Source of the DNA: Pelagicoccus sp.
GTDB lineage: Bacteria > Verrucomicrobiota > Verrucomicrobiia > Opitutales > Opitutaceae
DNA length: 48,482 bases
Direction: 5' to 3'
Assembly: GCA_028284635.1 (NCBI GenBank)
Contig: JANQRJ010000074.1
Span: 1 to 48,482 of the forward strand
A program made the position numbers and the translations under genes. Within the stretch, counting starts at the first letter, position 1, and each line of letters begins with the position of its first letter. Below the pieces are notes generated by a model. The model searched no databases. It had not been told where the DNA came from and saw nothing but the letters and a program-made list of their open reading frames with translations. Of the stretch, positions 1 through 48,482 are shown piece after piece.

Positions 1-45
1 GCGAGACGCCCAAGCCAACACGCGAGACGCGTGTGCTCCCCTTTG
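1..45 (-). repeat. REP-like half element with GGAG foot
   Basis: Read on the minus strand, a GGAG foot is followed by the small hairpin ACACGCG-tct-CGCGTGT. The sequence matches the right half of the inverted repeat at 21427-21537 except that both stem arms carry a compensating change (GCACGCG/CGCGTGC there). The element runs off the left edge of the window, so its partner arm is not visible. Confidence 0.6.
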
Positions 46-230
46 ACCAGACTTACTGACAACTAATAGTGTAGCAAACTTCGCTTACACCACACTAGCT
101 GATTATACCAGACTTACTCATGAATTGACCAAACGCGGCTCTTCGTAACAGTCCACGTTCTTCGAACTAAGCCGAATCACGAGCGAAGGCTTTACTTGTC
201 GGATCATTCCAGAAACCCAACAAAGTAGAG
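46..230. other. Non-coding stretch with a 12-bp direct repeat
   Basis: No convincing gene is present. ACCAGACTTACT occurs at 46-57 and again at 107-118. Between them lies a short hairpin, GTGTAGC/GCTTACAC (about 70-91). This is the region downstream of the minus-strand MsbA-like gene, so part of it may be its 3' untranslated region. No classical terminator with a T-run was recognised. Confidence 0.4.
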
Positions 231-1973
231 CTAGACGTTCTGCCTGTCGTACAAATTTCGATACAGGTCACAGCGGGCGTAGAGTTCGGTGTGGGAGCCG
301 GTGTCGATGATGGCGCCGTCGTCGAAGACCAGGATCCTGGTGGCGTTTTTGATGGCGCTGAAACGGTGGGCGATGATCAAGACGGTCTTGCCGGCGACCA
401 GCTTTCCGAGGGCCTGCTGGATCTTGGTCTCGCTTTCGGAGTCGAGGGCGGAAGTGGCCTCGTCCAGAATGAGAATTGGGGCTTGGCGAAGAAAGGCTCT
501 GGCGATGGCGATGCGCTGCTTCTGGCCGCCGGAGAGTCGGGCCCCGCGTTCGCCTACGATCGTCTCGTAGCCTTGGGGACAGTTTTCCGGGTCGGAGATG
601 AATTCGTCGGCGAAGGCCTGGCGTGCTGCTTCGCGCACTTCCTCGTCCGTCGCGTCTTGGCGGCCGAGGCGGATGTTTTCGAGGATGGACTCGTCGAAGA
701 GCACTGGATCCTGAGACACGATGGCAATGTGGTTGCGCAGGTCGTTGGCTCGGAAGCGTCGGATGTCTCGTCCATCCAGGAAGACGCCGCCGTGGCTTAC
801 GTCGTAGAAGCGGGGCACGAGATTCGCGAAGGTCGACTTGCCTGCTCCACTGGGGCCGACGAGAGCGCATATATCCCCTTTCTGGATACGAGCGTTTACT
901 GCTTCTAGGGCGTTGACTTCGCCGTAGGAGAAGGAGACGTCGCGGAATTCGATTTCGCCCTCGACGGATTCCAGGGGGAGGGGTTGGTCCGGATCTTTCA
1001 CGGTAATGCGCGTATCCAGAATCTCCTGCACGCGAAGGTAGGAGGCCACGCCTTTGTGCAGTTCGGCGGAGAAGGTGCCGAGCTTCTTGACTGCGGTGTA
1101 GGTGAAGTAGAGGGCTAGGAAGATGGCGGTGAAGACGCCGCCCTCCACGCCATTGTAGTAGCCGATGAGGAAGGCGATGGAGAGACCGATAGAGGAGCAG
1201 AGCTCGACGACGGGCCCGATCGAGAAGGAGTATTTGATGACCTTCATCTGGGCCTTGAAGAGCTCCGCTATGCGACGGGAGAACTGGAGCCGTTCCTTGT
1301 CTTGGAGGTTGAAGGCTCGCACTTCGCGGGCGGCGGAGAGGTTTTGGGAAATCGTGTTGGTCATGCCGCCGAGCTCCTCCTGCTGTTCGCGGGCCTTACG
1401 CTCGACTTTGTGGCTGAAGTGGCGGATGGGGAAGATGACGATGGGCAGGGCGATTAGGCAGAGGTAGATCTGGTAGACTCCTTCGTTCTTGCTGGCCACG
1501 TCGTAGAGGTAGTAAATCGCTCCGAGGATGGTGGCGGGCTGGGTGATGACGTTACGGGCCACGAAGGTGAGCGTCTGCTGCATGGCCTGGATGTCCGCTG
1601 TCAGTCGCGAGATCAGGTCGCCGGTTTTGGAGCTTTGGAAATAGGAGAGGGGCAGGAGCTGCAGATGGGCGAAGACCTTGTCTCGCAGGTCGCGGATGGC
1701 CGCCAAGCCTGCATGGTTGAGCAAGTAGGCGCTGCCGAACACGCAGAGGCCGATCAAGAGAAAGATCGTGGGGAAGCTCGATGCGACTAGGAGGATTTCG
1801 GACGCGCTGAGGTCTCGGTCGCCAGACAGGATGAGCGAGAAGAGTCGCTCGACTCCTTTGGTGAGAACCGCTCCGGTGCCGATACCTGCTATCGAGCCGA
1901 TCAGGATGGCGAGGTAGAGCTGCTTCTTGTAGCCGGCAAGGAGCCGGAGAAATACCTTGAGATTGTTCAGCAC
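231..1973 (-). CDS. MsbA-like ABC exporter, fused membrane and ATPase domains
   Basis: This 580-residue half-transporter has an N-terminal six-helix membrane domain (about residues 15-310) and a C-terminal nucleotide-binding domain. Visible ATPase motifs are Walker A GPSGAGKST near residue 374, the LSGGQ signature near 481 and Walker B ILILDEATSALD near 505. The layout and length fit the lipid A/phospholipid flippase MsbA group, which works as a homodimer in the inner membrane. Multidrug exporters of the same fold cannot be excluded. The start taken is a GTG at 1973; no Shine-Dalgarno sequence precedes it (the preceding sense strand reads TTCACCTCCTTCC), so the start is uncertain. It is the last gene of a long minus-strand run and follows oppC by about 110 bases holding a 9-bp-period repeat. 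Confidence 0.85.
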   Translation of the reverse strand: MLNNLKVFLRLLAGYKKQLYLAILIGSIAGIGTGAVLTKGVERLFSLILSGDRDLSASEILLVASSFPTIFLLIGLCVFGSAYLLNHAGLAAIRDLRDKVFAHLQLLPLSYFQSSKTGDLISRLTADIQAMQQTLTFVARNVITQPATILGAIYYLYDVASKNEGVYQIYLCLIALPIVIFPIRHFSHKVERKAREQQEELGGMTNTISQNLSAAREVRAFNLQDKERLQFSRRIAELFKAQMKVIKYSFSIGPVVELCSSIGLSIAFLIGYYNGVEGGVFTAIFLALYFTYTAVKKLGTFSAELHKGVASYLRVQEILDTRITVKDPDQPLPLESVEGEIEFRDVSFSYGEVNALEAVNARIQKGDICALVGPSGAGKSTFANLVPRFYDVSHGGVFLDGRDIRRFRANDLRNHIAIVSQDPVLFDESILENIRLGRQDATDEEVREAARQAFADEFISDPENCPQGYETIVGERGARLSGGQKQRIAIARAFLRQAPILILDEATSALDSESETKIQQALGKLVAGKTVLIIAHRFSAIKNATRILVFDDGAIIDTGSHTELYARCDLYRNLYDRQNV

Positions 1974-1993
1974 GGAAGGAGGTGAAGGGGTTT

Positions 1994-2030
1994 ACTGCCC
2001 GCAGATTGCGCAGATGGGCACAGATAGGGG
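1994..2030. repeat. 9-bp-period intergenic repeat (CGCAGATTG-like)
   Basis: The plus strand reads as three imperfect 9-bp units of the type CGCAGATTG, CGCAGATGG, GCACAGATA. A 20-base stretch here (starting CCCGCAGATT) recurs in inverted orientation at about 18903-18922. It lies between oppC and the MsbA-like gene and is not coding. Confidence 0.6.
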
Positions 2031-2086
2031 AATGGGAGTTCGGATGCTATCCGAGTTCATTAGCGTAGTCTGCGAGGGGGAAGATG

Positions 2087-3127
2087 TCATTGGTTTTCAG
2101 ATTTCACGTCGAGGGCGTCGCGCAGTCCGTCGCCCAGGAAGTTCATGGCAAAGAGGGTGGCGGAAAAAAAGAGGGAGGGGGCGATGAGTTGCCAGGGGGC
2201 GGAACGCATGGATTGCTGGCCTTCCTTGATGAGGGTCCCCCAACTGGCCATGTTGGCCTGCATGCCGAGCCCGAGGAAGCTGAGTGTGGACTCGAGCAGC
2301 ATCACGGCGGGAACCAGCAGGGTGGAGTAGACGATGACGGGGCCGAGCAGATTGGGCGCGATATGCTTGGTGAGAATCGAAAATGTGGATACGCCGGTGG
2401 CCCGGGCGGCAGTGACGAATTCCTGTTCCTTGAGATGCATGACCTGGCCTCGCGTGATACGGGCCATGGTAAGCCATTCGACTGCTCCGATGGCGATGAA
2501 GATTAGGAGGATCTTGAGGTGGAACCCGTCGAAGAGCACCATGAGCAGGATGACGAGGATGAGGAAGGGGAGGGCGTAGAGGATGTCGACGAAGCGCATC
2601 ATGAATGCGTCGAGCCTTCCTCCGAAGTAGCCGGAGACGAGGCCGTAGTTCACTCCGATGATCAGAGCGGTGAGGGTAGCGAGGAAGGCGACGCCGAGGG
2701 AAATTCGGCCGCCTCGCATGATGCGGGCGAGAATGTCGCGGCCTTTCGAATCGGTGCCGAGCAGGTGGAAGCGGCTGATCGTCTGGAAGAAGACGCCTTT
2801 GATTTCCAGAGCCCCGTTTTTGGCGAGAGTCTCAAGATCGACCTCAGGATCGAGTGCGTAGACCTCGGCAAAGTCTTCCAGAGTGGTCACTTCGTCTGGA
2901 CTGGTCTTTTCTTCGTCGAAACGAACTTCCACGAGGTTCGCTCGGGTGAACGGCAAGGTGCTCTCCAGAGCGAGTACTTGGGCGTCCGGCGAGAGCTTGT
3001 AGAGAATTGGTCCCAGGTAGCACAAGGCTGTGACGAAGACGAAGAAGCCTAGGCCGCAAAGCGCCAGGCGATTGTCCAGCATGCGGCGCCAGGCGTCGGT
3101 CCACGGAGACTGGGGAGCTTCGTTCAT
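2087..3127 (-). CDS. oppC: Peptide/oligopeptide ABC transporter permease (OppC type)
   Basis: This 346-residue inner-membrane permease has an N-terminal helix at about residues 20-40, an unusually long periplasmic segment (about 45-125), then a five-helix BPD_transp_1 core. The cytoplasmic EAA loop is recognisable around residue 239 (EFVTAARATGVSTFSILTKH) and would dock the OppD/OppF ATPases. It pairs with OppB to form the channel fed by OppA. The ATG at 3127 is abutted directly by a pyrimidine-rich heptamer repeat, so no Shine-Dalgarno site is seen. Genes for oppD and oppF are not in the window, so the ATPases must be encoded elsewhere. Confidence 0.88.
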   Translation of the reverse strand: MNEAPQSPWTDAWRRMLDNRLALCGLGFFVFVTALCYLGPILYKLSPDAQVLALESTLPFTRANLVEVRFDEEKTSPDEVTTLEDFAEVYALDPEVDLETLAKNGALEIKGVFFQTISRFHLLGTDSKGRDILARIMRGGRISLGVAFLATLTALIIGVNYGLVSGYFGGRLDAFMMRFVDILYALPFLILVILLMVLFDGFHLKILLIFIAIGAVEWLTMARITRGQVMHLKEQEFVTAARATGVSTFSILTKHIAPNLLGPVIVYSTLLVPAVMLLESTLSFLGLGMQANMASWGTLIKEGQQSMRSAPWQLIAPSLFFSATLFAMNFLGDGLRDALDVKSENQ

Positions 3128-3129
3128 TT

Positions 3130-3215
3130 GAATTAAGAATTAGGAATGAAGAATGAAGAGTGAAGAAGTGGGGGGAGGGTTATGAAGCCTATAGCCTAAA
3201 AACCTACAGCCTATC
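3130..3215. repeat. Degenerate heptamer tandem repeats upstream of oppC
   Basis: On the plus strand, 3130-3170 is a run of 7-bp units (GAATTAA, GAATTAG, GAATGAA, GAGTGAA). It reads as a pyrimidine tract on the sense strand of oppC and ends at its ATG. A second set with the unit AGCCTAT/AGCCTAA covers 3185-3215 and shares AGCCTAAAAACCTA, in inverted orientation, with about 11009-11022. It fills the whole oppB-oppC gap. Confidence 0.65.
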
Positions 3216-3223
3216 CACCTTCC

Positions 3224-4141
3224 CTAAGCGTATCGGAGTTTTGGATTCAGGAGGATTTGAAGGGCGTCGACCACAAGGTTGGCGAGCATGATGAGCGAGG
3301 CGTAGAAGAGCACGGTCGACATGATGAGGGCGTGGTCGCGGTTGAGGGCGGCGAGCACGAAGTGGCGGCCGAGACCTGGGACTTGGAAGATGGTCTCGAC
3401 GACGAAGGAGCCGGTGACCAAGCCCGCGAGTGTGGGGCCGAGGAAGGACACGACTGGTAGAATGCCGCCTCTGAGGGCGTGAACGAGTATGGCCCTGAGC
3501 TCGCTGGCGCCTTTGGCCCGGGCGGTGCGGATGAAGTCGGAACTGAGGATCTCAAGCATGCCTGCCCGGATGAGTCGGGCTATATAGGCGGCGTAGTAGA
3601 GGCCGAGGGTGAGCGAGGGCAGGATGCGGTCAACGGGTCCTAGCCATCCGGCAACGCTGGTCCATTGTAACCAAATGCCAAATACGAGAGCTAGGATGGG
3701 GCCCACCACGAAGGTCGGCAGACAGATGCCGGTCATGGCGAGAGACATGGGCGTGTAGTCGAGCCAGGTGTTTTGCCGAGCGGCGGCAAGGATGCCTGCG
3801 GGTACGCCGAGAGCGAGGGCGATGGTCATGGCCCAGAGGCCGAGTTCGAGCGAGACGGGAAAGGATTCGGAGATGATGTCGGCAGAAGTGAGGCCGACGT
3901 GGCTGGTAAGCGGCGGCAGATCGAGTCTGATGTGCTGCCATAACGTTGTGAAGTACTGGACGAGTAGTGGCTGGTCGTAGCCATAGTACGCCTGCTGGGC
4001 TTCGATGATATGGTCGGCGACCTTGCGTTCGTCGGAGAAAGGGCTGCCGGGCGCGAGCCGGATCATGAAGAAGGTGATCGTGTAGATGGCCAGCAGGACT
4101 GGGATAGCTTGGGCGAAGCGTCTGAGGATGAAGGGGAGCAC
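3224..4141 (-). CDS. oppB: Peptide/oligopeptide ABC transporter permease (OppB type)
   Basis: This 305-residue inner-membrane permease has six predicted helices beginning with residues 9-28 and the BPD_transp_1 core. The EAA loop lies around residue 203 (DFIRTARAKGASELRAILVH). The opening MLPFILRRFAQAIPVLLAI is typical of the OppB/DppB family. The start is GTG at 4141. Sense-strand heptamer repeats lie 10 to 45 bases upstream, and a partial ACCT rather than an AGGAGG tract precedes the start. It is cotranscribed with oppA (upstream) and oppC (downstream) judging from order, strand and short gaps. Confidence 0.88.
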   Translation of the reverse strand: MLPFILRRFAQAIPVLLAIYTITFFMIRLAPGSPFSDERKVADHIIEAQQAYYGYDQPLLVQYFTTLWQHIRLDLPPLTSHVGLTSADIISESFPVSLELGLWAMTIALALGVPAGILAAARQNTWLDYTPMSLAMTGICLPTFVVGPILALVFGIWLQWTSVAGWLGPVDRILPSLTLGLYYAAYIARLIRAGMLEILSSDFIRTARAKGASELRAILVHALRGGILPVVSFLGPTLAGLVTGSFVVETIFQVPGLGRHFVLAALNRDHALIMSTVLFYASLIMLANLVVDALQILLNPKLRYA

Positions 4142-4147
4142 TGAGGT

Positions 4148-4188
4148 GAAATGAAGAATTAAGAGCGAAGAGTTAAGAATTGGAAAGG
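4148..4188. repeat. Degenerate heptamer repeat between oppA and oppB
   Basis: Plus-strand 7-bp units (ATGAAGA, ATTAAGA, GCGAAGA, GTTAAGA) fill the gap upstream of oppB. As at oppC, the sense strand of the downstream gene carries the pyrimidine-rich version. Confidence 0.6.
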
Positions 4189-4212
4189 CGCTGCGGGCTA
4201 GGCGGCCACGAG

Positions 4213-5997
4213 CTAGTTGGCTGGGCTTGCTTGCTGGCCCTCCAGCGAAATGTACTTGTAGTTTCGGTTGTCGGTGAGTTTTGGATACCAGCCTTTTACT
4301 GCTGGGTCGATCCGGTAGATGCGGTTGTAGTGGTAGAGGGGGATGACGGGCTGTTCACGCATGAGGATGGACTCGGCCTCGTAGAGCAGTTTTAGCCGCT
4401 TGGCGAGGTCGGGCTCGATTTTGGATCGGTTTATGAGGTCGTCGTATCGGGGGTCGCCCCAGCCAGTATTGTTGTTTCCGTCACCTGAGCGGTACATGGA
4501 GAGGAAGGTGTCGGGGAAGACGTAGTCGCCGATCCATCCGTTGCGGGCGATCTGGAAGGCGAGGTTGTGTCGGGACTCGATGAAGGTCTTCCACTCCTGA
4601 TTCTGCAGGTCGACTTCGATGCCGAGAATGCTTTTCCACATCTGCCGGATGGCTTCGGCTATTTGCTTGTGCTGCTCGGAGGTGTTGAAGAGCAGGGTCG
4701 TTTGGGGAAAGCCGAGGCCTTGGGGGTAGCCGGCTTCGGCTAGGAGCTGGCGGGCCTTGCGGGGATTGAAGCCTTCGATCATGGGTGGCTCGTAGCCCTT
4801 AATGCCGCTCGGAGTGAGAGAGAGGGCGATAGCTTGGTCGCCTTTCGTGACGCGTGTCACGATCGCTTTTCGATTGATTGCGAGCGACAGGGCCATACGT
4901 ACGCGGGAATCGGAGAGGGCTGGCTCGGTGGTGTTAATGGAGTAGTAGTAGGTGGCGATCCAGGGCTCCATGCGGAGGTAGGGATCGTTCTCCTTCCGGT
5001 AGATAGGGATGCGGTCAGAGGGTACTGTGTTCTGGTAGTGGAGTCGACCTGCGTTGAAGACCTGGTCTTCGGTGTTGATGTCGTCGATGGGGAGGAAATG
5101 TATCTCGTTAATGGATACTTTTTCGGCATCCCAGTAGAGTGGGTTTTTCGCGACTCGGATGATTTTGCCGATAACCCACTCCTTGAGGACGTAGGGTCCG
5201 TTGCCGACGTAGTTGTCACGCGTCCAGTTGGAGTCCGGCTTTGCGATGCCGCCTGCCGCCTCGATGGTGGCTGGATGAACGGGATGCCAGGTAGAGTGCT
5301 TGAGGAGGTTCAGGAAGTGGGGAACGGGGCCTTCGAGCGTGAGGCGCAGCGTATGGTCTTCCAGGGCTTCGGCGCCTACTTGAGAGAAGTCGTCCAGGGT
5401 CCCGTCGTTGAACTGACGTCCGTTTTTCAGCAGGTAGAGGAACTGGGCGTACCTGGCTCCGAGCTCGGGGGTGAGCATGCGGCGGTAGGAGTAGACGAAA
5501 TCGTGGGCGGTGACGGGATCGCCATTCGACCAGCGGGCTTCGGGTCGGAGGTGGAAGGTCCAGATGGTAGAGTCCTGCTGCGTCCAGGATTTGGCGACGC
5601 CGGGCTCGGGTAGGTTGTCGTCGGTGGGGTGGTAGGCGATGAGGCCCTCTATGAGGGCGTTGGTGATTCGGCTGCCGTTGACGGAGGTGTTGATGTGGGG
5701 GTCGATGCTGGGCGGTTCGCCGCTGTTGCCGAATAGGAGGATGCCGTCGCGTGTCGCTTGGTCGCGCGTGTCGCCGGACGGGTTTTGGCCGCAGGCGCAT
5801 AGCAGCAGCGCTGCTGCTGGAATGGTGAATAGTGAGTGGTGAAGGGTGAATTTTCGGGACTTGGGTAGGGCTTGAATTAAGGTGGCGCGGATTCTCCGAA
5901 GACGCGAAGGTGGGGCTGATGATGAGAAGGAAGAGCGGTCCCGACTCATTCGGGATCGCTCTTCCTTGGTGGGCAATCTGAAATGGAGGGCGTTCAT
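4213..5997 (-). CDS. oppA: Peptide ABC transporter substrate-binding lipoprotein (OppA type), 5' end uncertain
   Basis: This is a family-5 solute-binding protein of about 530 mature residues. A lipoprotein-type signal ends with AAALLLCAC-GQ, so the mature protein would be lipid-anchored in the periplasm and deliver peptides to OppBC. Recognisable family features include the TWTFHLRPEARWSNGDPV-type segment. The open frame extends back to ATG 5997, but between there and the signal peptide the frame reads through a strong hairpin (5927-5967) and a heptamer repeat encoding FTLHHSLFTIP. The only other ATG (5949) is at the edge of the hairpin loop. No ATG, GTG or TTG lies in frame between the hairpin and the lipobox, so the true start is either far upstream or a rare codon such as ATT. 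The function is secure; the first 50 or so residues are not. Confidence 0.82.
   Translation of the reverse strand: MNALHFRLPTKEERSRMSRDRSSFSSSAPPSRLRRIRATLIQALPKSRKFTLHHSLFTIPAAALLLCACGQNPSGDTRDQATRDGILLFGNSGEPPSIDPHINTSVNGSRITNALIEGLIAYHPTDDNLPEPGVAKSWTQQDSTIWTFHLRPEARWSNGDPVTAHDFVYSYRRMLTPELGARYAQFLYLLKNGRQFNDGTLDDFSQVGAEALEDHTLRLTLEGPVPHFLNLLKHSTWHPVHPATIEAAGGIAKPDSNWTRDNYVGNGPYVLKEWVIGKIIRVAKNPLYWDAEKVSINEIHFLPIDDINTEDQVFNAGRLHYQNTVPSDRIPIYRKENDPYLRMEPWIATYYYSINTTEPALSDSRVRMALSLAINRKAIVTRVTKGDQAIALSLTPSGIKGYEPPMIEGFNPRKARQLLAEAGYPQGLGFPQTTLLFNTSEQHKQIAEAIRQMWKSILGIEVDLQNQEWKTFIESRHNLAFQIARNGWIGDYVFPDTFLSMYRSGDGNNNTGWGDPRYDDLINRSKIEPDLAKRLKLLYEAESILMREQPVIPLYHYNRIYRIDPAVKGWYPKLTDNRNYKYISLEGQQASPAN
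5820..5853. repeat. Heptamer repeat at the oppA signal-peptide region
   Basis: Plus-strand units GGAATGG, TGAATAG, TGAGTGG, TGAAGGG form a 7-bp-period repeat. An almost identical copy is at 7239-7272 beside ispD. Read on the minus strand it encodes FTLHHSLFTIP in the oppA frame, directly before the hydrophobic signal core, suggesting the repeat has overwritten the native gene start. Confidence 0.7.
5927..5967 (-). terminator. Strong hairpin after ispF, inside the extended oppA frame
   Basis: Arms 5927-5944 and 5950-5967 pair over 18 bases with a single G-U-type mismatch around a 5-base loop. It lies just past the ispF stop on the minus strand and is followed by a weak pyrimidine stretch (CTTCTC). 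It could be an ispF terminator, an mRNA-stabilising stem or an attenuator before oppA. Because it overlaps the longest oppA reading frame, that frame probably starts too early. Confidence 0.5.
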
Positions 5998-6001
5998 GAC
6001 G

Positions 6002-6484
6002 CTATCTGCTGATCAATGCGACAGCCAGGGCGGCGAGGCCTTCGCTGCGGCCGAGGGCTCCGAGTTTCTCGTTGGTGGTGGCCTTGATGCCGATCTGGTT
6101 GGGCTCGATGCGGGCGCTGGCAGCGAGTCTGGCTTTCATTTCTTCGACCACAGGGTAGATTTTGGGTTGCTCGGCGACGACGGTGGCGTCGATGTTGACG
6201 ATGTTCCAGTCTCGGGCCTGCAGCGTGGAGGCGACTTCGCCTAGCAGCTTCTGCGAGTCGATATCCTTGTACTTGGGATCCGTATTGGGAAAGTGGTGAC
6301 CGATGTCGGGAAGTCCGGCGGCTCCGAGAAGAGCGTCGCAGATAGCGTGGGTGAGGGCGTCAGCGTCGGAGTGTCCATCGAGGCCATAAGGAGTGTCGAA
6401 GGCGATGCCGCCGAGCACCATGGGGCGCCCTTCCTTGAAGGGATGGATGTCGTAGCCTTGGCCGATGCGAATGGTTGAGTTCAT
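6002..6484 (-). CDS. ispF: 2-C-methyl-D-erythritol 2,4-cyclodiphosphate synthase
   Basis: IspF converts CDP-methylerythritol 2-phosphate to the cyclic diphosphate in the MEP isoprenoid pathway. The 160-residue length is standard. Metal ligands of the family are visible in GYDIHPF (Asp12, His14), together with the HSDADALTHAICDALLGA segment and the GHHFPNTDPKYKD loop. The C-terminal GLAALAVALI strand is also typical. It is a homotrimeric cytoplasmic enzyme. It follows ispD by about 60 bases on the same strand, so ispD-ispF are probably cotranscribed. Confidence 0.95.
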   Translation of the reverse strand: MNSTIRIGQGYDIHPFKEGRPMVLGGIAFDTPYGLDGHSDADALTHAICDALLGAAGLPDIGHHFPNTDPKYKDIDSQKLLGEVASTLQARDWNIVNIDATVVAEQPKIYPVVEEMKARLAASARIEPNQIGIKATTNEKLGALGRSEGLAALAVALISR

Positions 6485-6489
6485 AGGTT

Positions 6490-6541
6490 CTGGGCGCTGA
6501 GTTGTGGGCTAAGGACTAAATAGCTACGGACTAAACAGCTC
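6490..6541. repeat. Heptamer-like repeat (GGCTAAG/GACTAAA) between ispD and ispF
   Basis: The plus strand shows imperfect 7-bp units GGGCTAA, GGACTAA, ATAGCTA, CGGACTA. It fills the ispD-ispF gap. The unit differs from the GAATGAA type but has the same period and placement. Confidence 0.45.
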
Positions 6542-6545
6542 ATCG

Positions 6546-7220
6546 CTAAACGCCTCTACCGAGGAGAAACTCTAGGTAAGCGAGATCGGCTGGCGTGGTG
6601 AGTTTGGGATTGGGTCGTTGGTTGTCGATCAAGCTGACGGGTTGGCTTGTTTCTTCGATGGCGGAGAGGTCGTCGGTGATGGGGCGGTTTTCGGCGATGG
6701 CTTTTTCGTAGCCGCGCTTGACGAGTGGATACTGGAAGGCTTGAGGAGTCTCCATGGCCCAGAGGTGGGAGCGGTCTAGCGTTTTGAGGATGTGGCCGTT
6801 GTCGGTCGACTTGCTGCGTTTGAGCGTATCGGTGACGGGGTGGGCTAGGCAGGCGGCGCCGGTATCTCGGGCAGCCTGGGCGACGGTCCTGATCGCTGTG
6901 GGCGTGACAAGGGGGCGAGCGCAGTCGTGGATGAGCACGGTGTCAGTGTCGGCGGGCAGGGCGGCTAGTCCGGCGTATACGGAATCGCGGCGTTCTTGGC
7001 CACCGGGTGTCCAGAGGATTTGGATACGAAAATCGGCAACGAGTGGCTCGATGGCTTGGCGTTGTTCGGCGTCTCGATGTACGATGACGATGATTTGCAC
7101 GGCTTCGCTTTGCTCGAAGGCGTTGAGGGAATACTGAATGAGAGGCTTGCCGACCAAGGGGACGAGTATTTTGTCGGCGACCTGGCCTTGCATACGGTTG
7201 CCAGACCCTCCAGCGAGCAA
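6546..7220 (-). CDS. ispD: 2-C-methyl-D-erythritol 4-phosphate cytidylyltransferase
   Basis: IspD transfers CMP to methylerythritol phosphate (MEP pathway). The CTP-binding loop LLAGGSGNRMQG, the VGKPLIQYSL segment, the VLIHDCARPLVTP motif and AHPVTDTLKR are all present. The earliest standard start is TTG at 7220, which would give MLAGGSGNRM and remove the first beta strand (AAV) that other IspD proteins have. In frame upstream the sequence continues IHHSSCTAAVL without ATG, GTG or TTG back to a stop; ATT at 7250 would give a normal-length N terminus. The heptamer repeat at 7239-7272 occupies exactly this place. Identity is secure; the start is not. Confidence 0.9.
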   Translation of the reverse strand: MLAGGSGNRMQGQVADKILVPLVGKPLIQYSLNAFEQSEAVQIIVIVHRDAEQRQAIEPLVADFRIQILWTPGGQERRDSVYAGLAALPADTDTVLIHDCARPLVTPTAIRTVAQAARDTGAACLAHPVTDTLKRSKSTDNGHILKTLDRSHLWAMETPQAFQYPLVKRGYEKAIAENRPITDDLSAIEETSQPVSLIDNQRPNPKLTTPADLAYLEFLLGRGV

Positions 7221-7238
7221 GACAGCCGCAGTGCAGGA

Positions 7239-7272
7239 GGAATGGTGAATAGTGAGTGGTGAAGGGTGAATG
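7239..7272. repeat. Heptamer repeat overlapping the start of ispD
   Basis: This is a near-identical copy of the repeat at 5820-5853 (units TGAATAG, TGAGTGG, TGAAGGG). On the ispD sense strand it is pyrimidine-rich and ends in ATTCACCATTCC immediately before the codons for the conserved AAVLLAGG region. Confidence 0.7.
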
Positions 7273-7339
7273 GGTTGGATTCTCCCGTTCTTAATGGTTC
7301 GTCGCTGCGCTTCTCAAGTGTCGCCACGCTCCGCGCTTC

Positions 7340-7400
7340 GTTCTTAGTTCTTCGCTTACCACATCCTCTCCCGTTCTTAACTCTTCGCCCTTAATTCTTC
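7340..7400. repeat. Heptamer repeats at the 3' end of pyrF
   Basis: On the minus (pyrF sense) strand the repeat reads GAAGAATTAAGGGCGAAGAG and on into GTTAAGAACG, a purine-rich 7-bp-period run. It encodes the last residues of PyrF (NEELRAKS) and its stop codon and continues into the intergenic region. Polarity is opposite to the repeats found at gene starts. Confidence 0.6.
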
Positions 7401-8099
7401 GTTTATCGCGGCGACTGCCGCAGCGGGATCGTCGGCTTTGTAGATGGGGCGGCCGACGACGATGTAGTCGGAGCCGACTTCGCGGGCTTGGGCGGGGGTC
7501 ATAATGCGTTTTTGATCGCCCGCTGCGGAACCTGTGGGACGGACGCCAGGTGTGACGAGAGTGAAGTGGGATGCGAAGGCCTGGCGCAGGTTGACGACTT
7601 CGTGAGGGGAGCAAACGAGGCCGTTCATGCCGGCTTCTTGAGCGAGGGCGGCGAGGAGGTCGACGCGTTTCGCGAGGCTCTGCTGGATGGCCAGCTGATC
7701 TAGGCTGTTCCGATCCATCGAAGTGAGGACGGTGACTCCGAGGAGCTGGAGATCGGGCTTGGCGTTTTGCTGGGCTTTCACCGCCCAGCGCATCATCTCC
7801 TGGCCGCCGCAAGTGTGAATCGTGAGCATCTTGATTGGAAGGCTAGCGAGGGATTCGACGGCTTTTGCGACGGTGTTCGGGATGTCGTGCAGCTTCAGGT
7901 CGAGAAAGATGTCTTTGCCGAGATCGGCGACTTGGCGCACGTAGTCGGGCCCGTATTTGGTGAACATCTGCAGGCCGATCTTTACCCACTGAAGTTCGGG
8001 GCCTGTTTGCTTGAGAAGGGCGAGGGCGTCGGCCTTTTCCTCTATGTCGAGAGCGAGGATGAGTTGGCAGAGATTTTTGCTTTGAAGCGTGTCCGTCAT
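7377..8099 (-). CDS. pyrF: Orotidine 5'-phosphate decarboxylase
   Basis: PyrF decarboxylates OMP to UMP, the last step of pyrimidine synthesis. The 240-residue protein shows the catalytic DLKLHDIPNT motif (Asp67, Lys69, Asp72), LALDIEEKADAL near the N terminus and the phosphate-binding VVGRPIYKADDP loop near the C terminus. The layout fits the bacterial group I enzyme. The last eight residues are encoded by a purine-rich heptamer repeat. The ATG at 8099 is only 32 bases from the divergent ispE start, so the two promoters must overlap the coding regions or each other. Confidence 0.95.
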   Translation of the reverse strand: MTDTLQSKNLCQLILALDIEEKADALALLKQTGPELQWVKIGLQMFTKYGPDYVRQVADLGKDIFLDLKLHDIPNTVAKAVESLASLPIKMLTIHTCGGQEMMRWAVKAQQNAKPDLQLLGVTVLTSMDRNSLDQLAIQQSLAKRVDLLAALAQEAGMNGLVCSPHEVVNLRQAFASHFTLVTPGVRPTGSAAGDQKRIMTPAQAREVGSDYIVVGRPIYKADDPAAAVAAINEELRAKS

Positions 8100-8131
8100 A
8101 TGATGTTTGTGGGTCAGCGTTTTGGGCGACT

Positions 8132-9016
8132 ATGGGGCAAATCGAGGTTTTCAGTCCAGCAAAGATCAATCTGTTTCTCTCGGTGCTCGGTCGGATGGAA
8201 AACGGGTTTCACGAGCTGGTCAGTCTGGTGTCTCCGGTAGATTTTGGAGACAGGATCTCCATCGAAGTGGAGGAGGCTTTGCAGCCTTCGGTCTCGCTGG
8301 TTTGCGATGACGAGGGCCTGCCGACGGATGCTTCGAATCTGGCCTTTGCTGCCGCCGAGCTTTTTTTGACTCGGCGAGGTTTGAGCTGGCGAGCGCAATT
8401 GCGGCTGGAGAAACGGATTCCTTGTGGAGCTGGCCTTGGCGGAGGAAGCAGCAACGCCGCCGCGGTTTTGCTTGGCTTGAACCGACTGGTCAGCGGTTCC
8501 GCTGAGGACAAGGATCTGCTGGAAATGGCTGCGGAGCTGGGCTCGGATTGCCCGCTTTTTCTGCGGGGCAGATCGGTGGTGATGCGTGGCCGGGGGGAGC
8601 TGTTGGAGGATATCGCGCCTTCGGCGTTGCAGCGACTTTCGGGGAAGTGCGTTTTGCTTTTCAAACCGAGTTTCTCGGTTGCTACTCCCTGGGCTTTTGC
8701 CGCGTTAGCCGCTACCTCGGGAGCTTATGGGGAGCGGACTTTGGCTGAGGAACGACTGCGGGCATGGCAAAGCGGAGATCTCTCGCTGGCTGATTTGCTG
8801 GACAACACCTTCGAATCGGTGATTTTCGCCAAGTATCCGGCATTCTCGGCGTTGAGCGACCGCTTTGCCCAAGCTGGCTTTCGCTTGCTCTTGTCCGGGA
8901 GTGGGAGCTGTTGCTACTCGCTTTTGGATACAAAGGAGGATGAAGGTCGGTTGACGTCGATTGTGCGGGAGGCTTGGGGCAAGGGCGCATTTGTGAGAGC
9001 CTGCCAAATCTTGTAA
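8132..9016 (+). CDS. ispE: 4-diphosphocytidyl-2-C-methyl-D-erythritol kinase
   Basis: IspE phosphorylates CDP-methylerythritol at O2, between the IspD and IspF steps. The 294-residue GHMP kinase shows the substrate-binding opening FSPAKINLFLSVLGR, the ATP-binding PCGAGLGGGSSNAAA loop near residues 96-110 and the C-terminal LLSGSGSCCYSL glycine loop. With ispD and ispF a few kilobases away on the other strand, three consecutive MEP steps are clustered here. A hairpin at 9023-9057 follows the stop codon. Confidence 0.95.
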   Translation: MGQIEVFSPAKINLFLSVLGRMENGFHELVSLVSPVDFGDRISIEVEEALQPSVSLVCDDEGLPTDASNLAFAAAELFLTRRGLSWRAQLRLEKRIPCGAGLGGGSSNAAAVLLGLNRLVSGSAEDKDLLEMAAELGSDCPLFLRGRSVVMRGRGELLEDIAPSALQRLSGKCVLLFKPSFSVATPWAFAALAATSGAYGERTLAEERLRAWQSGDLSLADLLDNTFESVIFAKYPAFSALSDRFAQAGFRLLLSGSGSCCYSLLDTKEDEGRLTSIVREAWGKGAFVRACQIL

Positions 9017-9022
9017 AGGGTT

Positions 9023-9057
9023 GACCGCATGGGGTGATTCCCCATCTTCAGGCGGTC
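9023..9057 (+). terminator. Two-part hairpin between ispE and ptsI
   Basis: GACCGC (9023-9028) pairs with GCGGTC (9052-9057), and inside them ATGGGG pairs with CCCCAT. It has no T-run, so it may be a weak or factor-assisted terminator or an mRNA-end stem for ispE. Confidence 0.4.
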
Positions 9058-9130
9058 GCCGTTGCCCGGTCGAAATCCTGTATTTATAGCTGGCACCGGT
9101 GCGCCGAATCTACGACTTTGTCGCTCGTCT

Positions 9131-10897
9131 ATGGAATCAAGGGAAGCACATGAACGAATCTACTCGGGCATAGCCGCTTCTCCAGGCATAGCTCATGGCA
9201 AGGTCTTCCTGGCCAGCCGCAACGAGGTTGCGGTCCCACGCTACACCATCGTCAAATCCGCAATTGCTTCCGAAACGGCTCGTCTGGACGACGCTATCGT
9301 GAAGACGCGCCGCGACATCCAGAGTATTCAGGAGGAGATCCGCAGTTCCATCGGCGAAGATGAAGCCCGGATTTTCGACGCTCATCTTCTCGTCTTGGAG
9401 GATCAGGCCCTGGTCGGAGAGGCCTTGCGCGACATGGAGTCGAGTCTGTGCAACATTGAATCCGCCGTCTGGGATGTCGGACACCGCTACATAGAAGCCT
9501 TCGATCGCATCGACGACGAGTATCTGAGGGAGCGGGCCTCCGACATCAGGGACGTGATGAGACGCCTTCTGAGCAATCTCACTGGCCAGCGGATACCGCA
9601 ACTCGACGAGATTGCCGAACCGAGCATCCTGGTAGCGAACGACGTGACGCCTTCCGACTCGGCCTCCATCGATCGGGAAAAGGTTCTGGGACTGGTGACG
9701 GAAGTTGGCAGCAAGACGAGCCATGCGGTGATCGTGGCCCGTTCGATGAACATTCCTGCGGTAGTTGGCGTGGCCGAAGTCTGCTCGCAAGTGTCGCGGG
9801 AGGCCGTGGTCCTGATCGATGGCTACGATGGCAAGGTCATCGTCAACCCTAGCGAGGACACTCTTTTCAAGTACGGTAACCTGCGAGACAAGCGTCGCAG
9901 TCGCGAAAAGCGCTTGATTGCGTACTCCAAGGCCGCCTCGCTAACCCGCGACGGTCACCCGGTGCAGCTGATGGCCAATATCGAGCGGGCGGACGAAGCG
10001 GAGCGCGCTCTTGAGATGGGGGCGGACGGCATCGGACTTTTCCGCTCCGAGTACCTGTTCATGGGCCTTGGCTCTCTGCCGAGCGAGGAAGAGCAATTCG
10101 AGGCCTACCGGGCAGCAGTTGTAGCGATGGGAGACCGTCCGGTGGTGATCCGCACCCTCGACCTGGGTGGCGACAAGGTCGCGGATTTCGCTGAAATGCC
10201 GGTATATCGGGAGGCGAATCCATTTCTTGGGTACAGGGCGATCCGCTTCTGTCTGGATCATCAGGCGATTTTCAAATCCCAGCTCCGCGCCATACTGCGG
10301 GCGAGCGCTTTCGGGGACGCCCGTCTGATGTACCCCATGATCAGCGGAGCAAGCGAACTGAACCAGGCCAACGCTCTCCTAGATGAGGCCAAGTCGGAAT
10401 TGCGCTCCGAGGGTCAAGCCTTCAACGAGGACATCTCCGTGGGCACCATGATCGAGATTCCCAGCGCGGCGATCGCGGCGGACACCCTCGTGGAGGGCTC
10501 CGCATTCTTCAGTATCGGCACCAACGACCTTATCCAATACCTCATCGCGGTCGATCGGCTCAACGACCGAGTGGCCGACCTCTACGACCCAACCCATCCG
10601 GCCGTTTTGCGTACGCTCGACATGATTGTTTCGGCAGCCCGGAAGGGGGGAGTTGGGGTAAGCCTTTGCGGCGAAGTGGCGGGCGATCCGGTGATCGCGC
10701 CCTTGCTCATCGGTCTAGGAGTCGAAGCTCTCAGCATGTCGCCCAACCTTTTGCCCAACGTCAAATACGTGGTGCAGAACATGGATCTGAGCGAGGCCAA
10801 GGAAATCGCCGCTATGGCCCTGGAGGAACCGAGCGGAGCGATCATCCACGACCGTCTCGTCGATCTCTACAAGGCTCGCATGGATCAGTTGCAGTAG
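9131..10897 (+). CDS. ptsI: Phosphoenolpyruvate-protein phosphotransferase (PTS enzyme I)
   Basis: Enzyme I takes phosphate from PEP and passes it to HPr. Counting from the ATG at 9131, the protein is 588 residues. It opens with YSGIAASPGIAHGKVF, has the phosphohistidine in SKTSHAVIVAR (His198) and a PEP-binding barrel with the catalytic Cys513 in VSLCGEVAGDP. The longer frame from TTG 9062 adds 23 residues with no family similarity, so ATG 9131 is preferred. No ptsH or sugar-specific PTS gene is nearby; in such genomes enzyme I may serve a regulatory PTS. A purine-rich heptamer repeat begins just after the stop. Confidence 0.93.
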   Translation: MESREAHERIYSGIAASPGIAHGKVFLASRNEVAVPRYTIVKSAIASETARLDDAIVKTRRDIQSIQEEIRSSIGEDEARIFDAHLLVLEDQALVGEALRDMESSLCNIESAVWDVGHRYIEAFDRIDDEYLRERASDIRDVMRRLLSNLTGQRIPQLDEIAEPSILVANDVTPSDSASIDREKVLGLVTEVGSKTSHAVIVARSMNIPAVVGVAEVCSQVSREAVVLIDGYDGKVIVNPSEDTLFKYGNLRDKRRSREKRLIAYSKAASLTRDGHPVQLMANIERADEAERALEMGADGIGLFRSEYLFMGLGSLPSEEEQFEAYRAAVVAMGDRPVVIRTLDLGGDKVADFAEMPVYREANPFLGYRAIRFCLDHQAIFKSQLRAILRASAFGDARLMYPMISGASELNQANALLDEAKSELRSEGQAFNEDISVGTMIEIPSAAIAADTLVEGSAFFSIGTNDLIQYLIAVDRLNDRVADLYDPTHPAVLRTLDMIVSAARKGGVGVSLCGEVAGDPVIAPLLIGLGVEALSMSPNLLPNVKYVVQNMDLSEAKEIAAMALEEPSGAIIHDRLVDLYKARMDQLQ

Positions 10898-10904
10898 GGG
10901 AGGG

Positions 10905-11127
10905 AAGCGAAAAGTTAAGAGTTAAGAGCGAAAAGCGAAGAGTGGGGATGTGTATTTGTTTATAGGATACTATCCCTACAGCCTAACCTGGCAGAGCCAG
11001 AGGCCAATAGGTTTTTAGGCTGTCCTTCGACTGGCTCAGGATCTGCGATAGGCGTCTAGGTGAAAAACCCTCTCAAACGTGATCGTTTTCGAGAAGTAGG
11101 GTACTAGATTCCTAACACCTAACCCCC
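10905..11127. repeat. Heptamer repeats and inverted AGCCTAA motif after ptsI
   Basis: Plus-strand units AGTTAAG, AGTTAAG, AGCGAAA, AGCGAAG form a 7-bp-period run (10908-10946) in the purine-sense orientation behind ptsI. Further on, ACAGCCTAA (about 10979-10987) and TTAGGCTGT (about 11015-11023) form an inverted repeat. No gene is seen. Confidence 0.55.
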
Positions 11128-12102
11128 TTACCGGGCCTTCGTTCCAGTTGCCAGCACGGTTTCGAACTGCGGTTCCTCCGCTTCCTTTGCCACTGAGGTG
11201 ACCTCCACGTTCTCGAATCCGGCCGTCTTCAGCCAGGCGTGCAGCGTATTCTCGGCGAAACCGAGCCAGCGATCGGCATAGAGTTCCCGCGCTTTCTCGA
11301 AGCTGTGCTCCTTCAGATCGAGCACCACCAAGCGACCGCCTGGTTTGAGGATGCGATGGGCCTCCGCCACGGCTTTCTCCGGATGGATGGAGTGATGCAG
11401 GGCCTGGCTGAGCAAAGCAAGGTGCACGGAGCCAGATTTCAATGGCACGTCCTCGATATCGCCGAGCAGGTACTCGAGATTTTCCAAACCGTTGCGCTTG
11501 GCCAAGTCGCTGCCGACTTCCACCATGCGTGGCGAGCTGTCGATGCAGTAGACTCGCTCGGCCTGACGAGCCAGGAGCTGGGATATCAGCCCTTCGCCGG
11601 CGCCTAGATCAGCGACTCGAATGCTCGGGACCAGATGGAGCAGAAAGTGGCCGATGCTTTCCCAGGAGCGGCCCGGGCAGTAGTTTTTGCCTAGACGACC
11701 GGCGATGAGATTGAAGTATTCTTCGGCTTGCTGACGCCGCCGGTCCATTACCCGGCCGAGATTCTTCAGGTCTTCCTGGGCTTCGGCTGAAGCGCTTGCC
11801 GCGTCGAGCGCCGCCTCCAATAGGTTTCGTTCGGCGGTCGAGAGGTGAGAGGCTAGCGAGTAGTAGGACTTCTTTCCCTCGCGCCGGTCGGCCACCAGCT
11901 CCGCTTGTCGCAGGACGGCGAGCTGCGAGGAAATGCGCGATTGGGCCATGTTGAGCGAATCCTGCAGCTCGGCTACCGATAGCTCGTCCTGCTTCAGCAG
12001 GTTGAGAATACGCAGGCGAGTCGGATCGGCGAGGGCTTTGAGGATATCCCAAGCAGGTTTGAGCGGCGGATCTTGTGGGGAGGCTTGGTTCAGCTGCGGC
12101 AT
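11128..12102 (-). CDS. ArsR-family regulator fused to a SAM-dependent methyltransferase
   Basis: The N-terminal part (about residues 10-95) is an ArsR-type winged helix: LKALADPTRLRILNLL, then a recognition-helix region MAQSRISSQLAVLRQAELV. The rest is a class I methyltransferase fold with the SAM-binding IRVADLGAGEGLISQLL near residue 163 and LALLSQALHHSIHPEKAV further on. Known relatives with this fusion regulate or monitor S-adenosyl-methionine/homocysteine metabolism; that role is inferred here, as neighbours do not confirm it. ATG 12102 is chosen. The longer frame starts at TTG 12183 inside a 38-bp palindrome and adds unconserved residues. Cysteine metal-binding sites of classical ArsR are not evident. 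Confidence 0.82.
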   Translation of the reverse strand: MPQLNQASPQDPPLKPAWDILKALADPTRLRILNLLKQDELSVAELQDSLNMAQSRISSQLAVLRQAELVADRREGKKSYYSLASHLSTAERNLLEAALDAASASAEAQEDLKNLGRVMDRRRQQAEEYFNLIAGRLGKNYCPGRSWESIGHFLLHLVPSIRVADLGAGEGLISQLLARQAERVYCIDSSPRMVEVGSDLAKRNGLENLEYLLGDIEDVPLKSGSVHLALLSQALHHSIHPEKAVAEAHRILKPGGRLVVLDLKEHSFEKARELYADRWLGFAENTLHAWLKTAGFENVEVTSVAKEAEEPQFETVLATGTKAR

Positions 12103-12173
12103 CTTTTCGATTCGAATCTGGCGGCGCGGCCGGAATTGGAAAGCCGAAATCTCTCGACCCTCTCTTCGTAAGC

Positions 12174-12211
12174 GCGCAAACAAAACTTCAACGTTGAAGT
12201 TTTGTTTGCGC
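12174..12211. repeat. 38-bp perfect palindrome, copy 1
   Basis: GCGCAAACAAAACTTCAACG followed by its own reverse complement makes a perfect palindrome centred on ACGT at 12191-12194. The same 38 bases recur at 26581-26618. It lies about 70 bases upstream of the ArsR-methyltransferase ATG, so it could be an operator, but the second copy sits before glyA among other repeats. Confidence 0.8.
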
Positions 12212-12299
12212 AGATAGGTAGACCTTAGGTCTTCCTTTGTGGTCGAACTCGTTCACGAGCGCAGGGAGAAGGCCAGCCAAGAGCTTGGACGACAGGCTA

Positions 12300-12549
12300 G
12301 TGTCGTGTCATCCATGAAACGTAGCGTGGATCCCGCAGAGCGGGACCGCGTCCGCATCGTTTCTTATCCTCATCATCTTCTTTATCCTCATCTTCATCCT
12401 GGCTGAGATGAGGATGAGTATGAAGATGAAGATGAAGATGAAGATGACGATGACGATGACGAGGGGGATGATGGGGGTGCACTGCGGACGCGGTCCCGCT
12501 CTGCGGGATCCGCGCTACTCTTTGCGACATTGTACCCGTGACACGGCAC
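12300..12549. repeat. Large nested inverted repeat (REPIN-like, hexamer core)
   Basis: There are three nested layers. Outer ends GTGTCGTGTCA (12300-12310) and TGACACGGCAC (12539-12549) pair at 10 of 11 positions. Middle arms 12321-12356 and 12483-12518 are 36 bases with one mismatch; each begins GTAGCG(C/T)GGATCCC and contains a TCCCGC/GCGGGA hairpin. The core is pyrimidine-rich hexamers on the left and GATGAA/GATGAC hexamers on the right. The same outer ends and layering, with different middle arms, occur at 24950-25145. Confidence 0.8.
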
Positions 12550-12561
12550 CAGAGAAAAGAG

Positions 12562-12589
12562 GAACGGCTGCGATTGCTCGCAGCCGTTC
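12562..12589 (-). terminator. Probable terminator downstream of the small membrane protein gene
   Basis: GAACGGCTGCGA (12562-12573) pairs perfectly with TCGCAGCCGTTC (12578-12589) around TTGC. On the minus strand it is followed by CCTCTTTTCTC, a moderate U-rich tail. Confidence 0.6.
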
Positions 12590-12666
12590 TAGGAGGAGGG
12601 CCTTTCATGCCTTCGGCTTGGCGCCTAGGCGGGTTGTTGGTTGGGAGAAGCCTTTGAGGAAGTTGT

Positions 12667-12861
12667 CTAGCGTTGTCTTCGGGCGGCGGTGGTCACGACG
12701 AATAGGCCAGCCGCGAGAGTGGCGAAAGCGGTAGTCGCTCCCAGCGGGATGCTGTGGGCGAATTGGACTAGGGAAGAAGGGGACACGGCAATGGCCGCGA
12801 AAGAGGCCAAGGCTATGGTCAGGGTGGCGAGCGCCGCAGCGCGTTTGTTCGCAAGTTTCAT
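12667..12861 (-). CDS. Small hypothetical membrane protein (64 residues)
   Basis: The short frame encodes a positively charged start (MKLANKR) and two hydrophobic stretches, about residues 8-30 and 38-58, ending in the basic tail TTAARRQR. This is the pattern of a two-helix inner-membrane protein. The family is not recognised. A good hairpin with a U-rich tail lies about 80 bases downstream on the same strand, which supports transcription. The opposite-strand frame over the same bases looks like a shadow. It could still be a chance open frame. Confidence 0.5.
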   Translation of the reverse strand: MKLANKRAAALATLTIALASFAAIAVSPSSLVQFAHSIPLGATTAFATLAAGLFVVTTAARRQR

Positions 12862-13138
12862 GACGGTTTGGATTTAGCAGGATCTTGGCCAGGCGAGTGG
12901 GATTGTTCGGGGGCTTCCGATTTTCGAGCGGTTCTCGTTTGCGGGTTCGGACTGTGGGGAACGTTCTTTTCGTCTGAGGCCGTTGGTTTAAGGAATGGAA
13001 GGGAACCTAGGTGGTATGATCCGAAAATGTCAATAATACTTATGAAATAATAGTCTTAATACGTGAAGATATGCATCGAATTCTTGATCGATGGTTCATT
13101 TTGATGCTCGAATTTGGCGAATCTGGAATTGCGGGCCC
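12862..13138. other. AT-richer gap with no gene recognised
   Basis: The stretch between the small membrane protein gene and the greA terminator is AT-rich in its right half (13010-13130). It has no convincing open frame or repeat. It may hold the promoter of the minus-strand small gene. Confidence 0.4.
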
Positions 13139-13168
13139 AAAAAAGCCGCTCCCTATCGGGAGCGGCTT
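13139..13168 (-). terminator. Rho-independent terminator of greA
   Basis: AGCCGCTCCC and GGGAGCGGCT pair around TATC. On the minus strand the stem is followed by a run of six T residues (complement of 13139-13144). It lies about 35 bases past the greA stop codon. Confidence 0.85.
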
Positions 13169-13203
13169 TGGTTGAAAGATTATGAAGTTTGCGGATTCGC
13201 GGC

Positions 13204-15051
13204 CTAGGCTTTGTAGAGCGCGATGTTGGAGACCTTGAGCTTGTTCTCGGTGTCCTCGATCTTGATGGCTACTTCGTCTCCGACTCTCTTGCCAAGCAGG
13301 CTTTTGCCGAGCGGCGTCTGGTAGGAGATGATCTGGTTGTCGGGATCGGAGTCCCAGGCGCCGAGAATGGTGTAGGTGACTTCCTTCTCGTCGCTTTCGT
13401 CGAGCAGGGTTACGACGGTGCCGATGCCTGCCATTTCGGTGGTTGCGGTGCTGAAGTCGGTGATCTGGGCGCGTTGCAGGTCGGCTTCGAGCAGGTTGCG
13501 GCGGGCGAGCAGGACTTGCTGGTCCTGTTTGGCCATCTTGTACTCGGAGTTTTCCTTGAGGTCGCCGAGTTCGCGAGCTTCGGCGATAGCCTTGCTGTTG
13601 TCGGGAATCTGCTTCTGCACGAGGTCTTCGAGTTCGGCGACTGCCTTTTCGTAGCTTTCGCGCGAGACCATGAGTCCCTGGCTGGTCTGGGTTTCGTCCG
13701 ACTCGAGCAGCGTCTGCACGGTAGGGAAGAGCTTGATGAAGCGGGCGAGGAGGGACTTCTTGGTGAGTTCTTCGAATCCTTGGTTGAGGAGGAGGTTGTT
13801 GGCCAGGTCTCGGGCGGTTTCGGAGTCGGCGGTTCCGAGCAGATCGGGGATCAGCTCTTTGTCCTCGCTGAGGATGTCGGCCAATGGAATGCGGCGCGAA
13901 GTGGAGGATTGCAGCGCTTCGTAGTCGATGGCGAAGAAGATGGAGTTGAGCAGGCGGGGCTGGATCATGTCGTGCACGAGGTCCGCATACTTCTTGGAGC
14001 TGCGGTTCTTGACGATCCAGAGGAGCACGGACTCGCGCAGGTTTTGCTCGGTCTGCCAGCGGGCTAGGGTTTCCTTGATTTCGTCGGCGAAGCCGTTTTC
14101 GAGCAGGAAGTTGACGCAGTCGGTGGTGAACTTGCCGGAGCTGTTCTTCAGCAGGCTGAAGGAGATTTCCTTCCAGTCTGAGGGGTGGGAGGCTTTGATG
14201 GCCTTGAGGGCGCGGGACTGGAGGTTGGTGGGCAGCTCGTCGATGAGATTGTCGAGGCCGTCAATGTCGGAAAGGATCTGCACCACGCTGGGGGAGAATT
14301 CTTCGACGTCGATCTCGAGCAGGCGGGCGATGTCGTTGCGGATCCAGGCGCCTTTGAGCTTCTCGGCGGGAGTGAGCTGGTTCGACTCGCGCACCGCGGT
14401 GGCGAGGATGTGGAGAATGATGCCGAGTTGCTCGCTGATGTCCTTCAGCTTGTCGGGCTCGGTCTCGAGCAGTTGCTCTGCCAGGGCCACGCGACGCTTG
14501 GCGGACTGGGTGGCGTTGAAGTCCTCGATGAGTTCCTCTTCGAGGGAGATGGGCTCGTCGCGCAGGACGTACATGCCGGTCTTGCGGGCGGGCACCGAGA
14601 CGCGGGGATCTTGGGCGAGGAGCTTCTTGGTGGCGGTCCACCATTTCTTGTACTTGATGGGGCCGATGACGCGGGCGAGCACGCTTTCGATTTCCGCGGT
14701 GCTGGCCGCGTTATTAGGATACTGCTGGAGAAGCTCGACGATCAGCTCGGCTTGCTGATTGGAGATCAGCTCGTCGACGGCTCCGGGATCGAGTTCCTTG
14801 CGAACGAGGAGATGCTCTGGAGGGAGAACCTGCATGGTTCCGACGCAAAAGCCTGGGTCCATGCGATGGCCTTCTTTTTCGTCGAAGTCGATGATAAGCT
14901 TATTCTCAGCCTCGTCGTAATCCTTGATCTGACCGAAGCCCCAGCTTTGGTGGATGCAGTAGTTGCCTGGCTGCATGGATTCGAGCTTGGCCTTGGCTGC
15001 TTTCAGCTCTGGCTTCTTGCTGATGATTTCTAGTACTGCTGCTTCGTTCAT
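13204..15051 (-). CDS. greA: GreA-type transcription cleavage factor with a long N-terminal extension
   Basis: The last 155 residues are a complete Gre factor: a coiled-coil domain with ARELGDLKENSEYKMAKQDQ (acidic tip near residue 497) and an FKBP-like C-terminal domain with YQTPLGKSLLGKRVGDEV. They would enter the RNA polymerase secondary channel to rescue backtracked complexes. The preceding 460 residues are mostly helical with no catalytic motif seen; the first 80 residues hold GNYCIHQSWGFGQIKDYDE, resembling a small beta-barrel. GreA is normally about 158 residues; a similarly long form is known in Chlamydia. ATG 15051 is preferred over 15078. A clear terminator follows at 13139. Confidence 0.9.
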   Translation of the reverse strand: MNEAAVLEIISKKPELKAAKAKLESMQPGNYCIHQSWGFGQIKDYDEAENKLIIDFDEKEGHRMDPGFCVGTMQVLPPEHLLVRKELDPGAVDELISNQQAELIVELLQQYPNNAASTAEIESVLARVIGPIKYKKWWTATKKLLAQDPRVSVPARKTGMYVLRDEPISLEEELIEDFNATQSAKRRVALAEQLLETEPDKLKDISEQLGIILHILATAVRESNQLTPAEKLKGAWIRNDIARLLEIDVEEFSPSVVQILSDIDGLDNLIDELPTNLQSRALKAIKASHPSDWKEISFSLLKNSSGKFTTDCVNFLLENGFADEIKETLARWQTEQNLRESVLLWIVKNRSSKKYADLVHDMIQPRLLNSIFFAIDYEALQSSTSRRIPLADILSEDKELIPDLLGTADSETARDLANNLLLNQGFEELTKKSLLARFIKLFPTVQTLLESDETQTSQGLMVSRESYEKAVAELEDLVQKQIPDNSKAIAEARELGDLKENSEYKMAKQDQQVLLARRNLLEADLQRAQITDFSTATTEMAGIGTVVTLLDESDEKEVTYTILGAWDSDPDNQIISYQTPLGKSLLGKRVGDEVAIKIEDTENKLKVSNIALYKA

Positions 15052-15076
15052 CTTCGTGTAAAGAGAGTAAAGGAAC

Positions 15077-15106
15077 AAGACAGTCGGCTTTTTATGCAGT
15101 TGTCAA
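15077..15106 (-). promoter_or_regulatory. Possible promoter of greA
   Basis: On the minus strand a perfect TTGACA (-35; 15101-15106) is followed after 17 or 18 bases by a weak -10 candidate (CTGTCT or TGTCTT). It lies 26-55 bases upstream of the greA ATG. The -10 match is poor, so this is tentative. Confidence 0.3.
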
Positions 15107-15149
15107 TGAGACAGGCGGTCGAGCACAGTCCTAGTTTTGACGCGCTTTG

Positions 15150-16427
15150 ATGAAACGGGATTCCTGGAGTTTAGCGGCTGGTTTGGTGGAGGAGTATGTG
15201 AGGCGCCCGGCTCGGCTGTCGCACCTGCTGGAGCGTTTGCCGGGGGATCTGGAGCCGGGGCGAAGGCGCGCTTGCCAGTCTTTGCTCTTTGGCGTGGTGA
15301 GGCATCTTCGGCTTTTGGAGCGAGCGTTGGATGGCTTTTTGCGCAAGCGCCCTCGGCTGCCTGTTTGGGCTATATTGCTGGTGGCGTCTCGCGAGCTTAT
15401 GGAGTCGCCGGAGGCGAGCGCGAAGATCGTGCACCACGCGGTGAACGAGATCGGCGAACGTTTCAGCAAGGCGGAGAAGGGCTTGGCCAATGCGGTATTG
15501 CGCAAGGTGCCTGACCGCTTGCGAGCCTTGCAGGCCGAGCCAGCGGAGAGCCCGGAGGATCTGGCTTGGCGTTTCAGTCATCCGCTTTGGCGGGTGCGGC
15601 GTTGGGTCGAGCAGTTTGGCTTGGAGGAAACCAGGAAGCTGCTGGAGTGGAACCAGGAGGATCCGGAGCTCTTTGGCTGGCTGGTGGGTGACGTTGAAAG
15701 CTCCAGCTTTTCCTTCTTGGAGGAAACGACCTGGCCGGGTTTTTTTCGCCTGGCGAAGTCGGCTTGGGAAGAGCTGCAACCGTTGCTGGAAGAGGGGCGC
15801 TTCTATGTGCAGAATCCTGCTGCGGGTATAGCTCCTTGTTTGCTTGCCGAAGGTTTCTCTGGGGGGCGAGTGCTGGATCTATGCGCAGCGCCGGGCGGCA
15901 AGAGCCTGCTGCTTCGACGCCTACTGGGAGATCGCCTGGATAGGCTCGTATCAGTTGATTTGGCTGGTCCGCGTTTCGAGAGGATGCGGGCGAATTTCCA
16001 GCGCTGCGGCATGGACCGTCTTCAGCCTTTGGCTGGCGATTTGCGAGACCTCGATCCGGTCGAGCTCGGTCTTTTCGAGGCCGTTTTGCTGGATGCTCCT
16101 TGCAGCAATTCCGGCGTTCTACAGCGCAAAGTCGATGCTCGATGGCGCATGGACGAGTCCGGCTTGGCCGCTTTGCGCGTGTTGCAGAATCAGCTCCTCG
16201 CCTCGGCGAGCGCTTTGGTCAAGCCCGGCGGTATTTTGGTCTACAGCACTTGTAGCGTAGACAGGGATGAAAATGAGGATGTGGTCGCAGCTTTCCTGCG
16301 AAGCGAATCGGGGCGGGACTATCTTCTAGAGACCGAGACTCTCTGCCTGCCGTGGCGGGAAAACCGCGATGGAGCGGGCGTAGCGGTTTTGCGCCGACTT
16401 CGAAAGCTCAGTGCTACTTCGTCCTAG
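15150..16427 (+). CDS. rsmB: 16S rRNA (cytosine-967-C5) methyltransferase
   Basis: The N terminus (about residues 5-130) is a NusB-like RNA-binding fold. The C-terminal half is a Rossmann methyltransferase with SAM motif VLDLCAAPGGKSLLL, the catalytic DAPCSNSGV near residue 316 and the second cysteine in YSTCSVDRDEN near 366. These two cysteines define the RsmB/Nop2 m5C enzymes. The length (425 residues) is normal. ATG 15150 is used; TTG 15147 directly precedes it in frame. The last four bases overlap the convergent MFS gene. Confidence 0.92.
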   Translation: MKRDSWSLAAGLVEEYVRRPARLSHLLERLPGDLEPGRRRACQSLLFGVVRHLRLLERALDGFLRKRPRLPVWAILLVASRELMESPEASAKIVHHAVNEIGERFSKAEKGLANAVLRKVPDRLRALQAEPAESPEDLAWRFSHPLWRVRRWVEQFGLEETRKLLEWNQEDPELFGWLVGDVESSSFSFLEETTWPGFFRLAKSAWEELQPLLEEGRFYVQNPAAGIAPCLLAEGFSGGRVLDLCAAPGGKSLLLRRLLGDRLDRLVSVDLAGPRFERMRANFQRCGMDRLQPLAGDLRDLDPVELGLFEAVLLDAPCSNSGVLQRKVDARWRMDESGLAALRVLQNQLLASASALVKPGGILVYSTCSVDRDENEDVVAAFLRSESGRDYLLETETLCLPWRENRDGAGVAVLRRLRKLSATSS

Positions 16428-17746
16428 CTTTTGTCCGGCTTCGGCAATCGCCAGCAGAGCAGCGCGGCGGCCAGCACGAAGCCGGCTCCTATCGTATATA
16501 GCGCGTCCGAGCCGAACCACCAAAAGATGAAGCTTGCCGCTAACGGTCCCACGGCGCGGCCGAGCGAGCCGATTGAGCGAAAGATGCCGAGGGCGCGGCC
16601 TTGTTCGCTTTCGTGGGCGTAGAGAGAGATCAGGGACGTTAAGGTCGGGCTGCAAAGTCCTGCTCCGAAAGCCATAAAGGCCAGGCCGACGTAGAGAATT
16701 CCTTGCGTTTCAGCCTGCGAGAGAAAGGCAAGTCCTGTCGCTACCAGTATGAGTCCGGTCAGCGCCGTGGCCTTTTCTCCGATTTTTGGGGCGAGCCGTC
16801 GGACGATGCCGCCTTGAGTCAGGATGAGGATGAACCCGATGAAGATCATCATCTTGGTGATGTCGCCAGGCGTGTACCCAAACCTCTCGACTCCGAGAAA
16901 CGACAAAGTGAACTCCATGCCGCTGAATGCCAGGATGTAGACCAAGTAAGCGAAATTCGTGCGCCGCACTGCTCCGGATTGAGGCTGAAGCAGCCGGGCG
17001 ATCGGATTTCGCGTCTCCGCCTCTTTCCCCCTTTTTTCGGCTGGCAGGGATTCCACGAAACGAGCCCGGATCCAGAAGAAATTCGCCAACGCCAGGACGA
17101 TCGCAACCAGCGCCACGGTGGAAAAGGGGTTGATGCCGTAGGCCGCTAGCTCGGGCCAGCGTTCCAGCGGGTTGAACTGGACGCAAAGCCCTCCTATCAC
17201 CGGTCCGATCACGAATCCCAGCCCGAAAGCCACTCCTATCAGCCCCATCCCCTTGGAACGGTTTTCCTTGGTCGTGACGTCCGCCACTGCCGCGGTAGCC
17301 ACCGACAGATTTCCGCTCATCGCTCCGCCGATCAGTCGGGCGAGGATGAGTAGGGCGAAATTGCCCGCGAAAAGCCATAGAGCGTAGCTCAAGCAGGTGC
17401 CCAGCGTGGTGAGCAAAAGCACAGGCCGCCGTCCCTTTTGGTCGGAAAGGCTGCCCCAGAGAGGAGCGAAGAAGAACTGAAGTCCCGCGTAGAGCGAGCC
17501 CAGCACTCCGCCAAACAGCACCGGCGTGAAACGCTCTCCGCCTCCGGCCGCTACCGAAACCTTGTCGAGCTGAGCCAGAATCCAGGCCAGCAGCCCGTTG
17601 TCTCCATCCAGTTCCAGATAGTAGTCGAGGATTGCGGGAAAGAGCGGGAAGATCACGCTGAACCCCACTAGGTCGATGAAGATGGTCAGAAAAATGACCC
17701 CGAGGGAAAGGCTCTTGGCGGAGGATTTTGGCTGGGTTTGGCTCAA
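16424..17746 (-). CDS. MFS transporter, TetA/DHA1-like drug exporter
   Basis: This 440-residue inner-membrane protein has 12 predicted helices and the MFS motif A GSLSDQKGRRPVLLL at about residues 98-112. An unusual loop after helix 1 (about residues 44-72, including a glycine run) and the GLIGVAFGLGFVIGPVIGG segment in helix 5 fit the drug:H+ antiporter-1 group, which includes TetA. Substrate cannot be told from sequence. It converges on rsmB with a 4-base overlap of the ends, so the two genes share a 3' boundary. The ATG at 17746 begins MSQTQPKSS, a short cytoplasmic tail. Confidence 0.85.
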   Translation of the reverse strand: MSQTQPKSSAKSLSLGVIFLTIFIDLVGFSVIFPLFPAILDYYLELDGDNGLLAWILAQLDKVSVAAGGGERFTPVLFGGVLGSLYAGLQFFFAPLWGSLSDQKGRRPVLLLTTLGTCLSYALWLFAGNFALLILARLIGGAMSGNLSVATAAVADVTTKENRSKGMGLIGVAFGLGFVIGPVIGGLCVQFNPLERWPELAAYGINPFSTVALVAIVLALANFFWIRARFVESLPAEKRGKEAETRNPIARLLQPQSGAVRRTNFAYLVYILAFSGMEFTLSFLGVERFGYTPGDITKMMIFIGFILILTQGGIVRRLAPKIGEKATALTGLILVATGLAFLSQAETQGILYVGLAFMAFGAGLCSPTLTSLISLYAHESEQGRALGIFRSIGSLGRAVGPLAASFIFWWFGSDALYTIGAGFVLAAALLCWRLPKPDKS

Positions 17747-17968
17747 GGGCGTCGTTTATCGCGGTCGCCCAATCCCCAGGCAAGCGCAAAGGCGCCGTAT
17801 CCACGAAGCCAGGACGTTTCTCCGCCTCTCCAGAACAGAGCGCGGCCCTTCCTCTTCGTCCTCTCGAAAAAACGCGCAGCAAAAAGCGCCCCTGCCGAGT
17901 CTATTCTTCCTCCAGACAACCGGTCTAGGCCGGTATCCTCCAAACATCCAACCATAAACCCACGAACT

Positions 17969-18817
17969 ATGCTCACCCGAACTCTTGCCACAGCTCTCAT
18001 CGCCCTCAGTTCTAGCTTCGCTGTCCAAGCCCAGCTCGAAACGCCCGCCGCCAGTCCCCGCTCCGTGCTCAAGCAGACCGTCGGCCTGACAGAGGTCGAA
18101 ATCGACTACTCCCGCCCCGGCGTCAAGGACCGTCAGATCTTCGGCTCCCTCGTTCCTTTTGGCGAAGTCTGGCGAACCGGAGCCAATTCCCCCACCAAGA
18201 TTTCCTTCAGCGACGACGTCACTCTCGGTGGCGCGGCCGTGCCTGCTGGCGTCTATGCTCTTTATACGATTCCCGGCGAGAGCGAGTGGACCATCATTAT
18301 ATACACGACCACTGATCAGTGGGGAGCCTACGGGTACGATCAATCCAAGGACCTGGTCCGCTTCGTCGCTCCCGTCAGCGAGCTCGCCCAAAGCGTGGAA
18401 AGCTTCACTATCGGGATCGACTATCTGCGCAACGATTCCGCCACCGTTCACCTCGATTGGGCGAATACCCGAGTCGCCTTTCCACTCGAGGTGCCGACCA
18501 GCCAGAAGGTCCTCTCGCAAATCGACGAGCTGCAAGGCACGCCCGAGTTCCAAAAACCCGGTACGCTCTTCGCTGCTGGAAGCTACTACCACGAGTCCGG
18601 CAAGGATCTCGAACAGGCCCTCGAATGGGTGAGCGAAGCCTGTGAAAAACGGAAAGACCCCGCTTTCTGGATGTTCGCCCGCAAGGCCCGCATCGAAGTC
18701 GACCTCGGCTTGACCGATGCCGCCCGTTCCTCCGCCGAACGAACCCTCGAGCTCGCCACCGCAGCCCGCAATCGCGACTACCAGAAAATCGCCAACGACA
18801 TTCTCGCCTCGTTGTAG
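17969..18817 (+). CDS. DUF2911 family secreted protein
   Basis: This 282-residue protein begins with a signal peptide (MLTRTLATALIALSSSFAVQ, cleavage after about residue 21). The DUF2911 core follows: EIDYSRPGVKDRQIFGSLVP, FGEVWRTGANSPTKI, AGVYALYTIPG and the WGAYGYDQSKD region. A helical C-terminal third resembles a tetratricopeptide-like tail (residues 190-280). The biochemical role of the family is unknown; it is probably periplasmic. The frame is open further upstream to 17738, but that part has no family similarity and the signal peptide fixes ATG 17969. It is followed by a 9-bp-period repeat and the PIG-L gene. Confidence 0.85.
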   Translation: MLTRTLATALIALSSSFAVQAQLETPAASPRSVLKQTVGLTEVEIDYSRPGVKDRQIFGSLVPFGEVWRTGANSPTKISFSDDVTLGGAAVPAGVYALYTIPGESEWTIIIYTTTDQWGAYGYDQSKDLVRFVAPVSELAQSVESFTIGIDYLRNDSATVHLDWANTRVAFPLEVPTSQKVLSQIDELQGTPEFQKPGTLFAAGSYYHESGKDLEQALEWVSEACEKRKDPAFWMFARKARIEVDLGLTDAARSSAERTLELATAARNRDYQKIANDILASL

Positions 18818-18833
18818 CCGGTTTTTTTCCCGT

Positions 18834-18925
18834 AGATGACGCAGATCTTCGCAGATGGGATTCGGAGGAAGATCCTGTAGAATCCTTCATCTGAGGCCAT
18901 CTGCGCAATCTGCGGGCAAATTCTC
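18834..18925. repeat. Inverted 9-bp-period repeat between the DUF2911 and PIG-L genes
   Basis: The left arm CCCGTAGATGACGCAGAT and the right arm (inverse of GCCCGCAGATTGCGCAGATG) face each other across about 50 bases. The right arm shares 20 bases with 1994-2013. It fills the whole intergenic gap. Confidence 0.6.
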
Positions 18926-18936
18926 CTCCTCATTCC

Positions 18937-21426
18937 ATGAACCGCCTTTCCTCGACCCTCGCTCTGCTCGCTGCCGCATCTCTCTCCGCCTCGCCCATCT
19001 CGCCTCCCGTGCCGCGTTCCAGTTCCGAGATCCTTTGGTATATCCAAAAATTGGATACTCTCGGCAAGGTTCTCTATGTCGCCGCCCATCCCGATGACGA
19101 AAACACCGCTCTCATCTCCTATCTCTCGCTAGGAGAGAAGTACGATACCGCCTACTTGTCCCTCACTCGTGGCGATGGCGGACAGAATCTCATCGGCAAG
19201 GAGCTGCGCGACGCCCTTGGAGTCATCCGCACGCAGGAGTTGCTTGCCGCTCGTCGCCTGGATGGCGGGCGTCAGTTCTTCACTCGGGCCAAGGACTTCG
19301 GCTTTTCCAAGCATCCCGACGAAACCCTTCGCATCTGGGATAAGGAAGCTGTGCTGGCCGACACCGTCTGGGTTATCCGCAACTTTCGGCCCGACATCAT
19401 CATCACTCGTTTTTCGCCCGAGCCCGGCTTTACCCACGGCCACCATACCGCTTCCACCCTGCTCGCCCTCGAAGCCTTCGAAGCGGCTGCTGATCCGGCC
19501 CGCTTTCCAGAGCAGTTGGAGTTCGTCGAGCCCTGGCAAGCCAAGCGCGTCGTTTGGAATGCCAGCAGCTTCTTCTTCCGCCGATCCGGCCAGATCTTTG
19601 ACGAGAGCCAGTATCTCAAGCTCGATGCAGGCGGCTACGAACCCCTGCTCGGCAAGTCCTTCAACGAAATAGCCTCCGCCAGTCGCAGCCAGCACCGTAG
19701 CCAAGGCTTTGGCTCCCGCATCGCTCGAGGCTCCCGTCCCGAGTACTTCAAGCTGCTGGCGGGCGAAGCCATGCAGGACAGCCTCTTCGATGGCGTCGAT
19801 ACGACTTGGAGTCGTGTTGAAAATTCGGATACGGTTCGTCGGAATATCCATACCCTGGCCGCTGCTTTCGATCCCACCGATCCTGCAGCTTCTCTGCCCA
19901 ACCTCATCGCCCTGCGTCGTTCCCTGTTGACCCTCGGCTCCAATCCCTGGGCTTTGGCCAAGTTGCGCGAGACCGATGCCATTATCGCTGACTGTCTCGG
20001 TCTGAATCTTCGCGCTCTGCTCGGTCAGCCCTATCTCCTGCCTGGCGAAAGCATGCCCGTAGCTCTAGAGGCCATCAATCGCTCCCCCGCTTCCGTTGCC
20101 ATCAAGAGCCTTCGCGTGCCAGTTGCCGACCTCGCTGCTGCGGTCGAACTAGTTTTGCCGGAGAACGAACGTATCGAAACTGCCATTACAGTGAGTTTTC
20201 CGCAGGACTTGCCTTTGCCTCAGCCCTATTGGCTCATCGAAGAGGGCACCTTAGGCATGTCCGCCGTTTCCGATTTGCAGCAGATCGGAAAGGCGGAGAA
20301 CGATCCGCCTATTCAAGTTCTGGCCACTGTCGAAGTAGAAGGAGAGTTCCTCGAATTCGCTCTGCCCTTGCAGCACAGCCGCGTCGATCCCGCCCAGGGC
20401 GAGATCGTGAGCGCCGTTCTCAATGTGCCTCCAGCCAGTGTGGAGTTCCTCGCTCCAGTCACTCTGTTTCCCAACTATCAAGCCCGATCCGTCGAGGTAC
20501 AGGTCGCCGCATCCACTCAGGCCATTGCTGGCGAGCTGCGACTCGACTTGCCGTTCGGATGGGAGGCTTCGCCCGCTTCTCACGAGGTCGAAGAGATCGC
20601 TCCTGGCGATTCGGGCGTATTCGCTTTTCGGATCACCCCGCCACAGGCTTCGGGCGAAGCCAGCCTCCTCGCCGTCTTCGAGACCGAAGGAAAAACGGTG
20701 AGCAAGTCGATGCAACGCATCCGCTACCCGCACATTCCAGAGCAGCTCGTCTTCGCCCCTGCAGTCACCCGGGCCGTCAGCCTGCAAGTCGCGAGGCGAG
20801 GAAACCGGGTCGGCTACCTGGCGGGAGCAGGAGATACCGTGGCAGAGAGCATTCGCGAGATCGGCTTCGAGGTTCGCGAGCTTTCGCCTGAGCAACTCCA
20901 GGCTGCTTCGCTTGAAGATCTGGACAGCGTAGTCATCGGTATCCGAGCCTACAATACAGTCGAGCAGATGGATCGCATCGCTCCGCTGCTCTTCGACTTT
21001 GCGGAAAGGGGCGGCACCGTGATAACCCAGTACAATACCTCCCGAGGACTGCAGTCCGAGAAATTCGCTCCTTATCCGTTGCGGCTTTCACGAGATCGTG
21101 TGACCGACGAAAACGCGGAAATGCGCATCCTAGCTCCAGGTCATCCCGTTGTGAATACGCCGAATAAGATCGGCCCCGAGGACTTCGAAGGCTGGACGCA
21201 AGAACGCGGCCTATATTTTCCGAGTTCCTGGGACGAGGCCTTCGTACCCATATTCTCCAGCAACGACCAAGGCGAACCGCCCCGCAACGGAAGCCTGCTG
21301 ATTGCCCGGCACGGCGAAGGCTACATCGTCTACACCGGCCTCTCCTGGTTTCGCCAACTGCCCGCCGGCGTACCGGGCGCCTACCGCATCTTCGCGAACC
21401 TTGTCTCTCTAGGCCATGAGGAGTAA
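18937..21426 (+). CDS. Large secreted PIG-L (LmbE-like) deacetylase
   Basis: This 829-residue protein has a signal peptide (about residues 1-19) followed by a PIG-L N-acetyl-sugar deacetylase domain with the zinc motif AAHPDDEN near residues 49-56 and FTHGHHTAS near 166-174. The middle (about 370-600) looks like beta-sandwich domains similar to those attached to glycoside hydrolases. The last 200 residues (VGYLAGAGDTVAESIREIG, VVIGIRAYNT) resemble a class I glutamine-amidotransferase-like fold without an obvious catalytic cysteine. A periplasmic role on acetylated sugars is inferred. It is distinct from the small cytoplasmic PIG-L at 24226. Confidence 0.85.
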   Translation: MNRLSSTLALLAAASLSASPISPPVPRSSSEILWYIQKLDTLGKVLYVAAHPDDENTALISYLSLGEKYDTAYLSLTRGDGGQNLIGKELRDALGVIRTQELLAARRLDGGRQFFTRAKDFGFSKHPDETLRIWDKEAVLADTVWVIRNFRPDIIITRFSPEPGFTHGHHTASTLLALEAFEAAADPARFPEQLEFVEPWQAKRVVWNASSFFFRRSGQIFDESQYLKLDAGGYEPLLGKSFNEIASASRSQHRSQGFGSRIARGSRPEYFKLLAGEAMQDSLFDGVDTTWSRVENSDTVRRNIHTLAAAFDPTDPAASLPNLIALRRSLLTLGSNPWALAKLRETDAIIADCLGLNLRALLGQPYLLPGESMPVALEAINRSPASVAIKSLRVPVADLAAAVELVLPENERIETAITVSFPQDLPLPQPYWLIEEGTLGMSAVSDLQQIGKAENDPPIQVLATVEVEGEFLEFALPLQHSRVDPAQGEIVSAVLNVPPASVEFLAPVTLFPNYQARSVEVQVAASTQAIAGELRLDLPFGWEASPASHEVEEIAPGDSGVFAFRITPPQASGEASLLAVFETEGKTVSKSMQRIRYPHIPEQLVFAPAVTRAVSLQVARRGNRVGYLAGAGDTVAESIREIGFEVRELSPEQLQAASLEDLDSVVIGIRAYNTVEQMDRIAPLLFDFAERGGTVITQYNTSRGLQSEKFAPYPLRLSRDRVTDENAEMRILAPGHPVVNTPNKIGPEDFEGWTQERGLYFPSSWDEAFVPIFSSNDQGEPPRNGSLLIARHGEGYIVYTGLSWFRQLPAGVPGAYRIFANLVSLGHEE

Positions 21427-21537
21427 TATGAATTCGAGTATGGGGAGTGCACGCGTCTCGCCCAATTCTCCTCCTGCAGCTTTTCGGGCGAGACGCCCGA
21501 AAAAGCACGCGAGACGCGTGCGCTCCCCATACTCGAT
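21427..21537. repeat. Inverted repeat with GGAG feet and internal hairpin
   Basis: Arms 21435-21460 and 21510-21535 are 26 bases with one mismatch and contain GGGGAG followed by a GCACGCG-type stem. Inside is a second palindrome, CTTTTCGGGCG-aga-CGCCCGAAAAAG (about 21479-21506), which could also terminate transcription in either direction. The element fills the gap between the PIG-L stop and the microprotein ATG. The right half matches positions 1-41. Confidence 0.75.
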
Positions 21538-21672
21538 ATGATTCAGCGAAACCCAGACTCCAAGAGCGATGATTCCTCATCCGTCAACTGGCCGCGCATC
21601 TACTGGCTGGTTGCTCTCTTCTTCTTCGTCCAAGTCGCGCTCTTCTACGCTTTCACGCGCTACTACTCGTGA
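21538..21672 (+). CDS. 44-residue membrane microprotein coupled to the symporter
   Basis: The short frame encodes a polar N-terminal region (MIQRNPDSKSDDSSSVNWPR) and one hydrophobic helix (about residues 21-38, YWLVALFFFVQVALFYAF), ending TRYYS. Its stop TGA (21670-21672) overlaps the GTG start of the sodium:solute symporter by four bases (GTGA), the usual sign of translational coupling. Codon use matches its neighbours. An accessory subunit of the symporter is inferred from position; small membrane proteins are known beside some sodium:solute symporters. No named family is recognised. Confidence 0.65.
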   Translation: MIQRNPDSKSDDSSSVNWPRIYWLVALFFFVQVALFYAFTRYYS

Positions 21673-23372
21673 GTCCTATCGACTATATCGTCCTCTTCGG
21701 CACCCTTCTGGGCATCGCGTTCTACGGAATGTGGCGCACTCGCGAGAGCGGGGGACTGAACAGCTATTTGCGGGGCGACGACTCGATCCGCTGGGGTACC
21801 ATTGGCCTCTCGGTCATGGCGACTCAAGCCAGCGCTATCACCTTCCTCTCTACTCCAGGCCAGGCATACGAGGACGGCATGGGCTTCGTGCAGAACTACT
21901 TCGGCATGCCCTTCGCCATCATTATCATCTGCCTCTTTTTCATTCCCATCTACCGGCGGCTGAAGGTGTATACAGCCTACGAATACCTGGGCCAGCGCTT
22001 CGATGCTAAAACCCGCTACCTCGGCGCGACGCTCTTTCTCGTACAGCGTGGTTTGGCCGCCGGCATCACCATCTACGCTCCGGCCATCATCGTATCCACT
22101 TTGTTGGGATGGAATCTCGATCTGACCATCGTATTGATTGGCGCTTTGGTGATCGCCTACACCGTGTCCGGCGGCACGAAAGCGGTCAGCATCACGCAAC
22201 GCTACCAGATGGGCATCATCCTGATCGGCATGGTCGTGGCCTTTGTCATGATTCTCCAGAACCTGCCGGGCGATGTCTCGGTGGGAGAGGCCGTCGCGGT
22301 GGCAGGCAAGCTTGGCAAGCTGGAAGCAGTGAGCTTTTCCTTCGATCTCGACCAGCGCTACACGTTCTGGTCCGGCCTTTTTGGCGGGCTTTTTCTTTCG
22401 CTCTCCTATTTCGGAACCGATCAGTCTCAAGTGCAGCGCTATCTGGCCGGCACGTCGCTTACGGCCAGCCGCATTGGCCTGCTCTTCAATGCGGTGGTGA
22501 AGATTCCGATGCAGTTTTTCATCCTGTTTGTCGGGGTGATGGTCTTCGTATTCTACATCTTCGAGAAGCCGCCGGTCATCTTCAATCAGACTCTCCTCGA
22601 TCAGGTTATGGAAACGGAGCAGGCGGAAGAGCTTTCCGTATTGGTTTCCGAATACGAGGAGGTCGCTCGGAACAGGGCCATGGCAGCGAAGTCGCTCGCC
22701 ATCGCTTTGCGGAACGAAGACCCAGCCGCGATCGAAGCGGCCAGGTCTGTGGCGTTGGAATGGGAGGCCCAGTCTTTGGCCAAGCGCCAGGATACCAAGG
22801 AGCTTGTCCTAACGGCTTTGCCCGATGCGGAGGTGAAGGACTCCGACTACGTTTTCATAAGCTTCATCTTGAAATACCTGCCGCATGGCGTGATCGGCCT
22901 GCTCGTCGCAGTGATCTTCGCTGCAGCCATGTCTTCCACTGCCTCCGAGCTAAACGCTCTCGGCTCCACGACCATGGTGGATTTCTACCGTCGGCTGGTC
23001 CATGACGAAGGTTCGGATGCTCATTATGTAAGGGTTTCTCGGATACTGACCACCGCTTGGGGAGTTATCGCGGTAGGCTTTGCTCTCTACGCGAATCTGG
23101 TGGAGAATCTGATCGAGGCGGTGAACATTCTAGGCTCGATCTTCTATGGCGGGATACTAGGCATCTTCCTGGTCGCGTTTTTTCTCAAGCGGGTCAAAGG
23201 CAGTGCGGTGTTTACGGCGGCTATCATTTCCCAGATCGCAGTGCTGACCATGTTCTACACGCTGGAGATCAGCTATCTCTGGTACAATCTGATCGGCTGT
23301 TTCACGGTGATCAGCCTGGCGTTGCTTTTGCAGGTTACGGTCTTTCGGTCGTGGGAGGAAGCGGAGCGATGA
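21669..23372 (+). CDS. Sodium:solute symporter (SSS family)
   Basis: This 567-residue transporter has about 13-14 predicted helices and SSS hallmarks: GTIGLSVMATQASAITFLS in the first core helix, the RRLKVYTAYEYLGQRFD loop, GGTKAVSITQRYQMG, and SLSYFGTDQSQVQRYL. It imports an unidentified organic solute with sodium. A long charged loop (about residues 305-385) is unusual. The start is GTG 21669, overlapping the microprotein stop; its own stop overlaps the next ATG as ATGA (23369-23372). Three genes are thus translationally linked, which suggests a functional connection with thiol metabolism downstream. Confidence 0.9.
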   Translation: MSPIDYIVLFGTLLGIAFYGMWRTRESGGLNSYLRGDDSIRWGTIGLSVMATQASAITFLSTPGQAYEDGMGFVQNYFGMPFAIIIICLFFIPIYRRLKVYTAYEYLGQRFDAKTRYLGATLFLVQRGLAAGITIYAPAIIVSTLLGWNLDLTIVLIGALVIAYTVSGGTKAVSITQRYQMGIILIGMVVAFVMILQNLPGDVSVGEAVAVAGKLGKLEAVSFSFDLDQRYTFWSGLFGGLFLSLSYFGTDQSQVQRYLAGTSLTASRIGLLFNAVVKIPMQFFILFVGVMVFVFYIFEKPPVIFNQTLLDQVMETEQAEELSVLVSEYEEVARNRAMAAKSLAIALRNEDPAAIEAARSVALEWEAQSLAKRQDTKELVLTALPDAEVKDSDYVFISFILKYLPHGVIGLLVAVIFAAAMSSTASELNALGSTTMVDFYRRLVHDEGSDAHYVRVSRILTTAWGVIAVGFALYANLVENLIEAVNILGSIFYGGILGIFLVAFFLKRVKGSAVFTAAIISQIAVLTMFYTLEISYLWYNLIGCFTVISLALLLQVTVFRSWEEAER

Positions 23373-24136
23373 GCTCTCCGGTCATCTGTTTCGGCCAACA
23401 GCCTAGCGGCTTTTTTCCGAAACGCTTTCTTGTATCCAAATTTTGGACAGCCCAACGCTTGCAGCGAGATATTGGCGGCGAGATCGTGCTGTTCTACCAC
23501 GATAGCGATCACGATCCGCGTGAGACGACAACCAAGCTTGCCCACTTGAAGTCGGATCGTCTGGACTGCCTGAATTTCGCTTTCGCAAACAAGATCCAGA
23601 AGAAGTACTCCCCACTCTACGCGAAACGGGTGAGCCGGGACTGGCAGAAAAAACTGGTTCGCCAACTGCCGAACTACGTTTCCCCAGACTGTGTCGAGCT
23701 GTTCGCTTCGGTCGATTCAGACAATGTGGCTGACTTTTGCCTGGAGATGTATCGCGGCTTAGGCCTGCTCGAGGGGGTGCGTGTCGAGCGTTCCAGCGAT
23801 CCGCTTCTTCGAGGGCAGGCGATCGCGGTCGACGACTACTTCGTCGACGTGCCTTACGATGGCGAGATCGTAAGAGCTCGCAAGCATGGCGAAGGCTTTG
23901 CCCTTCACCAAGGAGGGGATTCGTATATCGAGATTCCAGTGGGAGAAGTGAAGAAGTGGCAGATCAGTCCCACGCGTGACACCCGATTGCGCTGGATGCA
24001 ATCCACGCTTGGCTGCACCCACTACGTGGCAGGAGCCAGCGAAATCCAGTATTTGAATACCGATGAAACTCCGGAAATCGAGTTTGTCGAACGCGATCCG
24101 ATCGACAGGCTAGACGAGGCATGGACAGGGAAATGA
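23369..24136 (+). CDS. Compact BshC-like protein (putative bacillithiol cysteine-adding enzyme)
   Basis: The 255-residue protein carries, in the right order, motifs of the bacillithiol ligase BshC: GQQ at residues 9-11, DHD at 47-49 with a following Glu52, and a C-terminal SPTRDTRLRWMQ (200-211) then YVAGASEIQY (219-228). The last resembles the SP-LRP-Q and YVGGPGEIAY segments of BshC. Usual BshC proteins are about 540 residues; here the long middle part and C-terminal coiled coil are missing. The next two genes are bshB and bshA, which supplies independent support. The start ATG overlaps the symporter stop. The assignment rests on motif reading and context, not on a search. Confidence 0.7.
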   Translation: MSSPVICFGQQPSGFFPKRFLVSKFWTAQRLQRDIGGEIVLFYHDSDHDPRETTTKLAHLKSDRLDCLNFAFANKIQKKYSPLYAKRVSRDWQKKLVRQLPNYVSPDCVELFASVDSDNVADFCLEMYRGLGLLEGVRVERSSDPLLRGQAIAVDDYFVDVPYDGEIVRARKHGEGFALHQGGDSYIEIPVGEVKKWQISPTRDTRLRWMQSTLGCTHYVAGASEIQYLNTDETPEIEFVERDPIDRLDEAWTGK

Positions 24137-24140
24137 AACA

Positions 24141-24215
24141 GGTAGGGACGGACCGCCGGGCCGTCCGCGGTGCAACAGGCATACTCTGCGGACGGCCCGG
24201 CGGTCCGTCCCTACC
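24141..24215. repeat. REPIN-like inverted repeat, GTAGGG type
   Basis: GGTAGGGACGGACCGCCGGG and on through GTCCGC (24141-24168) pairs perfectly over 28 bases with 24188-24215 across a 19-base loop. Each arm has a GTAG foot and a small CGGAC/GTCCG stem. It lies between the BshC-like gene and bshB, and could act as an mRNA stem or terminator. Confidence 0.8.
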
Positions 24216-24225
24216 TTAAGACACT

Positions 24226-24930
24226 ATGAGCAATACCATTCTAGCTATCGGCGCTCATCCAGACGACATCGAGTTTGGGTGCGGAGCTATTCTCCTCAAG
24301 GAAGCTCGAACCGAAACCCGTATCCACTTTCTGGTGTGCAGCAAAGGCGAGTCGGGCAGCAACGGATCGCCTGCCGAGCGGGTGACCGAGTGCAGGACCG
24401 CCGCCGAGTCCATCGAAGCCGAGCTTCGTTTTCTGGATCTGGGAGGTGACGGAAAGATCGAGCGTACCAAGGCTAACGCCTTTGCATTGGCCCGGGCGAT
24501 CCGCGAGACGCAGCCGAGGATCGTCCTGGCTCCAACCCTGATCGAAAACCAGCATCCAGACCATGCCACAGTTGGAGCGCTGGTTCAAGAAGCCTGCCGA
24601 CTTGCTCGCTACTCGGGCCTAGGCGACTTGAAGGAGCATTCGGCTCATACTGTGGAATCCTTGTTCTTCTACGCCATCACTCCTGGTGCCGAACCTTCAC
24701 GCGAGCGCTCGATCCTGGTCGATGTTAGCGATCTGAAAGAGGACTGGGTGAAGCTGATGCAGTGCCATGCGACCCAGATGCAGACGCGTCGCTACGTCGA
24801 TTTGCAACTCGCCCGAGCTCGTGTCCTAGGCTTGGAGATCGGCGCCGAATATGCTCAAGCTCTTTGGCCGAATGATCCTCTCGTGGTCGAGGATCTCTCC
24901 GACATCCCTCGTGGAGCGCGGCATTTCTGA
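24226..24930 (+). CDS. bshB: Bacillithiol biosynthesis deacetylase BshB (PIG-L family)
   Basis: BshB removes the acetyl group from N-acetylglucosaminyl-malate. The 234-residue cytoplasmic PIG-L protein shows the zinc-binding AIGAHPDDIEFGCG at residues 8-21 and ENQHPDHATVG around residues 107-117, with CSKGESGSNGSPAERVTE between, typical of the BshB1 group. No signal peptide is present. It lies between a BshC-like gene and bshA on the same strand, with REPIN-like elements on both sides. Other PIG-L deacetylases act on different sugars, but the neighbourhood favours bacillithiol. Confidence 0.85.
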   Translation: MSNTILAIGAHPDDIEFGCGAILLKEARTETRIHFLVCSKGESGSNGSPAERVTECRTAAESIEAELRFLDLGGDGKIERTKANAFALARAIRETQPRIVLAPTLIENQHPDHATVGALVQEACRLARYSGLGDLKEHSAHTVESLFFYAITPGAEPSRERSILVDVSDLKEDWVKLMQCHATQMQTRRYVDLQLARARVLGLEIGAEYAQALWPNDPLVVEDLSDIPRGARHF

Positions 24931-24949
24931 GAGTGTTTTATGAACCTAA

Positions 24950-25145
24950 TGTCGTGTCACGCTTGCCATGTAGCGCGGAGCTTTAGCCCGCGTCCGCGAT
25001 TCGCCCTTATCATCCCCCCTTCTCATCTTCATCCTCATTCCAGGATAATAGATGAGGATGAAGAAGATGATGAGGATAATGAAACGATGCGGACGCGGGC
25101 TAAAGCTCCGCGCTACGGATTGCGACATCCCATGAGTGACACGAT
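24950..25145. repeat. Large nested inverted repeat (REPIN-like, hexamer core)
   Basis: The outer TGTCGTGTCAC pairs with GTGACACGATA. The middle arms (24970-24997 and 25089-25116), starting GTAGCGCGGAGCTTTAGCCC, are a perfect 28-base pair. The core holds CATCTTCATCC-type hexamers facing GATGAGGATGAAGAAGATG. It has the same architecture as 12300-12549, including a shared TTGCGACAT box beside the right arm, but the middle-arm sequence is different. Confidence 0.8.
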
Positions 25146-25201
25146 ACTAGTTACGCGCAATTTTCCTGATGTGGGAGCGTGCTTGTTAGACACCTTTTGA
25201 G

Positions 25202-26335
25202 ATGGACGCTTCGGGCAAGTTGAAGATCGGCATCGCCTGCTACCCGCTCGTCGGCGGTAGCGGAATTTTGGCTTCCGCCCTGGGTATGGAGCTGGCGGCA
25301 CATGGCCACGAGGCCCATTTCTTCAGCTACGCCAAGCCGGTCCGCCTGGACCTATCGTCGCCTAAGGTCTTCTTTCATCCAGTTTCGGTTAGTAGATACA
25401 AGCTTTTTGAATACGCGGATTACACACTGCCGCTCGCCGTCAAAATGGCGGAAATCGCAGACCATGAGCACCTGGATATCATCCACGCCCACTATGCGGT
25501 GCCGCACGCTACCGCTGCCTATATCGCCAAGCGCATGGCGAAGCAGGACAAGTTGCGCATCGTGACCACGCTGCACGGCACGGATACGACCCTGCTCGGG
25601 CGCGATCCGAATTATCGCAGAGCCATCGAGTACTCGCTACAGCATTCCGACGTGGTCACAACAGTATCCGAAAGCTTGAGACACGATACGTGGGAGATCT
25701 TCGACGTGGGCAAACCGGTACAGGTCGTGCCCAACTTCTTCACTCCGGGCGTTCCGACGCAGACCCGCGCGGCTATGAGAGAGAGGCTTGGTCTGAAGGA
25801 CGAGCTCGTCCTGCTGCACGCCTCGAACCTTCGCTCCGTCAAGCGTATCGATTTGCTGCTGCGGACCTTGGCTCGATGCCGATGCCGAGAGCGCATCAAG
25901 CTGGTCATCTTGGCGGGCGACTCCTTCGATCCCCATCAAGCTCTGCTCGACGAGTTGAAGTTAGGCGACCGTGTGGTCCTCTGCGAAAACGAGTATCCGA
26001 TCGAAGACTACATCGAAGCTTCGGATCTCGGCATCTACACTTCGGAGGCGGAGAGCTTCTGTCTTGGCATTTTGGAAAGCATGTTTTTCGGCAAAGCGTC
26101 GCTCGCTTTTCGGGTGGGCGGCATTCCGGAAGTAATGGAGGAGGGGGCGTCAGGCTTGCTTTTCCCCTTCGGCGATACCGCTGCAATGGCGGAAGCCCTT
26201 GACGAGCTCGTCGATGATCCCGCTCGAGTGAAAGCTCTGGGCGCTGCCGCGAAAATCCGCGCCGAGCAACGCTTCACCGCCGATGTCGTGGTGCCCAAGT
26301 ACCTCGACTGCTACGCTGCAGCTCTGTCACGTTAG
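25202..26335 (+). CDS. bshA: N-acetyl-alpha-D-glucosaminyl L-malate synthase
   Basis: BshA joins UDP-GlcNAc and L-malate, the first step of bacillithiol synthesis. The 377-residue GT4 glycosyltransferase matches BshA closely: KIGIACYPLVGGSGILASAL, then FHPVSVSRYKLFEY, DIIHAHYAVPHATAAYIAKR, TTLHGTDTTLLG, and the donor-site ESFCLGILESMFFGK near residue 283. Other GT4 enzymes lack this malate-binding CYPLVGGSG/HYAVPHA combination. The ATG at 25202 is used. A dense repeat cluster separates it from glyA. Confidence 0.93.
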   Translation: MDASGKLKIGIACYPLVGGSGILASALGMELAAHGHEAHFFSYAKPVRLDLSSPKVFFHPVSVSRYKLFEYADYTLPLAVKMAEIADHEHLDIIHAHYAVPHATAAYIAKRMAKQDKLRIVTTLHGTDTTLLGRDPNYRRAIEYSLQHSDVVTTVSESLRHDTWEIFDVGKPVQVVPNFFTPGVPTQTRAAMRERLGLKDELVLLHASNLRSVKRIDLLLRTLARCRCRERIKLVILAGDSFDPHQALLDELKLGDRVVLCENEYPIEDYIEASDLGIYTSEAESFCLGILESMFFGKASLAFRVGGIPEVMEEGASGLLFPFGDTAAMAEALDELVDDPARVKALGAAAKIRAEQRFTADVVVPKYLDCYAAALSR

Positions 26336-26336
26336 C

Positions 26337-26564
26337 TCTGGGAACGCGGGCGGCTCGCCCGCACTCTCCCACGCTCTTCAAGTCATATCAAGGGTCGTCC
26401 GAAACTTAACCTTTCAATACCTTCTTGCAGGCTCTGCGGCATGGCGCAAGCGCCAGCCCTACAAAGGCTTGTCAAGGTAGGGTCGGCGCTTGCGCCGCAC
26501 CGCAAATATAAAATTCATAGCGGTTTCCGGTATGCAATGCGGGCGAGCCGCCCGCGTTCCCAGA
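26337..26564. repeat. Nested REPIN-like inverted repeats between bshA and glyA
   Basis: The outer arms 26337-26363 and 26538-26564 (TCTGGGAACGCGGGCGGCTC...) match perfectly over 27 bases and hold a GCGGGCG-gct-CGCCCGC stem. The inner arms 26435-26462 and 26477-26504 pair over 28 bases with about five mismatches, with GTAG feet facing each other across a 14-base spacer and a CGGCGC/GCGCCG stem. Two different repeat types are nested. This gap (26336-26794) contains no gene. Confidence 0.75.
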
Positions 26565-26580
26565 GACTCCCGCATCATCT

Positions 26581-26618
26581 GCGCAAACAAAACTTCAACG
26601 TTGAAGTTTTGTTTGCGC
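26581..26618. repeat. 38-bp perfect palindrome, copy 2
   Basis: Identical over all 38 bases to 12174-12211, with unrelated flanks. It sits 17 bases after a REPIN-like arm and about 175 bases before glyA. Two identical palindromes with no shared flanks point to a mobile or otherwise conserved unit. Confidence 0.8.
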
Positions 26619-26794
26619 GCCTGCCTTGGGGGATTTGGAAGAAATGCCTTTGACTCGCCAGGCTGCTTCGCTTTGCGTCTGGTCCTTGCGACTGGCGAAG
26701 CAAAGGCGGGATTGACCGCCGGGAAGCGGACCGGTTCTATCGTGCGCCTGGGTAGAACCTTTCTTCGAAAACTTCCGCATCAACGCTTCCCATC

Positions 26795-28318
26795 ATGAGT
26801 GATATCGCCACTTCTCCGCTTCAGGACTACTTGTCCTCCCATTCCTCCGACGTAGAGCCGGCCATGGTTAGCTACCTGGCCAATCTCCAGCAGATCGCTG
26901 CGGTCAACCCTGCTATCGCTGCTTCCATTGTGCAGGAGCTCGAGGACCAGCGTAGCAATCTCAAGCTGATTGCTTCGGAAAACTACACCTCGCTCAACAC
27001 CCAGGCTGCCATGGGCAACCTCTTGACCGACAAGTACGCCGAAGGCTTCGCCGGAGCTCGCTACTACGCGGGTTGCGACAACATCGACGATATCGAGTCG
27101 GAAGCCTGCCGCCTGGCTTGCGAGCTGTTTGGCGCCGAGCATGCCTACGTGCAGCCGCACTCCGGGGCGGATGCGAATCTTATCGCTTTCTGGGCGATTC
27201 TCCAGGCGAGGGTCGGCGTCCCCACGCTCGAAGGTCTCGGCGAGGCGAATCCGGCTAAGCTCTCTCGCGAGGATTGGAACAAGGTTCGCGCTGCGATGGG
27301 CAACCAGCGTCTGCTTGGTCTCGACTACTACTCTGGCGGCCACCTCACGCACGGCTATCGTTTCAACGTTTCCGCTCAGTTCTTCGACGCCTACAGCTAT
27401 GCCGTCAGCGAGGAGACTGGCTTGCTCGATTACGATGAGCTCGAAAAGCAGGCTCTCGAGGTCAAGCCGCTGATCCTGCTTGCCGGTTACAGCGCGTACC
27501 CGCGCAAGGTGGACTTCCGCCGCATGAAGGAGATCGCTGACAAAGTGGGCGCCGTTTTCATGGTCGATATGGCCCATTTCGCTGGCCTTGTGGCTGGCGG
27601 CGTCTTCGAGGGGGATTTCAATCCCATGCCCTTTGCTGACGTGGTTACCTCGACTACGCACAAGACCCTGCGAGGTCCCCGTGGCGGCATCGTCCTCTGC
27701 AAGAAGGAGTACGCCGAATTTGTCGACAAAGGTTGCCCGTTGGTCATCGGCGGTCCGCTTCCCCACGTCATGGCCTCCAAGGCCGTTTCCTTCCAGGAGG
27801 CCCTGCGACCCGAGTTCAAGACCTATGCCGCTCGCGTGGCGGAAAACAGCCGCGCCATGGCCGAAGCGATGATTGCCGAAGGGCTCAACATCGTGACTGG
27901 TGGCACGGACAATCATCTGCTGCTCATCGACGTGACCGGCTTTGGTCTCAACGGCCGCCAAGCGGAAGCTGCCGTGCGCGAGGCCGGCGTGACCCTCAAC
28001 CGGAATTCCCTGCCTTTCGACCCAAATGGTCCGCACTACACGAGCGGTCTGCGCGTCGGAGCTCCGGCGGTAACGTCGCTTGGTATGGGTCCGGAGCAGA
28101 TGAAGGAGATCGCCGCGATTTTCAAACTCATCCTCTCCAACACCAAACCTGCTACCATCGCCTCGGGCAAAAACGCCGGCAAGCAAAGCAAGGTGAAGTA
28201 CGATTTGCCTGCTGGCGTGATCGAGGAAGCCCGTGCCCGGGTGAAGGCTTTGCTCGACCGGTTCGTGCTCTATCCCGAGCTCGATCTGGACTTCTTGAAA
28301 GCCAGCTTCGGCGCCTAA
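26795..28318 (+). CDS. glyA: Serine hydroxymethyltransferase, long form
   Basis: GlyA interconverts serine and glycine with tetrahydrofolate. The 507-residue PLP enzyme shows LKLIASENYTS, the PLP-lysine motif TSTTHKTLRGPRGG and the VDMAHFAGLVAGG region. Between about residues 130 and 180 there is an extra segment (VGVPTLEGLGEANPAKLS, then HLTHGYRF) absent from the usual 415-residue enzyme. A comparable insertion occurs in chlamydial and related GlyA, supporting the PVC assignment. The ATG at 26795 is preceded by a repeat-rich leader. No glycine riboswitch was recognised. Confidence 0.95.
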   Translation: MSDIATSPLQDYLSSHSSDVEPAMVSYLANLQQIAAVNPAIAASIVQELEDQRSNLKLIASENYTSLNTQAAMGNLLTDKYAEGFAGARYYAGCDNIDDIESEACRLACELFGAEHAYVQPHSGADANLIAFWAILQARVGVPTLEGLGEANPAKLSREDWNKVRAAMGNQRLLGLDYYSGGHLTHGYRFNVSAQFFDAYSYAVSEETGLLDYDELEKQALEVKPLILLAGYSAYPRKVDFRRMKEIADKVGAVFMVDMAHFAGLVAGGVFEGDFNPMPFADVVTSTTHKTLRGPRGGIVLCKKEYAEFVDKGCPLVIGGPLPHVMASKAVSFQEALRPEFKTYAARVAENSRAMAEAMIAEGLNIVTGGTDNHLLLIDVTGFGLNGRQAEAAVREAGVTLNRNSLPFDPNGPHYTSGLRVGAPAVTSLGMGPEQMKEIAAIFKLILSNTKPATIASGKNAGKQSKVKYDLPAGVIEEARARVKALLDRFVLYPELDLDFLKASFGA

Positions 28319-28327
28319 CGATATACA

Positions 28328-28427
28328 ATCTTCTTCTGCTTCTACTTCTTCATCTTCTTCTTTTTCACCGCCTCAAGCTTCTGTTTGTTTGTTAGAAGCA
28401 GATGAAGAAGTAGAAGTAGATGAAGAT
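28328..28427. repeat. Hexamer hairpin between glyA and hslO
   Basis: The left arm 28328-28360 (ATCTTCTTCTGCTTCTACTT...) pairs with 28395-28427 over 33 bases with three mismatches, around a 34-base loop. Both arms consist of CTTCTG/CTTCTA/CTTCAT-type hexamers or their complements. It fills the intergenic gap. Confidence 0.75.
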
Positions 28428-28440
28428 GGAGTAGTTTCCT

Positions 28441-29220
28441 ATGTCGGATTCCGATCTTCTTGCTATCACCTCCCGCTTCGTTCGCGGGCGCAACACGCTG
28501 TTCGCCCAGGCGGACTTCGGTCCGCTCTATCTGGACTACTATCTCCATCTCAAGGATAACCAGCTCGACCTTCCGGAGCCTGCCGACGAGCGCCTGAAAG
28601 CTGCCTTGGCCCTTTTCGCCCTGCACTGCGTGGCTCGCCCTCGGAATGATATTCTCGCTTGGACCATCAATTTCCAGGAGCCGCTGCTGAACCTCTTTCT
28701 TGCCGGCGATACCGGCACAGGTGACGTGGTCGGCCGAGCCTATACCGAAGGCGTCAAGGAGTCCTCGGAAAATGCCTTCTACCAGGATCTGGTCCGCCGC
28801 GGCCGAGACCCGCACCGTTCGGTGGTCGGTTTCCAGGGAGGCGACGTGATCAAGGCGGTGGAAACTTTCTACGAATTCAGCGAGCAGCGCCCGGCCCGCT
28901 TTTTCCAGCTCGAGCCCGATGTTTTTGCCGTCGTCGCTGCCCATCCCGACTACGACGAGGAATGGTTCAAGAATCTCTCGATCGAAGACGTGCGTTCGCT
29001 GAGCGCTACCGAGGAGATCGTGGACTTGGAAAAGCGTGTTGTGCGTTGGCGCTGCGGCTGCAATCAGTCCCGCATTCTCGGCGCTCTCGCTCCTGTATAC
29101 CAGGCTGACCCGCAAGAGCTCTTTCTTGGAGAGGAACTCATAGAGGTCAATTGCCCTCGCTGCGCCGGCAAGCATCGAGTCTCTCAAGAGATGCTCGAAG
29201 CCTACCTTGCCGACCACTGA
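28441..29220 (+). CDS. hslO: Hsp33-type redox-regulated chaperone
   Basis: This 259-residue protein ends with the Hsp33 zinc centre: CGC near residue 204 and CPRC near residue 240, spaced as in the CXC...CXXC family pattern, followed by HRVSQEMLEAYL. The N-terminal domain with FVRGRNTLFAQADFGPLY and the segment around residue 90 fit the Hsp33 fold, though they are divergent. In known Hsp33, oxidation releases zinc and exposes a holdase surface. Its closeness to a bacillithiol locus suggests a redox-stress neighbourhood. The hexamer hairpin ends 13 bases before its ATG. Confidence 0.85.
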   Translation: MSDSDLLAITSRFVRGRNTLFAQADFGPLYLDYYLHLKDNQLDLPEPADERLKAALALFALHCVARPRNDILAWTINFQEPLLNLFLAGDTGTGDVVGRAYTEGVKESSENAFYQDLVRRGRDPHRSVVGFQGGDVIKAVETFYEFSEQRPARFFQLEPDVFAVVAAHPDYDEEWFKNLSIEDVRSLSATEEIVDLEKRVVRWRCGCNQSRILGALAPVYQADPQELFLGEELIEVNCPRCAGKHRVSQEMLEAYLADH

Positions 29221-29230
29221 ACGCTTTTCC

Positions 29231-29370
29231 CGTAGCGCGGAGCTTCAGCCCGTGGCCAAACTATCTTCATCTTCTTCTACTTCTGCTTCTTCTTCTAATT
29301 CATAATTTTGAAGCAGAAGCAGAAGCAGAAGCAGAAGCAGAAGCAGAAGCAGAAGCAGATGAAGATTCTG
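29231..29370. repeat. Hexamer hairpin with (AAGCAG)8 and a GTAGCGCGG half-arm
   Basis: The element starts with GTAGCGCGGAGCTTCAGCCC (29232), the arm type of 24950, but no facing arm is seen. It continues with CTTCTT/CTTCTG hexamers, then eight exact tandem copies of AAGCAG at 29311-29358. Read through, the tandem would encode a run of Glu-Ala or Leu, which explains a long spurious frame. The unequal arms suggest recent expansion of one side. Confidence 0.75.
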
Positions 29371-29405
29371 TTTACAGTTCAGGGGCTTTCTCTTTGCTTG
29401 GGCCG

Positions 29406-30563
29406 ATGCCGTCTCAAACCACTGGAAACCGTAAGGGCGCTGCTGCCCGTCTCCTTTTCGCGGATACGCACAGGAGCGCGGATCAGCGCTATGTTTCGGG
29501 ATTCGATGTGCCGGATCCATTCATCTCCTTCCAGGCGAAGCGCAAGTGGCATGCCGTGCTGAACCAGCTCGAGTTTTCCCGGGCCTTGAAGGAGTCGCGT
29601 TTCGATGTGGTTCTTCCTTTGGAGAACGCGATGGAGCAGGCTCGCGAGGCATTTGGTTCGTCGCGGGTAGGCTACGCGGAGGTGGTGACCACGTTGGCGA
29701 GGGATTTTGGTATCTCCCGCTTCAAGGTCGGCGCCGATTTTCCGGCTGGCTTGGCCTTCAAGCTCGTCGATCTCGGTCTTGAGGTGGAGGTGGCGGATGG
29801 CTCTCTCTTTCCGAAGCGCGAGACTAAGAGCGAAGAGGAGATCGCGTGTATTCGCGAGGGCAATCGCTGCAGCGCGGCTGGCATTCGGGCGGCGGAGAAG
29901 GCCCTGAGGGCAAGTGTAGTTAAGAATAGGATACTCTACCTTGATGGCAGAAAGCTGACCTCGGAACGCCTGCAACGCATCATCGAGGTCGCTTGTTTGG
30001 AGGCGGGTTCGGTCTCCGCGAACACCATTGCGGCTGGCGGCGACCAAGCCTGCGATCCGCACTGCAATGGCAGTGGCCCTTTGCGGGCGAATGAACTTAT
30101 CATCGTCGACGTTTTTCCTCGCGTCACGAAAACGGGATACTTTGGCGACATGACGCGCACCTTTCTCAAGGGTAGGGCCTCGGAGGAGCAGAAGGCTCTC
30201 TACGCCGCGGTACTGCAGGCTCAGCAAGAAGCGATCTCGAAGATCAAGGCTGGCGTAAACGGAAAGTCGATACACGGCGGAGTGGTCGATACGTTTTCCC
30301 GACTCGGGTACGAGACGAAGCGTGGCGAGATGGGCGCGACGGGATTCATCCATGGTACGGGCCATGGCTTGGGTCTGGAGATCCACGAGGCTCCGCGCGT
30401 GTCCACGGTCTCCCAAAAGCTGAAGCGCGATACGGTTGTGACGATCGAGCCAGGCCTTTACTATCCTGGACTAGGGGGCTGTCGCATTGAGGATGTGGTA
30501 GCGGCGAGAGAGGACGGTGCCGAGCTGCTTAGCAGCTACCACTACCGCTGGCAGATTCGCTAG
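29406..30563 (+). CDS. Xaa-Pro aminopeptidase-like M24 metallopeptidase
   Basis: This 385-residue protein has a creatinase-like N-terminal domain and an M24 'pita-bread' catalytic domain. All five metal ligands are visible in order: Asp in IVDVFPR, Asp in GYFGDMTRTF, His in HGTGHGLGLEIHE, Glu in VVTIEPGLYY and Glu in GGCRIEDVV. It likely removes N-terminal residues before proline, or acts on a related dipeptide. The frame is open upstream to 29151 only because the hexamer repeat contains no stop; ATG 29406 is preferred since it follows the repeat. It ends 6 bases before the glycosylase gene, so they are probably cotranscribed. Confidence 0.88.
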   Translation: MPSQTTGNRKGAAARLLFADTHRSADQRYVSGFDVPDPFISFQAKRKWHAVLNQLEFSRALKESRFDVVLPLENAMEQAREAFGSSRVGYAEVVTTLARDFGISRFKVGADFPAGLAFKLVDLGLEVEVADGSLFPKRETKSEEEIACIREGNRCSAAGIRAAEKALRASVVKNRILYLDGRKLTSERLQRIIEVACLEAGSVSANTIAAGGDQACDPHCNGSGPLRANELIIVDVFPRVTKTGYFGDMTRTFLKGRASEEQKALYAAVLQAQQEAISKIKAGVNGKSIHGGVVDTFSRLGYETKRGEMGATGFIHGTGHGLGLEIHEAPRVSTVSQKLKRDTVVTIEPGLYYPGLGGCRIEDVVAAREDGAELLSSYHYRWQIR

Positions 30564-30569
30564 AACTGG

Positions 30570-31370
30570 ATGCCTGAGCTTGCGGAAGTCCACTTTCATG
30601 CGTCTCGCTGGAAGCAAAGCGAGGGGGAGGCTTTTCGCCTGGCTTGGGTATCCGGCGAAAAGCGTTGCTGTCGGGACTGGGATCGCGATCTCGGCGAACG
30701 TCTGCTTGGCGAAGCGAAGTTGATTTCCGGATACACGCACGGCAAGCGCATGCTTTTCGCTTTCTCGGGTGGGGCCTTTGTGGAGATCCATCTTGGTATG
30801 ACGGGTTCGCTGAGCGTCGAGCAGCCGGACTACAAGCGTGGCAGGCACGACCATCTGGTCTTGCAGGGGAAGAGCTCGATCCTGGTGTTTCGCGATCCGA
30901 GGTTGTTTGGCAAAGCCGCTTTGCATGCGACATGCGATGGGGAGTTGCCTGCATGGTGGATGGAGTTGCCGCCTCAGCCGCATGAGAGGGAATTCACGCG
31001 GGGGCGTTTCGATGAACTGCTAGCTCGTAGGAAAGGTTCGGTGGTCAAGGCCTTGCTGTTGCGGCAGGATGCGTTTCCGGGAGTGGGAAACTGGATGGCG
31101 GACGAGATCCTGTGGCGAACTCGAGTGCGACCGGATAGGCGAGTGGCTTCGCTAAACGAAACGGAACGAGCGAGCTTGTATCAGGAAACTCGATACGTTT
31201 GTCGCGAGGCCTTGCGTACGATTGGGGTCGACTACCGGAATCCGCCAGAGAGCTGGCTCTTTCGTCACCGCTGGAAGGCTGGCGGCATTTGTCCTAAGAC
31301 GGGCGAAGTTTTGCAGCGCACGACGGTCGGTGGCCGCACGAGTTGCTGGTCGGCTGGCTGGCAACGGTAA
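30570..31370 (+). CDS. Fpg/Nei-family DNA glycosylase lacking the normal zinc finger
   Basis: This 266-residue protein begins MPELAEV, giving the catalytic Pro2 and Glu3 of formamidopyrimidine/8-oxoguanine glycosylases. The conserved Lys in THGKRMLF, HLGMTGSL, FRDPRLFGK and the H2TH region FPGVGNWMADEILW are present. At the C terminus the usual four-cysteine zinc finger is replaced by ICPKTGEVLQRTTVGGRTSC, with only two cysteines; the VGGRTS tip is kept. This fits a zincless finger variant. The role would be base-excision repair of oxidised bases. The symbol mutM is withheld because of the divergence. Confidence 0.85.
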   Translation: MPELAEVHFHASRWKQSEGEAFRLAWVSGEKRCCRDWDRDLGERLLGEAKLISGYTHGKRMLFAFSGGAFVEIHLGMTGSLSVEQPDYKRGRHDHLVLQGKSSILVFRDPRLFGKAALHATCDGELPAWWMELPPQPHEREFTRGRFDELLARRKGSVVKALLLRQDAFPGVGNWMADEILWRTRVRPDRRVASLNETERASLYQETRYVCREALRTIGVDYRNPPESWLFRHRWKAGGICPKTGEVLQRTTVGGRTSCWSAGWQR

Positions 31371-31373
31371 GAC

Positions 31374-31460
31374 CATCTTCTTCTGCTTCTACTTCTTCAT
31401 CTTCTTCTTTTCCAAATTACGAGTTAGAAGCAGATGAAGAAGTAGAAGCAGAAGAAGATG
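31374..31460. repeat. Hexamer hairpin with 29-bp perfect arms
   Basis: The left arm 31374-31402 (CATCTTCTTCTGCTTCTACT...) and right arm 31432-31460 are perfect complements over 29 bases around a 29-base spacer. It begins 3 bases after the glycosylase stop and ends 6 bases before the end of the convergent pdxH, so it could serve as a bidirectional 3' end for both. Confidence 0.8.
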
Positions 31461-31466
31461 AGGGTT

Positions 31467-32108
31467 CTATGGCGCTAGGCGGTTGCGTTGCCAGTTCCCT
31501 TCGGCGTCGCGTTGATAGAAGATGCGATCGTGGATCCGGTTTTTGCCGCCCAGCCAGAATTCGAAAGTGGAGGGTTCGATGCGGTAGCCGCCCCAGAAGG
31601 AGGGCAGAGGGACTTCGCCTTCCTTGAACTTGCGCTTCATCTCGTCGAGCTTGGCGAGCAGAAGGCTACGCGAGGAGACGATGGAGCTTTGCTGGGATAC
31701 CCAGGCTCCTAGCTGGCTGCCGAAGGGACGGCTGGCGAAGTACTTCAGGGATTCCGCAGCGCCGATCTTGTGAGCGGTGCCGGTCATGATGACTTGCCGC
31801 TCCAGCTGTATCCAAGGAAAAATTACGGAGACTTTCGGGTTTTCGGCGATCTGGGCGCCTTTGCGACTTTCGTAGTTCGTGTAGAAGACGAAGCCGCGTT
31901 CGTCGTAGGCTTTGAGTAGGACGGTGCGTTGCCAAGGCTGATAGTCGATTCCGACGGTGGCCAAACTCATGGCGTTCGGCTCGGGAATCTTTTGCTCGGT
32001 GGCGTGATCAAACCAGTTGCGGAACTGCTCGACTGGGTTGGGATGGGTCGACTCTTTCGAGAGGGTGTCGTGTCCGTATTCTTCTCTGAGATTTCCGAGG
32101 TCAGGCAT
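31467..32108 (-). CDS. pdxH: Pyridoxamine/pyridoxine 5'-phosphate oxidase
   Basis: PdxH uses FMN and oxygen to make pyridoxal 5'-phosphate. The 213-residue protein shows NLREEYG near the N terminus, MSLATVGIDYQPWQRTVLLK, the FMN-binding FYTNYESRKGAQI, VSQQSS and the C-terminal FWLGGKNRIHDRIFYQR and NRLAP ending, all standard. It converges with the Fpg-type gene across a hexamer hairpin. PLP produced here would serve GlyA and MetY in this window. The ATG at 32108 is used. Confidence 0.95.
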   Translation of the reverse strand: MPDLGNLREEYGHDTLSKESTHPNPVEQFRNWFDHATEQKIPEPNAMSLATVGIDYQPWQRTVLLKAYDERGFVFYTNYESRKGAQIAENPKVSVIFPWIQLERQVIMTGTAHKIGAAESLKYFASRPFGSQLGAWVSQQSSIVSSRSLLLAKLDEMKRKFKEGEVPLPSFWGGYRIEPSTFEFWLGGKNRIHDRIFYQRDAEGNWQRNRLAP

Positions 32109-32177
32109 ATCGCTGCTCGGTTATGCGGCGAGTGTTGGTTCTGGCAAACGGTTTTCGTGCTTGGGGAGGCGGATTGA

Positions 32178-32254
32178 GGTAGGGCCCGATCGCCGAGCGG
32201 GCCGAGTTGCAGGATCCATTCTCTGCGGCCCGCTCGGCGTTCGGGCCCTACCTA
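32178..32254. repeat. REPIN-like inverted repeat, GTAGGGCCC type
   Basis: AGGTAGGGCCCGATCGCCGA... (32178-32205) pairs with 32227-32254 over 28 bases with one or two mismatches around a 21-base loop. Each arm has a GTAG foot and a GGCCCG/CGGGCC stem. It lies between two minus-strand genes. Confidence 0.75.
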
Positions 32255-32259
32255 GCGGT

Positions 32260-32493
32260 TCAGCTTTCGAAGCGCTTTAGGGCTTCTTCGGCCATTTTGG
32301 AGATCGCCTCGAGGTTGCCTTGGAGGCGGAGCAGCTGATCGTCGCCGAAAACGTCGGAGGGGTCGTTGGAAGCCGCTACTGTTGCTGGGCTTTGAGGAGC
32401 AACGGCCTCATGCGGCTGACGGTTGGGTTGCGGAGTGTTTTTCCGGTAGAGCGTCGCGGGGTTGAAGGCGGGATTCGAGCTGATGTTTTCCAT
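32260..32493 (-). CDS. Small hypothetical protein (77 residues)
   Basis: The frame encodes a proline- and asparagine-rich N-terminal half (about residues 1-45) and a charged C-terminal helix (DDQLLRLQGNLEAISKMAEE). No signal peptide, membrane segment or recognised family is present. It ends six bases before the REPIN-like repeat. Composition resembles a real soluble small protein rather than a shadow frame, but no independent support is available. Confidence 0.45.
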   Translation of the reverse strand: MENISSNPAFNPATLYRKNTPQPNRQPHEAVAPQSPATVAASNDPSDVFGDDQLLRLQGNLEAISKMAEEALKRFES

Positions 32494-32826
32494 GTTTCGT
32501 GGGTCGTTGCTGAGACGGTTTGCGAGATGGGTGTGAGCAGTGGCAACGGAAGGAGGTCGCTGCAGTTTCGAACCTAATGGGACCTTGGAGTTCGTTACCG
32601 TGATTCGGCAAACGAATTCAGCCGAAATAGAGTAAAGTCTCTATGGTCTGCGGGAATGGAGCTCAGGCTTGTTCAGGGTTTGGCCGAATGGTAGTTGGTT
32701 TTCGAGGACGGATTCCGATCTCGGAGTCGCGCTGGCGAGGCGTCGCGCGCTCGATTTGCGAGTGGGTTTGGCGCAGAGGCGACTTGCTCTTGCTCGCTTC
32801 GGTCGTGGAAGCAAGTATGCTGCGAA
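32494..32826. other. Divergent intergenic region without a recognised gene
   Basis: The region separates two small divergent genes and presumably holds both promoters. Frames present here look like low-quality Arg/Ser-rich shadows. GAGTAAAGTCTC (about 32630-32641) is a small inverted repeat. No repeat family member was seen. Confidence 0.35.
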
Positions 32827-33024
32827 ATGCTGGTGATTCGCCGAAAAGTTACGAGGGAGCAGTCTTACACTGTGCTCATGTTGCCTGGCTACCATAGGGA
32901 GTGGCCGACTTCGGATCGCGAGCACCTCGATATCCTGAAGGTCTTCAAGCAGGACAGGCCCTACGAGGACATTGTGAACGACTTCAAGGAATACGGACTT
33001 GGGGATCAGAGCGGTCGGCGTTGA
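32827..33024 (+). CDS. Small hypothetical protein (65 residues)
   Basis: Beginning at ATG 32827, the frame encodes a basic start (MLVIRRKVTREQ) and a charged soluble body (DREHLDILKVFKQDRPYEDI). The start slightly recalls CsrA (MLVLTRKV), but the rest does not follow that family. The frame is open further upstream with Arg/Ser-rich translation that looks non-coding. No membrane segment is seen. It may be a real small gene. Confidence 0.4.
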   Translation: MLVIRRKVTREQSYTVLMLPGYHREWPTSDREHLDILKVFKQDRPYEDIVNDFKEYGLGDQSGRR

Positions 33025-33161
33025 GTCTCGGGTTTGATCGTGCCTGGCTGCTCGGTTGCCTTTGCGGTTTTCGGGTTGCTATTCTCAGGTTGACCGGGGG
33101 GGTGGGCTGTCTAGCTTTTTGTTTTGTCCTGCCTGTCCCCTCTTTTCCTTTTTGTCGCTCG

Positions 33162-33962
33162 ATGAAGCCTTCTTTCCCCCTTAGTCGGAAACTGCTCGTT
33201 TCCCATTTCCTGGCGACTTTCATAGTCTCTAGCGCGATCGGCTCGTTTTTGTATCTCACGGCTCGCGAGAGCCTGATGGACCAGTTGCGGGCTCGCTTGA
33301 GCGGGAGCGCGGCCTTGGTGAGTCGGGAGTTGGATGCGAACGCGTTGCGCGATATCCGTTTGGAGAGCGACATCGAAAAACCGGAGTATATCGAGGCCCT
33401 GAGCAGCTTGCGACAGATGCGGCGGGCTAACTCGGATATAGCGTTTCTGTATGTGATGCGGTTGGGCGACGATGGGCGGGTGTATTTCGTGGTGGATTCC
33501 GACGAAACGAAGTCGCAAGCCTTGCCGGGGCGAGAGTATTTCGACGGGACTCCGGAGCTTTTGAGAGGGTTTTCCGAAGCCTCGGCGGACCGTAGCTATA
33601 CCTCTGACGAATGGGGCACGTTCATCTCCGGCTACTCGCCGCTTCTCAATGGCGCGGGAGAGTTTCTGGTGGGAATCGATATGCGGGCGGACGAGGTGCG
33701 GCGCAAGTTGGCCAACCTGCACAAGGCAGGGCTGATCGGGGTCCTTGCCGCGCTGATCCTCTCTTGGCTGATCGGTTCCTGGATGTCGCGCCACTTCCGC
33801 CGACCGATCGAGGCGATGATCACCCAAGTGAAGGCGGTTGCCGCTGGCGATCTGGACAGGCGCCTGGAGATGCAACGCCAGGATGAGCTGGATTCCTTGC
33901 TTACGGCGATCAACGATATGACGGCCGATCTTAAGAAGGCTAGGGATTCGGAGAAGGAGTAG
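33162..33962 (+). CDS. Membrane sensor-like protein with HAMP domain but no output domain
   Basis: This 266-residue protein has an N-terminal helix (about residues 12-30), an extracytoplasmic sensor-like region (about 31-185, with SDIAFLYVMRLGDDGRVYFV resembling a Cache fold), a second helix (about 192-210), then a HAMP domain (RRPIEAMITQVKAVAAGDL, DELDSLLTAINDMTADL). It stops straight after HAMP at 33960-33962; no kinase, GGDEF or methyl-accepting domain follows in any frame. It may signal through a separate partner, or be the remnant of a longer receptor. No partner is evident nearby. Confidence 0.75.
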   Translation: MKPSFPLSRKLLVSHFLATFIVSSAIGSFLYLTARESLMDQLRARLSGSAALVSRELDANALRDIRLESDIEKPEYIEALSSLRQMRRANSDIAFLYVMRLGDDGRVYFVVDSDETKSQALPGREYFDGTPELLRGFSEASADRSYTSDEWGTFISGYSPLLNGAGEFLVGIDMRADEVRRKLANLHKAGLIGVLAALILSWLIGSWMSRHFRRPIEAMITQVKAVAAGDLDRRLEMQRQDELDSLLTAINDMTADLKKARDSEKE

Positions 33963-34046
33963 AGTGCCAGGCGAATTGGGCGCTTGATGGGCGTGTTTGT
34001 TAGCGATTGCCAGGCTCGCTGCGGAGCGCCAGAGAATGGCGGATAG

Positions 34047-34448
34047 ATGGCGAAAGGTCTGGAGAGACATCGGGAGCGTTTGGCTCAGCTGAATTTGCTG
34101 GGCAAGGAGCTCACTCGGCGATCGGGTTCGAAGTGCGAGCTTTGCGAGGCTTCTGGTGTGGCGTTGCGGGCCTTTGAAGTGCCGCCAGAAGGCGAGATTC
34201 CGGAAGCGGATCGCTGCGTTTTCGTGTGCGATTTCTGTCGTGAGCAGTTGGAGTCGCCAAAACGTCTTGATGCCCAGCACTGGCGTTGCGCGGGGCGGAG
34301 CGTTTGGAGCGAAGTGCCCGCGGTACAGGTGCTGGCGGCTCGGCTGCTCGACCGTCTAGGCCGCGATGAGGTCTGGGCGCGCGAGGCTTTGGAGGATGTC
34401 TTTTTCGATGAGGAGGTGGAGGCGTGGATTGCTCGACAGCCGCTTTAG
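34047..34448 (+). CDS. PhnA/YjdM-like zinc-ribbon protein
   Basis: This 133-residue protein begins with a conserved basic helix (HRERLAQLNLLGKELTRRSG) and a ribbon with two CXXC pairs, CELC (residues 30-33) and CDFC (61-64), as in the PhnA N-terminal domain. It is followed by a domain containing SEVPAVQVLAARLLDRLG. The PhnA/YjdM family has no firmly established general function; the old link to phosphonate use is doubtful. Its stop is 26 bases before the next gene's start. Confidence 0.7.
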   Translation: MAKGLERHRERLAQLNLLGKELTRRSGSKCELCEASGVALRAFEVPPEGEIPEADRCVFVCDFCREQLESPKRLDAQHWRCAGRSVWSEVPAVQVLAARLLDRLGRDEVWAREALEDVFFDEEVEAWIARQPL

Positions 34449-34457
34449 GTGGAGAGG

Positions 34458-34470
34458 TAGCGCGGAGGGA
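34458..34470 (+). repeat. Fragment of a GTAGCGCGG-type REP arm
   Basis: GTAGCGCGGAGGG, between two tightly spaced genes, matches the first 11 bases of the arms at 24970 and 29232, after which the match stops. No facing arm is found. Confidence 0.45.
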
Positions 34471-34474
34471 TTTC

Positions 34475-35401
34475 ATGTGTAAATGTATTTTGGATACGAA
34501 TTCCATGAAGGTATTGTTGGAGAGCGATTGGCTGGAGTTGCGGCGTCGGCATTCGGAGAGGGTGGATCCGTGGATCAAGGCCTATCAGGACCGCCGGGCT
34601 CGTCGGGCGACGCATCCGGTGCACGACTTTCTCTTCACCTATTACCGGACCAACCGTCAGGTTTTGAGCCGGTGGCGTCCGTCGGCGAACATGGCTCTAC
34701 AGGGCGAGGCGGCGCGAGCCTTCTTGGAGGATGGGCGCTATGAGGAGACCGAGCTTGGGGTTTCGCTCGATGCGAGTCGCATGAGCGCGGGGGAGCGCGA
34801 GCGGCTGCGTTGGGCATGCTCGCTCATCGAGGCGGCTCGGACGCGGCCTCCGCGTTTCAATTGCTTTGGCTTGCACGAATGGGCGATGGTTTACCGGACG
34901 GAAAGGCCTCGCCACGAGAAGACGCCTCTGCGGTTGTCGGCACGCGAGATAGAGGCTGTGGTGGAAGGCAACAGCATTCGCTGCTCGCATTTCGACGCCT
35001 TCCGTTTTTTCACGCCAGCGGCGACGCCTTTGAATGAATTGCAGCCTGGGCGGGATGGGCGTTTGGCGAACGAGCAGTTTGGCTGCGTGCATTTCAATAT
35101 GGATCTGTATCGGCTGAGCTACAAGTTGAGCCCTTGGATTGGCTCCGAGTTGATTCGCGATTGCTTCGCGTTGGCCTTGGCTGCCCGCGAGCTCGATATG
35201 CGTGCCAGTCCGTATGATCTTTCTGAATACGGATACGAGCCGATTCGCATCGAGACCGTGGAAGGGCGGGAGCAGTACGCTCGAGCCCAGCAGGAAATCC
35301 ACCAGGCTGGCCAGCCTTTGGCGGAGCGGCTTCTGGCTGAGTGCCGTTGGCTGGAAAGCCGCTGGCGGACGGTTGAGAGATCTCCTGCGGCTGCGGACTA
35401 G
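34475..35401 (+). CDS. Conserved protein of a family often labelled 3-methyladenine DNA glycosylase
   Basis: This protein is 308 residues from ATG 34475, or 298 from ATG 34505 (MKVLLESDWLEL), which may be the better start. Signature segments are HPVHDFLFTYYRTNRQVLSR, FGLHEWAMVYRTERPRHEK, CSHFDAFRFFTPAATPLNEL, and LDMRASPYDLSEYGYEPIRI. I recognise these from a family common in Actinobacteria and some other bacteria whose database label is 3-methyladenine DNA glycosylase. The residues do not look like AlkA, Tag or MPG active sites, so that label is unproven. It is cytoplasmic with no membrane segment. Confidence 0.7.
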   Translation: MCKCILDTNSMKVLLESDWLELRRRHSERVDPWIKAYQDRRARRATHPVHDFLFTYYRTNRQVLSRWRPSANMALQGEAARAFLEDGRYEETELGVSLDASRMSAGERERLRWACSLIEAARTRPPRFNCFGLHEWAMVYRTERPRHEKTPLRLSAREIEAVVEGNSIRCSHFDAFRFFTPAATPLNELQPGRDGRLANEQFGCVHFNMDLYRLSYKLSPWIGSELIRDCFALALAARELDMRASPYDLSEYGYEPIRIETVEGREQYARAQQEIHQAGQPLAERLLAECRWLESRWRTVERSPAAAD

Positions 35402-35402
35402 G

Positions 35403-35417
35403 TTGCATGTCATGCAA
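35403..35417. promoter_or_regulatory. Palindrome TTGCATG-t-CATGCAA before fadL
   Basis: A 15-base perfect palindrome starts right after the stop codon of the preceding gene and about 150 bases before the fadL ATG. Its size and symmetry suit a dimeric repressor site. It is unsupported by a second copy in the window. Confidence 0.3.
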
Positions 35418-35564
35418 TCCCCTTCGCTCGGATAGGGGTTTAGAAACGCTTTGCGAGCTTGCAAATTTGCTAATAGAGGGCTCCTTGTGAAGGCCTCCCT
35501 TACTTGAGATCCGTGCCTGAGCTTGGCGGCTGATCTCGCGCAACCTTACGCTTTTTTTTCTCAC

Positions 35565-36929
35565 ATGACATGTCGTCTTTTGGCCGGTATCGGCATTCTT
35601 TGCATTGGGTCTGGCGTTCTGAATAGCAGCGTTTTCGCTGCTGGCTTTGCCTTGCAGGAGCACAGCGTAGCTGGTCTCGGCAACGCTTTTGCGGGAGGGG
35701 CGGCTATCGCTGAGGATGCTACCACTGTTTATTTCAACCCGGCGGGTCTTTCGCTGATTGAGAAGCCGCAGCTTTCGCTTGGCATGCACTTCGTTGCTCC
35801 GGAGGCTGACTTCGAGAATCAGGGCACGACGACGCTTGGCGTGCCTACTCAGGGTGGCAATTCCGTATCCGAAGAGGATGCGATTCTTCCAAACCTCTTC
35901 TACGCCGCTCCGCTGAACGACGATCTCGCTTGGGGGATCGGGCTGTCGGCTCCCTTCGGCCTCGCGACCGACTACGAAGAGGGCTGGGTGGGGCGCTATA
36001 TCGCTCTGCGTACGGAACTCGAAACGGTCTCCGTGAATCCCTCGCTTGCCTACCGAGTCAACGATCAGCTTTCCATTGGCTTTGGCGTTAGCTATGTGAC
36101 GGCGGATGCGACTTTCGGCAACGCGGTCGATATGGGCCTGGTCTTTCTCGATGGCTTGGATGCGGGCAGGATACCGACGAATGCCCAAACGGCGGCTATC
36201 GCTGCGGATGTGCAGGCCAATTTGGGTGGTCCCAAGTACGATGGCTCCTCGCTGCTTGAAGGCGATGGCGATGGCTGGGGCTTCAATTTCGGCGCGATCT
36301 ACGAAGTGAGCGAAACCTTGCGTTTCGGGGCTCATTACCGCTCGGAGGTCGCTTTGGAGCTCAGTGGCATGGCCGATTTCGAAGTGGGTCTCCTGGAGCC
36401 GATTCTCGGCCCGGCGTTTCCAGACCAAGGTGGGCAAGTGTCCGTCGATTTGCCGGCCTCGATTTCCTTGTCGGTCTACGGCGAGGTGAATGAGCGGCTT
36501 GCTCTAATGGCCGATGTGACCCGCGCGTTCTGGACTTCCTTCGAAAGCCTGGTTCTGGAGTTTCCTGCCGATTCGCCGCCCGATGTAGTGATTCCCGAAA
36601 ATTGGGAGAACGTGAACAAGTACAGCGTCGGCGCCAGCTATCGACTCACCGATAGGCTGCTTGGCCGTTTTGGCCTTGCCTATGACGAATCCCCTGTTCC
36701 TAGCGACGAATTTCGCTCGCCCCGCATCCCGGACGAAGACCGAACCTGGGTGACGCTGGGTCTCTCCGTAGCGGCTACCGAGAGCCTGGATCTGCATGTT
36801 TCCTACCTGCATGTCTTCCTGCAGGATCCGACGATCGACAATGCTTCGCATGCCGCGGGCCAGCGTCTGGTGGGGCGGCTTTCCGCTTCGGTCGATCTGC
36901 TCAGTTTGGGCCTGAGCAAGCGCTTCTAG
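35565..36929 (+). CDS. FadL/TodX-type outer-membrane hydrophobic-compound channel
   Basis: This 454-residue protein has a signal peptide (about residues 1-26) followed by the family's N-terminal hatch region: AAGFALQEHSVAGLGNAFAG, then AAIAEDATTVYFNPAGLSLI, an almost exact family signature. The remainder alternates short hydrophobic beta strands expected for a 14-stranded barrel, and it ends with LSLGLSKRF, a typical terminal aromatic for outer-membrane insertion. It should admit long-chain fatty acids or aromatic hydrocarbons. The frame extends to TTG 35523, but ATG 35565 gives a proper signal peptide. Confidence 0.9.
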   Translation: MTCRLLAGIGILCIGSGVLNSSVFAAGFALQEHSVAGLGNAFAGGAAIAEDATTVYFNPAGLSLIEKPQLSLGMHFVAPEADFENQGTTTLGVPTQGGNSVSEEDAILPNLFYAAPLNDDLAWGIGLSAPFGLATDYEEGWVGRYIALRTELETVSVNPSLAYRVNDQLSIGFGVSYVTADATFGNAVDMGLVFLDGLDAGRIPTNAQTAAIAADVQANLGGPKYDGSSLLEGDGDGWGFNFGAIYEVSETLRFGAHYRSEVALELSGMADFEVGLLEPILGPAFPDQGGQVSVDLPASISLSVYGEVNERLALMADVTRAFWTSFESLVLEFPADSPPDVVIPENWENVNKYSVGASYRLTDRLLGRFGLAYDESPVPSDEFRSPRIPDEDRTWVTLGLSVAATESLDLHVSYLHVFLQDPTIDNASHAAGQRLVGRLSASVDLLSLGLSKRF

Positions 36930-37087
36930 GGTTGCTCCTTCTTCGCTGTCTCGGCTACCGAGTGGATCTGGTGGCCTCATTTACTCTGATCGGTATTCCG
37001 GGTTGTATCCGCGATCCGGATCATCCAATGTTTCGCTTTCTTCAGCTTCGCTGACGCTTTCGCCAATCCAATCCCATATCCTTACCC

Positions 37088-38365
37088 ATGAATATCGAAA
37101 CCAAATGCCTGCACGCCGGCCAAGAGCCCGATCCTACAACCAACGCTCGAGCGGTGCCCGTGTATCGAACATCCTCATACGTTTTCAACGACACCGAGCA
37201 CGCTGCCAATCTCTTCGCTCTCAAGGAACTGGGCAACATCTACACCCGGATCATGAATCCTACGCAAGACGTGCTGGAGAAGCGGGTGGCCGAGTTGGAA
37301 GGCGGAGCGGCGGCTTTGGCATTGGCTTCGGGCACCAGCGCCATCTTCTATTCCATCATCAATCTTGCCCAGGCCGGCGATAACATCGTGTCGGCCAACA
37401 ACCTCTACGGCGGCTCCTATACTCAGTTCAACGACATCCTGCCTCAGCTCGGCATCGAAGTGAAGTTCGTCGATCCGAACGATCCGCAGAACTTCGCCGC
37501 GGCCATCGACGACAAGACCAAGGCCCTGTTCTGCGAGACGGTCAGCAACCCAGGCATCGACGTTTCCGATCTGGAAGCGATCGCCAAGATCGCTCACGAC
37601 CGGGGTCTGCCTCTCATCGTCGACGCCACTTTCTCCACGCCCTACCTGACTCGTCCCATTGAGCATGGCGCTGACATTGTCGTGCACTCCCTCACCAAAT
37701 GGTTTGGCGGCCATGGAGCGGGCATTGGCGGGATTGTCGTCGACTCCGGCAAGTTTAACTGGGCTAACGGAAACTTCCCGCTCTACGACAATCCAGACTC
37801 GTCTTACCATGGTTTGCGTTGGGGGCACGATCTGCCTGGTCCGCTTGCTCCTCTCGCTTTCATCTTGCGCATGCGTACCGTGCCGCTGCGCAATCTTGGA
37901 GCCTGCATCGCGCCCGACAACGCCTGGATCTTTCTGCAAGGCATCGAGACCCTGCATTTGCGTATGGAGCGTCATTGCGAAAACGCTCTCGCGGTCGCCA
38001 AGCATCTCGAGACCCATCCTTCGGTGGAGTGGGTCAAGTATCCAACTCTCAAGGACGATGCCAACGCTGCGAAGGCGGCCAAGTACCTCGCTGGCAAAGG
38101 CGGCTCCATGGTCGTCTTTGGTATCAAAGGCGGCGCGGCGGCCGGCTCGAAGTTCATCGATTCGCTCAAGCTGCACAGCCATCTGGCGAATGTTGGCGAC
38201 GCCAAGAGCCTGGCGATTCACCCGGCGACTACCACGCATAGCCAGATGAACGAAGAGCAGCAGAAGGCGGGCGGCATCACTCCCGAGCTGGTGCGTCTCT
38301 CCGTAGGCATCGAGCACATCGACGACATCGTTGCCGACTTGGATCAGGCGTTGGCTACGACGTAG
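37088..38365 (+). CDS. metY: O-acetylhomoserine (thiol)-lyase / sulfhydrylase
   Basis: This 425-residue Cys/Met-metabolism PLP enzyme would make homocysteine from O-acetylhomoserine and sulfide. It begins [20 protein letters not shown], has the MetY-type [20 protein letters not shown], the PLP-lysine in [11 protein letters not shown] and the C-terminal [20 protein letters not shown]. The length and the [20 protein letters not shown] segment favour O-acetyl- over O-succinylhomoserine. The stop codon TAG is part of a GTAGCGTGG repeat arm. No SAM riboswitch was recognised in the 158 bases upstream. Confidence 0.93.
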
Positions 38366-38395
38366 CGTGGATTCTTTGCATGACAGGCACGCTCC
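38362..38395 (+). repeat. Partial REP arm overlapping the metY stop codon
   Basis: GTAGCGTGGATTCTTTGC begins inside the metY stop codon (ACG TAG), and GGCACGCTCCAC follows about 10 bases later, leaving a weak GTGGA/TCCAC-type hairpin. It matches the first ten bases of the arm at 12321. Confidence 0.45.
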
Positions 38396-38460
38396 ACTTC
38401 TTGTTGGTCGTTTTTGATCAGCGGCCTGCAGAATGTTTTTTAACCGCCTATCGAAATATT

Positions 38461-39633
38461 TCAGTTAGCCTGATTCGATTGTGTTAATTTTAGTTTTTCT
38501 TGGAGAAGGGTTTGGTACGATGTCCTCGTTGCGAAGGATTTCTGGTATAGATCGAGAGGCAGTTCAGGATTAAGGATTGTCTGTGTGAGAAATCTGCGGC
38601 CTGCTGGATTTCGCAGACTGAATCTGGAGTGTTTTTTGGAGAACTCCTTGGTTAGTTTTCGAAATCCTTCTGCGTCTTCGGTCTGGAGCAGGATTATGCT
38701 TTCCTCTGTATATCTTGCCATGAAGTTTGCTGTTTCGTTTGGCAAGAATAGTGGATAGCCGAGGAAAGTGGCTTTAGGAGCTGATTCCAAAATGGATGAA
38801 AAGAAAATGAGCTCTTGTCTTAGATTACGCTCTAAAAGCTCGAAAGGTGAAATCGAAAGCTGTGTTGCTGCAAGGCCGGTTCTGATAGATTCTGCTGAAA
38901 TAGCTGCTTCGCTCGCGATGTTCTTGGCAGCGTCCAGCGAGATGTTGGAGACGGCTATCCAATTAAAGGTCTCGATGGGCGCTCGAGATTGCCCAATTGC
39001 TTTGCTAGATATCGAAAGGATGCGATGCAACTCGTTTAGTGCTAGTTCACTGAAGCCGTGGTGATGAAGAATGTAAGCTCGCCAGCTTTGTCGCTTGGCG
39101 ATTTCTCGAAATGGTCTGAGCTCGATATCTGGTTCGAGCGGATAAGGCATGGGGCCACAACTGATTGCCTCGAAGCTGTTGAGTTCTTCAAGGATGGGCT
39201 CAACCCCTGAGAGTTCCTCCCACAATTTTTCGACGTCGGCTTCGTGGATGACTAGATATTCGATAGTTTCCTCAAAACTCAACTTGTGTAATTTGTATGG
39301 ATCAAAGTCTGAATTATTAGAGAGGTTCTTGAATCGTTCGGATTGTATTATGTCATTCAGCTCTGAGATCGATTTTTGCTCTCCTAGTTTTTCAGTTATT
39401 CGTATTTCGGTCTTCGGGAGGGTCTTGCTAAGAGAAATTAAAAGAGCGAAGCTTTTGTCGGCTCTTTCTGGGGTCGGGTAGTAGTCTTCGAAATTTGTCG
39501 AGAACGTTGGCTCGGTATCATCGGTGGCGGCCCGGAGCCATACCGCAGTTAGGATTGTGGCGAAGCTTACAATGAGAGAACTGATCAAGAATGACCATCG
39601 AATGCCTCGCGTTCTCTGCGTTGAAGAGGTCAC
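38461..39633 (-). CDS. Orphan membrane-anchored protein of AT-richer composition
   Basis: This 390-residue protein has one N-terminal hydrophobic helix (about residues 14-35) after RTRGIRW, which would anchor a mostly helical domain outside the cytoplasm. Residues 150-230 include RPFREIAKRQSWRAYILHHH and ELALNELHRILSIS, resembling degenerate helical repeats. No catalytic motif or family is recognised. The gene is visibly AT-richer than its neighbours and uses more AAA/ATT/TTA-type codons, suggesting later acquisition. It is flanked by metY and the OadA-type gene without an operon link. Confidence 0.7.
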   Translation of the reverse strand: MTSSTQRTRGIRWSFLISSLIVSFATILTAVWLRAATDDTEPTFSTNFEDYYPTPERADKSFALLISLSKTLPKTEIRITEKLGEQKSISELNDIIQSERFKNLSNNSDFDPYKLHKLSFEETIEYLVIHEADVEKLWEELSGVEPILEELNSFEAISCGPMPYPLEPDIELRPFREIAKRQSWRAYILHHHGFSELALNELHRILSISSKAIGQSRAPIETFNWIAVSNISLDAAKNIASEAAISAESIRTGLAATQLSISPFELLERNLRQELIFFSSILESAPKATFLGYPLFLPNETANFMARYTEESIILLQTEDAEGFRKLTKEFSKKHSRFSLRNPAGRRFLTQTILNPELPLDLYQKSFATRTSYQTLLQEKLKLTQSNQAN

Positions 39634-39852
39634 TGCGGGTTTCTATAAGATAAGCTGTCGCTGAAGAAACTCTTCCTAAAGCTCCCCCGGTTTTCGATGC
39701 CTGGCCAGATTTCCTCTTTGTTAGCTGATCTTTTGATAGCTCTCTTCAGGGATTGGAAGATCGTTCTGCTTCCTATTCGGCGCGGTCTTGGCAGCGCTGG
39801 TTCGCAGGACTAGAGGGCTGCGGGTCCGGGCTGGCGGAGCTTTTTCGCTCCG
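39634..39852. other. Intergenic gap; weak hairpin after the OadA-type gene
   Basis: On the minus strand the OadA-type stop is followed at once by CGGAGC-gaaaaa-GCTCCG (about 39835-39852), a compact hairpin without a T-run. The left part (39634-39780) is AT-rich and probably holds the promoter of the orphan gene. No small gene is supported. Confidence 0.4.
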
Positions 39853-41337
39853 TCAGCGTTCCTCTACGACCACGTCGTAGCGCTTGCCGGCGAAGTTGAT
39901 ACCGTAGTGATGGGCTCCAGCAGGGACGGCGGTTTGGCGCGCGGGCACGGGAGGCTGGTCCTTGATGGCGGGCCAAGGAGCTAGCTTCGGTTCTTCGGGC
40001 GCGTCTTTCTTCTTTTGGTAGTCGTCGAGTTCCTTGGGGAACATGGCGTGGATCACGCAGTACTCGTCGGTGCTCGGGAAGTCCTTGGCGGCGAGTTCGT
40101 CGCGCAGGGCTTGCATGCCGGGTTCCTTTAGATCGGCGGGGCGGCAGGTGATGGGGTCCTTGCCGGATTTCTCTGCGGCCATCTTCTGGACCTCGGGATC
40201 GACGGTCGCGGGGGTGCGTCCGTAGTAGCCGAGAGCGATGTCGATGGCTTGCGGGGAGAAGTTCTTCCAGCGGCCAAACTTGACGTTGAGCATGGCTTGC
40301 ACGCCGACGATTTGGGAAGTGGGTGTGACTAGGGGGATCCAGCCGAGGGCCTTGCGCACGACGGGTATTTCCTTAAACACGTCCTCGAACTTGTCTTCCA
40401 TGCCTTGCTCCTTGAGCTGGTTGCGGAAGTTGGAGAGCATGCCGCCGGGGACTTGGTACTTCAGGGCGTCGGAGTCGACGCGCTCGTTGGAGAAGCTGGT
40501 GAAGTCGCTGAGCTCTTCGTAGATCTTGGTGAAGTGCTCTCGGAGGAATTGGAGGGCATCGAGGTCGTACTCTGGGCAACGCGGGTGATTTTCCAGCAAG
40601 GAGAGCATGCGGGCGGTATCCGGTTGACCGGTACCGTTGGCGAATGGGATGACGGAGGTGTCGACATAGTCGACGCCTGCTTCGATGCCTGCGTAGTAGG
40701 TGGTGGCTCCGAGTCCAGCGGTGTCGTGCGTGTGAAGGACGATGGGGATTTTGACGGAGTCCTTGAGTCCTTTGATGATGTCGTAGGCCTGTTGGGGTGG
40801 GACGAGGCCTGCCATGTCTTTCAGGCAAAGGGAGCCGCAGCCCATGTCTTCCAGCTCCTGGCCGAGTTTGACGAAGGCTTTGGTGGTGTGGACGGGAGAG
40901 GTGGTGTAGCAGATGACGCCTTGGGCTTCCTTGCCTGCCTCTTTGGCCGCCTTGATGGCGGTCCCCATGTTGCGCGGGTCGTTGAGGGCGTCGAAGATGC
41001 GAAAGATGTCCATGCCGTGCTTGGCGGAGGCCTTGATGAAGGCTTCCACCACGTCGTCTGGGAAGTGGGCGTACTGCACGATGTTCTGGCCGCGCAGCAG
41101 CATCATGTGCCTGCTCTTGGTCTTGGCTCGGATGGCGTCTAGGCGGTCGAAGGGGAATTCGCCGAGAAAGCGCAGGCCGGCGTCGATGGTGGCGCCTCCC
41201 CAGGTCTCGAGACAACCGAAGCCGAGACTGTCCAGAGTCTCCAGCGCCGGCAGCATCTGAGCGGTTTTCATGCGGGTGGCGGCGAGCGACTGGTGGCCGT
41301 CGCGCAGGACTGTGTTGTTGAAAATGACGGGTTTCAT
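39853..41337 (-). CDS. Oxaloacetate decarboxylase alpha / pyruvate carboxylase B-type carboxyltransferase without biotin domain
   Basis: This 494-residue protein begins with the carboxyltransferase TIM barrel: NTVLRDGHQSLAATRMKTAQ, FGCLETWGGATID, RGQNIVQYAHFPDD, CLKDMAGLVPP, and the metal site HTHDTAGLGATTYY. The conserved PASTA-like C-terminal barrel (WIPLVTPTSQIVGVQAM) follows. It ends HHYGINFAGKRYDVVVEER, which looks like the first strand of a biotinyl domain, and then stops: the AMKM biotin site is missing. The biotin carrier must be a separate protein, as in multi-subunit sodium-pumping decarboxylases or transcarboxylase 5S. Substrate (oxaloacetate, methylmalonyl-CoA or pyruvate) is not settled by sequence. 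Confidence 0.87.
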   Translation of the reverse strand: MKPVIFNNTVLRDGHQSLAATRMKTAQMLPALETLDSLGFGCLETWGGATIDAGLRFLGEFPFDRLDAIRAKTKSRHMMLLRGQNIVQYAHFPDDVVEAFIKASAKHGMDIFRIFDALNDPRNMGTAIKAAKEAGKEAQGVICYTTSPVHTTKAFVKLGQELEDMGCGSLCLKDMAGLVPPQQAYDIIKGLKDSVKIPIVLHTHDTAGLGATTYYAGIEAGVDYVDTSVIPFANGTGQPDTARMLSLLENHPRCPEYDLDALQFLREHFTKIYEELSDFTSFSNERVDSDALKYQVPGGMLSNFRNQLKEQGMEDKFEDVFKEIPVVRKALGWIPLVTPTSQIVGVQAMLNVKFGRWKNFSPQAIDIALGYYGRTPATVDPEVQKMAAEKSGKDPITCRPADLKEPGMQALRDELAAKDFPSTDEYCVIHAMFPKELDDYQKKKDAPEEPKLAPWPAIKDQPPVPARQTAVPAGAHHYGINFAGKRYDVVVEER

Positions 41338-41484
41338 ATTTTTGGCGCTGAGTAAATTGGGTGGAGAGGGGTTAAGTTAGAGGGCAAGTTTGGAAATGGA
41401 AAGTCGCTATCCGGCAATTATGAGAAATGAGTTTGGGTAATGGGCGCTATAACTTGCATATTTACAGCATTTTCAATCTTCAAT

Positions 41485-41497
41485 GGCGCGAAGCGCC
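41485..41497 (-). terminator. Short hairpin after natB
   Basis: GGCGC-gaa-GCGCC lies just past the natB end on the minus strand. The stem is five bases and lacks a T-run, so it is a weak candidate. Confidence 0.3.
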
Positions 41498-41504
41498 TCC
41501 CACC

Positions 41505-42701
41505 TCAGGAGCGGAAGAGGATGGTCTCGCGTTGGAATAGGCTGACGGCGAGGCGGGTGGCAGCCATGGCGTAGGCGAAGGAGCTGCCGAGGGCCGTGAC
41601 GAAGAAGGGCAGGTCGAAGACGTTGCTGAGCAGCTGCTTCATGGTGACGGCGATGTTCAACACGGGGATGAGTCCGACGTAGAGTGGGCTTTCGGCTCCG
41701 AAGACGAAGGACAGCGCGGCGGGGAAGAGCATGAGGGCGATGAAGGGGAAGATGTAGGCCTGGGCTTCCTTTTGGTTGCGGGCGAAGCTGGAGACGAGGA
41801 GCAGTCCTGCCGAGGTGAACAGACTTAGCGGAACGACGACCAGGGCGGCGGCCGCGAGATTCGCGTAGGAGATGGCGAGCTCTTGGTCGAGCAGTTCGCG
41901 GCTGAGCTCTCCGCCGAAGAGGAGCACGATGAGCAGGCCGAGAATGGAGCAGAGCGCCGAAAGCAGGCTGATCGAGAAGATGGCGAGCAGCTTGCCTTTG
42001 ACAATATCGTATCGAGAAACTGGAGACACGAGCAGGGTTTCCAGCGTGCCGCGTTCCTTTTCTCCGGCACAGAGGTCGAAGGCGGTGTTGATACCTCCGA
42101 AGGCGGCGCCCATGATGACGATGTAGGGGAGAAACAATGACAGAACTAGCCCGACGACGTCTTTTTCGTCGGCGATACTGGTCTCGGTGATGGTAGTGGG
42201 ACGGATGAAGCTTTCCTCGAGTCCTGCTGTGGCGAGTCGAGTGGCGGTTTGCTCCTGGTTGAATTTTCTTAGGATCGAGCGCAGGCGGTTGAGCGCGTTG
42301 GCGGAATTCTCGTTTGCCTGACTGTAGATGATTTCGACGGGAGCGGAGGCGTTGAGGTTGAAGGCGTCCGGCGCGTCGTGGGGCACAACGACGATTGCCC
42401 GGGCAGCGAGGGTCTTGACGGCTTCGATGGCCGCCTCGCGGGTTGGATAGTCGGTAAGGGCCAGGCCTTCGTTCTTTTCCAGATATGCGGCGAGCTCGGG
42501 GAGGCTGGCTTGCTGGTAGAGGCCGATTTCGAGGGTAGAGGTCTGCTGCTCTATCGTCTTCTTTCCAGCGAAGAAGAATAACGCGGCCATGAGGCACGGA
42601 GTGAGCAGTAGAGGCGAGACGATGACGCCGAGGATGACACGACGGTCGCGTAGCGTTTCGCGCAGCTCCTTGCGGAACACGACTTGGGCGAGCTTGGGCA
42701 T
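41505..42701 (-). CDS. natB: ABC transporter permease, NatB type
   Basis: This 398-residue permease has an N-terminal helix (about residues 22-44) after [11 protein letters not shown], a large extracytoplasmic region (about 45-180), then five further helices. The segment [20 protein letters not shown] is the hallmark of ABC-2 permeases of the NatB/YhaP group. It works with the ATPase encoded directly upstream. In Bacillus NatAB exports sodium; the same role is inferred here and is not proven. Its ATG at 42701 is preceded by a pyrimidine-sense heptamer repeat. Confidence 0.85.
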
Positions 42702-42712
42702 CTATTTAGTGG

Positions 42713-42748
42713 TGAGTAGTGAGGAGTGAATGATGAATTGGTCGAGGG
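42713..42748. repeat. Heptamer repeat between natA and natB
   Basis: Plus-strand units TGAGTAG, TGAGGAG, TGAATGA, TGAATTG form a 7-bp-period repeat that is pyrimidine-rich on the natB sense strand and stops about 12 bases before its start codon. Confidence 0.6.
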
Positions 42749-42768
42749 GCGGTCGAGTTCTTCGATTT

Positions 42769-43536
42769 TCAGTTTTCGGTCTGGGCGGAGCTTTGATTGG
42801 CGTCGAGGTCGTGAGCGATTTTGAGGAAGGCGTTTTCCAGGACGGGCTGGTTGGTTTGGGTCTTGATTTCGTCGACTGTGCCTTGGGCGGCGATCTTGCC
42901 TCGATGTACGATGGCTACCTCGTCGCAGAGGCGTTCGACTTCGCTCATGATGTGGGTGGAGAATACGACGGTGAGTCCGTCGTCGCGGCATTGCTCGATG
43001 AAGCTCATGATTATCTGGGAGGTCATGACGTCGAGTCCGGTGGTGGGCTCGTCGAAGATCATGACTGGGGGTTGGTGGATGATGGAGCGGGCGATGGAGA
43101 CGCGTTGCTTTTGCCCGGTAGAGAGCTTGTCGCAGCGTCCGTGTTGGAAGTCGCCGATTTCCAGGCGTTCGATGAGCTCGTCTGTGCGGCGGGCTAGGAT
43201 AGCGGGTTCGATGGCGTTGAGCTTGCCGAAGTAGTCGAGCATCTCGCGAGCGGTGAGGCGGCCGTAGAGAGCGGTGCTGTTGGAGAGAAATCCGATGTGG
43301 CGGCGCACTTCCTCTGGTTGGCTTTGCACGTCGAAACCGGCGACGGTGGCCTTGCCTCGAGTCGGCTCGAGCAGAGTCCCGAGCATGCGCAAGCTAGTGG
43401 TTTTGCCCGCTCCGTTTGCTCCGAGAAGTCCGAAGATCTTGCCTGGCTGGCAGGTGAAGCTGACTCGGTCGACGGCTCGCACGAGGCCGCGCTTTTTGTC
43501 ACGAAAGATTTTGCTGAGCTGGTCGGCGACGATCAT
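42769..43536 (-). CDS. natA: ABC transporter ATP-binding protein, NatA type
   Basis: This 255-residue ATPase carries Walker A LLGANGAGKTTSLRML near residue 40, the signature LSTGQKQRVSIAR near residue 137 and Walker B VMIFDEPTTGLDV near residue 157, then the switch His in VFSTHIMSEVERL. It is the partner of NatB. The frame reaches back to 43599, but the extra 21 residues (SHFSFFAFHSSLST) are a translated heptamer repeat, so ATG 43536 (MIVADQLSKIF) is the start. Confidence 0.88.
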   Translation of the reverse strand: MIVADQLSKIFRDKKRGLVRAVDRVSFTCQPGKIFGLLGANGAGKTTSLRMLGTLLEPTRGKATVAGFDVQSQPEEVRRHIGFLSNSTALYGRLTAREMLDYFGKLNAIEPAILARRTDELIERLEIGDFQHGRCDKLSTGQKQRVSIARSIIHQPPVMIFDEPTTGLDVMTSQIIMSFIEQCRDDGLTVVFSTHIMSEVERLCDEVAIVHRGKIAAQGTVDEIKTQTNQPVLENAFLKIAHDLDANQSSAQTEN

Positions 43537-43544
43537 GGTGGAAA

Positions 43545-43592
43545 GAGAAGAGTGAAAAGCGAAGAACGAAAAGTGGGAGAAGGGCTTCGGGC
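43545..43592. repeat. Heptamer repeat upstream of natA
   Basis: Plus-strand units GAAGAGT, GAAAAGC, GAAGAAC, GAAAAGT, with a 7-bp period, are pyrimidine-rich on the natA sense strand. The repeat begins about nine bases upstream of the natA ATG. Confidence 0.6.
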
Positions 43593-43969
43593 TAGGCAAG
43601 TGGGAAGGTTGGTTGAGGTTGGAGAAAATCGTTCAGAGAGCCCTTGGTGGTTTTGCTCCGGGACTTTTTCGCTTTTTTGAGCTGAATTGCCTAAAGTCGG
43701 CTGAGCAGTTGTCGTTCTACAATGTCTATGAAGAGGTTTAGGCCTCCCGCGCTTTTACGTTAAAAGTGTTTTCTGATGGAGTTGAACTGTTGAGAGCGGG
43801 ATCCGTATTCGGGTCCCGCTCTTGCTGTTTTCGGATCCTCTGATGCGAGTCCACCCTCTGGCGATCTACGAGTTTGCCTATCGGTGCTGGCGAGCAAACT
43901 CGTATGGACTTGGGGATTGGCAAAAGGGGCGTTGTGTCGGGGCTCGTCGGGCGTTTACTGACTGTCGGT
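43593..43969. promoter_or_regulatory. Leader region of ribBA with two hairpins
   Basis: No gene is supported. AGAGCGGGA (43793-43801) pairs with TCCCGCTCT (43814-43822) and is followed by TGCTGTTTTC, a terminator-like shape. Further on, TACGAGTTTGC (43867-43877) pairs perfectly with GCAAACTCGTA (43894-43904). Two stems ahead of ribBA could attenuate it. The conserved core of the FMN riboswitch (AGGGCRGGGTG...) was looked for and not found. Confidence 0.4.
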
Positions 43970-45064
43970 ATGGAAGATTCTGGACAGCATGTTGTTTTCG
44001 ATTCGGTGGAAGAGGCGATTGCGGAAATCGCTGCAGGGCGTCCGGTGATCGTGACGGATGACGAGGAGCGTGAAAACGAGGGTGACCTTGTCTTCGCCGC
44101 GACGAAGGCGTCGGTGGAGAACGTCAATATGATGATCCAGCACGCTCGGGGCTTGATCTGCGTGCCTTGCATGGGACATCACTTGCAGCGGCTTGGGATC
44201 AGTCCGATGGTGCAGGAGAATCGTGAGTCGCATGGGACCGACTTCACGGTGTCCGTGGATGCGGCCGAGGGCATTTCGACGGGGATCAGCGCGTACGACA
44301 GGTTTCGTACGATCGAGCTGTTGGCCAGTACCGATACGCGGCCGGATGAACTGGTGCAGCCGGGGCACATTTTTCCGCTCAAGGCCCGACCGGGGGGCGT
44401 GCTTGAGCGGGCTGGGCACACGGAGGCGGCGGTCGATCTGGCTTCGCTGGCGGGACTTTTCCCTTGTGGCGTGATTTGCGAGATCCTCAACGATGACGGC
44501 ACTATGGCTCGCACGCCGGAGCTGCATGCCTTCAAGCGGCGCTTCGACTTGAAGATGATCTCGATTGCGTCGCTTATCGAGTACCGTCACCAGCGGGAGA
44601 ATCTGGTGGAACTGGCTCATGAGTCGCCGTTTGAGAGCGAGTTTGGGACGTTTTCGCTGAAGGTTTTCGAAAGCCTCCTGGATGGTCGGGAGCATCTGGC
44701 ATTCTCGATGGGGGATATCGGCCCTGAACCGACCTTGGTGCGGGTGCATGCGGAGAACGCGCTTAACGATATCTTCCATCCAGCTGGCCGTGCGGGGCGC
44801 GATGCTGTGGGCGCGGCGCTGCAGCGGATCGCGAAGGAAGGAAGGGGAGCATTCGTCTATATCAGGCGTCCGCGTGGCGGGCTGGAGACGATCAAGGGAA
44901 TCAGAAACGAAGCCGCCCGTATGAGCCTGCGCGAGTACGGCATCGGAGCTCAGATCCTTGCGAAGCTCGGTTTGCAGAAGATCCGACTGCTTTCGCACAC
45001 GACGCGCAACGTAGTCGCGTTGGATGGCTATGGGCTTGAGATAGTGGAGCAGGTCGCTCTCTAG
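43970..45064 (+). CDS. ribBA: 3,4-dihydroxy-2-butanone 4-phosphate synthase with a degenerate GTP cyclohydrolase II-like domain
   Basis: Counting from ATG 43970 the protein is 364 residues. The RibB part (1-205) is intact: VIVTDDEERENEGDLVFAA, ESHGTDFTVSVDA, GHIFPLKARPGGVLERAGHT. The RibA part keeps the RVHAENALNDIF and RIAKEGRGAFVYIRR framework but has lost the zinc-binding cysteines: GSLRCDCG of true enzymes is replaced by HPAGRAGRDAV. It should therefore make dihydroxybutanone phosphate but not hydrolyse GTP. It leads the riboflavin cluster with ribH downstream; the toxin-antitoxin pair lies in between. Earlier in-frame starts (for example 43874) add unconserved residues. Confidence 0.9.
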   Translation: MEDSGQHVVFDSVEEAIAEIAAGRPVIVTDDEERENEGDLVFAATKASVENVNMMIQHARGLICVPCMGHHLQRLGISPMVQENRESHGTDFTVSVDAAEGISTGISAYDRFRTIELLASTDTRPDELVQPGHIFPLKARPGGVLERAGHTEAAVDLASLAGLFPCGVICEILNDDGTMARTPELHAFKRRFDLKMISIASLIEYRHQRENLVELAHESPFESEFGTFSLKVFESLLDGREHLAFSMGDIGPEPTLVRVHAENALNDIFHPAGRAGRDAVGAALQRIAKEGRGAFVYIRRPRGGLETIKGIRNEAARMSLREYGIGAQILAKLGLQKIRLLSHTTRNVVALDGYGLEIVEQVAL

Positions 45065-45104
45065 TTCGGAGATCGAATTTGAGAGAGGAAGAGGGGGAAA
45101 AGAC

Positions 45105-45150
45105 TTGACGAAATGGTCAAGGAGGAGAAGATGTTGACGATTTGATAAAA
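45105..45150 (+). promoter_or_regulatory. Operator-like repeat and minimal upstream ORF before the antitoxin
   Basis: TTGAC (45105-45109) and GTCAA (45116-45120) form an inverted repeat six bases apart. It is followed directly by a strong Shine-Dalgarno sequence GGAGGAG (45121-45127) four bases before ATG TTG ACG ATT TGA (45131-45145), a four-codon ORF ending five bases before the antitoxin ATG. Autoregulation by the antitoxin is a typical reading; the mini-ORF could couple translation. Confidence 0.45.
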
Positions 45151-45783
45151 ATGAAAAAGTACCCCAGCCAAGCATCGACCGCTGACGGAAACATGGTTTG
45201 CCAGGAGCCTGCGGCCAGCTATGGGTTCCAAACTCCTTTTTTCGACGGACGCGCCACGGAGGGTCTCGACATCCTGACCAAAGGCATTCTCGGCGTTCTC
45301 AAGATTTCCGGGCTCTCAAGCCGGGATAAGCTTCGCGCCACGACCGCTGCGGTGGTCGAATTGATGGACGAAGAAGCCTCCCTGGAGGATTGCCAGGCCA
45401 TGAGCGACGCGTTTGGCGAGGCGGCGTTTCGGCGGGATTTCACGAAGGACAATACCCTGAGTGCCGCTGAGTTTGGCAAGGCGTGCGGGGTCACGAGGAC
45501 GACCGTCAATAACTGGAGAGCAGCGAATAAGGTTCTCGGCCTGCCCTGGGGGGAGGGGAGCTATCGGTACCAGCCGTGGCAAGTGAAGAACGGCCAGTTG
45601 GTTGCAGGTCTCGACGTTGCTCTCGAGATGCTCGCGAAGCATTTCGAAGACCCATACGATCAGGCCATTTTCATGACGACGGAAGACGAGTCCGAGGATG
45701 GAGAGATGGTTTCGCCGGCCGATTTGTTGAGGCAAGGCTCCCAGCATGCTGCGACGAAGCTCATCGATCGGCTGAATGACTAG
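45151..45783 (+). CDS. Putative antitoxin of a RES-type toxin-antitoxin pair
   Basis: This 210-residue protein lies directly upstream of, and overlaps by eight bases (ATGACTAG), a RES-domain gene. The middle (about residues 100-130) contains AAEFGKACGVTRTTVNNWRA, a helix-turn-helix. The C-terminal part (MVSPADLLRQGSQHAATKL) resembles the toxin-binding domain of Xre/ParS/MbcA antitoxins. The N-terminal half (SSRDKLRATTAAVVEL) is helical. It would bind DNA and neutralise the toxin. ATG 45151 is preferred over TTG 45142. Confidence 0.7.
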   Translation: MKKYPSQASTADGNMVCQEPAASYGFQTPFFDGRATEGLDILTKGILGVLKISGLSSRDKLRATTAAVVELMDEEASLEDCQAMSDAFGEAAFRRDFTKDNTLSAAEFGKACGVTRTTVNNWRAANKVLGLPWGEGSYRYQPWQVKNGQLVAGLDVALEMLAKHFEDPYDQAIFMTTEDESEDGEMVSPADLLRQGSQHAATKLIDRLND

Positions 45784-46399
45784 CCGGGGGCCTAGGTCGC
45801 CACTGCCTCCGGCTGACATCCTGGAAAGGGAGTTGCCGGTTTTCGAACCGGATGGGCTTAGGCTGTTCAGGGTATCGCTTCGCTCTCGGCCCGAGGCAGT
45901 ATTCTTTAGCAGACTGGGGCGCTACCGTTTCGATTTCGAAAATGCTCCGCTAGGGGTTTGTTACTTCGCTCTTTCTCGCAAGGGTGCCATCAAGGAGTTT
46001 CTTGGTCGGTGGTTGCTGGACAATCGGGCGGTGCCGGCGAAGTTCCGCGACGCGTCGCTCTACGAGTTCGAAGCCAAAGGCCTACGGCTTTTCGATATGA
46101 CAGGAGAGGATCTGACGGTCTTCGGAGCTACGAGTCAGGTGCTTAGCGGCTCTTATGCCGTTTCGAGAAAATGGGCTGAAGCTGCTATGGATCACCCTCG
46201 GAAATTCAACGGCATTCTCTATCGTGGTCGGGTTTGCGGGAGCGAATGCGTTGCTCTTTTTGGCTTGGGCAAAGGGTGGGGCAACTCTGGTAAGAGAGCC
46301 GCGAAGTTTGTCGCGAGCGTGACTCTGGAGAATTCCCGGGAAGCTCATGCGGAGCTGATAGCGCATCGCACTGGCTTTCGCAGAAGGCCTGGACAGTAA
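45776..46399 (+). CDS. RES-domain toxin
   Basis: This 207-residue RES-family protein is related to toxins (Res, MbcT, ParT) that break down NAD+ or ADP-ribosylate targets. RES features are LRLFRVSLRSRPEAVFFSRL, the Arg/Phe-rich YRFDFEN, CYFALSRKGAIKEFLGRWLL with the conserved Glu, and FNGILYRGRVCGSECVALFG near the C terminus. Where most members have a serine (YxS/PSR), this one reads YRGR, so the namesake serine seems replaced by glycine. Activity may be altered or lost. It overlaps the antitoxin end by eight bases. The pair sits inside the riboflavin cluster. Confidence 0.78.
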   Translation: MTSRGPRSPLPPADILERELPVFEPDGLRLFRVSLRSRPEAVFFSRLGRYRFDFENAPLGVCYFALSRKGAIKEFLGRWLLDNRAVPAKFRDASLYEFEAKGLRLFDMTGEDLTVFGATSQVLSGSYAVSRKWAEAAMDHPRKFNGILYRGRVCGSECVALFGLGKGWGNSGKRAAKFVASVTLENSREAHAELIAHRTGFRRRPGQ

Positions 46400-46488
46400 A
46401 GCAGCTGGGGAGAGCTGTGGTTCTGCCTTTACATGGTCTGGTCCGGAGCCCATTTCCGTGTCTCGTTTCAGCAACCGTTCCCTTTGAA

Positions 46489-46962
46489 ATGAGCACCTAT
46501 TCTCCTTCCGCGCTGCCTATCGACGGATCCGATTTTCGGATCGGGGTAGTGGCGTCGCGTTTCAACGACGAGTACGTTACCGGGTTGCTGGACGCGGCAT
46601 CGAAGGTATTGCTTGCTGCTGGAGTGTCCGAATCATCGCTTATCGTAGAACGCGTGCCGGGGACAAACGAGCTGCCGGTTGCGGCGAGGTGGATGGCGGA
46701 ATCCGGCTCCTTTGATGCGGTGGTGGCTTTGGGTGTGGTGATCGCCGGTGGCACGCGGCATTACGAGATGGTTTCCGACTCGGCCAACTACGGTCTGCAG
46801 GAGACGGCCCTTCTGACTGGTGTGCCAATCGTGGCTGGCCTGATTGTCGGCGAAGACGAAGAGCAGGTGCGCGAACGCTGTCTGGGCTCCATTCCAAAGG
46901 GAGCTGAGTTTGGGCAATGCGCCTTGGAGATGGCGCAGCTGCGTCGCAAGTATCGATCGTGA
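46489..46962 (+). CDS. ribH: 6,7-dimethyl-8-ribityllumazine synthase
   Basis: RibH condenses dihydroxybutanone phosphate, the RibBA product, with the ribitylaminouracil. The 157-residue protein shows IGVVASRFNDEYVTGLLDAA, the VPGTNELPVAARWM region and ALGVVIAGGTRHYEMVSDSA. The catalytic His normally found after the conserved G-T motif is in TRHYEMV. It usually assembles as pentamers or 60-mers. The frame upstream to 46417 is unconserved, so ATG 46489 is used. Its stop overlaps the nusB start (TGATG), indicating coupling. Confidence 0.95.
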   Translation: MSTYSPSALPIDGSDFRIGVVASRFNDEYVTGLLDAASKVLLAAGVSESSLIVERVPGTNELPVAARWMAESGSFDAVVALGVVIAGGTRHYEMVSDSANYGLQETALLTGVPIVAGLIVGEDEEQVRERCLGSIPKGAEFGQCALEMAQLRRKYRS

Positions 46963-47414
46963 TGACGGAATCTAGAAAACCTTCTCAGCGTCGGGCTAGC
47001 CGCGTTGCCGCTATGCAGTATCTCTATTCCTGGACGATCAACCGTCCGCAGAATCTCGATGACGGCTTGGCAGCGTTTTTCGAAGGCCAGGCGGAGGAGC
47101 GCGACTACTATGCGTTCGCCGAGGAGTTGATCTTCGGAGCGCTCGAAAATCTGGATACGATCGACGAGAAGATAAGGGAGCTTGCCCGGAACTGGGATTT
47201 CGAGCGGATAGCCAAAATCGATCTGGCGATCCTGAGACTGGCGGTATTCGAGCTGCTGTTTCGCAAGGACATTCCGCCTGTGGTGACGATCAACGAAGCC
47301 ATCGATTTGAGTAAGGATTACTCGACTGCGGAGTCTCGCCGCTTCGTCAACGGCATCCTAGACAAGCTTCGAGGCGAGCTTGATCGGCCTTCTCGCTCGG
47401 CGAGCGAGGGCTAG
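46962..47414 (+). CDS. nusB: Transcription antitermination protein NusB
   Basis: This 150-residue all-helical NusB, with NusE (S10), binds boxA in rRNA leaders. It has SRVAAMQYLYSWTINRP near the N terminus, LARNWDFERIAKIDLAILRL and the strongly conserved PPVVTINEAIDLSKDYSTAE followed by RRFVNGILDKL. The start ATG 46962 overlaps the ribH stop; the ribH-nusB linkage is common in bacteria. It precedes ftsY by 50 bases. Confidence 0.95.
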   Translation: MTESRKPSQRRASRVAAMQYLYSWTINRPQNLDDGLAAFFEGQAEERDYYAFAEELIFGALENLDTIDEKIRELARNWDFERIAKIDLAILRLAVFELLFRKDIPPVVTINEAIDLSKDYSTAESRRFVNGILDKLRGELDRPSRSASEG

Positions 47415-47464
47415 CCCCGCAATGCGGCGCATTTCGCATCTGAAATCTCAAATCGACTCTGGCG

Positions 47465-48388
47465 ATGTTTTCCATATTCAAGAAATTCAAGGATGGCCTA
47501 GCCAAGTCGGCCAAGAGCATAGCGGAGAAGACTGGCGGCATCTTCAGCCGGGCGAAACTGGATGCTTCTTCGATCGAGGAACTGGAGGAAGCTCTGTTCG
47601 CTTCGGATTTTGGATACGAGACGACGGAGGAGATCATCGAGGAGACCAAGGCTGCTTACCGCAAGGATAAGGAGCTGCGCGGCCAAGACGTGGCAGGCAT
47701 TGGCGCGTCTGTGTTGCGTCGGGTCTTGGCTGGTTCGGAAGGGCGTATCCAGTTTTTGGATGACAAGCCTACGGTGATTTGCCTGATCGGAGTCAATGGC
47801 TCGGGGAAGACGACTACGACGGCCAAGCTTGGCCACCGCTACGGCCAGGAGGGCCGCAAGACTTTGGTGGCGGCCTGCGACACTTTTCGAGCGGCGGCCA
47901 TCGAGCAACTAAGGGAGTGGTCGAAACGTCTCGGGTTGGAAATAGTGGCGGGGCAGCATGGTTCGGACTCGGCTGCGGTGGCCTTCGATGCCTACCAAGC
48001 AGCCAAGTCGCGTGGGCTGGACACGGTGATAGTCGATACCGCTGGTCGGCTGCATACGAAAAGCAACTTGCTTGACGAGCTGACTAAGATTCGCCGCGTC
48101 TTGCAGAAGCACGACGAAGCGGCTCCGCACTACAGTCTGCTGGTGGTGGACGGCAGCATCGGCTCGAACTCGATAGAGCAGGCTCGCGTGTTCAACGAGC
48201 GTTTCGGCTTGGATGGACTGGTCGTCACCAAGCTGGACGGCACGAGTCGAGGCGGAGCCTTGGTCGGCATCTATCGGGAGCTGAAGCTGCCTATATTCTT
48301 TGTGGGTTTCGGCGAAAAGCCCGAAGACCTGCAGGAGTATCAGATCGACAACTACGTGGACGCCATCTTTGGGAGCGACGATGCGTAG
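47465..48388 (+). CDS. ftsY: Signal recognition particle receptor FtsY
   Basis: This 307-residue SRP GTPase receptor comprises the N domain (about 1-95) and G domain. The nucleotide motifs are GVNGSGKTTTTAKLG (G1), ACDTFRAAAIEQL (G2), DTAGRLHTKSNLL (G3) and TKLDGTSRGGALV (G4), with the closing GFGEKPEDLQEY. It lacks the long acidic A domain of E. coli FtsY; the first residues MFSIFKKFKDGLAKSAK form an amphipathic membrane-targeting helix. It works with Ffh in cotranslational membrane insertion. Its stop codon TAG is contributed by a GTAGCGCGG repeat arm. Confidence 0.95.
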   Translation: MFSIFKKFKDGLAKSAKSIAEKTGGIFSRAKLDASSIEELEEALFASDFGYETTEEIIEETKAAYRKDKELRGQDVAGIGASVLRRVLAGSEGRIQFLDDKPTVICLIGVNGSGKTTTTAKLGHRYGQEGRKTLVAACDTFRAAAIEQLREWSKRLGLEIVAGQHGSDSAAVAFDAYQAAKSRGLDTVIVDTAGRLHTKSNLLDELTKIRRVLQKHDEAAPHYSLLVVDGSIGSNSIEQARVFNERFGLDGLVVTKLDGTSRGGALVGIYRELKLPIFFVGFGEKPEDLQEYQIDNYVDAIFGSDDA

Positions 48389-48412
48389 CGCGGATCCCGC
48401 AGGGCGCATAGG
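48383..48412 (+). repeat. REP arm overlapping the ftsY stop codon
   Basis: GTAGCGCGGATCCCGCAGGG begins inside the ftsY stop codon (GCG TAG). It matches the arm at 12321-12356 for the first 17 or 18 bases. The facing arm would lie outside the window. Confidence 0.6.
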
Positions 48413-48440
48413 CGTCAACTTAACGGAGGAAGCATCCTTT

Positions 48441-48464
48441 GGAGGGCAACGCTCCGTCGTTGCC
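48441..48464 (+). repeat. REP-like unit with GGAG foot
   Basis: GGAG followed by GGCAACG-ctccgt-CGTTGCC forms a foot plus perfect seven-base stem, the same layout as the other REP-like units here but with an unrelated stem sequence. Any partner is beyond the window end. Confidence 0.55.
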
Positions 48465-48482
48465 GCGCCGGTTATTCCCTCT

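Follow-up and report, generated by a model that had tools for sequence, protein, structure and literature searches.

Can a protein of half the usual size carry out the cysteine-adding step of a bacillithiol-type pathway? BshC completes the synthesis of bacillithiol, a cell-protecting thiol, by adding cysteine, and the question is raised by a short BshC-like gene in a 48,482-nt stretch of DNA from Pelagicoccus sp., the whole of which is referred to here as the window. The gene is a single open frame encoding 255 residues plus a stop codon, and its ATG shares four bases (ATGA, 23369-23372) with the stop of the symporter gene upstream (Table 1). A sequence-only reading of this DNA had described the product as a half-size, minimal BshC encoded beside bshB and bshA, recognised by four BshC-type motifs. 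All four were found at the residues given there, each occurring once: GQQ at 9-11, DHD at 47-49, SPTRDTRLRWMQ at 200-211 and YVAGASEIQY at 219-228. The two genes downstream were assigned as BshB1-like and BshA by family models, in agreement with the location described, and the half size was confirmed by comparison with five full BshC proteins of 521-554 residues.

Table 1. Coordinates of the short bshC gene and the neighbouring genes in the window
Feature	Position	Strand	Evidence
DUF2911 protein, head of conserved neighbourhood	17969..18817	+	PF11138 4.3e-55
829-aa PIG-L protein, Mca-like N-terminal domain	18937..21426	+	PF02585 5.6e-15; TIGR03446 (Mca) 1.1e-14, below cut-off
Sodium:solute symporter (SSF)	21669..23372	+	PF00474 5.3e-39
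Short BshC-like protein, 255 aa, limited to the Rossmann core; proposed to add cysteine	23369..24136	+	Frame, family, profile, fold
BshB1-like PIG-L deacetylase, 234 aa	24226..24930	+	PF02585 1.8e-21; TIGR04001 1.1e-39, 136.4 bits vs cut-off 182.5
BshA, N-acetyl-glucosaminyl L-malate synthase, 377 aa	25202..26335	+	TIGR03999 1.1e-111, 373.5 bits vs cut-off 273.7

The window protein matched no model in Pfam or NCBIfam at E <= 10, PF10079 and TIGR03998 included, and no PDB entry by sequence, and its homology was therefore tested by other routes. Relatives were detected by tblastn in 30 of 57 close genomes, a count that includes its own genome and one contig-end fragment. In genome_contigs, 302 stretches fitted a pattern and 153 encoded a relative, indicating that the frame is not a product of chance. 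The best 80 of the 153 were kept as named loci; they were mostly labelled Opitutae or other Verrucomicrobia, including Pelagicoccus and Coraliomargarita, together with a few MAG labels of Cyanobacteria, Melainabacteria, Armatimonadetes, Proteobacteria and Phycisphaeraceae, which may be naming or binning errors. The family alignment comprised 86 distinct members, namely the window protein and 85 of 87 non-redundant relatives, without L088 and L103 (longer matches); L031 was a fragment at the end of a contig, and L002 matched by chance. The 85 relatives were 56-71% identical to the window protein, and 47 columns of the alignment were invariant. G9, Q10, Q11, K24, D47, H48, R203, R206, Y219, G222, E225 and Y228 were present in all 86 members, as were H44, D45, C216 and H218, and D49 was present in 85. 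A strict zinc site at C13 is not claimed, because three of the 86 members, the window protein among them, have serine there.

Comparison of the family profile with 35 BshC proteins by hhalign gave a probability of 96.5% (E 7.2e-10, residues 4-230). The score was 75.8, whereas 200 column shuffles reached at most 25.0, 100 shuffles of 20-column blocks at most 38.9, and the reversed profile scored 15.7, so that the proposed kinship with BshC was borne out by a significant profile match. The 35 BshC sequences, of which two were verrucomicrobial, three came from annotated plasmids and 30 from the phylum of genome G332, probably Planctomycetota, were taken from the open frames surrounding blastp matches and had 384 to 590 residues, with GQQ in 34 of them. 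A smaller profile test with five BshC (521-554 residues) gave a probability of 22%. In the global hhalign alignment, residues 1-255 of the short form were paired with residues 86-385 of the BshC of L112, one of two verrucomicrobial full-BshC genomes, over 248 aligned columns. The consensuses of the short form and BshC had 21 residues in common, which were G9, Q10, Q11, K24, T27, A28, L31, V40, position 41 (F in both), D47, H48, D49, E52, G136, F158, S200, R206, G222, E225, Y228 and R242. When the 86 members were scanned singly, PF10079 was matched weakly by eight (best 7.8e-6) and TIGR03998 by 11 (best 1.8e-4), both tallies being of E values, without scores against the family cut-offs; these were the families matched by most members in Pfam and NCBIfam, respectively. 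A sequence search of the PDB with the family profile returned no BshC, only a response regulator at E 0.77.

The predicted structure pointed to the same family. The AlphaFold2 model of the short BshC was confident (pLDDT 95.7, pTM 0.92), and its sole PDB match by Foldseek at E <= 1e-3 was the B. subtilis BshC 4wbd (E 4.4e-10, probability 1.00), with a TM score of 0.68 by query length and 0.35 by target length, an rmsd of 5.5 A and 13% identity. The next matches were class I aminoacyl-tRNA synthetases, starting with glutamyl-tRNA synthetases at E 7.2e-3 and including GlnRS and TyrRS. These enzymes have the broad fold in common with the short BshC, but they matched only at E 7.2e-3 or worse and, like the rest of the PDB, were not matched by the window protein in sequence. 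Judged from the profile and the model, the short BshC is a BshC homologue reduced to its Rossmann core. By strict membership it is not a standard BshC, as it has no coiled coil and the window protein has no match to a curated model.

The sequence-only reading had listed a middle insertion and the C-terminal coiled coil as the missing parts. The global alignment upheld the absence of the whole coiled coil, whereas the middle was shortened by about 50 residues and not wholly absent, and the N-terminal 80-90 residues of BshC, beyond that list, were also gone. The full BshC of L112 is matched by PF10079 over residues 9-364 and by the coiled-coil model PF24850 over 366-518; the short-form frame stops where the BshC core stops. 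CC_BshC (PF24850) was present in all four full BshC scanned, and was found neither in the window protein nor among the 15 families listed for the 86 members. The short form is like BshC (PF10079 + PF24850; TIGR03998; 4wbd) in the order GQQ, K, DHD, R, GxxExxY and terminal R, in the predicted core fold, in the C-B-A operon place and in its partner BshA. It differs in its length, in these missing or shortened parts, in the lack of a curated-model match for the window protein, and in the family-wide H44, D45, C216 and H218. At the corresponding positions of the BshC rows readable by the motif script, H44 was found in 2/24, D45 in 0/24, C216 in 0/20 and H218 in 0/20, two of the 20 readings being doubtful.

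A 2015 review reports the BshC coiled coil as required for dimerisation, describes ADP in a second pocket, and notes that no in vitro activity of BshC had by then been demonstrated (PMC4360819). The reported need for the coiled coil would favour a two-part BshC, in which the short protein is one half and another gene supplies the coiled coil. CC_BshC was found in none of the 27 distinct window proteins scanned, a subset of the frames that included those of the operon and was searched at differing thresholds, and we consider such a split very unlikely. The reduced core is instead predicted to work without a coiled coil.

The gene neighbourhood was conserved on both sides. Among the best 80 of the 153 loci, with each gene counted only where the flank sufficed, the genes downstream of the short bshC were bshB (75/77) and bshA (69/70), and the upstream genes were the symporter (66/72), the 829-aa PIG-L gene (56/63) and DUF2911 (52/61). 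The N-terminus of the 829-aa protein appeared signal-peptide-like by eye, and the DUF2911 frame can also be read from 17738. At L035 and L046, the short bshC was followed by bshA, and no bshB-like gene was found in the stretch examined. For comparison, we picked 13 full-BshC loci by hand out of 108 BshC-positive genomes (2 + 106), two of them verrucomicrobial and 11 belonging to the G332 phylum, and examined stretches of 10-18 kb. The order BshC-BshB-BshA was observed at 12 of them, and the stretch of the 13th yielded no BshB or BshA. This common order indicated that the short form sits in the slot of the full form. The symporter and the large PIG-L protein were found at none of the 13 loci within these stretches, suggesting that the upstream pair is special to the sampled short-form operons, where it may salvage thiol fragments or conjugates. 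The same pair would suit a BshC relative that has been taken over for a different ligation, BshA and BshB then serving another purpose. Against this, the BshA-positive genomes of our sample divide exactly into carriers of the short form and carriers of the full form, as described below, and we consider this reading very unlikely.

Several other features of the window were recorded. Between the short bshC and bshB, at 24140-24216, there is a perfect 29-nt inverted repeat whose arms are 19 nt apart; a 19-nt part of it had no further match in the window with up to three mismatches allowed. This repeat could be a palindromic mobile element, or else a hairpin resembling an attenuator. A different perfect inverted repeat of 28 nt, with 91 nt between its arms, lies between bshB and bshA (24970-25116) and encloses a 16-nt purine/pyrimidine inverted repeat (94%). 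The frame at 28441-29220 encodes a protein with a C-terminal stretch like that of HSP33, a redox-regulated chaperone (PF01430 7.3e-9), and the gene upstream of it (26795-28318) resembles serine hydroxymethyltransferase by eye. Hexamer tandem arrays were located at 29310-29359 (GAAGCA, 8.3 copies, 100% matches) and at 12406-12471 (AGATGA, nine copies, 89% matches, readable as an 18-mer too).

The distribution of the two forms was examined in an even sample of 288 genomes of the phylum. Of these, 19 had BshA over the cut-off, 17 the short form and two full BshC, and comparison of the lists showed that the 19 were exactly the 17 short-form and the two full-BshC genomes, with no overlap. The probability of a 17-in-19 match by random placement was 1.5e-25, a value that ignores kinship and from which no significance is taken. 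As 14 of the short-form genomes belong to one family and three to two others, the profile does not represent 17 independent events. The genome of the window itself was checked for a separate full-length bshC, and none was found in the assembly, which is 96% complete. The short form appears to take the place of full-size BshC in many Verrucomicrobia. Since the BshA-positive genomes are made up of the short-form and full-BshC genomes, it is very probably the cysteine-adding step of a bacillithiol-type pathway, filling the step that would otherwise be missing in these bacteria. Homology, the predicted fold, the place in the operon and the phylogenetic profile all support the idea of a minimal BshC that could define the catalytic core.

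In 199 genomes of the phylum of G332 (loci L133-L162), full BshC was found in 106, BshA in 104 (103 over the cut-off) and the short form in one; BshA and BshC occurred together in 101, BshA only in three (one with the short form) and BshC only in five. The sole short-form genome, G332 itself, carries BshA but lacks full BshC. This is consistent with gene transfer, although the MAG contig may be a contaminant. In G523 and G525, which have BshA and no PF10079 match, no short form was found by profile or by tblastn of stretches. Full-length BshC is thus common in this phylum, probably Planctomycetota, which a 2018 paper also lists among the lineages without a predicted thiol (PMC6282198). A methyltransferase-like frame was also seen just before bshC in both verrucomicrobial full-BshC genomes (L112:738-1496 and L113:699-1496). 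The best PDB match of the L112 frame was 9ri2 (3.8e-26), identified as C. tepidum NmbA, the N-methyl-bacillithiol synthase (PMC12719100), and the L112 genome may thus make N-methyl-bacillithiol.

The explanation that we favour, and hold to be highly likely on the combined sequence and model evidence, is that a reduced BshC core completes the BshA-BshB pathway to give bacillithiol or a very close product. BshA would join GlcNAc to malate, BshB would take the acetyl group off, and the short BshC would couple cysteine to the freed amine of GlcN-malate. MshC ligates cysteine to a glucosamine amine, and both MshC and CysRS are class I aminoacyl-tRNA-synthetase-like ligases. By analogy with these enzymes, the cysteine would probably be activated with ATP and then attacked by the sugar amine. 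The pocket for the activation is predicted to be formed by the GQQ and HDSDHD loops, K24, R203/R206 and the CTHYxAGxxExxY segment.

The bacillithiol disulfide reductase YpdA (TIGR04018) was found over the cut-off in 0/17 short-form and 2/2 full-BshC genomes, with matches below the cut-off, in longer frames, in two short-form genomes (G093 and G102). The bacilliredoxin BrxA/B (PF06491) was found in 0/17 short-form, 2/2 full-BshC and 0/20 BshA-negative genomes. Both results speak against plain bacillithiol. Of three control genomes with BshC and BshA, all had YpdA, and two, Thermus and Deinobacterium, had no detectable BrxA/B. BrxA/B is a poor marker for this reason, and YpdA, found in both of these controls, is a better one.

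These absences are compatible with, and do not prove, a variant thiol, for which the short BshC would ligate an amino acid, be it cysteine or a different one, to GlcN-malate or to a glycoside related to it, the resulting cousin of bacillithiol being recycled by other reductases. H44, D45, C216 and H218, invariant in the family and mostly or wholly absent from the readable BshC rows, point the same way. So does the BshA tree, in which the BshA of the sampled short-form operons fell on one side of a branch from the rows labelled full (100/100, 34 rows); the tree held 34 of 39 intended sequences, as a motif filter dropped L166, L167, L168, L170 and L177, and the label 'full' of row F_L169 is wrong, its genome having no PF10079 match. 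The BshB proteins of five short-form operons were also scanned, and all five scored below the TIGR04001 cut-off. The missing YpdA and BrxA/B, the separate BshA branch and the four family-wide residues thus make a variant thiol, or a different reductase, conceivable. The absence of BrxA/B says little in view of the controls, however, and the window BshA is strongly similar to solved BshA proteins in the PDB (4.7e-84), which favours the same GlcNAc-malate product in the first step. We consider a variant thiol unlikely and continue to prefer bacillithiol or a very close product.

A more far-reaching form of the idea, which we regard as unlikely, is that half-size ligases form a self-contained lineage by which Verrucomicrobia make a new bacillithiol-like thiol, with cysteine-pocket chemistry and recycling of their own. 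H44, D45, C216 and H218 would then possibly form a metal site as in CysRS and MshC. Outside the cytoplasm, the secreted-looking PIG-L protein would split a cleavable part off the thiol or off conjugates of it; the symporter would carry this part back in, and the short BshC would re-join cysteine.

The BshC, BshA and BshB pathway is already known, and the short BshC family appears to have been previously unrecognised. No short BshC was described among the matches listed in our search of the open-licence literature on bacillithiol, BshC and Verrucomicrobia thiols. Homologues of BshA and BshC identified by InterPro have been reported in archaea, with no mention of a short form in the sections concerned (PMC7278568). 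A 2025 pathway survey required similar length, more than 80% coverage and more than 25% identity, criteria that would probably exclude a half-size BshC, and Verrucomicrobia are not mentioned in its main text (PMC12719100). A 2018 paper placed Verrucomicrobia among the lineages for which no low-molecular-weight thiol was documented or predicted (PMC6282198). As a small BshC relative appears to replace the full-size enzyme in the present sample, these Verrucomicrobia probably make bacillithiol or a close cousin. The short BshC family would thus predict which Verrucomicrobia make a bacillithiol-type thiol, and a natural 255-residue core without a coiled coil would make the catalytic part of BshC directly testable.
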